Shown here: piece by piece, positions 1 through 37,307 of the stretch
Position numbering within the stretch: the stretch's first letter is position 1
Layout: every line of letters starts with the position of its first letter
Source: a virus
Length of the DNA: 37,307 nt
Strand: one strand, 5' to 3'
Virus record (IMG/VR): IMGVR_UViG_3300036985_001916
Coordinates: 1-37,307 of that record
The notes under the pieces: generated by a model
Database searches by the model: none
What the model was told of the DNA's origin: nothing
Seen by the model: the letters and a program-made list of their open reading frames with translations, nothing else
Position numbers and translations under genes: made by a program

Positions 1-109
1 CCAAGGGGCCGCTGTCGGCAAAGAAGTTGGTAAACCGGGACGACGACCGGCGTTCCGCTTCATCCATCAGGCGCTGAAACAGCACCTGTTCGTCTAGCGT
101 CAGTGGCAT
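1..109 (-). CDS. terL: Terminase large subunit, N-terminal fragment (repeat copy)
   Basis: Partial gene cut by the window edge. The first 36 codons of the large terminase read leftward from an ATG at 109-107, identical in DNA to the start of the complete gene at 35196-36623. It is not a second gene but the same locus seen again across the circular join. The small-terminase stop codon (110-112) abuts this start directly, so the pair is translationally coupled. Confidence 0.93.
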   Translation of the reverse strand, partial: MPLTLDEQVLFQRLMDEAERRSSSRFTNFFADSGPL

Positions 110-577
110 TTAATCGTGAAGCTTCTTAAGCAACGCCGCCATGCTGGCTTTCAGTTCCGCATCACTAAGACTTGCGGTCGGGGTCGAAGTGACATCTAGG
201 TCGAGACTCTGACGCGCCTGTCCAAACAGGCGATCCATGATGTCTTTGAGGATGGGCGCACTGGGCGCAATGGCGCTCAGCCGATACGCCTGTTCTCCCG
301 CCTCCAGTTTTGCGTTCATGACATCGGCATCGACCACCGTCTGCCACTTGCCCTGCGCGTCCCGCGCTTGCATGTGGGTGACGCCCTCAGCGGCGGTCAA
401 CTGCGCTTCCACCAGCCGGTCAAACCGCTTGGACACGGCCTGTTTCCACGCGGCCAGCAGTTCCGTCTTTTCACGGACGCGCATGGTCTGACGAATCTTG
501 GGGCCATTCACGATGTCCCCCTTGGGTCGATGCCGATATCCGGGGCCAAGTTTTGGTGTTCTCATAACGACGCCCAT
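110..577 (-). CDS. Putative terminase small subunit (repeat copy A)
   Basis: A 155-residue protein immediately upstream of the large terminase, the usual place of the small subunit, which recognises viral DNA and starts packaging. It is Lys/Arg-rich at the N-terminus and helical after that, with no diagnostic motif seen by eye, so the call rests on position. The reading frame continues upstream to 625, but the second genome copy has TAG where this copy has TGG at 586-584, so that extension cannot be essential. The start is ATG at 577 or the internal ATG five residues on. The two copies differ at many nucleotides yet encode the same 155 residues, showing purifying selection. Confidence 0.6.
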   Translation of the reverse strand: MGVVMRTPKLGPGYRHRPKGDIVNGPKIRQTMRVREKTELLAAWKQAVSKRFDRLVEAQLTAAEGVTHMQARDAQGKWQTVVDADVMNAKLEAGEQAYRLSAIAPSAPILKDIMDRLFGQARQSLDLDVTSTPTASLSDAELKASMAALLKKLHD

Positions 578-800
578 CTTACCCCATTTCATGGTATGGT
601 GTGTCTGCTCGGCTGGGAGGGTCAACCGCTGGCGGCAGAGCGACGTTGTTCAGGTAGCGACCAGTATCAGAGAGCTACCACGGTGGGAACCCCCTTCAGT
701 GGGGAACCGATTAGAGCCGCTGATGGAGAGGACGCTCCCTCTTAACGTCTGATCGCGTGGTGCCTGGATCGTCAGGAGCCACCCCACTCTCCGCTCAACG

Positions 801-866
801 CCGAGTCCCTCGGTTTGTTCGCGGATCATGGGTAGGTTCGCCCCAGACTGGGAGAACTCTACCCAT
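801..866. other. Two tandem hairpins
   Basis: A 5-bp stem (CCGAG/CTCGG, 801-813) is followed by a long stepped hairpin. ATGGGTAG at 828-835 pairs with CTACCCAT at 859-866, GTTC 836-839 with GAAC 854-857, and CCCA 842-845 with TGGG 849-852 around a GAC loop. That makes 16 paired bases with only small bulges. There is no T-tract, so it is not a standard terminator. It could be a DNA structure at the origin or an RNA structure in the leader of the late transcript. Confidence 0.65.
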
Positions 867-928
867 CTTCCAACTCACATCCGTTCCCTCTTCCTCCTCA
901 GTACCTGATCTACACCCCTCATGGGCCT

Positions 929-972
929 ATCCTCCGCCCCCGCCCCCCAAAGGGGCGGGAAGGACGGAGGAT
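929..972. other. Nested GC-rich hairpin
   Basis: Outer arms ATCCTCCG (929-936) and CGGAGGAT (965-972) enclose a perfect inner stem CCCGCCCC (39 to 46 of the 900s) with GGGGCGGG (952-959) around a 5-base loop. Very stable, no T-run on either side. It sits just before the GATC repeat array. Confidence 0.65.
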
Positions 973-1000
973 CTGGCCACCCTCAGTACATCACCTCTCC

Positions 1001-1060
1001 TGATCTTCTCCTGATCTTCTCCTGATCTTCTCCTGATCTTCTCCTGATCTTCTCCTGATT
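1001..1060. repeat. Five tandem 11-bp GATC repeats
   Basis: Five perfect head-to-tail copies of TGATCTTCTCC begin at 1001, 1012, 1023, 1034 and 1045, followed by a partial TGATT at 1056. Each holds one GATC, so Dam sites recur every helical turn. The GATCTTC core recalls the GATC-starting 13-mers of the enterobacterial oriC unwinding element, and this phage encodes its own Dam-type methylase (13465-13935). The array is seen directly; the origin role is inferred. Confidence 0.85.
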
Positions 1061-1122
1061 CAGGTGATCCTCCATGCGTCCACCCGCCAGGCTCCAGTTT
1101 TGGGGCCGTTTCTGACTCTCCG

Positions 1123-1185
1123 TGTTCTATTTCGGTACACGAGTGTTCCATTTTGGTACACGAGTGTTCCATTTCAGTACATTGC
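1123..1185. repeat. Three 21-bp iterons
   Basis: Three abutting imperfect copies at 1123-1143, 1144-1164 and 1165-1185. Each begins TGTTC(C/T)ATTT and carries a central GTACA. Junctions form a dyad GGTACAC-GA-GTGTTCC. The 21-bp period (two helical turns) is typical of initiator-binding iterons. The array runs straight into the next repeat family at 1192. Confidence 0.8.
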
Positions 1186-1191
1186 ACAGCC

Positions 1192-1263
1192 CGGACAATC
1201 TGTCCGGACAGCCCGGACATCGTGTCCGGACAACCTGTCCGCCTTGTCCGGACAATCTGTCCG
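1192..1263. repeat. 22-bp array of TGTCCGGACA palindromes
   Basis: Perfect 10-bp palindromes TGTCCGGACA start at 1201, 1223 and 1245, exactly 22 bp apart. Between them lie half-sites (CGGACA at 1192 and 1214; TGTCCG at 1236 and 1258). The same hexamer is clustered again at 6206-6412. A dimeric phage DNA-binding protein, either an initiator or a regulator, is the likely ligand, but its identity is not visible. Confidence 0.8.
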
Positions 1264-1637
1264 CCCTTAGCGTTGACACCTCTACTGCGTATCCAGTTGG
1301 TTTTTGGATTTTGCGGGGTATGAAGGGGTGGGAGGGGGGAATCCCGGATCGAAAAGCGATTCCGATCTGAACCAGGCCGATTCCCTCTGGCCAGATCCAG
1401 AAAGGCCAGATCCAGACCGGCCCCGGTTGTGGCCATGGGTACCAGCCAGCCAGCCATGGGCGGATCATGGGCCGGGTTGTGGCCTGGTATCACCGGCTGG
1501 CCACGGGTTGGGGAGGGTTGGGAAGGTGCGCCAGCTACAACAGGTATGGGCCTGATATCGGTCACTCGTGCGCCTTGCGCCTTTCTCCCTATGACAGGCC
1601 CCATGAAAATAAATACGCAGAGATGGGGCTTAGGCTA

Positions 1638-1666
1638 TTGACAGTGCTAACCGGTAGCCCCATACT
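1638..1666 (+). promoter_or_regulatory. Early promoter P1 (sigma-70 type)
   Basis: Consensus -35 TTGACA (1638-1643), 17-bp spacer, -10 CATACT (1661-1666), with the transcript then reaching the first early gene at 1714. The spacer contains AACCGGTAGCCC starting 5 bp after the -35. Promoter P2 at 3707 has AACCGATTAGCCC at the same offset. Both promoters are followed by the same AAGGAACCCGA ribosome-site leader. Confidence 0.65.
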
Positions 1667-1713
1667 CGTCTGGTCAGCATGAGTGCTGGCCCCAAGTAAA
1701 GGAACCCGAACCT

Positions 1714-1995
1714 ATGACGTCTGCCATCCACAACGTGAACGGTCACGTCCGCACGATCACCGGTCCCCACGCCATCGAAGCCTATCGTCTCAAGGTGATC
1801 AAAGTGTCACTCCGCCTGTGGGCTAACACCGGTATTCAGCCTACGCGTAACGTGCGCATCCTGAAAGTTGCCCAGCAGGTGACCGGCCTCAAGACGCGCA
1901 ACGTTGACGCTTTGGTGGCGGCACTGGACGCCCTGATGGATGCAGAGCTGAGCCAGTGCGAGATTGGCACCCTGACGACGCCTGACGTTCAATAG
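1714..1995 (+). CDS. Early phage protein of unknown function
   Basis: A 93-residue protein, first gene of the rightward early operon behind P1, with ribosome site AAAGGAA before the ATG. Residues 14-60 are predicted helical and Lys/Arg-rich, reading like small phage proteins that start with an 'ITGP.AI.AYRL' segment. No catalytic motif or membrane segment is seen. Position suggests one of the first phage proteins made after infection, possibly modifying the host, but this is inference from gene order only. Confidence 0.7.
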   Translation: MTSAIHNVNGHVRTITGPHAIEAYRLKVIKVSLRLWANTGIQPTRNVRILKVAQQVTGLKTRNVDALVAALDALMDAELSQCEIGTLTTPDVQ

Positions 1996-2012
1996 CACTC
2001 GCGGTTTGACCG

Positions 2013-2034
2013 TGCCCCGGCGGATACCGGGGCA
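2013..2034 (+). other. Intercistronic hairpin
   Basis: Perfect 8-bp stem TGCCCCGG/CCGGGGCA with a 6-base loop between the first and second early genes. There is no T-run, so it is more likely an RNA processing or stability element than a terminator. Comparable hairpins precede the next genes (2820-2848, and a weaker one at 3096-3114). Confidence 0.55.
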
Positions 2035-2057
2035 ACCAGGAACAAGGACAAGACAAC

Positions 2058-2810
2058 ATGATTAAGAAACTATTGACCACCAAGCAATACAAGCTGGATA
2101 AAGGATTAGATTCTAGCGTCCTGACTGCCGGGATTACCTTGTCACCCGCTCACGAAGCGAGCCTAGTCCTAGGCCGCAAGCTACCCACGACGTGCAGTAT
2201 GTCGGGACATTGCGCAGCGGGTTGCTTAGTGCATAGCGGCATGAATCAGTACCCGACACATGCCGTAGCACGGGCGAACCGTACCGCGTATTGGTTTGAT
2301 GATCGGGCGGCATTCCTGCAACAGGCGATCCATGAATACCAGCTAGTCGCGAAGAAAGCTCAGCGCGACGGCATGCGGGCCGCTGGCCGTCCGAACCTGC
2401 TATCGGATCTGCCGCAGATGGCGCAGGCACTCGCGGACGCGCTGCCGAGCATTCAGTTCTACGACTACACGAAAATCCCACGCGCATGGGAACGCGTCCG
2501 CTCCAACTATCACCTGACGTACAGCGCATCGGAGCGTTCAACGGCAGCCGATATTCGCGATCATTTCGATCACGGGATTAATGTTGCCGTGGTCGTTTCC
2601 GATGTTGCCAAGGGCGAACCCTTACCCGCGACGTTTACGTTGCACGGTGTCACGCGTCCGGCCATCGACGGAGACGAGAACGATATCCGCTTCCGAGACG
2701 CTGTTGGCGTGTTTGTCCTGTTGCGTTGGAAGGGCTCGAAAGCGCGTCTCGCGTCCGCTGCCGAGTCTAAATGGGCTCAGCCGACAATCCCTCTGACGCT
2801 CGTTCACTAG
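2058..2810 (+). CDS. Gp88-like (mycobacteriophage gene product 88) family protein
   Basis: A 250-residue protein resembling the phage 'gene product 88' family. Matching features are an early Cys cluster (Cys46, Cys52, Cys56 in a C-x5-C-x3-C pattern), an FYDYTK motif at 134-139, a YHLTYSAS segment near 151 and DGDENDIRFRD at 204-214. The biochemical role of the family is unsettled. The cysteines could bind a metal or Fe-S cluster, which I infer from their spacing only. It is the largest gene of the early operon; its ATG has an upstream AAGGA. Family recognition is from memory of the motif pattern, so moderately sure. Confidence 0.65.
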   Translation: MIKKLLTTKQYKLDKGLDSSVLTAGITLSPAHEASLVLGRKLPTTCSMSGHCAAGCLVHSGMNQYPTHAVARANRTAYWFDDRAAFLQQAIHEYQLVAKKAQRDGMRAAGRPNLLSDLPQMAQALADALPSIQFYDYTKIPRAWERVRSNYHLTYSASERSTAADIRDHFDHGINVAVVVSDVAKGEPLPATFTLHGVTRPAIDGDENDIRFRDAVGVFVLLRWKGSKARLASAAESKWAQPTIPLTLVH

Positions 2811-2819
2811 TCACAAGCT

Positions 2820-2848
2820 GGCCAGCGTCCACACCTTGGGCGCTGGCC
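2820..2848 (+). other. Intercistronic hairpin
   Basis: Perfect 8-bp stem GGCCAGCG (2820-2827) with CGCTGGCC (2841-2848) and a 13-base loop, right after the Gp88-like gene. No T-tract follows, so read-through into the next gene (start 2878) is expected. Probably an RNA stability or processing element. Confidence 0.55.
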
Positions 2849-2877
2849 GTGACGAAGTCTCAGAATGGGAGTGTCTT

Positions 2878-3084
2878 ATGGCCTATGTCGATCCGAATTT
2901 CGCAACGAAGAAAGCGTTCTTGGCCGCCGTGAACGCGGGTGAATCTCTCTTGATCTATTCACCGGGACCGTTCGCCGTGAATCCGAATGGCCGAAACACG
3001 GTGGAGGGTCCGCACTATCCGCAGCCGCATAAATGGTATGCGACTGTGATCGTGAAAGATGGCATCGTCGTCTCTGCGAAGTAG
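2878..3084 (+). CDS. Small early phage protein, function unknown
   Basis: A 68-residue protein. The start is ATG at 2878 with GGGAG upstream; the frame runs further back but the extra residues have no ribosome site and overlap a hairpin. Its start, with an FATKKAFLAAVNAG helix followed by a strand and a PHYPQPHKWYATV segment, resembles small accessory proteins of phages and plasmids. No known domain is assigned. It lies third in the early operon. Confidence 0.65.
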   Translation: MAYVDPNFATKKAFLAAVNAGESLLIYSPGPFAVNPNGRNTVEGPHYPQPHKWYATVIVKDGIVVSAK

Positions 3085-3150
3085 TACACCTGGAACCGCG
3101 TCATGTCGGCGCGGGTCAATCTTTAAGACTGAGAACAGGAACCAGACACC

Positions 3151-3495
3151 ATGAACCTCACGATTCTGTCGGCGGCGTACCATCGGAACGGTTGCGGCGG
3201 TATGGGTTTTTTCGCGATTCTGTTCGACGACGCGGAACATGGCCGCATGATCGCGTCGCTATTTGAAAGGTCGGAATCCTTGGACACGGAGGTCTTGTTC
3301 GGCGAGGTGATCTGCTCCGTGTTTAGTGTCGCGGAACTCGCCGCCGGTAATATCGCGTTTGGATACGGTAATTCCTGGCGGGGAGACGTGTACGCTGAAG
3401 CCCTACGTCCGTTACTGCGGCGCTACATCGCCGCACGCGGGGCCGCGATGTATTCCTCGCCGAGCGAAACCCAACGGACGGACATTTCCGCGTAA
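3151..3495 (+). CDS. Early phage protein, function unknown
   Basis: A 114-residue protein with a mixed alpha/beta look: strand near 2-8, a Gly-rich turn (NGCGGMG, 13-19), a strand and a helix containing DDAEHGRMIASLF. No motif is recognised. An AGGAAC ribosome site precedes the ATG by about 9 bases. Weak inverted repeat CCGCG/CGCGG at 3096-3114 lies between it and the previous gene. A member of the P1 early operon. Confidence 0.65.
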   Translation: MNLTILSAAYHRNGCGGMGFFAILFDDAEHGRMIASLFERSESLDTEVLFGEVICSVFSVAELAAGNIAFGYGNSWRGDVYAEALRPLLRRYIAARGAAMYSSPSETQRTDISA

Positions 3496-3521
3496 GACAT
3501 CACCTGGAGGAACGAAACACC

Positions 3522-3710
3522 ATGATGACAAACCTACGGATCCGTAACACGTACAACGAGGACGGCGGCGCGTGGATCAATGCGAACACGGGACAGTTAG
3601 CCTATGCCAGAAAATTGCTGGCGGATCTGCGGAGGGACGAGCCGGAGGCTGGCTGGCGGCTCGAAACACGCGGGACGGCCACTCAGTGGCACCGGATGCG
3701 GGACTGTTGA
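3522..3710 (+). CDS. Small early protein with GGxWIN motif
   Basis: A 62-residue protein starting at a double ATG behind a strong GGAGGAA site. It contains GGAWIN near residues 14-19, followed by a basic helix. The protein at 3959-4264 carries GGGWIN at nearly the same place, so the two may be diverged paralogs. The stop codon overlaps the -35 box of promoter P2, so this gene ends the first half of the early operon. Function unknown. Confidence 0.65.
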   Translation: MMTNLRIRNTYNEDGGAWINANTGQLAYARKLLADLRRDEPEAGWRLETRGTATQWHRMRDC

Positions 3711-3736
3711 CAACCCGAACCGATTAGCCCTAGGAT
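3707..3736 (+). promoter_or_regulatory. Early promoter P2 (sigma-70 type)
   Basis: TTGACA (3707-3712), 18-bp spacer, TAGGAT (3731-3736). It shares with P1 the consensus -35, a spacer block AACCGATTAGCCC beginning 5 bp after the -35, and the downstream AAGGAACCCGA leader. The shared spacer block suggests a common regulator or a duplicated promoter cassette. Confidence 0.6.
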
Positions 3737-3776
3737 GTATTTACCGTTCGATTCACCCAAGAAAAGGAACCCGATC

Positions 3777-3962
3777 ATGACTATGAGCTACAGCGACCTG
3801 CGCAACCTGCACCAGACGATCGGCACGATCACCATTGAGAACCTCCAGTGCCAATCCAACGACGTACTGCGCCTGTTGGCGGGACGTTTAGAAGCCTTAC
3901 AGGACAATATCCGATCAGAGCAGCAGCGCCGCGCCGCCAAGGAACTGGAGGCGCGATCATGA
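3777..3962 (+). CDS. Small helical early protein
   Basis: A 61-residue protein that is almost wholly alpha-helical, with a likely coiled coil over residues 20-60 (LLAGRLEALQDNIRSEQQRR). The start is taken at ATG 3777, which has AAGGAA seven bases upstream and matches the leader of the first early gene; the earlier in-frame ATG at 3735 lies inside the P2 promoter. It overlaps the next gene by ATGA. Function unknown. Confidence 0.6.
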   Translation: MTMSYSDLRNLHQTIGTITIENLQCQSNDVLRLLAGRLEALQDNIRSEQQRRAAKELEARS

Positions 3963-4264
3963 ATCGGCAAAGCATCAACGGCGGCGGCTGGATCAACCTG
4001 GAGACGGCCAAAAAGTTCGTCGAAGATCGTAATTTTGATGGCCACAACATGATCAGCGCGGCCACGGGATCGCAGTGGGAACACGAGACGCTGTATCGCA
4101 GTGTCGGCGGCGTCTACGTGTTGCACACGTGGTCACAGTGTCAGGGCAGCCGTGACACTTGGGAGCGGATCGGTATGCATAACGCGGTCGCGTGGCTGTT
4201 GCAAAACGACTACGAGCCGGAATTGGCGGCTGAATTGTCGATTGTCGCCGGGTTGGAGGTTTGA
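3959..4264 (+). CDS. Early phage accessory protein with GGGWIN and WEHETLYRS motifs
   Basis: A 101-residue protein starting at an ATG that overlaps the preceding stop (ATGA). It has GGGWIN near residues 8-13, then GSQWEHETLYRS and a HTWSQCQGS.DTWE segment, a combination I associate with small accessory proteins in many phages, with no assigned activity. The N-terminal motif is shared with the gene at 3522-3710. No membrane or catalytic signature is seen. Confidence 0.7.
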   Translation: MNRQSINGGGWINLETAKKFVEDRNFDGHNMISAATGSQWEHETLYRSVGGVYVLHTWSQCQGSRDTWERIGMHNAVAWLLQNDYEPELAAELSIVAGLEV

Positions 4265-4266
4265 TC

Positions 4267-4518
4267 ATGATCACACGCACGATCCATTCTTGCGTCTTCG
4301 CTGGCGGCAGTTTCGGGATCGGCTCATCCGGTGAACTGATCCGTGTCTGGTTCTGTGGCGCGCATGTTGGGCCGCGACACACGCACGGGAATGCGTCCGG
4401 GCCGTGCGTCCATCGGAGTCGAGCCGCCGCTCGACGCTGCCCCGCCGTGGATCGACCGATGGCATACGACGCCCCGGAACTGTCCGGGCGGTCACATCAG
4501 CCGGAGGTAGCGCCATGA
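4267..4518 (+). CDS. Small early protein, Cys/His-containing, unknown
   Basis: An 83-residue protein with a strong GGAGG site 8 bases before the ATG. The first half is beta-like (SCVFAGGSFGIG). The second half is Arg/His/Pro-rich with scattered Cys (near 33, 49 and 60), which might bind metal, although the spacing fits no common finger. It ends in ATGA overlap with the next gene. The frame is supported by flanking overlaps rather than by homology. Confidence 0.5.
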   Translation: MITRTIHSCVFAGGSFGIGSSGELIRVWFCGAHVGPRHTHGNASGPCVHRSRAAARRCPAVDRPMAYDAPELSGRSHQPEVAP

Positions 4519-4751
4519 TCCTACAGACACCACCGGAAGATCAGGGCCAAATCGTGGAAACGTCGTATGGATGGGTGGATGGGTGCCTGTATCGACGATC
4601 CGTCGATGCCTCAGACGGATCGGTCATCTGGGAGGTGGCCGACGAAGACGAATCCGATCAACTGCCCGAAGGGTGGTGCGCGGTGAACGGATCACCCAAG
4701 ATCGACACTTGGATCCTTTGCGATCGCGCCCCGGAAGGTGATCGATGCTGA
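4515..4751 (+). CDS. Small acidic early protein, unknown
   Basis: A 78-residue acidic protein. The start is ATG 4515 with GGAGG upstream and ATGA overlap with the previous stop; the longer frame from 4404 is antisense-like Arg/Ser-rich sequence and was dropped. It contains a YGWVDGCLYRRSVDASDGSVIWEV strand-rich core broken here only for description, then an Asp/Glu run. It overlaps the next gene by 7 bases. Unknown function. Confidence 0.6.
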   Translation: MILQTPPEDQGQIVETSYGWVDGCLYRRSVDASDGSVIWEVADEDESDQLPEGWCAVNGSPKIDTWILCDRAPEGDRC

Positions 4752-5011
4752 CCGCCACACAACACGCGGCATGGGTCACGCGGGTCACCGCCCTACTGCT
4801 CAACAAGCGCATTGTAGACGTGCGCTTCATGTCCAGCGCGGACATGGAGGCGCACGATTGGGACGCCGGGCCGGTGATGTTTCAGCTCAACACGGGCGAA
4901 TGGGTGTACCCGTCGATGGACGATGAAGGCAACGGCCCTGGATCGTTGTTCACGACCAGCGCCTCGCTACCGATTATTCCGGCACTCGATGCCGCGCCGG
5001 GAGGCGCATGA
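4745..5011 (+). CDS. Early phage protein, conserved-looking, unknown
   Basis: An 88-residue protein with a helix (ATQHAAWVTRVTALLLNKRI), a strand and an MEAHDW segment, then a PSMDDEGNGPG segment near 57-68. I recognise this layout (VRFMS...E...W, then yPS.DdEGN..G.LF) from small phage proteins of unknown role that are likely compact beta-rich folds. It sits between overlapping genes on both sides, so translation is coupled through the whole 4515-5733 run. Confidence 0.7.
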   Translation: MLTATQHAAWVTRVTALLLNKRIVDVRFMSSADMEAHDWDAGPVMFQLNTGEWVYPSMDDEGNGPGSLFTTSASLPIIPALDAAPGGA

Positions 5012-5103
5012 TGACGAAAGACGATATGCGCGACGTACTGACCGGAATCTGCCTGTTCCCTCTTGGCTGGGCGTTCATCGTCCTGGTGGCCTGTATATGG
5101 TGA
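5008..5103 (+). CDS. 31-residue single-pass membrane micro-protein
   Basis: A short frame starting with a double ATG (5008 or 5011) behind GGGAGG, overlapping the preceding stop by ATGA. A charged N-terminus (MMTKDDMRD) is followed by one hydrophobic segment with ICLFPLGWAFIVLVACIW at the C-terminus. It fills exactly the gap between two coupled genes. That layout, a strong ribosome site and a clear membrane helix support a real gene. Role unknown; it could be an inner-membrane accessory protein. Confidence 0.55.
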   Translation: MMTKDDMRDVLTGICLFPLGWAFIVLVACIW

Positions 5104-5297
5104 ATTTGGCCGATCCACGGTCGGTGGCCGCTGCCCTGTTAGGCAAGCTGGGCGGACAGTCACGGTCAGAGTCCAAACGAGCCGCCAGCGCCGACAACGG
5201 GCGACGATCAGCGGTCAGAAAATACCCCCGCTGCGAGAACTGCGAAGAGAAAAAACGCACCTGCTATCACCGCGTCCCCAAAGAGGTCACCAAGTGA
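5097..5297 (+). CDS. Small basic protein with C-terminal Cys/His knuckle
   Basis: A 66-residue protein starting at ATG 5097 (or GTG 5100), overlapping the micro-protein before it. Residues 20-42 are basic and Ser-rich. The C-terminus has Cys46-x2-Cys49, Cys56 and His58, a possible small zinc knuckle for nucleic-acid binding. The gene stops in a GTGA overlap with the next. Function inferred only as possible nucleic-acid binding. Confidence 0.55.
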   Translation: MVNLADPRSVAAALLGKLGGQSRSESKRAASADNGRRSAVRKYPRCENCEEKKRTCYHRVPKEVTK

Positions 5298-5485
5298 ACA
5301 CGAACGAGAACACGAACACCGCACCGATCGCCTACGTTTTCGGTGACCGCGCCGCCTACACGGGCAAGGTCGTCGAGGCGTATGGTGGCACCTTTTATGA
5401 GGTCAAGATGCTGGAGGGCCACATGGAGGGCCAACTAAAAGCGGTCAAACAGCCGCCCATGCCGAAAGCGGAGGCCCAGTCATGA
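5294..5485 (+). CDS. Small early protein, unknown
   Basis: A 63-residue protein starting with GTG at 5294 in a GTGA overlap, with GAGGT upstream. A polar Asn/Thr-rich start is followed by a beta-like core, with AYTGKVVEAYGGTFYEVKML as its central segment. This pattern resembles small SH3-like barrels, but that is only an impression. It ends in ATGA overlap with the last early gene. Confidence 0.55.
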   Translation: MNTNENTNTAPIAYVFGDRAAYTGKVVEAYGGTFYEVKMLEGHMEGQLKAVKQPPMPKAEAQS

Positions 5486-5733
5486 GCGAGAACCTGATCA
5501 AGGTCGGTGACACCGTCCTCTGTCGTGGTGGGTGGGGCAGCGAAGCCCCCCAGCCGGTCACCATCACGCACCTGGAACTGTGCGTCGAAAAGGGCGACAA
5601 GTACGGAGTGCCGGTGACCGAATTACCGTGGAGCGAGAAAGGCCGCGCCGTGGTGGACATGAACAACGGCCATTGGGCGTACGGGTCGCACATTGAGCCG
5701 TTGGTACAGCGGATCGGTGATGAACCGGTCTAG
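5482..5733 (+). CDS. Last early-operon protein, beta-rich, unknown
   Basis: An 83-residue protein with two recognisable blocks: an N-terminal IKVGDTVLCRGGWG and a C-terminal VVDMNNGHWAYGSHIEP. I associate this pairing with small phage proteins having a KOW/SH3-like beta fold of unknown role. It closes the rightward early operon; a convergent hairpin at 5797-5836 follows. The ATG overlaps the preceding stop. Confidence 0.7.
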   Translation: MSENLIKVGDTVLCRGGWGSEAPQPVTITHLELCVEKGDKYGVPVTELPWSEKGRAVVDMNNGHWAYGSHIEPLVQRIGDEPV

Positions 5734-5750
5734 GACGAATAGTCGTAGAT

Positions 5751-5780
5751 AATCGCACTGAATCGCACTAAATCGCATCC
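5751..5780. repeat. Three 10-bp direct repeats
   Basis: AATCGCACTG, AATCGCACTA and AATCGCATCC lie head to tail at 5751, 5761 and 5771, spaced by one helical turn, in the short gap between convergent operons. Just beyond are three spaced copies of CGACTTTTCG (near 5813, 5834 and 5853). A protein-binding site is plausible. Confidence 0.7.
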
Positions 5781-5796
5781 CGTACGGATAAACTCC

Positions 5797-5836
5797 GTCG
5801 CCCGTGGTTTGCCGACTTTTCGGTACCACGGGCGAC
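5797..5836. terminator. Large convergent hairpin, likely bidirectional terminator
   Basis: A perfect 12-bp inverted repeat, GTCGCCCGTGGT (5797-5808) with ACCACGGGCGAC (5825-5836). The 16-base loop holds its own small stem CCGA/TCGG. The rightward side is followed by TTTT within CGACTTTTCGG. It lies between the ends of the convergent early operons (5733 and 5873), where a two-way transcription stop is expected. Confidence 0.6.
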
Positions 5837-5872
5837 TTTTCGGCGACCCCAACGACTTTTCGTCGCTGCGTA

Positions 5873-6145
5873 TCAAACCTCGTCATTCGGCGGCAGCACC
5901 TCCCACAGGTGCTTATTCGCCTTGTGGGCGGCTAATCCGCGAAAGGCGGCTGACAGCTGACATCGGACGAAATACTCCGGTCGTCGCAACCTGGTGGTGC
6001 CTTCCCACCCTTGCACGGTTCGCCAGCTAATCCCGGTGCCGTCTTCTTGTGTCCAATGTTTGGCGAATTTTCGGCACGTCTCACGCAGGATCTCCCGCCG
6101 GAAAACGGCAATCTGAATCGGTGTCCATTGAATCGACGGCAGCAT
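5873..6145 (-). CDS. Helix-turn-helix DNA-binding protein
   Basis: A 90-residue protein reading as an XRE-like helix-turn-helix: FRREILRETCRKFAKHW as helices 1-2 and a recognition helix around SWRTVQGWEGTTRLRRP (about 40-56). It is small enough to be a stand-alone regulator or origin-binding protein. A clean AGGAG site precedes the ATG. The upstream DNA has a hairpin (6170-6203) and ten TGTCCG sites (6206-6412), which makes this protein a candidate ligand for that motif; this is inference from proximity. It is the last gene of the leftward replication operon, possibly with its own promoter. Confidence 0.7.
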   Translation of the reverse strand: MLPSIQWTPIQIAVFRREILRETCRKFAKHWTQEDGTGISWRTVQGWEGTTRLRRPEYFVRCQLSAAFRGLAAHKANKHLWEVLPPNDEV

Positions 6146-6169
6146 ATTTACTTCTCCTATCTGTCCTGA

Positions 6170-6203
6170 CCCCTCCCTCCCCTACTATGTAGGGGGGGAG
6201 GGG
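6170..6203. other. GC-rich hairpin upstream of the HTH gene
   Basis: CCCCTCCCTCCCCTAC (6170-6185) pairs with the 15 bases at 6189-6203 around a TAT loop, leaving one bulged T. In the leftward transcript it lies about 25 bases before the helix-turn-helix gene and has no T-run. Reading rightward it is followed by TTT only. Possible attenuator or transcription pause site. Confidence 0.6.
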
Positions 6204-6205
6204 TT

Positions 6206-6412
6206 TGTCCGGATCAGATCCCCGCTTGTCCGGACAACCATGTCCGGGAGTTAACCTACTGCGAACAAAGACCTTGCGCGTTTGCGGTTTTCGGTTGTCC
6301 GCTACGTGTCCGCCACCATGTAAGAATTACGTGTCCGGGCGTTTTCAGGCCCAAATTTGCAAATTCTTACGTTTTGTCCGGGTTTGTCCGCCCTTTGTCC
6401 GCCCCTTGTCCG
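6206..6412. repeat. Cluster of ten TGTCCG sites
   Basis: TGTCCG occurs at 6206, 6226-6237 (as perfect 12-bp TTGTCCGGACAA), 6241, 6296, 6307, 6332, 6375, 6385, 6396 and 6407. The last four are phased by 10-11 bp. Between them lie a perfect palindrome AATTTGCAAATT (6354-6365) and a 9-bp inverted repeat GTAAGAATT/AATTCTTAC (6320-6328 and 6362-6370). Same hexamer as the array at 1192-1263. The stretch 6146-6417 holds no gene. Confidence 0.75.
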
Positions 6413-6417
6413 GGCTG

Positions 6418-6900
6418 CTACGGATCGAAGGGGTCAACAAAGCCCTTTTCCTTCCAGTATCTTTCTTCCGCAGCCTGACAGGGGGGGCAGCGCCCGTATT
6501 CCCGGCCAGCCAGCGCCTCCCCGCAAGAAAAGCACGCCCAGAGGCCGTGGGGGCCATCGGAGGCCACCGGCACCACATCCCCGCCCCCGCGTTCGATCAT
6601 CGCGTCTAGGCGTCCCTGAGCCGCCGGGGTGAGTATCTGAGCCACCGCGAGGGCTTCGGCGTCAGGCCGTGACAGATTGCCGTCGTATTCGGCAATTGCG
6701 GCCCGTTCGTCGTATTCGGCCAAATAGTCGAGAATGTCCGCCTTGTGGTCACGGATCGCTTGACCGTCCGCCGGGGTCAGCCGGTGACCCGGTTCGACAA
6801 ACAGGGTGTCCCCGTCAGCCCGTAATTTGAACCCGTCCCGCTCCAGTCGCAGCAGCAGGTCAATCGCGCCATCCGCAAAGGGCAACGGTACGTCTCGCAT
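6418..6900 (-). CDS. TubC-docking-like and zinc-ribbon protein, primase-associated
   Basis: A 160-residue protein directly downstream of the primase-helicase, with its ATG overlapping that gene's stop (TAATG). Residues 10-60 resemble the TubC N-terminal docking-like fold (LLLRLERDGFKLRADGD..., LTPADGQAIRDHKADILDYL), which often occurs next to or fused to phage and plasmid primases. The C-terminus has Cys123-x2-Cys126 and Cys138-x2-Cys141, a zinc ribbon. It probably assists the replication enzyme, for example through DNA or protein contacts; the precise role is unknown. Confidence 0.7.
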   Translation of the reverse strand: MRDVPLPFADGAIDLLLRLERDGFKLRADGDTLFVEPGHRLTPADGQAIRDHKADILDYLAEYDERAAIAEYDGNLSRPDAEALAVAQILTPAAQGRLDAMIERGGGDVVPVASDGPHGLWACFSCGEALAGREYGRCPPCQAAEERYWKEKGFVDPFDP

Positions 6901-8945
6901 TAAAACCTCCCCGCTTGCTGACCGCTGGTCAGACTGACCGCTAGCCGGATCCGCTGGTCAGGGTCACGCGCAAAGACACCGTCCATGCGACGGATCGTGC
7001 GCCCGATGGTGTCGGTCTTCTCGCCGAGTTCCGTCGCCAATTCCTCGACCGACAAGGGCCGGTGGGCGACGAGCGCCTTGATGCGCTGCCAGACCGGCAG
7101 CACGGCGGATAACTCCTCGCTCGACGCCACGTCGAACCGGTCAACCCGTGTCGTCGTCGCATCGAACGTCAGCCGCAGACCGAAGGCCGGAAGCCGTCTC
7201 GATGTATTCGACTTTTTGTGAGACAGGGCGACTTCGATCACGTTGCCCCCGTCACCGGCATCGTTACTGCGTTTGATATGGAACATGCTCCGAGCGGCTG
7301 CGCTCCAGAACGTGGAACCGAACGGTTTCTCCTCCCCATGTTCCAGCGATTTGGTCGTATGCGCGAGATGCAGCGACCCCACTCCCAACTGACGCACGGC
7401 CCTGAAAAAGGCCGTCGCGTGTTCCGCGTCTTCGGGCCGTCCTGGCACCGCGAACCCGACACTGTCGCAGACAAAATACTGAATGCCGTGCTGCACAATG
7501 TGCCTCTGTAGTCGGGCCGCTTCCGACACCATGGGCGAGGCGCAGCGCACGTAATGCAGGGTGTCACGCGGCATCCCGTCCCAGCCGCACAATCGCTCTA
7601 ATCGTTCCCGGTGGTCTTCAGGACTAAACTCCCAGTCCCCGTACAAGACCTTGATGCCGCGTCTCGCTAACGTCGAGGCGATATGGAGCGCCAAGTACGA
7701 CTTCGCGCTGCCCCCGTCGCCGAACAGAATCATGGGGTGCCGTTGGAGGATCGGAATGCCGGATACTTCCCAGTTGCTGACGACTTCCGGCAGACCGTAA
7801 TCCGCCAGCGGCTGAATCGGGGTGCCTTCACTTTCCGCCTGCTGCACCCGCAACGACAACGTCTCGACCGCCCCCAACCAGTCCAGACCGGCGGCACCGG
7901 AGCGTCCCGCACAGGACTGGGCCAACGTCGCCCGTGTGCGCTGGGACGAGAAGTTGGCGCTGCTCCACAGTAGGACGCCATCAATGGTTTTCGCGCCCAT
8001 CAGGGTCGTGGTCACGGTCAGTTCACCGTGGAGGTCACGGTCACGATCACGGTGGAGTTGTTCCGCCCGGAGCGTAATACCCAGCGCCGGATACTCCAGC
8101 GAGTAGGCTCCCTCGCCCAGCTTCACGAATGTCTGCTCCGACCGCAGGAGGTCAGGAATGCTCCCGTGTTCAATCACCGGCATCTCGACCGGAGGAGCCG
8201 TCGCCAGGTCGAGGAGCCGCGCTGCCGTGCCACCTGAGGCAAACCAGTCCGAGACATCCCCGTGTGCTTGTAGACCCGGCAGGGCCACCAGCGTGGCCGT
8301 CAGACCCGCTGCCGTCAGTTGCTCGACGACACTGGCCGCGTGGCGACGACCCGGCACATCATGGTCAGGGACGACATACACCTGCGTGGGGGCCAACGCG
8401 ACAAGGGCAGCGGTTTCTTCCGCCTTCCACTTCCCGGCCCCACCACAGTTGGTGGTCGCGGCCAGCCCGTGAGCGCGGCAGGTTTCGACATCCTTCTCGC
8501 CTTCCACGATCCACACTACCGGTTGACCCGTGAGGTCGGGCCAGCGATACAGCGCACGGGTCTTACTGGCTGACCAGATCCAGCCACCGGCCCCATCGGG
8601 TCGTCGCTGCCGGAAACTCTTATCCGCGCCTCGCACAACTTGGTGCAGGAGGGTGCCATCCAGATCGGTGTAGTCGTAGACCGCCGCCGCACTGGTCGAG
8701 CGCAACACCGGGGTCGGCTCCGGCACCCGGACGACTTCCTCAAACAGATCCGCCAGCGTCAGACCCACCGACGACAGGATGTCGGCGGTCGCGCACCCCG
8801 CATGGCAGTGGATCAGCACCCGCCCGTCCTTCTCGGTCGCTGACACCGACGCCACCCGATCCTCATGGACGGGACATTGAAGCGCGTAGCCAGCCCCCGC
8901 CCGTTTGGCGGACGGGAACCGACCGACGACTTGGTCGAGCGTCAT
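6900..8945 (-). CDS. Primase-helicase (CHC2/TOPRIM primase fused to RecA-like ATPase)
   Basis: A 681-residue replication protein. A CHC2-type zinc finger at about 24-51 (CPVHED, then HCHAGC) is followed by a TOPRIM domain with EGEKD at 148-152 and the Asp pair PDHD at 193-196. A RecA-like ATPase has Walker A GDGGSAKS at 409-416 and Walker B around YFVCDSVG (490-497). The C-terminal ~70 residues look like a winged helix (LSVEELATELGEKTDTIGRTIRRM). The start at 8945 overlaps the previous stop (ATGA); the longer frame back to 9071 is low-complexity Arg/Gly sequence overlapping the upstream gene. It should lay primers and unwind DNA at the fork, recruiting host polymerase, since no phage polymerase was found. 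Confidence 0.9.
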   Translation of the reverse strand: MTLDQVVGRFPSAKRAGAGYALQCPVHEDRVASVSATEKDGRVLIHCHAGCATADILSSVGLTLADLFEEVVRVPEPTPVLRSTSAAAVYDYTDLDGTLLHQVVRGADKSFRQRRPDGAGGWIWSASKTRALYRWPDLTGQPVVWIVEGEKDVETCRAHGLAATTNCGGAGKWKAEETAALVALAPTQVYVVPDHDVPGRRHAASVVEQLTAAGLTATLVALPGLQAHGDVSDWFASGGTAARLLDLATAPPVEMPVIEHGSIPDLLRSEQTFVKLGEGAYSLEYPALGITLRAEQLHRDRDRDLHGELTVTTTLMGAKTIDGVLLWSSANFSSQRTRATLAQSCAGRSGAAGLDWLGAVETLSLRVQQAESEGTPIQPLADYGLPEVVSNWEVSGIPILQRHPMILFGDGGSAKSYLALHIASTLARRGIKVLYGDWEFSPEDHRERLERLCGWDGMPRDTLHYVRCASPMVSEAARLQRHIVQHGIQYFVCDSVGFAVPGRPEDAEHATAFFRAVRQLGVGSLHLAHTTKSLEHGEEKPFGSTFWSAAARSMFHIKRSNDAGDGGNVIEVALSHKKSNTSRRLPAFGLRLTFDATTTRVDRFDVASSEELSAVLPVWQRIKALVAHRPLSVEELATELGEKTDTIGRTIRRMDGVFARDPDQRIRLAVSLTSGQQAGRF

Positions 8946-9142
8946 GACTCTTCTCCGGGGATCTGCGCGGCCTCCGCTGCCGCGCTTTCCGCGATCAACC
9001 ACGCCGCGCCCACCACCTCCACGGCATCGCCGAGTGTCGCGGCTTGCAGGAACACGTTGGTCTGTAACCATGCGGGGTCATACACCACGCGAGTGGTTTC
9101 TTCGTCCTGCTCGTCGTAATACACCGTCAGCATGACCTTCAT
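8942..9142 (-). CDS. Small protein of replication operon, unknown
   Basis: A 66-residue protein between the coiled-coil protein and the primase-helicase, coupled to both by ATGA overlaps. Beta-like N-terminus (MKVMLTVYYDEQDEETTRVVYD), then an Ala-rich acidic helix. No known domain. Context suggests a replication or recombination accessory protein. Confidence 0.6.
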   Translation of the reverse strand: MKVMLTVYYDEQDEETTRVVYDPAWLQTNVFLQAATLGDAVEVVGAAWLIAESAAAEAAQIPGEES

Positions 9143-9834
9143 CGCGCCACCAACGTCACGGTGGAGGTCAGGGTGGTACCGGGGACAGACAAGTCCGTGC
9201 GGAGCGCACGGGCGAGGGCATTGAGGTTGGGCGCGGATGCCTCCAGCAGCGACAGCGTGGACTGCGGGGTGGGCGCACAGACCTTGGCAATCCATGCCTT
9301 GGTCACCTTCGTCGCGCCGGGTTCATCCAATAGGATCTGCCCAGCCACCGACAACACCAAGGCGCGGAGGTCGATCACGGTCGCGCTGTAGGTCGTGCGT
9401 GACTGCATCCCCTCGATGGTCGTGGCGACGATAACCGGCGACTCGACCACGGGCGCACCGGCCAGTTGCGCCTGTACGGATGCCGCTGCCAGCAGAGCGC
9501 GTTCAGCGGCTTCCCGTTTCGTGAACGCCACGATCAACTGCATGACGCGGTCTTCGGCAATCTCAAGCGGCCCGAGGAGCGACTTCTCTTGGGTGTCGAG
9601 TGTCTTCTTCGCGGCGATCAGGGGAGCCTTCGCATCTTTGTAGATCCCGGTGATCCACCGCCGCATGTGCTGCACCTTCGCCAGGAAGGCCGAGGCTTCG
9701 ACGCTGTCTTCGGGGGTGTGAACGACGACCTGTTCAGAGAGGCTGATCAGGGCCGTCGTTTGGCTCGACAATTCCCGATTCGGCTTGAGGTCGAGCGTCA
9801 GGGTGTCGTTCAGGGCTGGGGAGATGATCGCCAT
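9139..9834 (-). CDS. Coiled-coil phage recombination-operon protein, unknown
   Basis: A 231-residue protein. Residues ~45-120 form a long charged helix with IYKDAKAPLIAAKKTLDTQEKSL. The C-terminus ends with LNALARALRTDLSVPG, a signature I have seen in phage proteins encoded beside exonucleases and single-strand annealing proteins. Function is not established, so a recombination role is inferred from neighbours. Its start overlaps the nuclease gene by about 100 bases, unusually long here; the only early in-frame ATG is at 9834. Confidence 0.65.
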   Translation of the reverse strand: MAIISPALNDTLTLDLKPNRELSSQTTALISLSEQVVVHTPEDSVEASAFLAKVQHMRRWITGIYKDAKAPLIAAKKTLDTQEKSLLGPLEIAEDRVMQLIVAFTKREAAERALLAAASVQAQLAGAPVVESPVIVATTIEGMQSRTTYSATVIDLRALVLSVAGQILLDEPGATKVTKAWIAKVCAPTPQSTLSLLEASAPNLNALARALRTDLSVPGTTLTSTVTLVAR

Positions 9835-10393
9835 TCGTGTCCGTCCGTTTCATCAATGCGAGGGCTAATGTGTAGTCGGCAGGGTCGAGGTACTCGACGC
9901 TCTGTGCCAGCCGACCGTCTTTCCGCAAGTAGAGCGCGAGACGACGACGCTGTTGCGGTTGCACGTCGTCGTAGAGGAGGTCGTACATCGCCAGTTGCAG
10001 TCCATGCCACGACGCCGGACTGCCGGTCTTCAGGTCAACAATCAGTGGGTGACCGTTCATGGTGCCGACACGGTCAGCGGTGCCAGCCGTGTCGTGCGTC
10101 ACCGAGTACTGCGGCTTCTCAATGTGTGACCACCGAGGAGCCATCATGGTGTGCCAGAAGATGTACGAATCGAGAAAGCCGATTTCAGTCTCCGGCAGGG
10201 TCGCCTCTCGACCGTGATCATATTCCGCACACGCCAGATGCACCCGTGTGCCTCGGGCCGCAGACGCCGGAGTGTAGTACTGTGCGCCAGCCCCCAGCAG
10301 ACCCGCCGCCGCAATGCGCGAGGTCACACTGGGGATGATGCGCCCCTGCCAGGTGTAGGTGTGTGCCTCCGCATCGAACACTACACGCCCCAC
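9734..10393 (-). CDS. PD-(D/E)xK nuclease, RecB/Cas4-like
   Basis: A 219-residue nuclease with the order of motifs of the RecB/Cas4 family: RGTRVH with His52, GTADRVG with Asp107, IVDLKTG with Asp120-x-Lys122, and QLAMY with Gln133 and Tyr137. These would coordinate the metal and cut phosphodiester bonds. In this setting a double-strand DNA exonuclease for recombination or DNA processing is likely. The start is GTG 10393 with GGAGAA upstream, inside the end of the previous small gene. The last ~30 residues overlap the next gene and look disordered. Confidence 0.85.
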   Translation of the reverse strand: MGRVVFDAEAHTYTWQGRIIPSVTSRIAAAGLLGAGAQYYTPASAARGTRVHLACAEYDHGREATLPETEIGFLDSYIFWHTMMAPRWSHIEKPQYSVTHDTAGTADRVGTMNGHPLIVDLKTGSPASWHGLQLAMYDLLYDDVQPQQRRRLALYLRKDGRLAQSVEYLDPADYTLALALMKRTDTNGDHLPSPERHPDARPQAESGIVEPNDGPDQPL

Positions 10394-10530
10394 AGGTTCT
10401 CCTCGTCGTCCTGTGGGTAGTCTTCACAGGAGTCGTCCGGTTCAGGCGCGTCCGGTATTTCTTCCACCTCCGGCTCCTCGTTGTCCGGGTCGCTGTCCAG
10501 CTTCCATGCGTCGTATCCGGGTAGATTCAT
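10381..10530 (-). CDS. 49-residue highly acidic protein
   Basis: Starts MNLPGYDAWKLDSD behind a perfect AGGAGG, after which almost every other residue is Asp, Glu or Pro. Such strongly acidic small phage proteins may be disordered linkers or DNA mimics; neither can be shown here. It begins just beyond a T-tailed hairpin (10553-10594) and overlaps the nuclease gene by 13 bases, so its translation may be coupled to nuclease production. The N-terminal YDAWKL motif is common to small phage proteins at this position. Confidence 0.65.
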   Translation of the reverse strand: MNLPGYDAWKLDSDPDNEEPEVEEIPDAPEPDDSCEDYPQDDEENLWGV

Positions 10531-10543
10531 TGGTGTCCTCCTC

Positions 10544-10594
10544 ACAAAAACAAATGGGCTGTCATGCTGAAACCCCGCAGCACAACAGCCCATT
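10544..10594 (-). terminator. Stem-loop with T-run (attenuator-like)
   Basis: AATGGGCTGT (10553-10562) pairs perfectly with ACAGCCCATT (10585-10594). Inside lies a second stem TGCTG (10565-10569) with CAGCA (10578-10582), separated by matching CA dinucleotides. Reading leftward the hairpin is followed by TTGTTTTTGT, as in an intrinsic terminator. It lies after the first leftward gene and before the nuclease and primase genes, so it could let the first gene be expressed more than the rest. Confidence 0.7.
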
Positions 10595-10606
10595 GCCCAG
10601 AGCGTC

Positions 10607-10972
10607 TTAAAAGGTGATCGAGTCGTCTCCCGCCGACTTGGCCTTTGCGTTCTGTTTCTTGGGGACGGGACGCAGACGCACCCCGCCGATCACCTTGCCA
10701 CCGAACTCAATCGTGGGGTCACAGTAGGCGATAATGTCCTGCCCGACCCAGTCATCCGTCTCGGCGGTGCCGAATGCAGCCACGCAGCGACGGGTGTTCG
10801 TGGCGTTCAAGATGAGCGGCTTCAGGCCCGAGAGGTTCAGGATCCATTTGCGTTCCATGCTGCCATCGTCGGCCTTGAGTTGCTCTTCAGCGCAGGAGAC
10901 GACCTTGTGGATGGAACCCTCTTCGGTGAGGGAATCGGATTTGAGGTACTTGCCGGTGCTGATCAATGCCAT
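10607..10972 (-). CDS. First gene of leftward operon, putative ssDNA-binding-like protein
   Basis: A 121-residue protein starting at ATG 10972 with AAGGAG eight bases upstream; the frame extends to 11158 but that part lies across the promoter. Its signature is KWILNLSGLKPLILNATN, then DDWVGQDIIAYCDP and FGGKVIGGVRLRP. I know this block from many phages in replication/recombination clusters, where it is usually annotated hypothetical and looks like a small beta-barrel. A single-strand DNA-binding-type role is plausible but unproven. The terminator-like hairpin after it suggests high expression. Confidence 0.7.
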   Translation of the reverse strand: MALISTGKYLKSDSLTEEGSIHKVVSCAEEQLKADDGSMERKWILNLSGLKPLILNATNTRRCVAAFGTAETDDWVGQDIIAYCDPTIEFGGKVIGGVRLRPVPKKQNAKAKSAGDDSITF

Positions 10973-11013
10973 GTGCTTGCTCCTTGTCGTGGGTGAACGA
11001 ATCGAACACCGAG

Positions 11014-11043
11014 AGCCTATCAAACGCCCATAGGGGCTGTCAA
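11014..11043 (-). promoter_or_regulatory. Leftward replication-operon promoter
   Basis: Leftward reading gives TTGACA (11043-11038), an 18-bp spacer and TAGGCT (11019-11014) as -10, placing the start about 30-40 bases before the ribosome site of the 10607-10972 gene. The -35 is a perfect consensus. The -10 and spacer are covered by an inverted repeat, implying repression. Confidence 0.65.
11016..11034. promoter_or_regulatory. Operator-like palindrome
   Basis: CCTAT (11016-11020) and ATAGG (11030-11034) form a 19-bp dyad with a 9-base centre; flanking AG/GGCT bases extend it imperfectly. It overlaps the leftward -10 and spacer, and the divergent gene 50 bases away encodes a helix-turn-helix protein, so autoregulation or switching is plausible. 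Confidence 0.5.
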
Positions 11044-11083
11044 CTGTTGCGTGAATCCTCGGAACCGTGATACCGTGACCGGC

Positions 11084-11275
11084 ATGATTGTAGACCCCCT
11101 GATGCGACTCCGGCTCTTGGTGAAGAACCACGGCAGTCAACGAGCCGTCGCTCGACACTTGGGTGTGTCGGCGTCTCTGTTGTCGGACTGGCTGCTGGAA
11201 CGCCGACCCGTGCCGGACTCCTTACTGACGAAGCTGCGACTGAAGCGCGTGATTGTCTCCATGAGGCACGTATGA
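11084..11275 (+). CDS. Cro/XRE-type helix-turn-helix regulator
   Basis: A 63-residue protein from ATG 11084 (a GTG at 11051 would add 11 residues). It is nearly all DNA-binding domain: GSQRAVARHLGVSASLLSDWL gives helices 2 and 3, followed by a short C-terminal strand-like LRLKRVIVS. This matches the small Cro-like proteins common in phages. Encoded divergently from the leftward promoter, it likely binds the palindrome at 11016-11034 and balances the two operons. Neither start has a good ribosome site, so expression may be weak or leaderless. It is followed by an ATGA overlap with the next gene. Confidence 0.8.
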   Translation: MIVDPLMRLRLLVKNHGSQRAVARHLGVSASLLSDWLLERRPVPDSLLTKLRLKRVIVSMRHV

Positions 11276-11583
11276 CGCAACCGGATCTGTTCGCCGTCCC
11301 CCAGCCGGTGACGCAGGAAGGTTTCGATGTGTACGACACCGAGAACCCCGCTATCTACGCCAAGCTGGCGCAGTTCGCCACCGAAGCGCACCGCGCCGGG
11401 GCCACGCACATCGGCATTGGGATGCTCTACGAGCGCCTCCGTTGGTATACCAAGGTCGAGGCGCGTGACGACACCTTCAAGGTCAACAACAACTATCGCG
11501 CCTTCTACGCCCGGAAGCTGATGCGGGACTTCCCGGTGTTGGAAGGCATCTTTGAAACGCGGACATCCAAGGCGGACGCATGA
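11272..11583 (+). CDS. Conserved phage protein, possibly DNA-binding
   Basis: A 103-residue protein with VYDTENPAIYAKLAQFA, then IGIGMLYERLRWYT and FKVNNNYRAFYARKL. I have seen this arrangement in many phages near nuclease or regulator genes. The helical, aromatic and basic middle suggests a DNA-binding fold, but no function is established. Start and stop both overlap neighbours by ATGA. Confidence 0.75.
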   Translation: MTQPDLFAVPQPVTQEGFDVYDTENPAIYAKLAQFATEAHRAGATHIGIGMLYERLRWYTKVEARDDTFKVNNNYRAFYARKLMRDFPVLEGIFETRTSKADA

Positions 11584-11900
11584 AACCTGAGTACACCGTT
11601 GTCTGGAACGGCGTGGGTGACCAACGCTACTTGTCCACAGAGCGCGACACCGTGCGTGTGGCCACGCCATTGGAGAAACGTGGAGCGGTTGCACGGGATA
11701 TGCAAGGCATTGTGTTGGCGGCACTCCGCACCGCTACGGTACCGCTCAGCGCCCACACCCTGTCCGACATGACCGGCTTCGGGGTGAAGACCTGCCGCGT
11801 GATCATGGCGAGAGCCGTGCAGCATGGACGGGCGCTTCGTGCCGGTCGCCAGCGGGAGAAGACGCGGCACTATCAGCAGACCTGGGTGGCCGTTAAATGA
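11580..11900 (+). CDS. Winged-helix DNA-binding protein
   Basis: A 106-residue protein. Residues ~42-85 fit a winged helix-turn-helix: IVLAALRTATVPLSAHTLSDM followed by TGFGVKTCRVIMARAVQHG as recognition part, then a basic wing and tail with RAGRQREKTRHYQQ. The N-terminal ~40 residues are beta-like and unassigned. A regulatory or replication-linked DNA-binding role is likely. Coupled by ATGA on both sides. Confidence 0.65.
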   Translation: MKPEYTVVWNGVGDQRYLSTERDTVRVATPLEKRGAVARDMQGIVLAALRTATVPLSAHTLSDMTGFGVKTCRVIMARAVQHGRALRAGRQREKTRHYQQTWVAVK

Positions 11901-12232
11901 GATCCAAGTACGGGGCCATTCGCACCACCATCGACGGCATTACGTTTGCCAGCAAGGCGGAAGCGCGGCGGTATGCGGAGCTACAGATCCTCCTGAAGTC
12001 GGGTGAGATTACTGACCTGAAGCTGCAACCCAAGTATCCGTTGGTGTTCATTCCCAGCAAGGGCCGCGACTCGGTGAACGTCGGCAGCTACATTGCCGAC
12101 TTCTGGTATCGCAAACGCAACAAAGAGGCGGTCGTCGAGGACGTGAAGGGGATGCTGACGCCGGTCTATCGGTTGAAGAAGAAGATGGTCGAAGCCATCT
12201 ACGGCATCAAGATCGTGGAGGTGCGGCGGTGA
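11897..12232 (+). CDS. DUF1064-family endonuclease (PD-(D/E)xK fold)
   Basis: A 111-residue protein matching the DUF1064 pattern: FASKAEARRYAEL (18-29), a PKYPLVF strand, YIADFWY (65-71) and VVEDVKG (79-85) with TPVYRLKKKM after it. Glu22, Asp68 and the Asp82-x-Lys84 pair would form the metal site. The family is thought to act as a small structure-specific nuclease such as a Holliday-junction resolvase, consistent with recombination-based replication here; substrate is inferred. It overlaps the next gene by GTGA. Confidence 0.85.
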   Translation: MRSKYGAIRTTIDGITFASKAEARRYAELQILLKSGEITDLKLQPKYPLVFIPSKGRDSVNVGSYIADFWYRKRNKEAVVEDVKGMLTPVYRLKKKMVEAIYGIKIVEVRR

Positions 12233-12393
12233 CCTGCATCCAGTGCTTGCGGCGACCCGCACGGTTGTCAGGACGATCCGATACCTGCATCGTGTGTCAT
12301 CGCGGTGCCAAGCATCCCCGTCTTCGCAAGCGCAAACTGAACGCCCATGAACAGGAACAGCAGCGCCGACTCTTGGTGCGCCGACGCGCATGA
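12229..12393 (+). CDS. 54-residue zinc-knuckle micro-protein
   Basis: A short frame starting with GTG in a GTGA overlap. Two Cys pairs (Cys3-x2-Cys6 and Cys20-x2-Cys23, with His24) are followed by a very basic tail (PRLRKRKLNAHEQEQQRRLL). This looks like a four-Cys zinc finger plus a nucleic-acid-binding tail. Support comes from the overlaps at both ends and the metal-site spacing. Target unknown. Confidence 0.65.
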   Translation: MTCIQCLRRPARLSGRSDTCIVCHRGAKHPRLRKRKLNAHEQEQQRRLLVRRRA

Positions 12394-12443
12394 GCGCGTG
12401 TTCGAGCGTGTTCGAGCGTATTGACACAGGAGTGAACCGATGA
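12390..12443 (+). CDS. 17-codon coupling micro-ORF (uncertain)
   Basis: An ATG overlapping the previous stop by ATGA opens 17 codons that end in another ATGA overlap with the membrane-protein start at 12440. It includes a direct repeat of GCGTGTTCGA. It may serve only to carry ribosomes across the gap, because the AGGAG for the next gene lies inside it. Whether the peptide matters cannot be told. Confidence 0.3.
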   Translation: MSACSSVFERIDTGVNR

Positions 12444-12640
12444 GATGGACGTGGATGGGGTGGATCGCTGGTGTCTCCGTGACCGCATGGGTGGTGGGCG
12501 CGGTGGTGTATGCGTCATGGCTGAAACACGAAGCGCACAAAGCGCGTCGAGAGATGACACAGCGCAAGACATTGAATCGGATTGTCCAAGCCTCGATGCC
12601 GCCAGCGGCACCAGGCATCAACAGAAAGCGAGTGTCGTGA
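12440..12640 (+). CDS. Small single-pass membrane protein
   Basis: A 66-residue protein with one hydrophobic helix at about 5-27 (WMGWIAGVSVTAWVVGAVVYAS) and a basic cytoplasmic-type tail. AGGAG lies 7 bases upstream of the ATG. It is located among DNA-metabolism genes, not in the lysis cluster, so it is more likely a membrane accessory than a holin. Unknown function. The stop overlaps the next ATG (TGATG). Confidence 0.6.
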   Translation: MRWTWMGWIAGVSVTAWVVGAVVYASWLKHEAHKARREMTQRKTLNRIVQASMPPAAPGINRKRVS

Positions 12641-12837
12641 TGACGCTGTCGTGGATGAAAGACGATCACATCGTCCACTGGACGCCCCAACGGGCGCAAC
12701 AGGCCGAGCGCGAGATGCTCATTGCGGAGGGTCGGGTCATTGAACCCCATTACCTCTGGTCTGCCGTCGCGCAACAGCATGAAGCGGCAGCGGCGGTGAA
12801 CCGGGAACGAGCCAGTCGGGGGATTGATGAGGTATGA
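12640..12837 (+). CDS. Small helical protein, unknown
   Basis: A 65-residue protein from ATG 12640, which overlaps the previous stop; the longer frame from 12445 reads the membrane-protein gene out of frame and was rejected. It starts with a short strand (DDHIVHWTP), followed by two helices rich in Ala, Glu and Gln. No domain recognised. It overlaps the next gene by 11 bases. Confidence 0.55.
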   Translation: MTLSWMKDDHIVHWTPQRAQQAEREMLIAEGRVIEPHYLWSAVAQQHEAAAAVNRERASRGIDEV

Positions 12838-13468
12838 CCTGATCGGCCAACTGCCGCACCACCAGTATGTGCAGGTGGACACGGCGTTCACGCACAAGGC
12901 ACCAGAGGTATCCAGCACTCCTGCCGTGTGGTTCGGGCTGGTGAGTTATCCCGGTCGGGCCTGGGGCTGCACCGTGCTGTTGGAGTCGGGCGCGGTCTAC
13001 CGGAACCTGCCGCTCCACGCGCTGGCGCACACACCAAACGGGTTGCGCTTGCGGTGGGGGGTGCGACAAGCCCAGTACTGGGACTGCTACGGCTCCGGCT
13101 TTACCACCTTGTGCTACGACACGCTCAGGGGACTGGAATGCACCGTCAAGACCGCAGCGGGACGGCGGCGGGGCCAGTACGTCTGCACCGTCGCCCCCAT
13201 TGGGGATGCCTACAGTGCGGTGCCGTCGCAGGCCAAAGAACTGGTGCTGGTGGCGTTGATGAACGGGCGGTACACGATCCAGCCGACCGACCGTGTGGTG
13301 TTTAAAGACCCGTCCTTCACCGAGTGGCGGGGGTGGCCGCGTGGGTTGAAACGGCAAGAGGACACGTATTCGGCAGAAGTCGAGCAGCCCCTACGCACCC
13401 AAGGGATGAGCCGCGCCGACAGCCGCCGGGCGTTTAAAGAGGCGATTAAGGGAGAGACACCAGCATGA
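12827..13468 (+). CDS. Phage protein of unknown function
   Basis: A 213-residue protein starting at ATG 12827 (a TTG one codon earlier is possible), with a G-run upstream. Beta-rich N-terminal two-thirds (for example VWFGLVSYPGRAWGCTVLLE) with three well-spaced Trp, then a helical charged C-terminus containing MSRADSRRAFKEA. It recalls hypothetical proteins placed just before Dam methylases in phage genomes. No active site is visible. ATGA overlap with the Dam gene. Confidence 0.65.
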   Translation: MRYDLIGQLPHHQYVQVDTAFTHKAPEVSSTPAVWFGLVSYPGRAWGCTVLLESGAVYRNLPLHALAHTPNGLRLRWGVRQAQYWDCYGSGFTTLCYDTLRGLECTVKTAAGRRRGQYVCTVAPIGDAYSAVPSQAKELVLVALMNGRYTIQPTDRVVFKDPSFTEWRGWPRGLKRQEDTYSAEVEQPLRTQGMSRADSRRAFKEAIKGETPA

Positions 13469-13935
13469 AGAACGACCTGATGTTCTCGTCCAAGTCGGAC
13501 GAGTGGGCTACGCCGCAGGATGTGTTCAATCAGTTGAATGCCGAGTTCCGGTTCGATGTCGATCTGGCGGCGACTGCCGAGAACGCGAAGGTGCCGCACT
13601 TCTACACCAAAGAGAGGGATGCCCTGTCGATCAGTTGGTCGGGCGACTCGATACTCGACAACCTGCCGTGCGGCTGGCTGAACCCGCCCTATTCCCGTGG
13701 CTTGTGCGCCCGGTTCATTGCCAAGGCCGCAGAGGAGCGTCGGCAGGGCTTTATGACCGTGATGTTGCTTCCCGCCCGGACGGACACCAAGGCGTTCCAC
13801 ACGCACATCTACGACGCCAGCATCTGGCACCCACGGCAGGGTATCGACATACGATTGCTGCCGGGTCGTTTGAAGTTTAGTGGGAGCAGACACGCGGCAC
13901 CATTCCCGTCGATGGTGGTGGTGTTCGAACCATGA
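13465..13935 (+). CDS. dam: Phage DNA N-6-adenine methyltransferase (Dam type)
   Basis: A 156-residue enzyme of the phage Dam family (PF05869 type). It has the entry motif DEWATPQ (12-18), DVDLAA (31-36), the catalytic NPPYS (73-77), LLPARTDTKAFH (101-112) and the closing LLPGRLKF (131-138). It should transfer a methyl group from S-adenosylmethionine to adenine, probably in GATC, protecting phage DNA from restriction or marking origin DNA. The origin-like region contains five phased GATC sites at 1002-1049. Coupled by ATGA to both neighbours. Confidence 0.9.
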   Translation: MKNDLMFSSKSDEWATPQDVFNQLNAEFRFDVDLAATAENAKVPHFYTKERDALSISWSGDSILDNLPCGWLNPPYSRGLCARFIAKAAEERRQGFMTVMLLPARTDTKAFHTHIYDASIWHPRQGIDIRLLPGRLKFSGSRHAAPFPSMVVVFEP

Positions 13936-14237
13936 AGGTCTTGACCATCTACATCAGCGGCCCCATCAGCGGTCTGCCTGACGGCAACCGACCAGCCTTT
14001 GCAAGGATGGCCGCGACGTTGCGGTCGAAGGGCTGGGTGGTCGTGAACCCCCATGACCTGTTCACGGCAGACGCGGAGGAGAGTTGGGAGGGCTACATGC
14101 GGAAAGACCTTGCGGCCTTGCTCACCTGCACCCATATCGTTATGCTGCCGGAATGGGAACAGTCCAGAGGCGCACAGTTAGAGAAGCTGGTGGCCGACGC
14201 GGTCGGGATTCGGACGCTCGTCCTGCCGCACGATTGA
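13932..14237 (+). CDS. DUF4406 protein, nucleoside 2-deoxyribosyltransferase-like
   Basis: A 101-residue protein with YISGPISGLP at 7-16, a WVVVNPHDL segment near 35-43, and THIVMLPEWEQSRGAQLE near 67-84. These fit DUF4406, related to nucleoside 2-deoxyribosyltransferases and other N-glycosidic bond enzymes. Possible roles are nucleotide salvage or modified-base and NAD-type metabolism in infection; the substrate is not predictable. Coupled by ATGA to dam and by TTGA to the zinc micro-protein. Confidence 0.8.
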   Translation: MKVLTIYISGPISGLPDGNRPAFARMAATLRSKGWVVVNPHDLFTADAEESWEGYMRKDLAALLTCTHIVMLPEWEQSRGAQLEKLVADAVGIRTLVLPHD

Positions 14238-14356
14238 CGAAGAACGTCCCGCCGCGTGGCTGCCCAGACTGCCCCACCACCCATGACGGCGTGGCGGGGT
14301 ATCTGGTCTGTCCCGTCTGCGGGACGTTGTCGGTGGTGGTCTACAGCCCGATGTGA
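14234..14356 (+). CDS. 40-residue zinc-ribbon micro-protein
   Basis: Starts at TTG 14234 within the preceding TGA (TTGA overlap). Four cysteines in two CxxC pairs (Cys10/Cys13 and Cys26/Cys29) separated by 12 residues form a classic zinc ribbon with little else. It ends 16 bases inside the opposite-strand holin-like gene. Rare TTG start and short length keep confidence moderate, but the motif is clear. Confidence 0.5.
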   Translation: MTKNVPPRGCPDCPTTHDGVAGYLVCPVCGTLSVVVYSPM

Positions 14357-14514
14357 ACCGGGTCTTTGGTGACGGCGCGGAGGGCAATGTTGATGAGGCC
14401 CACCACAATGGCCGTTGTCTCCGGTGGCAGGGGAATGACGCCGCTCACCGCTGCCGCAATGGACAGCACCTGCATCCAGAAGGTCTTACTCTTGAAGAGG
14501 TTCTTCGGTTTCAT
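14341..14514 (-). CDS. Small holin-like membrane protein
   Basis: A 57-residue protein with a strong AAGGAG seven bases before ATG 14514. A basic start (MKPKNLFKSK) leads into a hydrophobic stretch TFWMQVLSIAAAVSGVIPL and a second one TTAIVVGLINIALRAV, that is two membrane helices with a short PPE turn. It is similar to small phage holins that begin K.LF.SKTFW. It would sit in the inner membrane and time lysis. It is the last gene of the late operon; other lysis genes lie at 16785-17478. Confidence 0.7.
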   Translation of the reverse strand: MKPKNLFKSKTFWMQVLSIAAAVSGVIPLPPETTAIVVGLINIALRAVTKDPVHIGL

Positions 14515-14523
14515 GCTGACTCC

Positions 14524-15096
14524 TTAGTCCAAGCCGAGTGCGGTACGCCATTCCGCACGATGTTTGTCGATGCTAGCGTCCAAGGTCATCCCCGCGAGGT
14601 AATCATACGTGGTGCGGCCAAACCACCGCCCCACCTGGCTGTCCGGCACCCGCCCGGCTTCGGCATAGTCCGCCCACAGGATCATCCCAATCTCGTCAAA
14701 GGCGGCATCTCCCGGATACGGCGGCAGTGCCTCCAGTTCCGGCGCGTCCTGATCAGGCGGGTCAGGCGCATAGACATGCTGATCGGCAGGGAGGACGCCA
14801 ATGGCATCCGCCTCAAACCGGTAGCTATCTGAGCCGGAGCCGGGAATGCAGTCCCACGACTCACGGGAGGGCATGGAGACGGCGACATCGTCTGACATCG
14901 GGCGTCCCCCACCCCCGTCCTTCACATGCCACTGGGGGTCTGGGACAGCGTTGTAGACCGGATGGCCCCAGTAGGCACACCCGACCACCCGCATCCAGAA
15001 GGCGTTGCGTTCATCCCGCGTGGAGGACGCGCCGAGGTTGTAGCCCTCGTCGTTGTGGATCCACTCGGCCATATCGACCAGTTCTTCAATGTTCAT
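14524..15096 (-). CDS. Late protein of unknown function
   Basis: A 190-residue acidic protein, starting MNIEELVDMAEWIHNDEGYN. It has Trp/Tyr-rich blocks, a Pro/Asp-rich linker (about 105-130) and a helical C-terminus. No family recognised and no signal peptide. It lies between the polyvalent protein and the holin-like gene, so it is a late product and may be a lysis, virion or packaged accessory protein. Confidence 0.65.
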   Translation of the reverse strand: MNIEELVDMAEWIHNDEGYNLGASSTRDERNAFWMRVVGCAYWGHPVYNAVPDPQWHVKDGGGGRPMSDDVAVSMPSRESWDCIPGSGSDSYRFEADAIGVLPADQHVYAPDPPDQDAPELEALPPYPGDAAFDEIGMILWADYAEAGRVPDSQVGRWFGRTTYDYLAGMTLDASIDKHRAEWRTALGLD

Positions 15097-15105
15097 GGTG
15101 TGTCC

Positions 15106-16788
15106 TCACTGATACCCCTGCGCTTGCAACTGCCGCGCTTCCAGTTCGTTAATCGCCCCCGCTGACAACGCACCCGCAATGCCGTATTTCTTCACAATAC
15201 TGATCTTGGTATCGTCAAACACGACGTAGTTGCGAGTGGACTGCGTTTTTTCAAGCGCGTCCAGCTCCTGCTGCCAATGGTCAAACGGAAGACCCTGGGC
15301 TTTCTCTCTTGCAATTCTGTCTTTTAAAAGACCAACGCGAAACGACGGCCCACGGGAGCCTTCGTCAAGATACTTAATGCCCTGAATACCCGCAGCACGT
15401 AAACCCTCTTCTGGGTCTTCGTCCATCCGAATCCTTCGCAGCGCATCGCCCATGTTTTCACCTTCTTGCGGCTGCAAGTAGGTGGGTAATTTCTGCCGCA
15501 CCTTCTCGCTCTGCTGGCTCAGGGGCGCATCCCAATCAAGGAAGTCCTCGGGATCGGCGTCGATGTTCACTTCATACATATGCCCACGGCCCTTGTTGAT
15601 CTGGCCTGTTGGGGCCGCTTTCACATGTTGCCACGAATCCATTAATTGCCGCATTTCGTCAGAGGTAGACTCCATCGCGTCAAGCCGTGCCGCGTATAAC
15701 TTCGCAGAGCCAAGATCGTCCATTTTGAGTGAATTGATGTAGCCCCACAGGTCTTGCACTCTATTGATTGCCTTGGGGTCATTGCGTATTTGCGCGGCTG
15801 ACACGACGGGCTTGCCCCCAACTTCAAACTGTGGCGCGAGGGCATTTCTATAGTCAGTAGCTACATTTTCGTTTTCCGCGAAATACAGCCCACGTAAATA
15901 AGACTGATTTCCTTCCCCCGTCCCGATCTTGCTCAGGCTGAACTGGTCGAAGTCATGCGGAGAGCCGTGAAAGGCTTTGATGCCCTGCTTGGCCTTAGGC
16001 GCATCCATTAAGTCTAGGGCCGACTCAAACTGTGCCTCATATTGTCCGGACAAATTGTAATCGCTTCGCACCTTGGCCGCGCTTCCGGATTCTTTTAACA
16101 TGTCGTGCGTCTGTTGCGTAACCTGACGGGCGTGTTCTGGTCGCATACCCTGTTTCTGGAGCGTCTCCACCACGTCGGAGTAGTCTTGAATCACCGACAC
16201 CGGGACATCCTGAACCCCCAGCGACTGAAGCGCACGTAGCCGGTGTTGACCCTCAATGACGTTGCCGTTCTGATCCACAATCAACCGCTCAATGTATCCA
16301 TCCTTAGATGACATCTGTTGGGCGATCTTGTTCACCTTTGCGGCGTCATCTGCCGCCGCCGACATGCCACCGCGTAAGGTGTCAATATTCACCGTGCGGT
16401 TGCCGACCGGGATACCGTAGTCAAAGTTGGCATCGGCTACATCACGCAACGATTCACGGGCCGCTTTGTATGGCAACTTCTTTGCGCCAGCCACGCCACG
16501 TAACGCCTTCACTCCGCCCACCAGCGGCATCCCTGCCGCCAGGAGTTCTCCCAGCAACGCCGCCCGGTTCCCCTCGTCACTCATCGGCAGACCCGTGAAG
16601 CCACCCACGCCAGCAACGCCACTCAACAGCGCGTTGCGGATCATGCCGCCAATGGAGTCTTCTGACGGAGCATAGTTCTTGGTATTGGGCAGGTTCGGCC
16701 CCTGCCACTCGCTCAGCATGTCCTCTGGCACCAGACGCGACGGCAGCAGCGCACTCATGGTTGGCGCTTTGGCTTGACGTTCGCTCAC
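15106..16788 (-). CDS. Polyvalent-type protein: ParB-like plus ADP-ribosyltransferase-like domains
   Basis: A 560-residue protein from GTG 16788 (GAGGAC upstream, GTGA overlap). Residues 45-100 are Gly/hydrophobic. A ParB/Srx-like core spans about 130-205, with the hallmark VIEGQHRLRAL at 177-187. From 271 a domain resembles the ADP-ribosyltransferases of phage polyvalent proteins: FHGSP (273-277), GLYFAENENVATDY (300-313), a DFLDWDAPL block (415-423), GIQGIKYLD (467-475) and YVVFDDTKISIV (521-532). Such multidomain proteins of phages and conjugative elements are thought to enter the host with the DNA and neutralise host factors. The ART half is visibly AT-richer than the ParB half. Active sites and delivery are unproven. 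Confidence 0.75.
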   Translation of the reverse strand: MSERQAKAPTMSALLPSRLVPEDMLSEWQGPNLPNTKNYAPSEDSIGGMIRNALLSGVAGVGGFTGLPMSDEGNRAALLGELLAAGMPLVGGVKALRGVAGAKKLPYKAARESLRDVADANFDYGIPVGNRTVNIDTLRGGMSAAADDAAKVNKIAQQMSSKDGYIERLIVDQNGNVIEGQHRLRALQSLGVQDVPVSVIQDYSDVVETLQKQGMRPEHARQVTQQTHDMLKESGSAAKVRSDYNLSGQYEAQFESALDLMDAPKAKQGIKAFHGSPHDFDQFSLSKIGTGEGNQSYLRGLYFAENENVATDYRNALAPQFEVGGKPVVSAAQIRNDPKAINRVQDLWGYINSLKMDDLGSAKLYAARLDAMESTSDEMRQLMDSWQHVKAAPTGQINKGRGHMYEVNIDADPEDFLDWDAPLSQQSEKVRQKLPTYLQPQEGENMGDALRRIRMDEDPEEGLRAAGIQGIKYLDEGSRGPSFRVGLLKDRIAREKAQGLPFDHWQQELDALEKTQSTRNYVVFDDTKISIVKKYGIAGALSAGAINELEARQLQAQGYQ

Positions 16789-17189
16789 TGCGCGTCCTCA
16801 ATGGTGATGGTGATCGGGTCACCCGCCGTCGTCGCTCGACGCAGATGCTCCATGACGTTCATCAACGCCAGCTTGCTCTCTTCGACACGGTCGTAGACGC
16901 GCACCCGACCTACCAACACACAGCCATGGGTATCCGCTTGTGTGTTCCCCGCATGAATGCGAATGCCCGTGAATCCTGGCACCGCCAACACTTCCGGCAG
17001 CACCTTCTGGAACCGCTGCGACAGCGACAACCGGACATCGTAACGACCGGCAGGAATGGCCGTCTCGCCGGGTATCTTGACGGCGCGCACGACATCTTCC
17101 AATGTCCAGCACGCGAACACCCCGTCGATCAACAGGATGCCCATCGTGGCCGCAGTGGTTGAGGGTTCCCGAATGACACGGAGGTTCAT
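16785..17189 (-). CDS. DUF5675-family protein, candidate cell-wall lytic enzyme
   Basis: A 134-residue protein matching DUF5675: an early GILLIDGVFACWTLED, then KIPGETAIPAGRYDVRL, and GFTGIRIHAGNTQADTHGCVLVG with His79, His88 and Cys90 as possible metal or catalytic residues. The family is frequent in phage lysis regions. No other endolysin candidate was found in this genome, so it may supply the wall-degrading step, but the biochemical activity is not established. Its ATG overlaps the stop of a 28-residue membrane peptide, and it is coupled to the polyvalent gene downstream. Confidence 0.7.
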   Translation of the reverse strand: MNLRVIREPSTTAATMGILLIDGVFACWTLEDVVRAVKIPGETAIPAGRYDVRLSLSQRFQKVLPEVLAVPGFTGIRIHAGNTQADTHGCVLVGRVRVYDRVEESKLALMNVMEHLRRATTAGDPITITIEDAQ

Positions 17190-17272
17190 AACTCAGCCCA
17201 CAGACTCAGGAGCGGCCCCAGCGCGAAACAGCAGCCCAAGGTAAAGAGGGCGCACAAGAGCGGCACCGTCAC
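17186..17272 (-). CDS. 28-residue hydrophobic micro-protein in lysis cluster
   Basis: A GTG-started frame that begins inside the stop of the XhlA-like gene (GTGA overlap) and ends inside the start of the DUF5675 gene (ATGA overlap), filling the gap exactly. The peptide is one hydrophobic segment (VPLLCALFTLGCCFALGPLL) with three Cys and a short acidic end. No proper lipobox. A tiny holin, pinholin-like or spanin-like helper is possible. Evidence is the double coupling and the membrane profile. Confidence 0.5.
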   Translation of the reverse strand: MTVPLLCALFTLGCCFALGPLLSLWAEL

Positions 17273-17478
17273 CGCATGACCCAATAGATGGTTGCCGCGA
17301 CCACCGCTGACAACGCACTAATGGCAATGGCGTTGATGCGACCACTACGGTCAGCCAGCACGGCAATTTCCCGTTCGCTGGTGCGGGTGCGCCCATTCAG
17401 GGTATCTAGTCGTGTGTGAATGCCCTTCAAGGCATCCATCACCGCTGCGTGGCGCTCGTCCAATACTTGGTCGTCCAT
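17269..17478 (-). CDS. XhlA/holin-like membrane protein
   Basis: A 69-residue protein with an N-terminal amphipathic coiled-coil part (ALKGIHTRLDTLNGRTRTSE) and a single C-terminal membrane helix (INAIAISALSAVVAATIYWV). This is the layout of XhlA-type hemolysin/holin helpers common in phages. It lies directly upstream of a 28-residue membrane peptide and the DUF5675 gene, consistent with a lysis cassette. No strong ribosome site is seen at the ATG. Confidence 0.65.
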   Translation of the reverse strand: MDDQVLDERHAAVMDALKGIHTRLDTLNGRTRTSEREIAVLADRSGRINAIAISALSAVVAATIYWVMR

Positions 17479-17508
17479 GGCACTACTGGAAGAAAAGCAG
17501 AAAGGCGA

Positions 17509-17937
17509 TCATGCGTTGGCCAACGCCATGAGGTCAGACTTAATGTCCGCCGCACGGGCAGCAGTGACAATGCCCTTGGCGACTAAGCCGCTCATCAGTG
17601 CCGCGAACTGTGGGTCGGCGAGGTCGATCTGCGAAGCAAGTTGGAACTGTGCCATGCCCCACACGACATCCGGGTCAACGCTGGTCGTGGCGATCTGCCA
17701 TTCAGTAGCGGTCAGCACACTGATGACCTGTGACGGCGTGACGATGGTTCGCACGATCACAGGCGCAGGGCCGAAGGTGTCTGTGGCTATGTCGTAGGTC
17801 ATCCCCACGACTGCCTCTGGCCGATCCGTGACATCCACGAATATCCATGTGGCATCAGGCGGAACAGGCATCCCGCCGCTGCCGCTCCATTCGCTCTGTG
17901 CGATGCCGGTGCCGTTCTTAATCTGTAGTTGTCGCAT
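17509..17937 (-). CDS. Tail-fibre-associated protein, unknown
   Basis: A 142-residue protein encoded directly after the fibre-tip gene. Its beta-rich N-terminal half has a VPPDATWIFVDVTDRPEAV segment. Its helical C-terminus, with a DPQFAALMSGLVAKGIVTAA segment, resembles the C-terminal helices of small fibre-linked or fibre-assembly proteins. The position fits a chaperone or a minor fibre part, but there is no direct evidence. Confidence 0.6.
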   Translation of the reverse strand: MRQLQIKNGTGIAQSEWSGSGGMPVPPDATWIFVDVTDRPEAVVGMTYDIATDTFGPAPVIVRTIVTPSQVISVLTATEWQIATTSVDPDVVWGMAQFQLASQIDLADPQFAALMSGLVAKGIVTAARAADIKSDLMALANA

Positions 17938-17938
17938 T

Positions 17939-18487
17939 TTAGTAAAACTCCAAGTAGCTGTATCTGACGATGGTACTATTCGACGCGAACTGTCGAGATG
18001 CCGTAATGGTCGTACTGTTCGTTAATGCCAATCGACCATACATAGCTGTTGGAGTGCCGTCACTTGTGGTGTTGCCGATACAGGTGAGGAAAGTCTTACT
18101 CGTGTTGACGGATGAAATAGTGGCAGTGGCAGAACCGACACTGGCCATGTTGATACTTCCAGAGCCAGCCGACTTTATAAAACCCGGCACAAACTCTAAA
18201 ACACAAAATGAGCAAGTATTTCCAGTACCCTGACATGAAAAGGTAATTACTGTGGAACTTGTAAAGGTAATAGCGCCAAATCCAGAAACGGTCGCTGTGT
18301 TATCACCACAGTCGCTTCCAAGCCAGAACAGAATCGAGTTTTCAACAGCTACTGCGGAAATTGTCGCAGTGCTACCGCCGTTCGTGATTGTTCCGTACTG
18401 AATACTTTTAACCGCAGAAGACTGGCCCCACATAGAGACCATCCCGCCCATTGCCTGAGGCCCGATAAGATTACGTTGGCGTCTCAT
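17939..18487 (-). CDS. Ser/Thr-rich fibre-tip-like protein, AT-rich gene
   Basis: A 182-residue protein, almost all short beta strands rich in Ser, Thr, Gly and Asn (for example GSATATISSVNTSKTFLTCI), starting with a basic MRRQRN. This is a common look for trimeric tail-fibre tips and receptor-binding parts. Its DNA is noticeably more AT-rich (about 40-45% GC in places) than flanking genes, as expected for an exchanged host-range module. It follows the main fibre gene and two small beta proteins. Confidence 0.6.
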   Translation of the reverse strand: MRRQRNLIGPQAMGGMVSMWGQSSAVKSIQYGTITNGGSTATISAVAVENSILFWLGSDCGDNTATVSGFGAITFTSSTVITFSCQGTGNTCSFCVLEFVPGFIKSAGSGSINMASVGSATATISSVNTSKTFLTCIGNTTSDGTPTAMYGRLALTNSTTITASRQFASNSTIVRYSYLEFY

Positions 18488-18488
18488 C

Positions 18489-18836
18489 TCAGGAGATCCT
18501 GTTGACGTACCCGTTGATCAGGATCACGTTGGCGGTAGCGGCGAACGCCTTGACCACTAACGAATTGGTCAGGCAGAGTCCAGGCACGACCATCAGGTAG
18601 CCGCTCTCCGCAGGGATGGTCACTTCGATAAGACCATCCGGTGCGGTGGCTTCACCCCACTCGATGGTGAGCTTTCTGGCCGTGGTGTCAGAATTGACCG
18701 CCCACAGCCATATTTCATCAAGCGCCGTGGCTGATGCGGTATGGATGGTGGTGCCAGCGGTCGCGGTCGCCACGACCTTGATCTGCTTGCCGTTTGTGCT
18801 GCCGCTGAGAACAACTTTGGTAAACGTGGTGGCCAT
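18489..18836 (-). CDS. Small beta-rich virion protein
   Basis: A 115-residue protein with alternating hydrophobic strands (KQIKVVATATAGTTIHTA, DEIWLWAVNSD, SGYLMVVPGL), a compact beta-sandwich look. The C-terminal segment LVVKAFAATANVILINGYVN resembles small spike-base or decoration proteins of phages. Sits between the fibre gene and its tip-like gene, so probably part of the tail tip. Function inferred from fold impression and place. Confidence 0.6.
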   Translation of the reverse strand: MATTFTKVVLSGSTNGKQIKVVATATAGTTIHTASATALDEIWLWAVNSDTTARKLTIEWGEATAPDGLIEVTIPAESGYLMVVPGLCLTNSLVVKAFAATANVILINGYVNRIS

Positions 18837-18845
18837 AATGTGACT

Positions 18846-19961
18846 CTAACTGAACACTTGCGTGGCGAGGATATTGTTTTGGTCATCGACCGCCGTACCG
18901 CCGACCGCCCATGTGGGCAACGCACCCGTCCCGGCGCTGGTCAAGACAAACCCGCTGGTGCCGGGGACAATGGACTGCATGGCCCCCGTGGCCGTGGTGC
19001 CGCCGACCAACACGCCATACGCCTGTTGTGTGGCAACGCCCGTGCCGCCATTCGGGACAGTCAAGGCGGTATTCAGCCCACCGGTTAGGGTGGTGACACC
19101 GGTCACGCCCAGTGTCGAAGAGAGGGTCGCGGCTCCCGTGACACCCAAGGTCGCCAACGTGGCTAGACCCGTGACACCCAGCGTCCCACCAATGGTGGCA
19201 TTCCGCGACTGAAAGAAGTCCCGAGGCCGGTTCGCCCCGGTCTTGCCGATGTCGTACGTGGCATCGACAAACAGGACATCCTGACTGATCGGGTTGGGCA
19301 AGACCGAGATGGCCGTTGTTCCCGCCATCAACAGGCTGCTGGTGGTCAACGCCACGCCCACCTGGCGCGACAGCACGGGCGGGGTGGCCGTCAAGGCTCC
19401 CGCCGTGGCCGAGACGTAATACGTGCTGCCCACGACTACCGCAGAGGCCGGGGTGACCGTGCCAGCCAGCCGAATGGTGCCAGCGGTGTTAATGGCAATG
19501 GCGCTGACCGCAATGCCCACACTCTGGGGCAGGGTGCTGCTGACCGACAGATCCGCATCCGCCAGATACCATGACCCTGCGGTCAGGGCCGGAGACTCCG
19601 CACCCGAAGACAGATAGACCACCTGTCCTGCGGTCACCGCTTCGCCCACGGTGCCTTCGATGTCGAGGTTCACCGCCGCGCCGGGGACGGACAGGATGTT
19701 GTCCTGTTCCTCAATGGTGGCCCCCGCCGCCGTCTTGTAGGTGAACTTGAAGTTGCCACCCGCTGGCAGGTAGGCCACAAACCGACCGGCGCTATCCGCG
19801 ACAATGGGGTTGGTGTTGGGCGTGGCCAACGACGCATCCGCATAGGTGGTCGCGGCGGTCGTGGTGCCACCCACATAGGTGTAGATCAACGCGCCCGAGA
19901 CGGCCACGCCATCGGCGTCGAGGACGGTCTGATACGGGGTGGGAGTGAGGGTGCCTGCCAT
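18846..19961 (-). CDS. Tail fibre protein
   Basis: A 371-residue fibre. Residues 1-75 resemble a tail-attachment domain with PYQTVLDADGVAVSGALIYTY and NPIVADSAGRFVAYLPAGG, found at the N-terminus of many phage fibres and tailspikes. The middle is beta-rich. Near 255-300 a series of TLGVTG-type repeats suggests a thin triple-beta shaft. The end carries LTVPNGGTGVATQQAYGVL, a frequent fibre motif. It would bind the tail hub with its N-terminus and reach the host through the C-terminus. No enzymatic site seen. Confidence 0.85.
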   Translation of the reverse strand: MAGTLTPTPYQTVLDADGVAVSGALIYTYVGGTTTAATTYADASLATPNTNPIVADSAGRFVAYLPAGGNFKFTYKTAAGATIEEQDNILSVPGAAVNLDIEGTVGEAVTAGQVVYLSSGAESPALTAGSWYLADADLSVSSTLPQSVGIAVSAIAINTAGTIRLAGTVTPASAVVVGSTYYVSATAGALTATPPVLSRQVGVALTTSSLLMAGTTAISVLPNPISQDVLFVDATYDIGKTGANRPRDFFQSRNATIGGTLGVTGLATLATLGVTGAATLSSTLGVTGVTTLTGGLNTALTVPNGGTGVATQQAYGVLVGGTTATGAMQSIVPGTSGFVLTSAGTGALPTWAVGGTAVDDQNNILATQVFS

Positions 19962-21224
19962 TTATCGTTTCCTCGGTTGCTTCCCGGCTTCAATTTGAAT
20001 AACCGCTTCACGTTCTGGAACGGTTGACGAAGCATTACGAGCCGCGTGAGTGTAGCCCTGTCTTTGCGCGTTAACAAGTCTCCACGCTTCTACTATTTCC
20101 GGGTATTTCATTTCTTCTGTAGTCAAGACCCTTCTTGCTCCAGACAGAATGCCCTTGATTGTTTCTGCAATCATTGCTCCCTCAGCGCCTGTAACCCTTG
20201 TGACGGGAGCCAAGCCAGAGTTCCTGGCCTGTTGACGTGACGACTGAATGCGTTCATTTGATGCTATTTTTTCTTTATTAATAGCATTGGTTTCTCTTTT
20301 GACATCAATCAAGTCTTTTGCCATGCGGGCGCTTTTATTCACCAATCCACCGCTGGTGGCTGCTGCTAAAGCTTGCAAGTTAGTTCCACCCAAAGCTTTT
20401 ACCGCAGCCGCACCCATGGCAGCTTGTGCAAGTGGACTTTGCGCGGCAGACATTGTCATTGATTGAACTTTGGGATGCATCAATCCCGCGCCAAACGCAA
20501 AGCCAGGCATAGCAGCAAGTGTTTCAGCAAACACACGCTGGTCTGGTGTAAGTTCTGCCACATCAGCAACAGCGCCACCAATGCCTTCTCCAGCCTTTGC
20601 GCCACCAAGACCCAAAAGTGTTGCCATTGTTGAACGCACAGGCGCATTGGTAAACATGGTGCGAATAGGGCCAGAAGCACCCACGGTTGCAACGTCAAGT
20701 CCTGCACCGATGGCTTGCGCGGCGGCGGTATACGGATTGCCTTCACGAAGACTGCTGACCGCTGCCTGTGTGCCACGACCACCCGGAACAAGATTGCCGG
20801 TACCCTGCGCCACACCCTGAGAAGCGCCCTTAAGCGTGGCTAACCGCACATTGGGATCGCCGTCGCGTAGGTTGCGATAGATGTCGCGCACCGCACCGGG
20901 GATTTCACTGCCACGCTGCACAAGCTCACGCGCCCCTTGACCGCCAGCGTAACCAAGCAGTGTTCCTGGTATGCCAGCAATGGAGCCGAGAGCAGCACCA
21001 GCGGCAGGAAGAAACTCAGCTACGGTATCCACGCCAGAAGACAAGACATCGCGAAATGAACGCTCAGGAGTAACAAGCGCGTCCATGGTTTGTTCAGGAG
21101 TTGCTACTGGTGCTTCCTTGTCACTTGCTGGCATCGGAATAAACTCCGAACCAGTTGAGACATAGTCCTGCCCCCCTACATTACGTATAGTGCCAGCACT
21201 TGGGAATGTTTGTTTTTGAGCCAT
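19962..21224 (-). CDS. Putative DNA-ejection / internal virion protein
   Basis: A 420-residue protein with an Ala/Gly-rich hydrophobic region from ~65 to ~300 (AEFLPAAGAALGSIAGIPG; GLGGAKAGEGIGGAVADVA) and a basic, helical C-terminus. This is like phage proteins that are packed in the head and form a membrane channel for DNA entry. It is in the same relative place as the ejection genes of P22. Sequence similarity to P22 gp16 is not obvious. The DNA is slightly AT-richer than the capsid genes. Confidence 0.55.
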   Translation of the reverse strand: MAQKQTFPSAGTIRNVGGQDYVSTGSEFIPMPASDKEAPVATPEQTMDALVTPERSFRDVLSSGVDTVAEFLPAAGAALGSIAGIPGTLLGYAGGQGARELVQRGSEIPGAVRDIYRNLRDGDPNVRLATLKGASQGVAQGTGNLVPGGRGTQAAVSSLREGNPYTAAAQAIGAGLDVATVGASGPIRTMFTNAPVRSTMATLLGLGGAKAGEGIGGAVADVAELTPDQRVFAETLAAMPGFAFGAGLMHPKVQSMTMSAAQSPLAQAAMGAAAVKALGGTNLQALAAATSGGLVNKSARMAKDLIDVKRETNAINKEKIASNERIQSSRQQARNSGLAPVTRVTGAEGAMIAETIKGILSGARRVLTTEEMKYPEIVEAWRLVNAQRQGYTHAARNASSTVPEREAVIQIEAGKQPRKR

Positions 21225-21232
21225 TAGTGCAT

Positions 21233-23134
21233 CTACTGAGGTTTAGGCTGACCAAAATTAGGGTCTTTAAGATCAGTGACTATTCCAGTTTTAGCTGTTA
21301 CCCCAAACTCAGACAAGCCTTCTGCGGCTCTGCTTCTGATGTCTCTTAGACGTAAAATAGCAACATTTGGGTTAATGTTAATATTTGCGCCGAAAGCATC
21401 AACCAGCTCTTTTTCTGTTTTGGTAAGATTTTTACCGCCGGAACCAAATGCCGAAGTAGCCCTAAACGCATTTATTAGGTTTCTAAGTTTGGCTTGATTA
21501 TCGCTACCAACATTAAACGCATTTTTTAGTATTGATTTAGTGTAACCAGCGCCAAATGAACCAACACCTTTTTTAGCGTCTTCCCATGTTTTAGGGTTGT
21601 CAGCCATTTCTAAAATGGAATCAATGTCAGTAATCATTGACTTAAGCGTGTCTACACGATTCTGTTCGGTTGCGGGCAAACTTGGTCTATCGCCAAGCTG
21701 AACAAGCGATTTAGGCGTAAGTATTGTGCGACCGCTAGCATCAGTGGTTGGCACAAATGGTTGAAGAAGAGTCAATGCTTTTGCATATGTGCCATTAGGG
21801 TCTTTGCCACTTGCAACTAAAATAGCCAACTGCGTGGTTGTCATTCCCGTAGACTCGTCAATTAGCTGCGGGTTCAAACTAGTAATATCTTGTCCAGAAA
21901 AGTAATACTTGCCAGGCTGACCTTTGCCCGGCACGTATTCGGCGGTAATTTCACGAGAAGTACCGTCGGGAAATGTTACGCGAACAAACTTGGCAGTACT
22001 TTGAGCTGGAGTGGTTCCTGCATCCAAAGCAGTTAAGGCCCTTTGTGCGTTATTTCTGTCTTCCTGAGGAAGATTTAGATTACCAACAATTGCCGCAAGA
22101 CTTGCTTTTGTTGGATTTGGAGGCGTATCCGCAGGTCCCCGAGCAATTTCTCGACCAAACGCATCAACTCTAATTGCACCCTTCGCAAGATTCTCGTTTG
22201 GCAACAATGACGCGGCTTGGTTCCGTGACGCTTCAAGTTGAGCCGCTTGCTGCCGTGGCGAAAGTCGTTCAAAATCGCGCATAAAACTGGCAACGGCTTC
22301 TTTGCCCAGACGCCTCTCCCACGGCACCACAGCCATTCGTGCCGCATCTGTGTAAGAACCGCCATTATCTTCCACAAACTTAAGTATGCCATTCGCCATA
22401 ATGCCAAACGCCGCTTGCTGTGACTTGTTTAGCGAATCTTTCTTAGCGTCATAGTCGAGAATAGATTCGTTAATTTCCTGAATCGGTTTAAGTCTTGCAG
22501 CTATTACCGCAGGAGAAAACGGTTTGCCATCAACATCCCTTATCTTTAAAAATTCTTGCTGAAGACTATTCAAGTCAAAGATGCCCGTTTCGGGGTCATT
22601 AAACTTTGGACGCTCTGGCCCTAGAGATTCCACAAACGTCGAATCAGGCGTTATCGATTGTGTGCCAATCTCAGTGGTGCCAAACAAGGACTGAGGCGAA
22701 CGCGGCTGAACGGGTGCGCCAAATCCTACGCTACCAAACGCCCGAGATCCCACTGCTTGTTGATCGGGCGGCACAATGTTGATGGTGGCCGCGTCAAATG
22801 GCGTCCCCGGCACTGCCGTTCTAACCATCGGTCGCTCTGTTTGCCCCAGCACATTTCTAGTCGCTTCTTCCGCACGGGCGTCTGTGGCGGCTTGATTGAA
22901 CGCCATCTCTTGCAACTTCCGTTTGGGGTCGTTGTAATCCGTCAAGCTTTTGGCAATGCCTTGCCCAATGCTCGAAATGGCATTCCCGTAGATCTGCCCC
23001 TTGGCTTCAGCGGCCCGTGCCTGTGCCGACGCCACATCAATCAGCGCCTTCGCTTTGGCGTCTTCGCCACGGGCCATCAGGTCGGCAATGGTGCCGATGT
23101 AGGGGTTGCGGTAAGGGGTGTATTCAAAGGCCAT
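21233..23134 (-). CDS. Large internal-virion/ejection-type protein with mosaic composition
   Basis: A 633-residue protein coupled to its upstream neighbour by TAATG. The N-terminal ~110 residues are helical (ALIDVASAQARAAEAKGQI, QEMAFNQAATDARAEE), resembling injected proteins that carry helical bundles. The remainder is mixed with no known enzyme motif. The first ~158 codons have the GC-rich composition of the genome, while the rest falls to about 32-45% GC, with the change near 22,660. A recombination junction inside the gene is likely. Function by position. Confidence 0.6.
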   Translation of the reverse strand: MAFEYTPYRNPYIGTIADLMARGEDAKAKALIDVASAQARAAEAKGQIYGNAISSIGQGIAKSLTDYNDPKRKLQEMAFNQAATDARAEEATRNVLGQTERPMVRTAVPGTPFDAATINIVPPDQQAVGSRAFGSVGFGAPVQPRSPQSLFGTTEIGTQSITPDSTFVESLGPERPKFNDPETGIFDLNSLQQEFLKIRDVDGKPFSPAVIAARLKPIQEINESILDYDAKKDSLNKSQQAAFGIMANGILKFVEDNGGSYTDAARMAVVPWERRLGKEAVASFMRDFERLSPRQQAAQLEASRNQAASLLPNENLAKGAIRVDAFGREIARGPADTPPNPTKASLAAIVGNLNLPQEDRNNAQRALTALDAGTTPAQSTAKFVRVTFPDGTSREITAEYVPGKGQPGKYYFSGQDITSLNPQLIDESTGMTTTQLAILVASGKDPNGTYAKALTLLQPFVPTTDASGRTILTPKSLVQLGDRPSLPATEQNRVDTLKSMITDIDSILEMADNPKTWEDAKKGVGSFGAGYTKSILKNAFNVGSDNQAKLRNLINAFRATSAFGSGGKNLTKTEKELVDAFGANININPNVAILRLRDIRSRAAEGLSEFGVTAKTGIVTDLKDPNFGQPKPQ

Positions 23135-25080
23135 TAGATCAACCCATACATGCGCTGGTAGGTGTCACCGGCATTGGCTCGGCCCTGGTTGTATTGCTCG
23201 ACCCAGTTCCGATACTGCTGGTCATACGCCTGCTGCTGCGCCCGCAACTGGTATTGCTGCTGGTTTTGATACGCCGCAAGGTTTGTGTTGTAGGCACCCG
23301 ACCGACGCGCTTCCGCTTCTTGGTTGGCCATGTTCCGCCCCGCCGTGTTGGTCGTGTACTGACGATACGCGTTCTCGGTGTTGGTGTTGTAGGCATTGGC
23401 CGCATTGCCGACATTGCGGTCAAACGCCCCCGCACGGTTGGCTTCGTTCTGGTTATACGCGCCCATCGCGTTGGCGTAGTTGGTCTGGTAGGTGTTGAAC
23501 CGGTTCTGCTCGTTCGTGGTGTAGTCGTTGAGCTTCCGGCCATACGCCGCGCCGTACTCCTGTGACCCCGCCTGTTGGCCGTAGTCCAAGATGTCTCGGA
23601 GGTTGCCACCCGTGTTGGTGACCCCTTTAGCCGCACCACTGCGCTCCAACGCCTGCTGCCCCTGTTGCATCCGAAACTGATAGCCGGGGTCGGCGTTCAT
23701 CTCGTCCACGCTCAGACCGGTAAACGGTTGGGCGGCGGCATACTCAGGTCGCGCAAACGGGGTCGCCACTTCGTAGGCCGGAGGCGTAAACGGAGCCGGG
23801 GCGTTGTAGGTTTCCGGGTTGTAGTTGGCCAGTGGGTTGTAGGGCGTAATGCCGCTTTGGTTCTCGTATTGACCGGTTCTTTCGTTGAATCCGCCCGACC
23901 CACCCGCGTACATCATGCCATCATTACCACCGCCACCCATGCCCATGGCGCGTGGGCCAGCCGTAGCCGCTGGGTTCATCAGGGGACTGCCACCACCAGA
24001 CGCCGTAAAGCCACGCGCTGTAGCAGCAGCACTGGCCGCAGGTGTTGTCGCCTTCGGGGTAGTGGAGGTTGTCGTGGTCGTGGTATTGCCGCTTCCCGCT
24101 GGCCCCCACCACCAGCCGTTGCCGGTGTTGGCTCCCTTGTCGAACATCTGGCCGACATCAACAATGCCCACGGGTTCGCCCGTCGCGCCGTCCGACAACG
24201 TGCCGCCAAAGTCGATGCTGTCATGCCCGGACAGCTTGGCTTTCGGGAACCGGTTCTTAAACTCCGGGTCTTCCATCAACTGTTTCAACCCTGAGGGCGT
24301 CGGCGGGTAGCGGTTGGCAATCTGGGCAAACCCATACTTCACCGAGTTCATGGTAGGGCTAGCCGAGGTCGCCGCCGAGTAGTTTTGTTGATTGAACCCC
24401 AGCAGGTTGCCCATATTGGCGGCACCTGGTGCGCGGCGAATGCCCCCGCTGAAGTTTTCCCACCCAGGTTTCAGCTGGCCGTTAGCATCAAAGATTTGGT
24501 CGCTGCTAACGCCCTGACGCGCCCACCAATCGGTGTTCTGGTAGTCGGCGCGTCCCGCCTGACCGGGATTCGCGGCATTGGCTCCCGTGGCATACCGAGA
24601 CTGTGCGGCCTTGGCTTCACCAGAGGTGGCAATGCCCTGCACGATGCGGCTAATTCCCGACGCGCCTTTGCCCCAACCGTTCTGACCAGACAGCCACGCG
24701 GTGATCTCGGCATCACTGGCGTCTCGCAACAGATGCGTCTTATAGGCACTGGCAATCTGAGCGCGTAACGACGGGTCTTGCGTTTCGTCTGCGGGTGCGG
24801 AGGGGCCGGGAACAGAAGGCGGGGCGTTTCCGCCCGTGCCGGGTTGTCCACCCGTAGGCTCTTCTGCGCCACCACCGCCGCCACCCTGTGCTTCACTGCC
24901 CCCACCGCCGCCGCCCTGTGAACGTGCGGCGTACGCCTGCGCTTCACCAGACGAGCGAATGGCGTCCACCCATGCAGCAGGGTTGTCGCCGTAGCCATAG
25001 GCACCCGACTCCCAGTTGGCGACCTCGTCGTCACTGGCGTCCCGGCCTAAATACGTGCGATACGCTTCACGAATACCCAT
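23134..25080 (-). CDS. Large virion protein with DUF4214-like repeats and Tyr/Asn-rich C-terminus
   Basis: A 648-residue protein. Two repeats of ~45 residues (about 4-50 and 111-160) share Y(R/K)T.L.RDASD.E...W and a closing SGEA, resembling DUF4214. A Gly-rich low-complexity linker separates them. Around 245-310 lies a NSVKYGFAQIANRY...PEFKNRFPKAKLSGHDSIDFG domain. From ~455 comes DPGYQFRMQQGQQALERSGAA, a block I know from phage virion proteins, followed by Tyr/Asn-rich helical repeats (AYNTNTENAYRQY). Likely an injected virion protein or tail-associated component. Confidence 0.65.
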   Translation of the reverse strand: MGIREAYRTYLGRDASDDEVANWESGAYGYGDNPAAWVDAIRSSGEAQAYAARSQGGGGGGSEAQGGGGGGAEEPTGGQPGTGGNAPPSVPGPSAPADETQDPSLRAQIASAYKTHLLRDASDAEITAWLSGQNGWGKGASGISRIVQGIATSGEAKAAQSRYATGANAANPGQAGRADYQNTDWWARQGVSSDQIFDANGQLKPGWENFSGGIRRAPGAANMGNLLGFNQQNYSAATSASPTMNSVKYGFAQIANRYPPTPSGLKQLMEDPEFKNRFPKAKLSGHDSIDFGGTLSDGATGEPVGIVDVGQMFDKGANTGNGWWWGPAGSGNTTTTTTSTTPKATTPAASAAATARGFTASGGGSPLMNPAATAGPRAMGMGGGGNDGMMYAGGSGGFNERTGQYENQSGITPYNPLANYNPETYNAPAPFTPPAYEVATPFARPEYAAAQPFTGLSVDEMNADPGYQFRMQQGQQALERSGAAKGVTNTGGNLRDILDYGQQAGSQEYGAAYGRKLNDYTTNEQNRFNTYQTNYANAMGAYNQNEANRAGAFDRNVGNAANAYNTNTENAYRQYTTNTAGRNMANQEAEARRSGAYNTNLAAYQNQQQYQLRAQQQAYDQQYRNWVEQYNQGRANAGDTYQRMYGLI

Positions 25081-25101
25081 GATGTGTCCTTTGTGCCGTC
25101 G

Positions 25102-25758
25102 TTAGCTATTCGGCGTGGTGTCTTCGACGTAGTCAGGCAACGTCGGGCGCGTCAACTGCAAGGCATCCGGCTCGACATACACGCTCAGTTCGTTCTGCGG
25201 CATCCCTAGCAGGTTTCGCATGTAGTTCATCTGGTTCTGCCGACCACCGTAGATTTTGTCCTGCGTTCGACCTTGCGACAACTCACTGGCGCGGGTGTTG
25301 AACGAGGTATCGCCGTAGCGGGTAAAGTCGTTCATCATTCCGGCTGAACTGAGGCCGTAGTTCTGCTTGTCCGTAAACCGTTTAGACAACCGATCTAGTT
25401 CTGACTGCCGTTTAATGTAGGCCAACTGGTCAGCACTCGACTGGGCCTGAATACGGGCCGCTTCTGTCGCGGCTTTGGTCTGCATCTCCGCTGATTTAGC
25501 ATTGGAGTCTGCGCCTTTTTTGGCTCCGTATAGATCTGTTGCCGCTTTGATACCAGTAGCAGCAATTTGCGATTGTCCACTAGTCATAGGGTTTTTCTTT
25601 TTAAACAAACCAAACGGCAAGCTGCCGCTGTTTCCAGTTGCGGATGTTGACCCTTGCCCCTGACCGGGCGCATTGGCCTTAACCGTCCCTGCATACGGCA
25701 CATAATCAGGACGGAAATTGTTCTCAAGAAGATTCTCTTCCATTGACGGAAACCTCAA
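25102..25758 (-). CDS. Putative internal virion protein
   Basis: A 218-residue protein with a disordered N-terminus (to ~60), an Ala/Gln-rich long helix (SAEMQTKAATEAARIQAQSS, ~90-130) and a mixed C-terminus with YGGRQNQMNYMRNLLGMPQN. The profile is that of small injected head proteins (the place of P22 gp7), although no sequence match is claimed. A short AT-rich patch lies at about 25,490-25,620. Clear late-operon neighbours on both sides. Confidence 0.6.
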   Translation of the reverse strand: MRFPSMEENLLENNFRPDYVPYAGTVKANAPGQGQGSTSATGNSGSLPFGLFKKKNPMTSGQSQIAATGIKAATDLYGAKKGADSNAKSAEMQTKAATEAARIQAQSSADQLAYIKRQSELDRLSKRFTDKQNYGLSSAGMMNDFTRYGDTSFNTRASELSQGRTQDKIYGGRQNQMNYMRNLLGMPQNELSVYVEPDALQLTRPTLPDYVEDTTPNS

Positions 25759-25770
25759 TAATTACGTTGC

Positions 25771-26124
25771 TCATGGCTTCCACGCATAGTGCTTGCCGAC
25801 CAACCACTGTGCACCCAGCTTCTCTAGCAACGGCTCGACCCGAGAGTTCTGCGCCCATGCCACGACACCTGGAAGAGACGCGGTCACACGACGAATAAAC
25901 GCCAGTAACTGCAACCCCGACCGGCGCGTCTGTGGCCGCACATCCAGCCCTTCAATGTGCCACAGCGGATACACCGCACAACACGCCAAAATCTGGCCCT
26001 GCTCTTCCACGACTAATACCCGCCCCTCGGGCGGCAGCACTGGCACCACAGTTTCCAGTTGCGTCCCCACCAAACGGTCGTATTCAGCCACCGGCAAGAT
26101 CCGCGCTACGCGACCTGTTCGCAC
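25771..26124 (-). CDS. GNAT-like (acetyltransferase-fold) late protein
   Basis: A 117-residue protein. The start is taken as GTG 26124, since the longer frame to 26712 runs antisense-like through two upstream genes. A strand RVLVVEEQGQILACCAVYPL, a second strand IEGLDV and the RPQTRRSGLQLLAFIRR helix follow the order of GNAT acetyltransferases, but the acetyl-CoA loop is degenerate. Phages with this neck architecture often carry such a protein after gp10, with unknown role; catalytic activity is doubtful. It overlaps the previous gene by 19 bases. Confidence 0.65.
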   Translation of the reverse strand: MRTGRVARILPVAEYDRLVGTQLETVVPVLPPEGRVLVVEEQGQILACCAVYPLWHIEGLDVRPQTRRSGLQLLAFIRRVTASLPGVVAWAQNSRVEPLLEKLGAQWLVGKHYAWKP

Positions 26125-26588
26125 AGAACGTCCAACTGATACTGCATCGTGACCGCCCCGACACTCACATACGTCGTCGCATAGGTGATGGCCGTCGCTT
26201 CGTCCACCCGCACCAGATACGTCAGACTGCCCGTGGTCGCGGTGCTGTTGCCCGTGATCGCCGCGCTGCTCGTTGTGCACGGCACCGTCGATGTCCACCC
26301 GAAGGTCACCGTCAGCGACGAACTGGTCGTCGCCGCCCGAGTGATCCGTGCCGCCATCGACAAGCGATAGACCCCGGGCTGCACTTGCAAGATGGCGAAG
26401 CTCGTCGTGCCAATGGACGCCGCTTGCGTCGAGGCCGTTACCGTCGCCGCGAGTAACGGACTGATATTGACCCGGTCGGCTAACGACAGCAGCCAATACC
26501 GCATCGCTTGCGTGACACGTCCCGAAATCCGAGACGCCGTCACCGGCTGCTCCACCACAAACTCCGGCTGGGGGGCAAGGTTGTTCAT
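26106..26588 (-). CDS. Beta-rich virion protein, neck region
   Basis: A 160-residue protein. A helical start (RISGRVTQAMRYWLLSLADR) is followed by Thr/Ser-rich strands with LTVTFGWTSTV, TGSLTYLVRVDEATAITYA and VTMQYQLDVL. The beta-sandwich look suggests a tail or neck decoration. It lies directly downstream of the gp10-like protein. No sequence family known to me. Confidence 0.6.
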   Translation of the reverse strand: MNNLAPQPEFVVEQPVTASRISGRVTQAMRYWLLSLADRVNISPLLAATVTASTQAASIGTTSFAILQVQPGVYRLSMAARITRAATTSSSLTVTFGWTSTVPCTTSSAAITGNSTATTGSLTYLVRVDEATAITYATTYVSVGAVTMQYQLDVLCEQVA

Positions 26589-26591
26589 GCG

Positions 26592-28049
26592 TCATGCGTT
26601 CCCTTGGAAGTTGCGACCTTCGACAATGGCCCCAACAATGCGCCACGCAATGGGGTCGGTCACCGTGATCTCCGGCACCCACATCCGTTGCGACGACGCC
26701 AGCCGCGTCCAATACGTCTGCGCCTGAAACTGCCCCTGCGCTCCGGCACTGGTCGTCAACGTGTTTGACCAGTTTTTCAAGTCCGTGCTGGTGCGGAGCA
26801 TGATCTGGGGATTGACGCCCTGTCCCGATCCCGTGCCAAGACCTGGTTCCAACAGGAGTTCAAACCGGCTAATAAACATCCGGCGTCCCTGTGAAATCCA
26901 CAAGGCCGGAGGGATACGAAGCCGACGAATGAGTTCCCCGTCACCCTCGGTGGTGAAATCGGTATCCATCGCGCAGATCATGCCACTTTCGCGGTTGCCC
27001 ACCAGATGCTTCCCAAAGGCGTAGGCGTGGCTTCTCGGCCCCCAAGAGCCATACGAGCCAGTACTGGTGTTCCAGACGCCTCGTTCGTGCCACAGGCCCG
27101 TGGAGAGGTCGTAAACCCATGTCGCGTTGGCGGTTGGGAACGTCAGGCAATAGAACGTATGGCCCTGATCCGAATACACCACGGCTTCGGCGTCACTGAT
27201 GGTGCCGTATTTGGCAATCGCGGTTTCCACGGCGTAGGTGCTGATGCGTTGCGGCACCAGTCCGTTGGCTGCGACCACAATTCCCGCGCCATCTGCCGTC
27301 TGCGACAGCCACACCATGCGGTCTGCTGCCAGCTTGACGGAATACGGAGCCGCTGTGCCGTAGCCAAACACGCTGCCGGGAACCGGCTGAAACGGAAACG
27401 GCGACGTTCCCGCGTCATACCAGACCTCACCGGTCTGTTCGCCAATCAACCAAATCTGCCGGTTGCCATCAACCACCATGGCTTTCCATGGGTCAGGGGC
27501 AATGGATCGCTGCGCGTAGTCCAACGCCGACCAACTGCTGCCATCGTTCAAGGCGCTAATGTAATACGTCGAGGTCGCCGAGTCGAAGGCAAGGAAATAG
27601 CCGTCGATCATGCCCACCATTGTGCATTTGCCAGCCAGGAACGAGATGGTGCTGAGCGTGTTGGTGGCAATCGTCAGGAGATAGCCATTGCCGCCACTAG
27701 CAATGAGCAACTGCCCACCGGCATCACCATTGCTAGCAATACTGGCCGGGTTAGGGTCGTCCGCAACCGTGCCATTCGTCACAATCGATGCGCTATTGGT
27801 GACCGCCACTTGGTAGACATGCTCACCCATGACGGCATAGCACCGACCCGCCATGGCAAACATGGCCCGGCAGTTAATATCCGCCACCGTAACAAACGCT
27901 TCTTGACCGGGGCAGGGATATAGAGCCGCTGACTGCGGAGACGCGGACGACTGAATGGGTTCTGGATACCAGTTAACCGTGCGCTCCAGATCCGCCCACG
28001 GGCTTTGGCTCTCGTTCGACCCGTAGACGAAACCTGGGTACGCGGCCAT
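26592..28049 (-). CDS. P22 gp10-like packaged-DNA stabilisation (neck) protein
   Basis: A 485-residue protein starting MAAYPGFVYGSNESQSP at 28049, 2 bases after the gp4-like stop; a 15-residue upstream extension overlapping that gene was dropped. The opening with RTVNWYPE and a long series of WD-like beta repeats (WSALDYAQRS, RQIWLIGEQTGEVWYDAGT, ATWVYDLSTGLWHERG) are typical of the P22 gp10 family. It forms the hexameric ring below the gp4 ring and stops DNA leaking from the filled head. Position right after the gp4-like gene matches P22. Confidence 0.85.
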   Translation of the reverse strand: MAAYPGFVYGSNESQSPWADLERTVNWYPEPIQSSASPQSAALYPCPGQEAFVTVADINCRAMFAMAGRCYAVMGEHVYQVAVTNSASIVTNGTVADDPNPASIASNGDAGGQLLIASGGNGYLLTIATNTLSTISFLAGKCTMVGMIDGYFLAFDSATSTYYISALNDGSSWSALDYAQRSIAPDPWKAMVVDGNRQIWLIGEQTGEVWYDAGTSPFPFQPVPGSVFGYGTAAPYSVKLAADRMVWLSQTADGAGIVVAANGLVPQRISTYAVETAIAKYGTISDAEAVVYSDQGHTFYCLTFPTANATWVYDLSTGLWHERGVWNTSTGSYGSWGPRSHAYAFGKHLVGNRESGMICAMDTDFTTEGDGELIRRLRIPPALWISQGRRMFISRFELLLEPGLGTGSGQGVNPQIMLRTSTDLKNWSNTLTTSAGAQGQFQAQTYWTRLASSQRMWVPEITVTDPIAWRIVGAIVEGRNFQGNA

Positions 28050-28050
28050 T

Positions 28051-28785
28051 TTAGCTATCCGAATAGATATTGTAGTGCGGCCCCGCGCCACCAAACAGCA
28101 GACCGGCCACGCCAGACGACAAGTCCGAGAGGCGCTGGTTGGCCCGCTTGATGTCAGCCTTGCTCTCCATCGCGGCTTGCTGCTGCTCTGCTGTCAGAGG
28201 CGCGTCAAACGCACTGGAGAGTTCTTTGGCCAGACCGGTTCGCAGAAACCGCCGATACCCCGGCGGCAGCGAAATGGTGGTGCTGAGCGAGGCAAACTCC
28301 GCGACCGGCACGGGCGTATAAATCACGCCCTGCAACGTGGTGCTGGTCGGGATAGGCCACAGATACACCAACCCCAATCCTGCCGTCCAGGTGGGGTTGT
28401 AATACGCTGCCTGTGGATACACCGACGTCAACGCCTTTTGCGCGATACCCGCATAGGCGTCTTCCGTCAGCAATGGCCCCAAATTATATTCAATCGTGGG
28501 AGACACCGAGGTGTCCTGAAAGCCAATGTTTGTCACGTCCATTGGGCCAGTCGGACGCGCACAGTTAATAACGCCGCCCACGCCGATGGTGTAGCTGGCG
28601 GCAGTGGAGATCGTCCATGTCGTCCGCGCCTGTGCATAGACGGTCAAGCCTTCGTTGGCGAGACCGTTAATCCAGTCGTTCAGCCGATCAAACGCAAACG
28701 CCGCATCATTCGCGGTTGCCGTTTCTCCCACCTGTAAGACGCGCAGGTCTTGGAGCGCGGCAGTAATCAGTTGGGACACCGTCAC
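28051..28785 (-). CDS. P22 gp4-like head-tail adaptor
   Basis: A 244-residue protein. The opening TVSQLITAALQDLRVLQVGE, then AFAFDRLNDWINGLANEGL, and the closing helix with QQQAAMESKADIKRANQRL give the layout of the P22 gp4-type adaptor family, which docks under the portal as a dodecamer. In P22, gp4 also has muramidase-like activity; no catalytic residue is assignable here. Upstream of gp10-like gene as in P22. Confidence 0.85.
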   Translation of the reverse strand: MTVSQLITAALQDLRVLQVGETATANDAAFAFDRLNDWINGLANEGLTVYAQARTTWTISTAASYTIGVGGVINCARPTGPMDVTNIGFQDTSVSPTIEYNLGPLLTEDAYAGIAQKALTSVYPQAAYYNPTWTAGLGLVYLWPIPTSTTLQGVIYTPVPVAEFASLSTTISLPPGYRRFLRTGLAKELSSAFDAPLTAEQQQAAMESKADIKRANQRLSDLSSGVAGLLFGGAGPHYNIYSDS

Positions 28786-28787
28786 GG

Positions 28788-29066
28788 TTACACCTGATAG
28801 AGGGCGGTTAGACCAGCTGCGGTTGTGGAGGTGCTATTAATTCGGATGCATTTGACCGGAATAATCGCACCAGCGACTGCATGCATCAACGCCGTACCTC
28901 CGTTTTCAAACACGACGACAACATTGCCTGCGGTATCAACAGCAATAGCATCCGCTGGAATAGCTTTGGTCGCTGCATTGGCGGCATACGTGCTGCCATC
29001 AAAATTAACGGTGTCGCTTTTTGTTACCGACATTACCCGGTTATACGTGCCACTCGCTTGCGCCAT
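28788..29066 (-). CDS. Spike-base-like virion protein
   Basis: A 92-residue beta-rich protein. IPADAIAVDTAGNVVVVFENGG with the later AGAIIPVKCIRINSTSTTAAG strongly recalls the spike base protein family first described in the Rhodobacter gene transfer agent (RCAP_Rcc01079 type). It likely forms a small trimeric capsid spike. It sits in the head-gene block, and its start abuts the stop of the previous gene. Confidence 0.7.
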   Translation of the reverse strand: MAQASGTYNRVMSVTKSDTVNFDGSTYAANAATKAIPADAIAVDTAGNVVVVFENGGTALMHAVAGAIIPVKCIRINSTSTTAAGLTALYQV

Positions 29067-29552
29067 TTAGGATGTCCTGACCTTCAAGGGGCGACCACGC
29101 TTCCGGCGCACGGGCGTCTCGGGAACCGCTGGCACCTGTTCGTGTGTGGCATCATCGGCCACCTTGGCTTCGGCTTTTGCCAACTCACCCAACCGCTGAT
29201 CCGCAAAGTGACGCTGGGCGGTCACTTCAGCAATCGAACGCATGTCCTTCTCGTATTTTTCAATGGCTTCAACGGGGCCAACTGACCAGCCCTGCGCCAA
29301 CGCCCGATCACGCTCTTCGGCGTTGCCGACGGTCAACTGACACGACCGCGCAAACGCCTCACCGACAGGATCGCCCACCGCCGCCAACGGGTCGCCACAC
29401 ATCACCTTGCCGTTATCACGGGCAAACGCTTTATACAGCATGTCCGGGAACGGTTCGTGTCCATTGGCGTTCTTGCCGCCATGACGCTTCTGCGTGTTCC
29501 ACTGGGCCATTTCGCGGGAGTATTCGCTGTCGGGATTGTGAATGATCGCCAT
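29067..29552 (-). CDS. Late head-region protein with AT-hook-like C-terminus
   Basis: A 161-residue protein, with an N-terminal PDSEYSREMAQWNTQKRHGG and a long charged helical middle (EAIEKYEKDMRSIAEVTAQR). The extreme C-terminus has RRKRGRPLK with the RGRP core (152-155), the minor-groove AT-hook motif. A DNA-contacting virion component or DNA-condensing protein is possible. No family is recognised. Located between decoration-like and spike-like genes. Confidence 0.6.
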   Translation of the reverse strand: MAIIHNPDSEYSREMAQWNTQKRHGGKNANGHEPFPDMLYKAFARDNGKVMCGDPLAAVGDPVGEAFARSCQLTVGNAEERDRALAQGWSVGPVEAIEKYEKDMRSIAEVTAQRHFADQRLGELAKAEAKVADDATHEQVPAVPETPVRRKRGRPLKVRTS

Positions 29553-29568
29553 AGATCCTCAGGAAAAC

Positions 29569-29597
29569 GAGGGAGACGGCGGTATGCCGCCCCCCTC
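29569..29597 (-). terminator. Hairpin terminator after decoration-like gene
   Basis: Reading leftward: GAGGG, G, GGCGG, CATA loop, CCGCC, GTCT, CCCTC, then GTTTTCC. Two 5-bp stems stack with a small internal loop and a short T-run. It lies between 29606 and 29552, just after the coat and decoration genes, and could lower downstream expression relative to coat. Confidence 0.5.
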
Positions 29598-29605
29598 AAC
29601 GTGCA

Positions 29606-30235
29606 TTACGCCCAGGTGGGCGAACCACCAATAGCGGTCGCGGTCGTCGGGCCAACGCTGACCCAGAAACCGTTACACGCCACCAACAGAGACGACATGG
29701 CCAGCGTAGCCGAGAACGTGCCGACATCGAAGTTGGCCCCACCATTGCCCAGACCAGCGGTATAGGTCACGGTGTGTGCGGCCTTGCCGTTGGCCACAAT
29801 GTGCAGGTAGCAACCGTCCTGATCCTTCGTCGGGTTGGCAATCGTCATCGCCAACGCCGACGTGCCGTTGATGATGGCAATCGTCCACTGCGACAGACCA
29901 AACGCAATCGCGCCAGCGGCACTATACGACGTGGTCGTCACCGACATCTGACCCGGATAGAGAACGCCTTCGTTCACCTGACTTGGAGCCGAGGCCAGAT
30001 CCGACGCCAGCGCAGTTACGACGTTGGCACCGCTCTGGTGTGCTGCCGTAACCGAACCTTCCTGTCCACGAAGCACACCAACGCTCACGCCGCCGGTATA
30101 CGCCTGGTTGATCTCCATGTATTCGCCATCAATACGAATGAGGCGACCAGCGGTCAGTGAGGTAGCCGACGCCACCGTAATGACGTTATCCGCAACCGCC
30201 ACCGCAGCGGCGAGAGTCGTAGTAACCAATGCCAT
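29606..30235 (-). CDS. Putative capsid decoration protein
   Basis: A 209-residue protein 3 bases after the coat gene. N-terminal ~75 residues have a VITVASATSLTAGRLIRIDG strand block, then EYMEI and GVLRGQEGSVTAAHQSGANV, a beta-barrel-like motif seen in phage head/tail add-on proteins. The C-terminal part is beta-rich (YLHIVANGKAAHTVTYTAG). An outer capsid decoration protein is the most likely role from place and fold look. Confidence 0.6.
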   Translation of the reverse strand: MALVTTTLAAAVAVADNVITVASATSLTAGRLIRIDGEYMEINQAYTGGVSVGVLRGQEGSVTAAHQSGANVVTALASDLASAPSQVNEGVLYPGQMSVTTTSYSAAGAIAFGLSQWTIAIINGTSALAMTIANPTKDQDGCYLHIVANGKAAHTVTYTAGLGNGGANFDVGTFSATLAMSSLLVACNGFWVSVGPTTATAIGGSPTWA

Positions 30236-30238
30236 AAC

Positions 30239-31477
30239 TTAACCCCACACCCGCGCTGCAAGGCGCGCCTGAATCGTTGCCGCACCAATCAGAATGTCCA
30301 GACGGCTCGGGTTCTGATCCGTGCCAATCTGATACTGCTCAACCATGCGAATGCTAAAGCCCAGTGCCTTGCTCCGCACGGTGGTGGACTCCGCACCCGC
30401 GCCGGGCTTCATCAGGTCGGCCATCACGAACGCAAAGGCGTCAGGGTGATAGACAAATGACTGCGGCGAGGTGGTGGTGGCCAACGTGCCGCTGGAGGCC
30501 GAGGTTGCACCGAGGACGGTCACAACGGCGTTGTTGGCAGGCGAGGCATCCACGGTCTGCAACTGACCCGAGGTCACAATCGACGGGCTAATCGGCAGGG
30601 TCGCCATCGCGCCCGACGAATCCGACGTATCGGCGGTCACGACAAACTGCTGCAGACGACCGGTGGACGAGTACGACAGAGGGTTGACCGAGTTCACGCC
30701 AGCAATGGTGAAAATGTCACCCTTCTTGAGCGTGGACGCGCCCGAGGCCCAACCGTCGATGTTGATGGTCGAGCCGGTCTGACCCGCGCCATCTACCAGC
30801 GGCGTAGACGCGGTAAAGGTGCCGGTCGTGTGCGTCGGACGCACCGGATCCTGCAACCACTTATCAACGCCCAGCTGCCGACGACCGAACATGCCCTCTT
30901 CGTAGTTCTCCGAGATAATCGCGCCCGGGTTGAACAGCGAACTGGTCGTGTTAGCCAGCGTGGACATGGCCAGCGGATCCAGCACGGCCACGCGACCCTT
31001 GAGCGGGGTCGAGAGGTCGGTCAGCTTGACGCCAGCCTGAAGGTAAGTAATGGTGGCGCTCGGCGTGGTGCCGGGGACGCCCACTGAGCTGTAGATGTCG
31101 CGGTAGACCGCATTGAACGCCAGTACTTCCGCCGCGTTGGCGAGAGCTTCCGAACCCGGATCCACGTAACGAGCGCGGATGTTGTCCAGTTCCGTGGTGG
31201 CCTGCGCCGACGAATAGCCAAACGCCACGTTCTTCTGGTTGGTCAGGCTGATCGGCACGGTCTGGTCATACAGGTTCTGCAATTGCAGCGCCTGACCATC
31301 CGTGACGGTGAAACGCTGGGGCAGTCGCGCATTGACGGTATTACCGACCTTCGCGCCAGCAATCTCGTACTGCGAGTCGTACGTGCGGTTGACGTTGGCG
31401 AGAAACACCAACTTGTTGATAAATCCACGGGCGACTTCCTTGGTCGTCCACGACGGAGTTGCGAGGGTATTAGCCAC
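30239..31477 (-). CDS. Major capsid (coat) protein, P22-like
   Basis: A 412-residue protein; P22 coat has 430. The N-terminus with EVARGFINKLVFLANVNRTYD, a VGNTVNARLPQRFTV strand, and QKNVAFGYSSAQATTELDNI match the P22 coat family's N-arm and E-loop region. The C-terminus with ALGFSIRMVEQYQIGTDQNPSRLDIL continues the HK97-type fold. A Thr/Ser/Gly-rich middle (~215-330) is in the place of the I-domain insertion. The start is GTG with AAAGGAT upstream. Hundreds of copies form the icosahedral shell with the scaffold upstream. Confidence 0.9.
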   Translation of the reverse strand: MANTLATPSWTTKEVARGFINKLVFLANVNRTYDSQYEIAGAKVGNTVNARLPQRFTVTDGQALQLQNLYDQTVPISLTNQKNVAFGYSSAQATTELDNIRARYVDPGSEALANAAEVLAFNAVYRDIYSSVGVPGTTPSATITYLQAGVKLTDLSTPLKGRVAVLDPLAMSTLANTTSSLFNPGAIISENYEEGMFGRRQLGVDKWLQDPVRPTHTTGTFTASTPLVDGAGQTGSTINIDGWASGASTLKKGDIFTIAGVNSVNPLSYSSTGRLQQFVVTADTSDSSGAMATLPISPSIVTSGQLQTVDASPANNAVVTVLGATSASSGTLATTTSPQSFVYHPDAFAFVMADLMKPGAGAESTTVRSKALGFSIRMVEQYQIGTDQNPSRLDILIGAATIQARLAARVWG

Positions 31478-31499
31478 AGACTATCCTTTCGACGATGGG

Positions 31500-32411
31500 T
31501 TACATTCGACCCGCAGCGCGATCAGCGGCGTTCATGCGACGGAAGTGTTCATCCATCGACAAATCATCCGAAATCGCAAACGGGTCGGCTACTGGTGGCG
31601 AAGTACCAAGCGGCTTGATTGGCGCTTTCGCAGAACTAACGACTCGGGCTGGGCCGCGTACAGAGGCAGCTTCAAGTCGTGCTTCTAATTTGCCCATTTC
31701 CCGGTAGGTTTCAGCCGGGTGCAGCGTGGACAAACGCTGAGATTCTTCGGGGTTGGCCGAGAGCCACTTAAGCATCTCAATGCCAACCGGACTATCCATT
31801 GCCAGGTGCTGCATCGGCAGCGACATGGGGGTATCGGGATTCAAGGAGGCCATCAGTTCCGGGTCTTGCGCGGAAGCGTCCTGCAACCGAGACATCCACT
31901 GCTGCTGTTGCTGCTGCTGGGATTCCTCAATCTGGCGCTGCTGATAAGCCTGATGGCGCACGACATCGCGTTCTTGATGTCTGGCATCGGCCACAAACGC
32001 CGCCAACGCCATCGAGTAATCCTCGTAGGCGTCAAACTGCTCAACCCGTGGCACCCCGGGCATGTTCTTGAAGCGCGACCAGTCAGGAGCCGTCTCGGAT
32101 TCCACCGGCAACGGCTGCACCAACTGCTGCACACGGGCTTCAGCGGCTTCGGCGCGACGTTCCGCTTCACGCTGTTTGGCAATTGCGGACTTGACCGCTT
32201 CGGTCGGGTCGCTTCGGCGATTGCTTTTGACGGGAGCGGCTTTGACGGGTTCGTCAACCGGCAGGTCAGGCGCGGTGGATTCCACCACCACATCCGAGTC
32301 CATCGTCGCCTGAATTTGCTCAGGCGTTTCGTGACTCGAATCAATCGTCATGTCACTGACGGGGACAACGGACGTTGCGTCGGGTGCCGAGTCGTTAAGC
32401 TCTGTGGACAT
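31500..32411 (-). CDS. Scaffolding protein
   Basis: A 303-residue protein, acidic and disordered at the N-terminus (to ~65), with a charged helical core (VKSAIAKQREAERRAEAAEA), a Gln run (near 168-174), and a short basic amphipathic C-terminus SMDEHFRRMNAADRAAGRM. In P22 the basic C-terminal helix-turn-helix of the scaffold binds coat. P22 scaffold has 303 residues, the same length, and lies between portal and coat as here. The 58-bp AT-rich gap upstream (32412-32469) has a TATTAT box that may be a weak internal promoter. Confidence 0.8.
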   Translation of the reverse strand: MSTELNDSAPDATSVVPVSDMTIDSSHETPEQIQATMDSDVVVESTAPDLPVDEPVKAAPVKSNRRSDPTEAVKSAIAKQREAERRAEAAEARVQQLVQPLPVESETAPDWSRFKNMPGVPRVEQFDAYEDYSMALAAFVADARHQERDVVRHQAYQQRQIEESQQQQQQQWMSRLQDASAQDPELMASLNPDTPMSLPMQHLAMDSPVGIEMLKWLSANPEESQRLSTLHPAETYREMGKLEARLEAASVRGPARVVSSAKAPIKPLGTSPPVADPFAISDDLSMDEHFRRMNAADRAAGRM

Positions 32412-32469
32412 GCGTCAACATCAATATCATGAATAATACAGGCAAATCAATTAATAAGCCACGCCGTTA

Positions 32470-32769
32470 TTATTTGCCGTTGGCATTACGGGCGCTAATA
32501 GCCCGGGCCTTTTGCTGGGCGTCGGCTTTACTGGACGCGCCCCATGCCTTGAGTGACAGCGCCAATCGTGTGGGATCGCCGTCCGGTTCCGTCATCGGCC
32601 CCATCATATTGCCCATACGGGCCAGAAAACTGGCGCGGCGGGGATTATCCCCGGATTTAACCGGTGGCCGGAGGGTGCCACCGGTTTCGGCCTTATACGA
32701 CGCCCGACCGGCGGCGTTCAGTCCACCTTCTGGGTTCTTGCCTTCTTTGCGCGTCCATGCGGCACTCAT
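32470..32769 (-). CDS. DUF6321-like small phage protein
   Basis: A 99-residue basic protein with the opening AWTRKEGKNPEGGLNAAGRAS, PVKSGDNPRRASFLARM and GDPTRLALSLKAWG. I know this series from many environmental phages, as a stand-alone protein of unknown role (DUF6321 as I recall). The basic Gly/Asn-rich start suggests contact with DNA or a nucleoprotein complex. It starts in an ATGA overlap with the portal stop. Confidence 0.7.
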   Translation of the reverse strand: MSAAWTRKEGKNPEGGLNAAGRASYKAETGGTLRPPVKSGDNPRRASFLARMGNMMGPMTEPDGDPTRLALSLKAWGASSKADAQQKARAISARNANGK

Positions 32770-35195
32770 TTGTCCTCCCGCTCCTCTGACTCTTCCATCC
32801 CCATCGGGGAGGCGTTCATCATGCGGTCATGTTCGGCGTCAAGGCTGTCGCGCTCGGCCATCTGCTGTTCATGGAACTGCTTGGCGGCTTGCTGCACTGA
32901 CGTGACTTCGTGGGCCGTATCGGCGGTGTCTTTTTTGACCGCCGCGGCTAGTGCGGCATTGGCTTCATCGGCACGAATCTTCATGGCCGTAATGGTCATC
33001 TGCGTCTCGTTCCGCATCCGCTCAATTTCGATCTTGGCCTGTTGGTCGCTCTGGGCCTGGATCGTCTGTGCTTGCAGCTTCTCGCGCTCCTGCTGGAGCA
33101 TCATGTCCTGCTTTTGGAGTTCCAACTGCGCCTGTTGCTGGAGTTTCTGGCCGTCCGACTCCAGCAACTTGGTCTTTTCGTCCAGCGCCTTGCCCAATTG
33201 CTCGACCATCTGGCTGGCCTGCTGCAATTGCTGCTGCAACTGTTGCGGGTCTGGGCCTTCGGCTTGTGCCTGCAACGGCGGCGGCAGCATTTTCTTGACC
33301 CGCTCAGCGGCTTCTAGGTGACCGGGGAAATCACGGAACTTCAGGTAAATATCACCCAAGATCGGGAACAAAGCGGGATTGGCTTGGAACAGATTGCCCA
33401 TTTCATCCGCGCCTTCTTCGTTCCGGCTCTTGTAGCTCTTGCCAATGCTGACCGACACGCCGTAACGGCCCTTTTTCAGGTCGTAATTAAGCACCTTGCC
33501 CTGCGGACGCGCCCCACCCATGGGCGACGGCATTCCCGGCGGCATCGAAGGCGCACCTTGCGGCATCGGCATCCCGGGCTGGCCCATCATCCCCATCGGC
33601 ATGGGTGGCGCAGGAGGAGCCTGTGGTGCGCCCTGTGGCACCGCCACGGGACGCTGGTTCTGGGGGTTGACCCGGAACGGCTGATTCAGCATCACGGTCT
33701 TGGAACGGTCTTCGCGGTCGAGAATCCGCGCCACGCGACCGGGACGGTCATAAATATGCGGAATCAAGTCCAGCACGACCTTGGCTTCGTAGGTCATGCT
33801 GATTTCCGCCAAATTGTCGAGGAAATGGCTAGACCCGGCCATGTGCTGGTTCTGCAAGGCCAGCACAGCGCGACCGCTTTTGGCGTTGGTCGCTTGCTGC
33901 CCCAGCGCACTCTCGTAGGCACCCGTGCCTTCGTGAATAAACTCCCGCGCCTGTTGCAGCAGCAGCATGGACGGGCCAAGACGAGACGTATCCACCTGGG
34001 TGCGCTGCGGCGGCGGGGCCGGAGTGCCATTCAGACTGACATTGCGGTAGCGCAAGTAGGGAAAGTTGCGAACGTTGGCCAACTGCCACTCTTCTTCGTG
34101 GCCCTCTTCCTGCCCTTCCACCATGGTGTAAGGTGCCTTGGTTTCCAACGACGCCATTTCCACGGCGCTGCTGGCGCTGTAGTTTAGCAGCCGGACGGCA
34201 TCCTTGTTGGGTTCAATCATGCCGACCCAACGGCGTTCCTGCTCAAACGGAATCAGCTCCCGACCGACCACCGGAATAATGGGGATATACCGGCCATCCA
34301 TGGCCTGTTTGGGTTCCAGTTCCTCAATGGCGTTGATGGTAGACCAGTAGAGAACTGGCGTCTTTTCCTTGCGTGTTCGCGCCTCGGCTCCCGTTCGTGC
34401 CGTGCGTCCCGCTGGAATCTTGGTTTCGTCCGCGTCGGTGCCGTCATCCAGCAGCACCCGAGTGGTCGTCTCGTATTCCAGCCGGTAATATTCGGCCACC
34501 CGGACAGCACGGCCTTCGCCTTCGTCGCCGCTCACCCACGACTGGGTGTTCATGCCGACCGCCGACAGTTCATCTTCCGAAAACGTGGCCATCTGACTGT
34601 TGGGGTACTGGCGCTTATACGCCGCCCACGGCATGTCGTTGACCAAAAACGCCCACTGCCCGTCCGAAAAGTCCGGTTCTTGGGCAAACGGATCGAGCAC
34701 CACACTGCCCTGCTGCAAAATGCGCTTAATCATGATGCGCTGGTCAAACGGGTCACCCGAATCCGGGTCAGGCTCCGTCATCACGCGGTAATACCCGCGT
34801 CCCGCCTTAACAGCCCGTTCAAACGCCCATGACCGCGCCAGTCCCGCACGGCTTTCCACTTCAATGCGCCGATACAGTCCTTGGATAATCTCAGCCGTGT
34901 CGTCGCTGGCTTCATCGGACAACGCATGGATGGTGACGCCCAGGTGCGCCCCTTTCTCGGCGTTCAATACCAACTGGATGGGGTGATCCAAGCTGGGAAT
35001 GGACAACATGGGCCGCTGCGGGATGGCCACGCCGCCAATCAACTGCGGCTTGCGCTGGTCTTTGACCTCGGTGGGCCAGCACAGATCTGGCACCTGAAAG
35101 CGCAGGGCATCCACTTCACGGTTGCGCTGCTCGACATCGGCGTCGGTGCCGACTTTAAACCGGTCAAGAGCTTGCTGCAATTCAGGTGTTGCCAT
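32766..35195 (-). CDS. Portal protein, P22-like
   Basis: An 809-residue portal; P22 gp1 has 725. The first half follows the P22 type: EVDALRFQVPDLCWP (28-42), a RGYYRVMTEPDPDSGDPFDQ block and SVVLDPFAQEPDFSD. After ~510 there is a Pro/Met/Gly-rich insertion (MPMGMMGQPGMPMPQGAP), then ~170 C-terminal residues of Gln-rich coiled coil (QQLQQQLQQASQMVEQLG) that would form the barrel reaching into the head. Twelve copies form the vertex channel for packaging. The start follows the terminase stop at once. Confidence 0.9.
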   Translation of the reverse strand: MATPELQQALDRFKVGTDADVEQRNREVDALRFQVPDLCWPTEVKDQRKPQLIGGVAIPQRPMLSIPSLDHPIQLVLNAEKGAHLGVTIHALSDEASDDTAEIIQGLYRRIEVESRAGLARSWAFERAVKAGRGYYRVMTEPDPDSGDPFDQRIMIKRILQQGSVVLDPFAQEPDFSDGQWAFLVNDMPWAAYKRQYPNSQMATFSEDELSAVGMNTQSWVSGDEGEGRAVRVAEYYRLEYETTTRVLLDDGTDADETKIPAGRTARTGAEARTRKEKTPVLYWSTINAIEELEPKQAMDGRYIPIIPVVGRELIPFEQERRWVGMIEPNKDAVRLLNYSASSAVEMASLETKAPYTMVEGQEEGHEEEWQLANVRNFPYLRYRNVSLNGTPAPPPQRTQVDTSRLGPSMLLLQQAREFIHEGTGAYESALGQQATNAKSGRAVLALQNQHMAGSSHFLDNLAEISMTYEAKVVLDLIPHIYDRPGRVARILDREDRSKTVMLNQPFRVNPQNQRPVAVPQGAPQAPPAPPMPMGMMGQPGMPMPQGAPSMPPGMPSPMGGARPQGKVLNYDLKKGRYGVSVSIGKSYKSRNEEGADEMGNLFQANPALFPILGDIYLKFRDFPGHLEAAERVKKMLPPPLQAQAEGPDPQQLQQQLQQASQMVEQLGKALDEKTKLLESDGQKLQQQAQLELQKQDMMLQQEREKLQAQTIQAQSDQQAKIEIERMRNETQMTITAMKIRADEANAALAAAVKKDTADTAHEVTSVQQAAKQFHEQQMAERDSLDAEHDRMMNASPMGMEESEEREDK

Positions 35196-36623
35196 TTAAT
35201 GTGCCATCCAACTTGAGGCTTGCGACGTGCGCCGTGGTGACCGATTAACCGTCTGTGGGGCCACACGCATCTGTGAACGCCCACTAATAATCAAATACCG
35301 GGTGGCATCCATTAAATGGTCGCCACTTTTGACAATCTTACCCTGCTCGTCTCGATGATACTTACGAAACTCGTTGCGCCAGTTGCGAAGATGCTCCTGC
35401 ACCTTGAGCCGCCCCGACACCAGCAGGTTCCATGTCTCGGTAATCCCGGCTTCCACGGCATTGACGGCAGGGTCGAGCTTGAGGCCCAGCCGCCCGTAAA
35501 TCTGGATCAGCGTCCGACCATCAATCTGGCTACTGCCGGAGGAGGCGGGGTCAATCACGCCAGACATCCACGCGCCCCGGGCTTTCACCGCTTCGGCGTG
35601 GCTGGCGGGTTCGCCTTGCCCCTGATAATGCTCGTCATACAGCACAATTTGGCCCGAGCCGGGATTTTGTGCGCCCCAGATAACAGCAGTGCGGTTCCAG
35701 CCCACATCCATGGCGTAGACCTTGCGCCACGTGTCGGGGATTTCGGCGGTCGGGACAATAATGTCCTTCTCGGAGATGGGATAAATGGCTCCCGACCCCA
35801 GACTGGGTTCGCCTTCGGTTCGGGCCGCAATCTGGTAGGGCGGCGTGGTGGCCATCAGGGCGCGGCGTTCATCGACATCCAGATGCGGGACATCTTTCCA
35901 TCCGGCTTGGATATACGTCTTGAACTCAGCAGCCAGATCCGTTTCCGGCTCCAAAAAGCCCTTGACCACGGCGCTCATGCCCTGCAACGGCGTGAACGTC
36001 ACCATGACTATACCCTTGGTGGTCACGGTGCGGTAGAGCATTTCGGTATAGCAGTCGGACGGCGGTTCCTCGTCGCACCAGATGACATGCTTGCTGGTGC
36101 CTTCAAACGACGGTCGCCCCTGCTCGTAGGTTTTGAGGCCCAGTAGGCTTTGGCCCCCAGACACATGTTTGATCACCGCGCCTTCCAGCGCCCCCGGCAA
36201 CCCTCGGCTGCTAATCGTGGAGACAATTAGGTGGGCGGGAATCATGCCCGTGCCTGGCAGTTGCACCGATCCCAGCAACTTAGCTTGGACAATATCGCGG
36301 GTGGTCTGGCTGTTCGTGCCAACGGCCCAACACTCGACCGGGGTGTCAAACCGACGACCGGCCCACCACTTGGGGTAGAGGCCGGTCAGGTGGCAGGTCA
36401 GTTCGTAGGCTCCCGCTTCCGATTTGCCCACGCGGTTCGCGGCCATAAACAGCCGCTCTTTAAAGACTTTGCCTTGTGAGAAGAACTCCAGATGGCGGGG
36501 GTAGAGCGCCCGGGCCAAGGGGCCGCTGTCGGCAAAGAAGTTGGTAAACCGGGACGACGACCGGCGTTCCGCTTCATCCATCAGGCGCTGAAACAGCACC
36601 TGTTCGTCTAGCGTCAGTGGCAT
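35196..36623 (-). CDS. terL: Terminase large subunit
   Basis: A 475-residue DNA-packaging motor. ATPase: Walker A ANRVGKSEAG (62-71), Walker B VIWCDEE (180-186) with the catalytic Glu pair, and coupling motif TFTP (209-212). Nuclease (RNase H-like): Asp306 in YAMDVGWNRT, Asp358 in GVIDPASSG and Asp439 in DHLMDATRY. It threads DNA into the procapsid and cuts it, in the Terminase_6-like group. The P22-type neighbours suggest headful packaging, which would give circularly permuted, terminally redundant DNA and fits the assembly result. Confidence 0.95.
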   Translation of the reverse strand: MPLTLDEQVLFQRLMDEAERRSSSRFTNFFADSGPLARALYPRHLEFFSQGKVFKERLFMAANRVGKSEAGAYELTCHLTGLYPKWWAGRRFDTPVECWAVGTNSQTTRDIVQAKLLGSVQLPGTGMIPAHLIVSTISSRGLPGALEGAVIKHVSGGQSLLGLKTYEQGRPSFEGTSKHVIWCDEEPPSDCYTEMLYRTVTTKGIVMVTFTPLQGMSAVVKGFLEPETDLAAEFKTYIQAGWKDVPHLDVDERRALMATTPPYQIAARTEGEPSLGSGAIYPISEKDIIVPTAEIPDTWRKVYAMDVGWNRTAVIWGAQNPGSGQIVLYDEHYQGQGEPASHAEAVKARGAWMSGVIDPASSGSSQIDGRTLIQIYGRLGLKLDPAVNAVEAGITETWNLLVSGRLKVQEHLRNWRNEFRKYHRDEQGKIVKSGDHLMDATRYLIISGRSQMRVAPQTVNRSPRRTSQASSWMAH

Positions 36624-37307
36624 TTAATCGTGAAGCTTCTTGAGCAACGCCGCCATGCTGGCTTTCAATTCCGCATCACTGAGACTCGCGGTCGGGGTCG
36701 AAGTCACATCCAAATCCAGACTCTGACGCGCCTGTCCAAACAGGCGATCCATGATGTCCTTGAGGATCGGCGCACTGGGCGCAATGGCACTGAGTCGATA
36801 CGCCTGTTCTCCCGCCTCCAGCTTTGCGTTCATCACATCGGCATCGACCACCGTCTGCCACTTGCCCTGCGCGTCCCGCGCCTGCATGTGGGTGACGCCC
36901 TCGGCGGCGGTCAACTGCGCTTCCACGAGCCGGTCAAACCGCTTGGACACGGCTTGTTTCCACGCCGCCAGCAGTTCCGTCTTTTCACGGACGCGCATGG
37001 TCTGACGAATCTTGGGGCCATTCACAATGTCACCCTTGGGTCTGTGCCGATACCCGGGGCCAAGTTTTGGTGTTCTCATAACGACGCCCATCTTACCCTA
37101 TTTCATGGTATGGTGTGTCTGCTCGGCTGGGAGGGTCAACCGCTGGCGGCAGAGCAACGTTGTTCAGGTGGCTACCAGTATCAGACAGCTACCACGGTGG
37201 GAACCCCCTTCAGTGGGGAACCGATTAGAGCCGCTGATGGAGAGGACGCTCCCTCTTAACGTCTGATCGCGTGGTGCCTGGATCGTCAGGAGCCACCCCA
37301 CTCTCCG
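36515..37307. repeat. Terminal direct repeat, copy B
   Basis: Partner of 1-793 at a fixed offset of 36,514, with no insertions or deletions. The ~31 substitutions lie between about 128 and 671 of the repeat. It contains the 5' end of the large terminase, the small terminase and 216 bases of upstream DNA. Confidence 0.95.
36624..37091 (-). CDS. Putative terminase small subunit (repeat copy B)
   Basis: The second allele of the 155-residue protein at 110-577, identical in amino acids. Here the upstream extension is blocked by TAG at 37100-37098, which fixes the start at ATG 37091 or the internal ATG five codons later; a GGG-TAAG lies just before it. The gene ends directly at the large-terminase start. 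No helix-turn-helix was identified with certainty, so function is by place and size. Confidence 0.6.
   Translation of the reverse strand: MGVVMRTPKLGPGYRHRPKGDIVNGPKIRQTMRVREKTELLAAWKQAVSKRFDRLVEAQLTAAEGVTHMQARDAQGKWQTVVDADVMNAKLEAGEQAYRLSAIAPSAPILKDIMDRLFGQARQSLDLDVTSTPTASLSDAELKASMAALLKKLHD

Follow-up and report, generated by a model that had tools for sequence, protein, structure and literature searches.

In phage lambda, the palindromic iterons lie inside the gene of the initiator, O, and are read by the winged helix of this protein, and in phage P4 two separated clusters of one short site, ori1 and crr, are found with the alpha protein, both sites of such an ori/crr pair being needed in cis. 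The locus described here is part of the window (the whole stretch of DNA analysed, 37,307 bp, called W in the comparisons) and contains an array of the palindrome CGGACA-N3-TGTCCG. As in lambda and the O-like systems, arrays of this palindrome found here in other phages sit inside O-like initiator genes; however, the array of the window is intergenic and its presumed reader is a primase-helicase. Two clusters of the site, A and B, one of which is near the primase-helicase gene, are present in W and in two relatives, L002 and L003, a likeness in layout to the P4 pair.

Phage-inducible chromosomal islands (PICIs) have their origin directly after the 3' end of the replication gene, where sets of iterons surround an AT-rich stretch. 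Their Pri-Rep-ori module combines a primase/helicase-type protein with this origin (PMC6092414), and cluster B resembles the layout. In contrast to a PICI, which is a satellite, the window is a tailed phage, with a small ORF, p160, between the primase gene and cluster B, and with a second iteron array 5 kb off. Structured phage RNAs transcribed from the terminase region are represented by the cabRNA of staphylococcal phages (PMC10686824), from which the RNA of the window differs in being divergent from the small terminase gene (terS), in having a -10 box of its own and in its covarying helices. Mycobacteriophages with RNA-based prophage origins lack RepA (PMC7157519); they have in common with the window a noncoding RNA near the candidate replication region, whereas the window has a primase-helicase.

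The genome and its intergenic control region

The window is an IMG/VR virus record that encodes P22-type portal and coat proteins and a Terminase_6 large subunit, and is the genome of a P22-like podovirus, an uncultured virus of bacteria. Its sequence is taken to be circular, with a length of about 36,514 bp. Positions 1-793 and 36515-37307 are 96% identical, with 31 differences located between identical runs of 127 and 121 bases. This pattern fits an assembly bubble, and true terminal repeats were therefore set aside: the 793-bp ends are probably two alleles of the terS region in a circular genome, left by a strain bubble in the assembly. Two contigs, those of L003 and L105, continue across the end junction of W, so that the ends of the window contig need not be physical ends. 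No similar DNA was found in the annotated phage collection searched, and a weak pointer to the host is given by the binning of one relative, L163, in a Spartobacteria MAG. A large ORF on the minus strand (15106-16788) contains a ParB-like stretch and an ADP-ribosyltransferase-like (ART-PolyVal) stretch. The relatives compared, about 15, are all metagenomic contigs, several of which are incomplete, and the counts of presence and absence across them are few and phylogenetically linked.

Positions 801-1263 had been described in the initial annotation as one composite, iteron-regulated origin with two hairpin blocks and three tandem repeat families. Both hairpin blocks, and an additional small hairpin, can be read from the sequence (table), and the three arrays were found where they had been placed, far above chance, by Tandem Repeats Finder and, in agreement with it, by a gap-free repeat search. 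The former returned TCTCCTGATCT in 5.8 copies at 996-1059 with 100% match, a 21-mer in 2.9 copies at 1122-1181, and the TGTCCG family at 1186-1265. The 11-bp array contains the five expected GATC sites, while the other two units are better described in different terms. The three 21-bp iterons do form an array, with 2.9 copies of a 21-mer that is itself an imperfect palindrome, GTGTTCC-N5-GGTACAC, and has no occurrence elsewhere in the genome. What had been counted as three 22-bp palindromes is also a genuine array, consisting of four 15-bp palindromes, CGGACA-N3-TGTCCG. The interval encloses the arrays and leaves outside three related elements, namely an RNA that starts at about 600, a conserved core at 1289-1367 and a second cluster of half-sites at 6206-6412. 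GC skew, which had been suggested as a check, tracks the gene strand and decides nothing on the origin position.

Table. Coordinates of the features discussed, as positions in the window
Feature	Position	Strand	Remarks
-10-like box TATGGT of the structured RNA	595-600	+	TAnnnT, same position in 11 of 11 aligned sequences
Structured RNA, conserved part	595-760	+	P1 607-641, P2 653-679, P4 708-715 with 748-755
Small hairpin CCGAG-TCC-CTCGG	801-813		read from sequence; conserved in L002 and L003
Hairpin block 1, ATGGGTAG...CTACCCAT	828-866		arms invariant, loop differs in L002
Hairpin block 2, ATCCTCCG...CGGAGGAT	929-972		two compensatory pairs, W versus L002
GATC 11-bp array	996-1059	+	copy number varies; absent in L002
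21-bp array, imperfect palindromes GTGTTCC-N5-GGTACAC	1122-1184	+	absent in L002
Cluster A, four CGGACA-N3-TGTCCG palindromes	1192-1263		putative origin-type iterons
Conserved core	1289-1367		linked to the terminase module; kept even with a different primase
p90, small HTH-like ORF by cluster B	5873-6145	-	relatives in phages without a W-type primase
GC-rich palindrome, TACTATGTA centre	6170-6203		beside cluster B
Cluster B, 11 TGTCCG half-sites, mostly direct	6206-6412	+	several 10-11 bp apart; best origin candidate
p160, TubC_N-like ORF	6418-6900	-	between primase gene and cluster B
Primase-helicase (Toprim + AAA_25)	6900-9071	-	predicted C-terminal winged helix encoded near 6903-7100; presumed initiator
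Small terminase subunit (terS)	36624-37091	-	same gene as 110-577 in the overlapping end

The closest relatives separate the arrays from one another. L002 and L003 have the same primase as W (94% identity at the amino acid level) in DNA that is about 85% identical, and L163 is a closer fragment (93% identical). When W, L002 and L003 are aligned, most of 600-990 is strongly conserved. The GATC sites number five in W, two in L163, one in L003 and zero in L002, where an unrelated array with a period of 21 occupies the place; the 21-mers are about two in L003 and none in L002. The CGGACA array is intact both in L002 (96% identical) and in L003, with a spacer inserted in the latter. Since L002 and L003 keep the replication genes but not the GATC and 21-mer arrays, which are absent from the one and reduced in the other, the three arrays do not make up the one origin initially proposed; such a loss in close relatives with the same replication genes is what the initial annotation had named as refuting it. 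The core beside the arrays, which goes with the terminase module, likewise argues against a single origin. The interval, which separates the early operon from the late (terminase) operon, is a control region of composite make-up, and the relatives divide it into four parts: the RNA, the GATC repeats with the 21-mers, the CGGACA palindromes and the core. From the sequence comparison, the GATC and 21-bp arrays change fast and are specific to lineages, and they probably act as operators. Thus, repeats crowded into one intergenic stretch need not make one device.

The CGGACA palindrome and its presumed reader

The palindromes of cluster A start at 1192, 1214, 1227 and 1249 (spacing 22, 13 and 22), two of them overlapping as TGTCCGGACA, and bring ten TGTCCG/CGGACA half-sites within 72 bp, against a maximum of 3 in 200 shuffled genomes. 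TGTCCG forms exactly two clusters, A and B, in each of W, L002 and L003. Cluster A, present in all three, is kept with the primase-helicase; it was not found upstream of terS in seven contigs (two of them near-identical, some partial) that share the late genes of W and in which the primase had no match.

The strongest evidence that cluster A consists of origin-type iterons was obtained from a reverse scan, in which all viral contigs of IMG/VR were searched for two palindromes within 30 bp, with genes ignored. The scan returned 25 stretches, as compared with 1 for a permuted palindrome of the same composition, and 22 of the 25 are outside the W clade and G009. Thirteen of these 22 (several being near-copies, with about eight separate lineages when L190 is included) lie inside genes that match or resemble winged-helix replication initiators: the gene carrying the array matches an initiator PHROG in L185, L186, L187, L189, L198 and L203, and weakly in L183, and it resembles those initiators in L184, L191, L192, L197, L201 and L204. 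By adding the array of L190, which begins 2 bp after the stop codon of a primase-helicase gene, 14 of the 22 stretches are in, or abut, initiator or primase-helicase genes. Eight of the 22 are outside recognised initiators, and among these eight are arrays in two terS-like genes (L194, 2339-2896, and L205, 1924-2547). The intragenic copies of the palindrome fall in different reading frames, and therefore selection acts on the DNA; spacings of 22-23 and 13 bp recur. The assignment of cluster A as an origin-type iteron array is, on these sequence comparisons, well supported. Of the original proposal of an iteron origin, then, the part that concerns the CGGACA array stands, owing to this recurrence in initiator genes and beside primase-helicases of other phages, while the composite does not. 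The motif strings occurred in none of the papers searched.

Cluster B, with 11 half-sites in 207 bp, is located close to the 3' end of the primase operon, past the 3' ends of both p160 and the primase gene. The AT content of the gaps between its half-sites is 49-59% in W, 46-63% in L003 and 47-49% in L002, the value for the genome being 41%. The GC-rich palindrome beside it has counterparts, recognised by eye from the sequence, near the clusters of G009, L190, L098 and L094. In G008 and G009, the primases of which are 41% identical at the amino acid level, clusters of the exact palindrome, one in each genome rather than two, are directly after or overlap the 3' end of the primase gene. GGACA sites are enriched 3' of the primase-helicases of L077 and L080, and variants of the motif are found in L098 (TTGTCCCC) and L094 (TTGTCGGC). 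No CGGACA cluster was detected in the incomplete contigs of L004 and L006, which have closer primases. Strongly enriched, lineage-specific hexamers are observed 3' of related primase-helicases in L011, L014, L015, L016, L022, L066, L070, L078 and L079. It is possible that these stretches are origins with other iterons, so that an iteron-bearing stretch 3' of the gene may be common.

The presumed reader of the site is the primase-helicase itself. Its C-terminus is predicted to form a winged helix, with pLDDT values of about 90-95 over that part; matches to it in the PDB are weak and dominated by winged-helix proteins, and its profile aligns with the helix of the initiators (hhalign probability 72%, E 3e-5). 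The winged helix probably reads the CGGACA palindrome. The sequence R-x-x-R-R is present in four primases that accompany the motif and absent in three that do not, but it was discarded as a recognition code, since the best profile alignment does not place it in register with the R-x-x-R-R of the O-like proteins. The small HTH-like protein p90 was similarly rejected as a reader of TGTCCG, as it occurs in phages that lack the motif, and no p90 was detected in G008 or G009, both of which have the motif. The initial view that the genome encodes no obvious initiator is doubtful, given the predicted winged helix at the end of the primase-helicase. Likewise, in place of a possibly new mechanism, a variation on a known one is more likely, because origin-type iterons recur elsewhere and the presumed initiator has a predicted winged helix.

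The structured RNA and the conserved core

The RNA adjoins the small terminase gene, from which it diverges, and is located between the start of terS and the arrays. Besides the window, it is carried by L102-L108, L110, L116 and L163, and at its start a TAnnnT box and a hairpin whose loop reads GGAGGGTCAACCGCTGG are common to two clades. In the alignment of 11 sequences, a four-helix structure pairs in 92.4% of the cells and two-sided changes are found in 16 of the 30 pairs. The score for covariation reached 0.473, whereas slid versions of the structure did not exceed 0.135, a comparison that favours the structure over its controls, as it was drawn from the same, related sequences; the two-sided changes are still well beyond those of shuffles. 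The match to the RNA model scores 153 bits. In the helices G-U exceeds A-C by 31 to 5, and therefore the plus strand is the RNA. Single-sequence folding of 600-800 was not significant, and the comparative test alone worked. Neither the window nor any of five relatives reached the gathering score of an Rfam family, and searches for tRNA and tmRNA were empty. A group I intron was considered and dropped, since the supported pairing is a plain nested helix, and a search for further copies by the loop sequence yielded, outside the known clades, L163 as the only strong match, the others scoring as chance. Thus, the identification of 595-760 as an unlisted, structured phage RNA is well supported by the aligned sequences. 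The hairpins at 828-866 and 929-972, downstream of it, may be its 3' part or terminators.

A different distribution was found for the core. A search with terS returned 19 loci, and the contigs examined from them share the coat protein (93-97%) and TerL (82-93%) with the window, while the W-type primase had no match in 15 records of these terS relatives (several contigs being partial). Different arrays occupy the corresponding place in the terS relatives, and many of them have periods of 16-21 bp (GTGTCAAAAGATTGACGGTGG, TGTCCTCAAAAGGGGACAG, CTAGCACCTGGATGGC and others), and no CGGACA array was found in those examined. A core of about 75 bp upstream of terS is kept in all of them and, because none has a match to the W-type primase, the core goes with the late module. 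Its pattern matches 11 contig stretches (L102, L104-L108, L110-L113 and L116) and is internal in each. The natural guess is that the core is a candidate packaging site or a late-promoter or late-control site. One contig, L114, ends inside the core, which is too weak, by itself, for a cos reading. Other repeats were noted in related phages. L140 has a two-cluster palindrome of its own, CGTCAA-N4-TTGACG, at 1625-1770, near the core, and at 5493-5570, upstream of an early gene, and L094, a related phage, has 7.7 perfect copies of CCGACCAGGTGAGCT upstream of terL (6958-7072).

Candidate start sites and their significance

The best explanation, which we regard as probable though well short of secure, is that the region is composite and that the iterons of cluster A and cluster B form a two-site replication system read by the primase-helicase. 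The direct evidence consists of conservation, motif sharing, gene linkage and RNA covariation, from which we infer that a protein binds the iterons, that replication is initiated there and what each of the two clusters does. The primase-helicase would bind the iterons of both clusters, most likely through its C-terminal winged helix, and would open and load the DNA at one of them, most probably B. The other, cluster A at a distance of 5 kb, would be a second site, either ori/crr-like or for copy control, or may be where replication starts. Of the remaining elements, the GATC and 21-bp arrays would be operators, the hairpins would be part of, or follow, the separately transcribed RNA, and the core beside cluster A would serve the late or packaging module. 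Cluster B is preferred as the start site, with A as its distal partner, on the basis of the PICI-like layout and of the GC-rich palindrome, cluster A having no AT-rich gap of its own. The absence of an AT-rich stretch inside cluster A and the weakness of the AT-rich gap of cluster B in L002 are points against this explanation. So are the lack of a CGGACA cluster in the incomplete contigs of L004 and L006, the single cluster of G008 and of G009, the eight scan matches outside recognised initiators and the mismatch in register of R-x-x-R-R.

The main rival assigns the start to cluster A, with B as an accessory: the initiator would bind the four palindromes and melt the flanking DNA at 1144-1183 or 1273-1312. 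These flanks are 60-62% AT, as compared with a genome mean of 41%, and the exact N3 palindromes with their 22/13 bp spacing are as in the O-type intragenic arrays. However, the AT-rich left flank is made of the 21-mers that are absent in L002, and the clusters of G008, G009 and L190 are found at the 3' end of the primase-helicase gene, which is the position of cluster B, so that a start at cluster A is unlikely, if still to be taken seriously. It is quite unlikely that all arrays, cluster A included, are repressor or activator operators at divergent early and late promoters, unrelated to replication starts. Palindromes at two-helical-turn spacing between divergent operons, the rapid turnover of the other arrays in relatives and the two-cluster palindrome of L140 would agree with such a role, but the CGGACA palindrome is found in initiator genes or beside primase-helicases of many unrelated phages, and the distribution of the HTH-like p90 does not follow that of the motif.

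The position of the region directly upstream of terS, the core that follows the terminase genes across relatives, the end of contig L114 and the two scan matches in terS-like genes would be consistent with a region whose main function is to start packaging (as pac or cos) and whose arrays are repeats bound by the terminase. Yet the arrays differ among phages with closely related terS, most of which are without CGGACA, and the core is internal in the 11 contig stretches that contain it; this is the least probable of the explanations weighed, and the packaging reading may be right for the core, though not for the arrays. Finally, the RNA, transcribed rightwards in the direction of cluster A, might act together with the core and the CGGACA clusters, in which case the RNA would prime or control a two-site origin read by the primase-helicase. 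Such an arrangement, which we consider very unlikely, would, if true, be a mixed RNA-and-protein origin in a podovirus.

Besides a well-supported, unlisted phage RNA, the region yields one 15-bp palindrome, CGGACA-N3-TGTCCG, that marks presumed origins in phages sharing little else, and that is common to phages with an O-like initiator and phages in which a primase-helicase would be the initiator. If this is true, a sequence scan could serve to locate origins in uncultured phages, and the recognition site of the winged-helix initiators would become a directly testable question.

Follow-up and report, generated by a model that had tools for sequence, protein, structure and literature searches.

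The stretch of DNA analyzed here, hereafter the window, is 37,307 nucleotides long and makes up the whole of IMG/VR virus record IMGVR_UViG_3300036985_001916. Its two ends (1–793 and 36515–37307) overlap over 793 bp at 96% identity; thus, the genome is near-complete, circular or permuted, about 36.5 kb in length, and assembled across strain variants. Read around the circle, the leftward terminase genes are followed by a first cluster of the hexamer CGGACA/TGTCCG (array 1), a rightward block of small genes, the gene of a 90-aa protein, a second cluster (array 2), a gene for a TubC_N-domain protein, and a primase-helicase gene, beyond which lie the remaining genes, mostly leftward (Table 1). The gene content of the rightward block varies among relatives, and both arrays persist. 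The terminase genes are named from position and size, and TerS from its position, without a family match; a near-duplicate of the TerS gene at 36624–37091 is the overlapping contig end, i.e., the other strain’s copy. Rfam and tRNA scans of the window returned no hit, and its GC skew was uninformative for an origin or terminus. Since homologues of the helicase occur in genomes of Acidobacteriota, the host probably belongs to that phylum. Elsewhere in the window, the non-coding stretch 600–870 upstream of TerS is well kept in relatives and may hold a packaging site, and a 560-aa polyvalent protein (15106–16788) combines a ParB-like stretch with an ADP-ribosyltransferase-like domain; a relative of its C-terminal half is encoded within the rightward block of locus L003.

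Table 1. Features of the window discussed in the text.
Feature	Coordinates	Strand	Remarks
Putative TerS	110–625	−	Adjoins the 475-aa gene 35196–36623; nearest gene on the other side of array 1
Array 1	1192–1263		10 CGGACA/TGTCCG half-sites; between TerS and the rightward block
Rightward block of small genes	1714–5733	+	Between arrays 1 and 2
90-aa protein, fold unassigned	5873–6145	−	Beyond array 2; binder proposed in the sequence-only reading
C-rich hairpin CCCCTCCCCCCCTACATAGTAGGGGAGGGAGGGG	6169–6204	−	Conserved; far edge of array 2
Array 2	6206–6412	−	11 CGGACA half-sites, mostly direct; proposed origin iterons
A+T-rich stretch	6338–6374		40.5% GC vs. 59% for the genome; inside array 2; candidate unwinding element
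160-aa TubC_N-domain protein	6418–6900	−	Between primase-helicase and array 2
Primase-helicase, 723 aa	6900–9071	−	Toprim primase half, RecA/RepA-type (AAA_25) helicase, C-terminal winged helix; proposed initiator
Winged-helix domain, about residues 655–712	6936–7109	−	Predicted structure
Recognition helix, residues 686–695	6987–7016	−	Residues 687 (D) and 691 (R) covary with the repeat

In array 1, the palindrome TGTCCGGACA lies at 1201, 1223, and 1245, with a period of 22 bp, and four CGGACA-N3-TGTCCG dyads lie at 1192, 1214, 1227, and 1249. Of the 11 hexamers of array 2, ten share one orientation and the other is part of a palindrome. An earlier reading made from the sequence alone had given the coordinates of array 1 and its three palindromes correctly, and had rightly noted that the two clusters bracket the rightward operon. 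For array 2, its observation of four sites phased at 10–11 bp (6375, 6385, 6396, and 6407) holds, and its count of ten TGTCCG sites has to be raised to 11. The genome-wide comparison that it proposed gives a modest excess, with 42 copies of TGTCCG/CGGACA against 30.1 ± 5.3, a count reached by 3 of 100 shuffles. It is the grouping of these copies that is decisive: across 200 dinucleotide shuffles, no hexamer exceeded 6 sites per 72 bp or 6 per 207 bp, compared with 10 sites in the 72 bp of array 1 and 11 in the 207 bp of array 2. Thus, the clustering of the hexamers is not due to chance, and a random-sequence model, the refutation envisaged in that reading, does not reproduce it.

Conservation of the sites is seen in an alignment of three related phages. 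Identical columns make up 64/64 of the site positions of array 2 vs. 102/143 in its spacers (Fisher p = 6e-8), and 54/54 vs. 14/18 in array 1 (p = 0.003); in two near relatives every site of both arrays is unchanged while the spacers drift. A second cluster near the terminase genes, in the place of array 1, is found in the near relatives of the window G001 (11 sites) and G002 (10 sites), and in a 52%-identical phage, G411 (4 sites). The same search in eight more distant records (G005, G006, and G412–G417) found no second array, and two runs in G006 belong to a single array that is split between the ends of the contig. Array 1 is therefore a trait of the window’s group. A third CGGACA cluster in G001 (24461–24575) falls within CAG-repeat DNA and was discounted; the corresponding region of L003 (5000–5340; about 24460–24580 in G001) is a long CAG/CAGCAG tract with interspersed CGGACA and matches the window’s leftward genes.

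Next to array 1, repeats occupy 996–1059 and 1122–1181, comprising an 11-bp tandem repeat (TCTCCTGATCT, 5.8 copies) and a 21-bp repeat (GTGTTCCATTTCGGTACACGA, 2.9 copies) with a near-palindromic TGTTC..GGTACA; relatives carry other tandem repeats at this place (e.g., L083 11030–11560), which marks a fast-changing repeat zone. About 220 bp from array 1, a C-rich hairpin at 931–970 (CCGCCCCCCAAAGGGGCGG, or CCCCTTTGGGG on the opposite strand) is kept in relatives and resembles the hairpin of the origin arrays. The non-coding stretch 1277–1350, ACTGCGTATCCA..TGGTTT.TGGATTT.GCGGGGTATGAAG, adjoins the array and is strongly conserved in three phages. The sole sigma-70-like promoter upstream of the rightward block lies at 1638–1666, 375 bp from array 1, with no overlap.

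Array 2 has a hairpin at its edge and an A+T-rich stretch inside it. A stem pair of the hairpin is altered on both sides in L083 (TAC..GTA to TAT..ATA), and there is no T-run, which argues against a simple terminator. By analogy with the ssi hairpins of RSF1010 (PMC4234260), we propose a single-strand initiation (priming) hairpin; it could also serve transcription. Most arrays of relatives contain or adjoin such a hairpin, with a C-rich left arm and a TTTA/TATA/GTA core, often abutting an inverted copy of the repeat (e.g., ACACCCCCCCTTTAGGGGGTGTCC).

The protein encoded next to array 2 beyond the TubC_N gene is a fusion of three parts. Its primase half matches PHROG DNA primase families (E = 7.6e-32 and 2.5e-18) and Pfam Toprim_3 below the curated cut-off (E = 2.4e-4), and its helicase half matches Pfam AAA_25 above the cut-off. 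An AlphaFold model of the helicase and C-terminus (mean pLDDT 87.9) contains a confident RecA core plus a winged helix, made up of helices 371–379, 386–393, and 397–406 followed by two strands (model numbering; add 289 for the residue number). Weak Pfam helix-turn-helix matches coincide with this predicted winged helix. In a PDB search, the model matched RadA, DnaB, T7 gp4, and KaiC with Z of about 21–22, through the RecA core alone; a profile match to RSF1010 RepA (1g8y) is weak (E = 0.066).

Clusters of CGGACA or similar repeats stand directly behind the helicase gene in phages whose proteins are only about 40% identical to the window’s primase-helicase. A wider search, for which the aligned helicase plus winged-helix region served as the query, yielded 57 viral loci, four species-representative genomes (all Acidobacteria MAGs), and further copies from the same phylum. 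We compared the densest hexamer in the 400 bp around each helicase stop with that in every other 400-bp window of the locus: the locus maximum falls exactly at the stop in 22 of 55 loci, vs. 0.33 expected. In the window, one gene (TubC_N) intervenes, and in L282 (52% identity) the array lies 1.5 kb further beyond the helicase gene. About half of the surveyed loci have no array behind the helicase, including the near relatives L280, L281, and L283; their contigs are fragmentary, or the array is elsewhere. A direct DNA search with array 1 in named phages gave no match, and the exact three-iteron pattern was too unspecific as an IMG/VR query. Several repeats proved to be something else: the ACCTGT repeat of L228 (683–941) looks like a pentapeptide-repeat gene, and a 15-bp repeat near TerL in L005 and a GTCCC run in L281 are simple tandem repeats rather than the iteron module.

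The repeat itself varies across relatives: CGGACA, CGGACG, TGGACA, TAGACA, GTGACA, ATGACA, GTAACA, GTTGCA, GCTGCA, GCAACA, and others. Among adjacent sites, 25 of 66 inverted pairs are separated by exactly 3 bp, the commonest inverted-pair geometry; 12 are overlapping palindromes, and direct repeats recur at 7–8 or 11–12 bp. With its four 3-bp dyads, array 1 is thus built like the arrays of distant phages. Two named phages have the same layout, with C-terminal domains unlike the window’s: the Salicola phage CGphi29 (L356 3529–3690) has six GGGACA copies and a hairpin behind its primase-helicase gene, and the Rhizobium phage RHph_Y3_1 (L217 6700–6900) has a TGGGAAC array and a hairpin. No clear array follows the primase-helicase gene in Wolbachia phage WO, Microcystis phage Mae-JY30, Mycobacterium phage Faze9, or Salinibacter phage M8CR30-2. 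One Acidobacteria MAG (G010; loci L239 and L244) carries two full helicase copies with CGGACA-type and CGGACG-type arrays, possibly two coexisting replicons with distinct iterons.

We ranked all 385 alignment columns of the helicase and winged helix by their association with each motif position; ranking against the helicase’s own columns guards against shared ancestry, since those columns would carry ancestry too. The top column for each of motif positions 1, 2, and 3 is residue 691, in the recognition helix; residue 687, in the same helix, comes second at position 1 and third at position 2. Where the third motif base is G, residue 691 is long (R, K, or Q; 19/19 loci), and where it is not, the residue is small (T, S, A, or V; 9/9 loci; Fisher p = 1.4e-7, a value that ignores ancestry). 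Residue 687 is N in all loci with a TGAC-type repeat. For position 3, helicase columns 570, 463, and 446 also score high, because one deep clade lacks the G.

In a tree from which the winged helix was left out, the repeat and residue traits change five times each, and the independent pairs all agree (four on supported branches, five on all), although four to five phylogenetically independent changes are too few for this comparison by itself to give p < 0.05. In sister pairs, for example L296/L301, repeat and residue both differ. Outside the set from which the rule was found, L239, L249, L251, L252, and L255 fit it (the last with N/Q beside GTGACA), as do L282, L299, L321/L325, and L328; L254 breaks the residue-691 rule, with T beside CAGACA. 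The register of the non-CGGACA repeats was set by eye, and L231, L292, L320, and L328 (the last before the choice of register) fit uncleanly. From the covariation and the predicted fold, we conclude that the winged helix of the primase-helicase probably reads the repeat sites.

Taken with the anatomy of the locus, this makes it likely that both clusters are iterons of the helicase’s winged helix, with array 2 acting as the origin and array 1 recruiting the same protein. Since iterons, a hairpin, and an A+T-rich stretch behind a primase-helicase gene are the anatomy of known origins, array 2 is probably the replication origin. The primase-helicase would bind the iterons as dimers or oligomers through its winged helix, a specificity that the covariation supports; it would then load its RecA-type helicase ring and open the A+T-rich stretch, and the Toprim half or a host primase would prime on the hairpin or on the single strand thus exposed. 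Array 1, which lies about 5 kb from array 2 next to the terminase genes, may recruit the same protein; that it does so as an accessory site for replication or copy control, similar to P4 crr, is its most likely role but also the weakest step of the proposal. Besides a crr-like accessory function, array 1 may control copy number by pairing with array 2, regulate late genes, or have a link to packaging. The suggestion of the sequence-only reading that a single protein acts at both clusters is probably right, given the shared hexamer and the array 1 dyad, which is the commonest inverted geometry in distant arrays. Looping or pairing between the two clusters, which it also suggested, may occur.

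The winged helix could instead bind the arrays for transcriptional (auto)regulation, array 1 acting on the divergent terminase and rightward promoters and array 2 on the 90-aa gene. Array 1 does lie between divergent blocks, array 2 precedes the 90-aa gene, and the second clusters stay beside the terminase genes in G001, G002, and G411. However, the place of the array behind the helicase gene is kept in most relatives regardless of which gene comes next; the predicted promoter at 1638–1666 is clear of the sites; and a hairpin and iterons adjoining a primase-helicase gene are the anatomy of an origin. We consider regulation unlikely as the main role. A simple operator is likewise not favored: the arrays accompany the helicase gene, their repeat covaries with the winged helix of the encoded protein, and the only promoter-like site upstream of the rightward block is 375 bp away from array 1.

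The 90-aa protein, put forward in the sequence-only reading as a helix-turn-helix binder, would act at both arrays as a repressor or looping protein. Its gene is beside array 2, and its WRTVQGWE segment loosely resembles a helix-turn-helix. Nevertheless, it has no Pfam or PHROG family match, and none to a repressor family; its AlphaFold model is poor (pLDDT 64) and matches no PDB fold; and among the array-bearing loci tested it occurs only in the two nearest relatives, with arrays present in dozens of phages that lack it and the repeat covarying with the helicase instead. We regard this binder as very unlikely. The TubC_N protein was set aside as a general binder, being confined, among the array-bearing loci tested, to the two nearest relatives.

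For array 1 alone, a role in packaging is conceivable, with the small terminase as the reader; the resemblance to array 2 would then stem from replication proteins recruited to the packaging start. It lies upstream of the terminase genes in the window, G001, G002, and G411, and the GGGACA array of L013 is found on the TerS side too. The same hexamer and dyad, however, make up the proposed origin arrays in phages without this TerS gene, and such a site is very unlikely. Partition, with the arrays as parS-like centromeres of a plasmid-prophage, finds some echo in dense palindromes at two places and in weak ParB-domain matches in the 560-aa protein, but is barely credible: those matches are short (about residues 133–234) and sit in an ADP-ribosyltransferase polyvalent protein far from the arrays, and the arrays accompany the helicase gene across phages. 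Among the window genes searched, no ParA and no other ParB-like stretch was seen.

The preferred reading, an origin read by its own primase-helicase, can be set beside known replicons. P4 needs, in cis, both ori and crr, a second cluster of the same repeats some kb from ori, and the helicase of P4 alpha is of the SF3 type. In the window, as with P4 ori and crr, array 1 stands about 5 kb from array 2, and two clusters are likewise present in G001, G002, and G411. The part of PMC4234260 that treats P4 (citing Ziegelin and Lanka 1995; Yeo et al. 2002) describes alpha as one chain with a Toprim primase, a ring helicase, and a repeat-reading winged helix; similarly, the window protein joins a Toprim primase, a helicase, and a predicted winged-helix reader in one chain. 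Unlike P4 alpha, its helicase is of the RecA/RepA type (AAA_25), the repeats of the window type are different and drift quickly, and the array lies behind the helicase gene, usually with a C-rich hairpin.

RSF1010 (IncQ) has a RepA-type helicase, iterons in its oriV, and short ssi hairpins where priming starts (PMC4234260). The window has putative iterons and conserved hairpins as well, and its helicase belongs to the AAA_25 family, with the weak profile match to RepA noted above; gp5 of phage WO, which is related to the Rhizobium phage helicase, carries an annotation of similarity to RSF1010 RepA. In RSF1010, however, RepC reads the iterons, RepA unwinds, and RepB′ primes, as separate chains, whereas in the window the covarying reader and the helicase are one chain and the Toprim primase is fused to it as well. 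In pRN1 ORF904 and the Bordetella phage BIP-1 replication protein, a C-terminal winged helix is followed by a stem-loop origin directly downstream of the gene (PMC4234260), and the present arrays sit similarly behind the helicase stop (22/55 loci, with one intervening gene in the window), where their origin function would be analogous. Those proteins combine an archaeo-eukaryotic primase with an SF3 helicase and use a large stem-loop without iterons, in contrast to the Toprim and AAA_25 domains of the window protein. By the features tested, the window’s system would work like P4 alpha and RSF1010 and is a member of neither, since its helicase is RecA-type rather than SF3 and its covarying reader is fused rather than a separate RepC.

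A targeted search of open papers returned no description of this iteron/primase-helicase module, and in the same papers no origin is described for these phages. As a broader and more tentative possibility, the module may represent a large unrecognized class of phage replicon, in which a RecA-type primase-helicase would be its own origin reader and loader, the iterons would drift with two recognition-helix residues to give many mutually orthogonal origins, and, in the window’s group, a second cluster beside the terminase would couple replication to late expression or packaging. CGphi29 and RHph_Y3_1, named phages with known hosts and the same anatomy, make the module testable now. The link between two recognition-helix residues and the repeat would make the origin motif predictable from the protein sequence, and offers a way to study how an initiator and its origin change jointly. 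What began as an unexplained repeat can now be framed as a specific and testable pairing of origin and initiator that recurs across phages, some of which, at least, are phages of Acidobacteriota.
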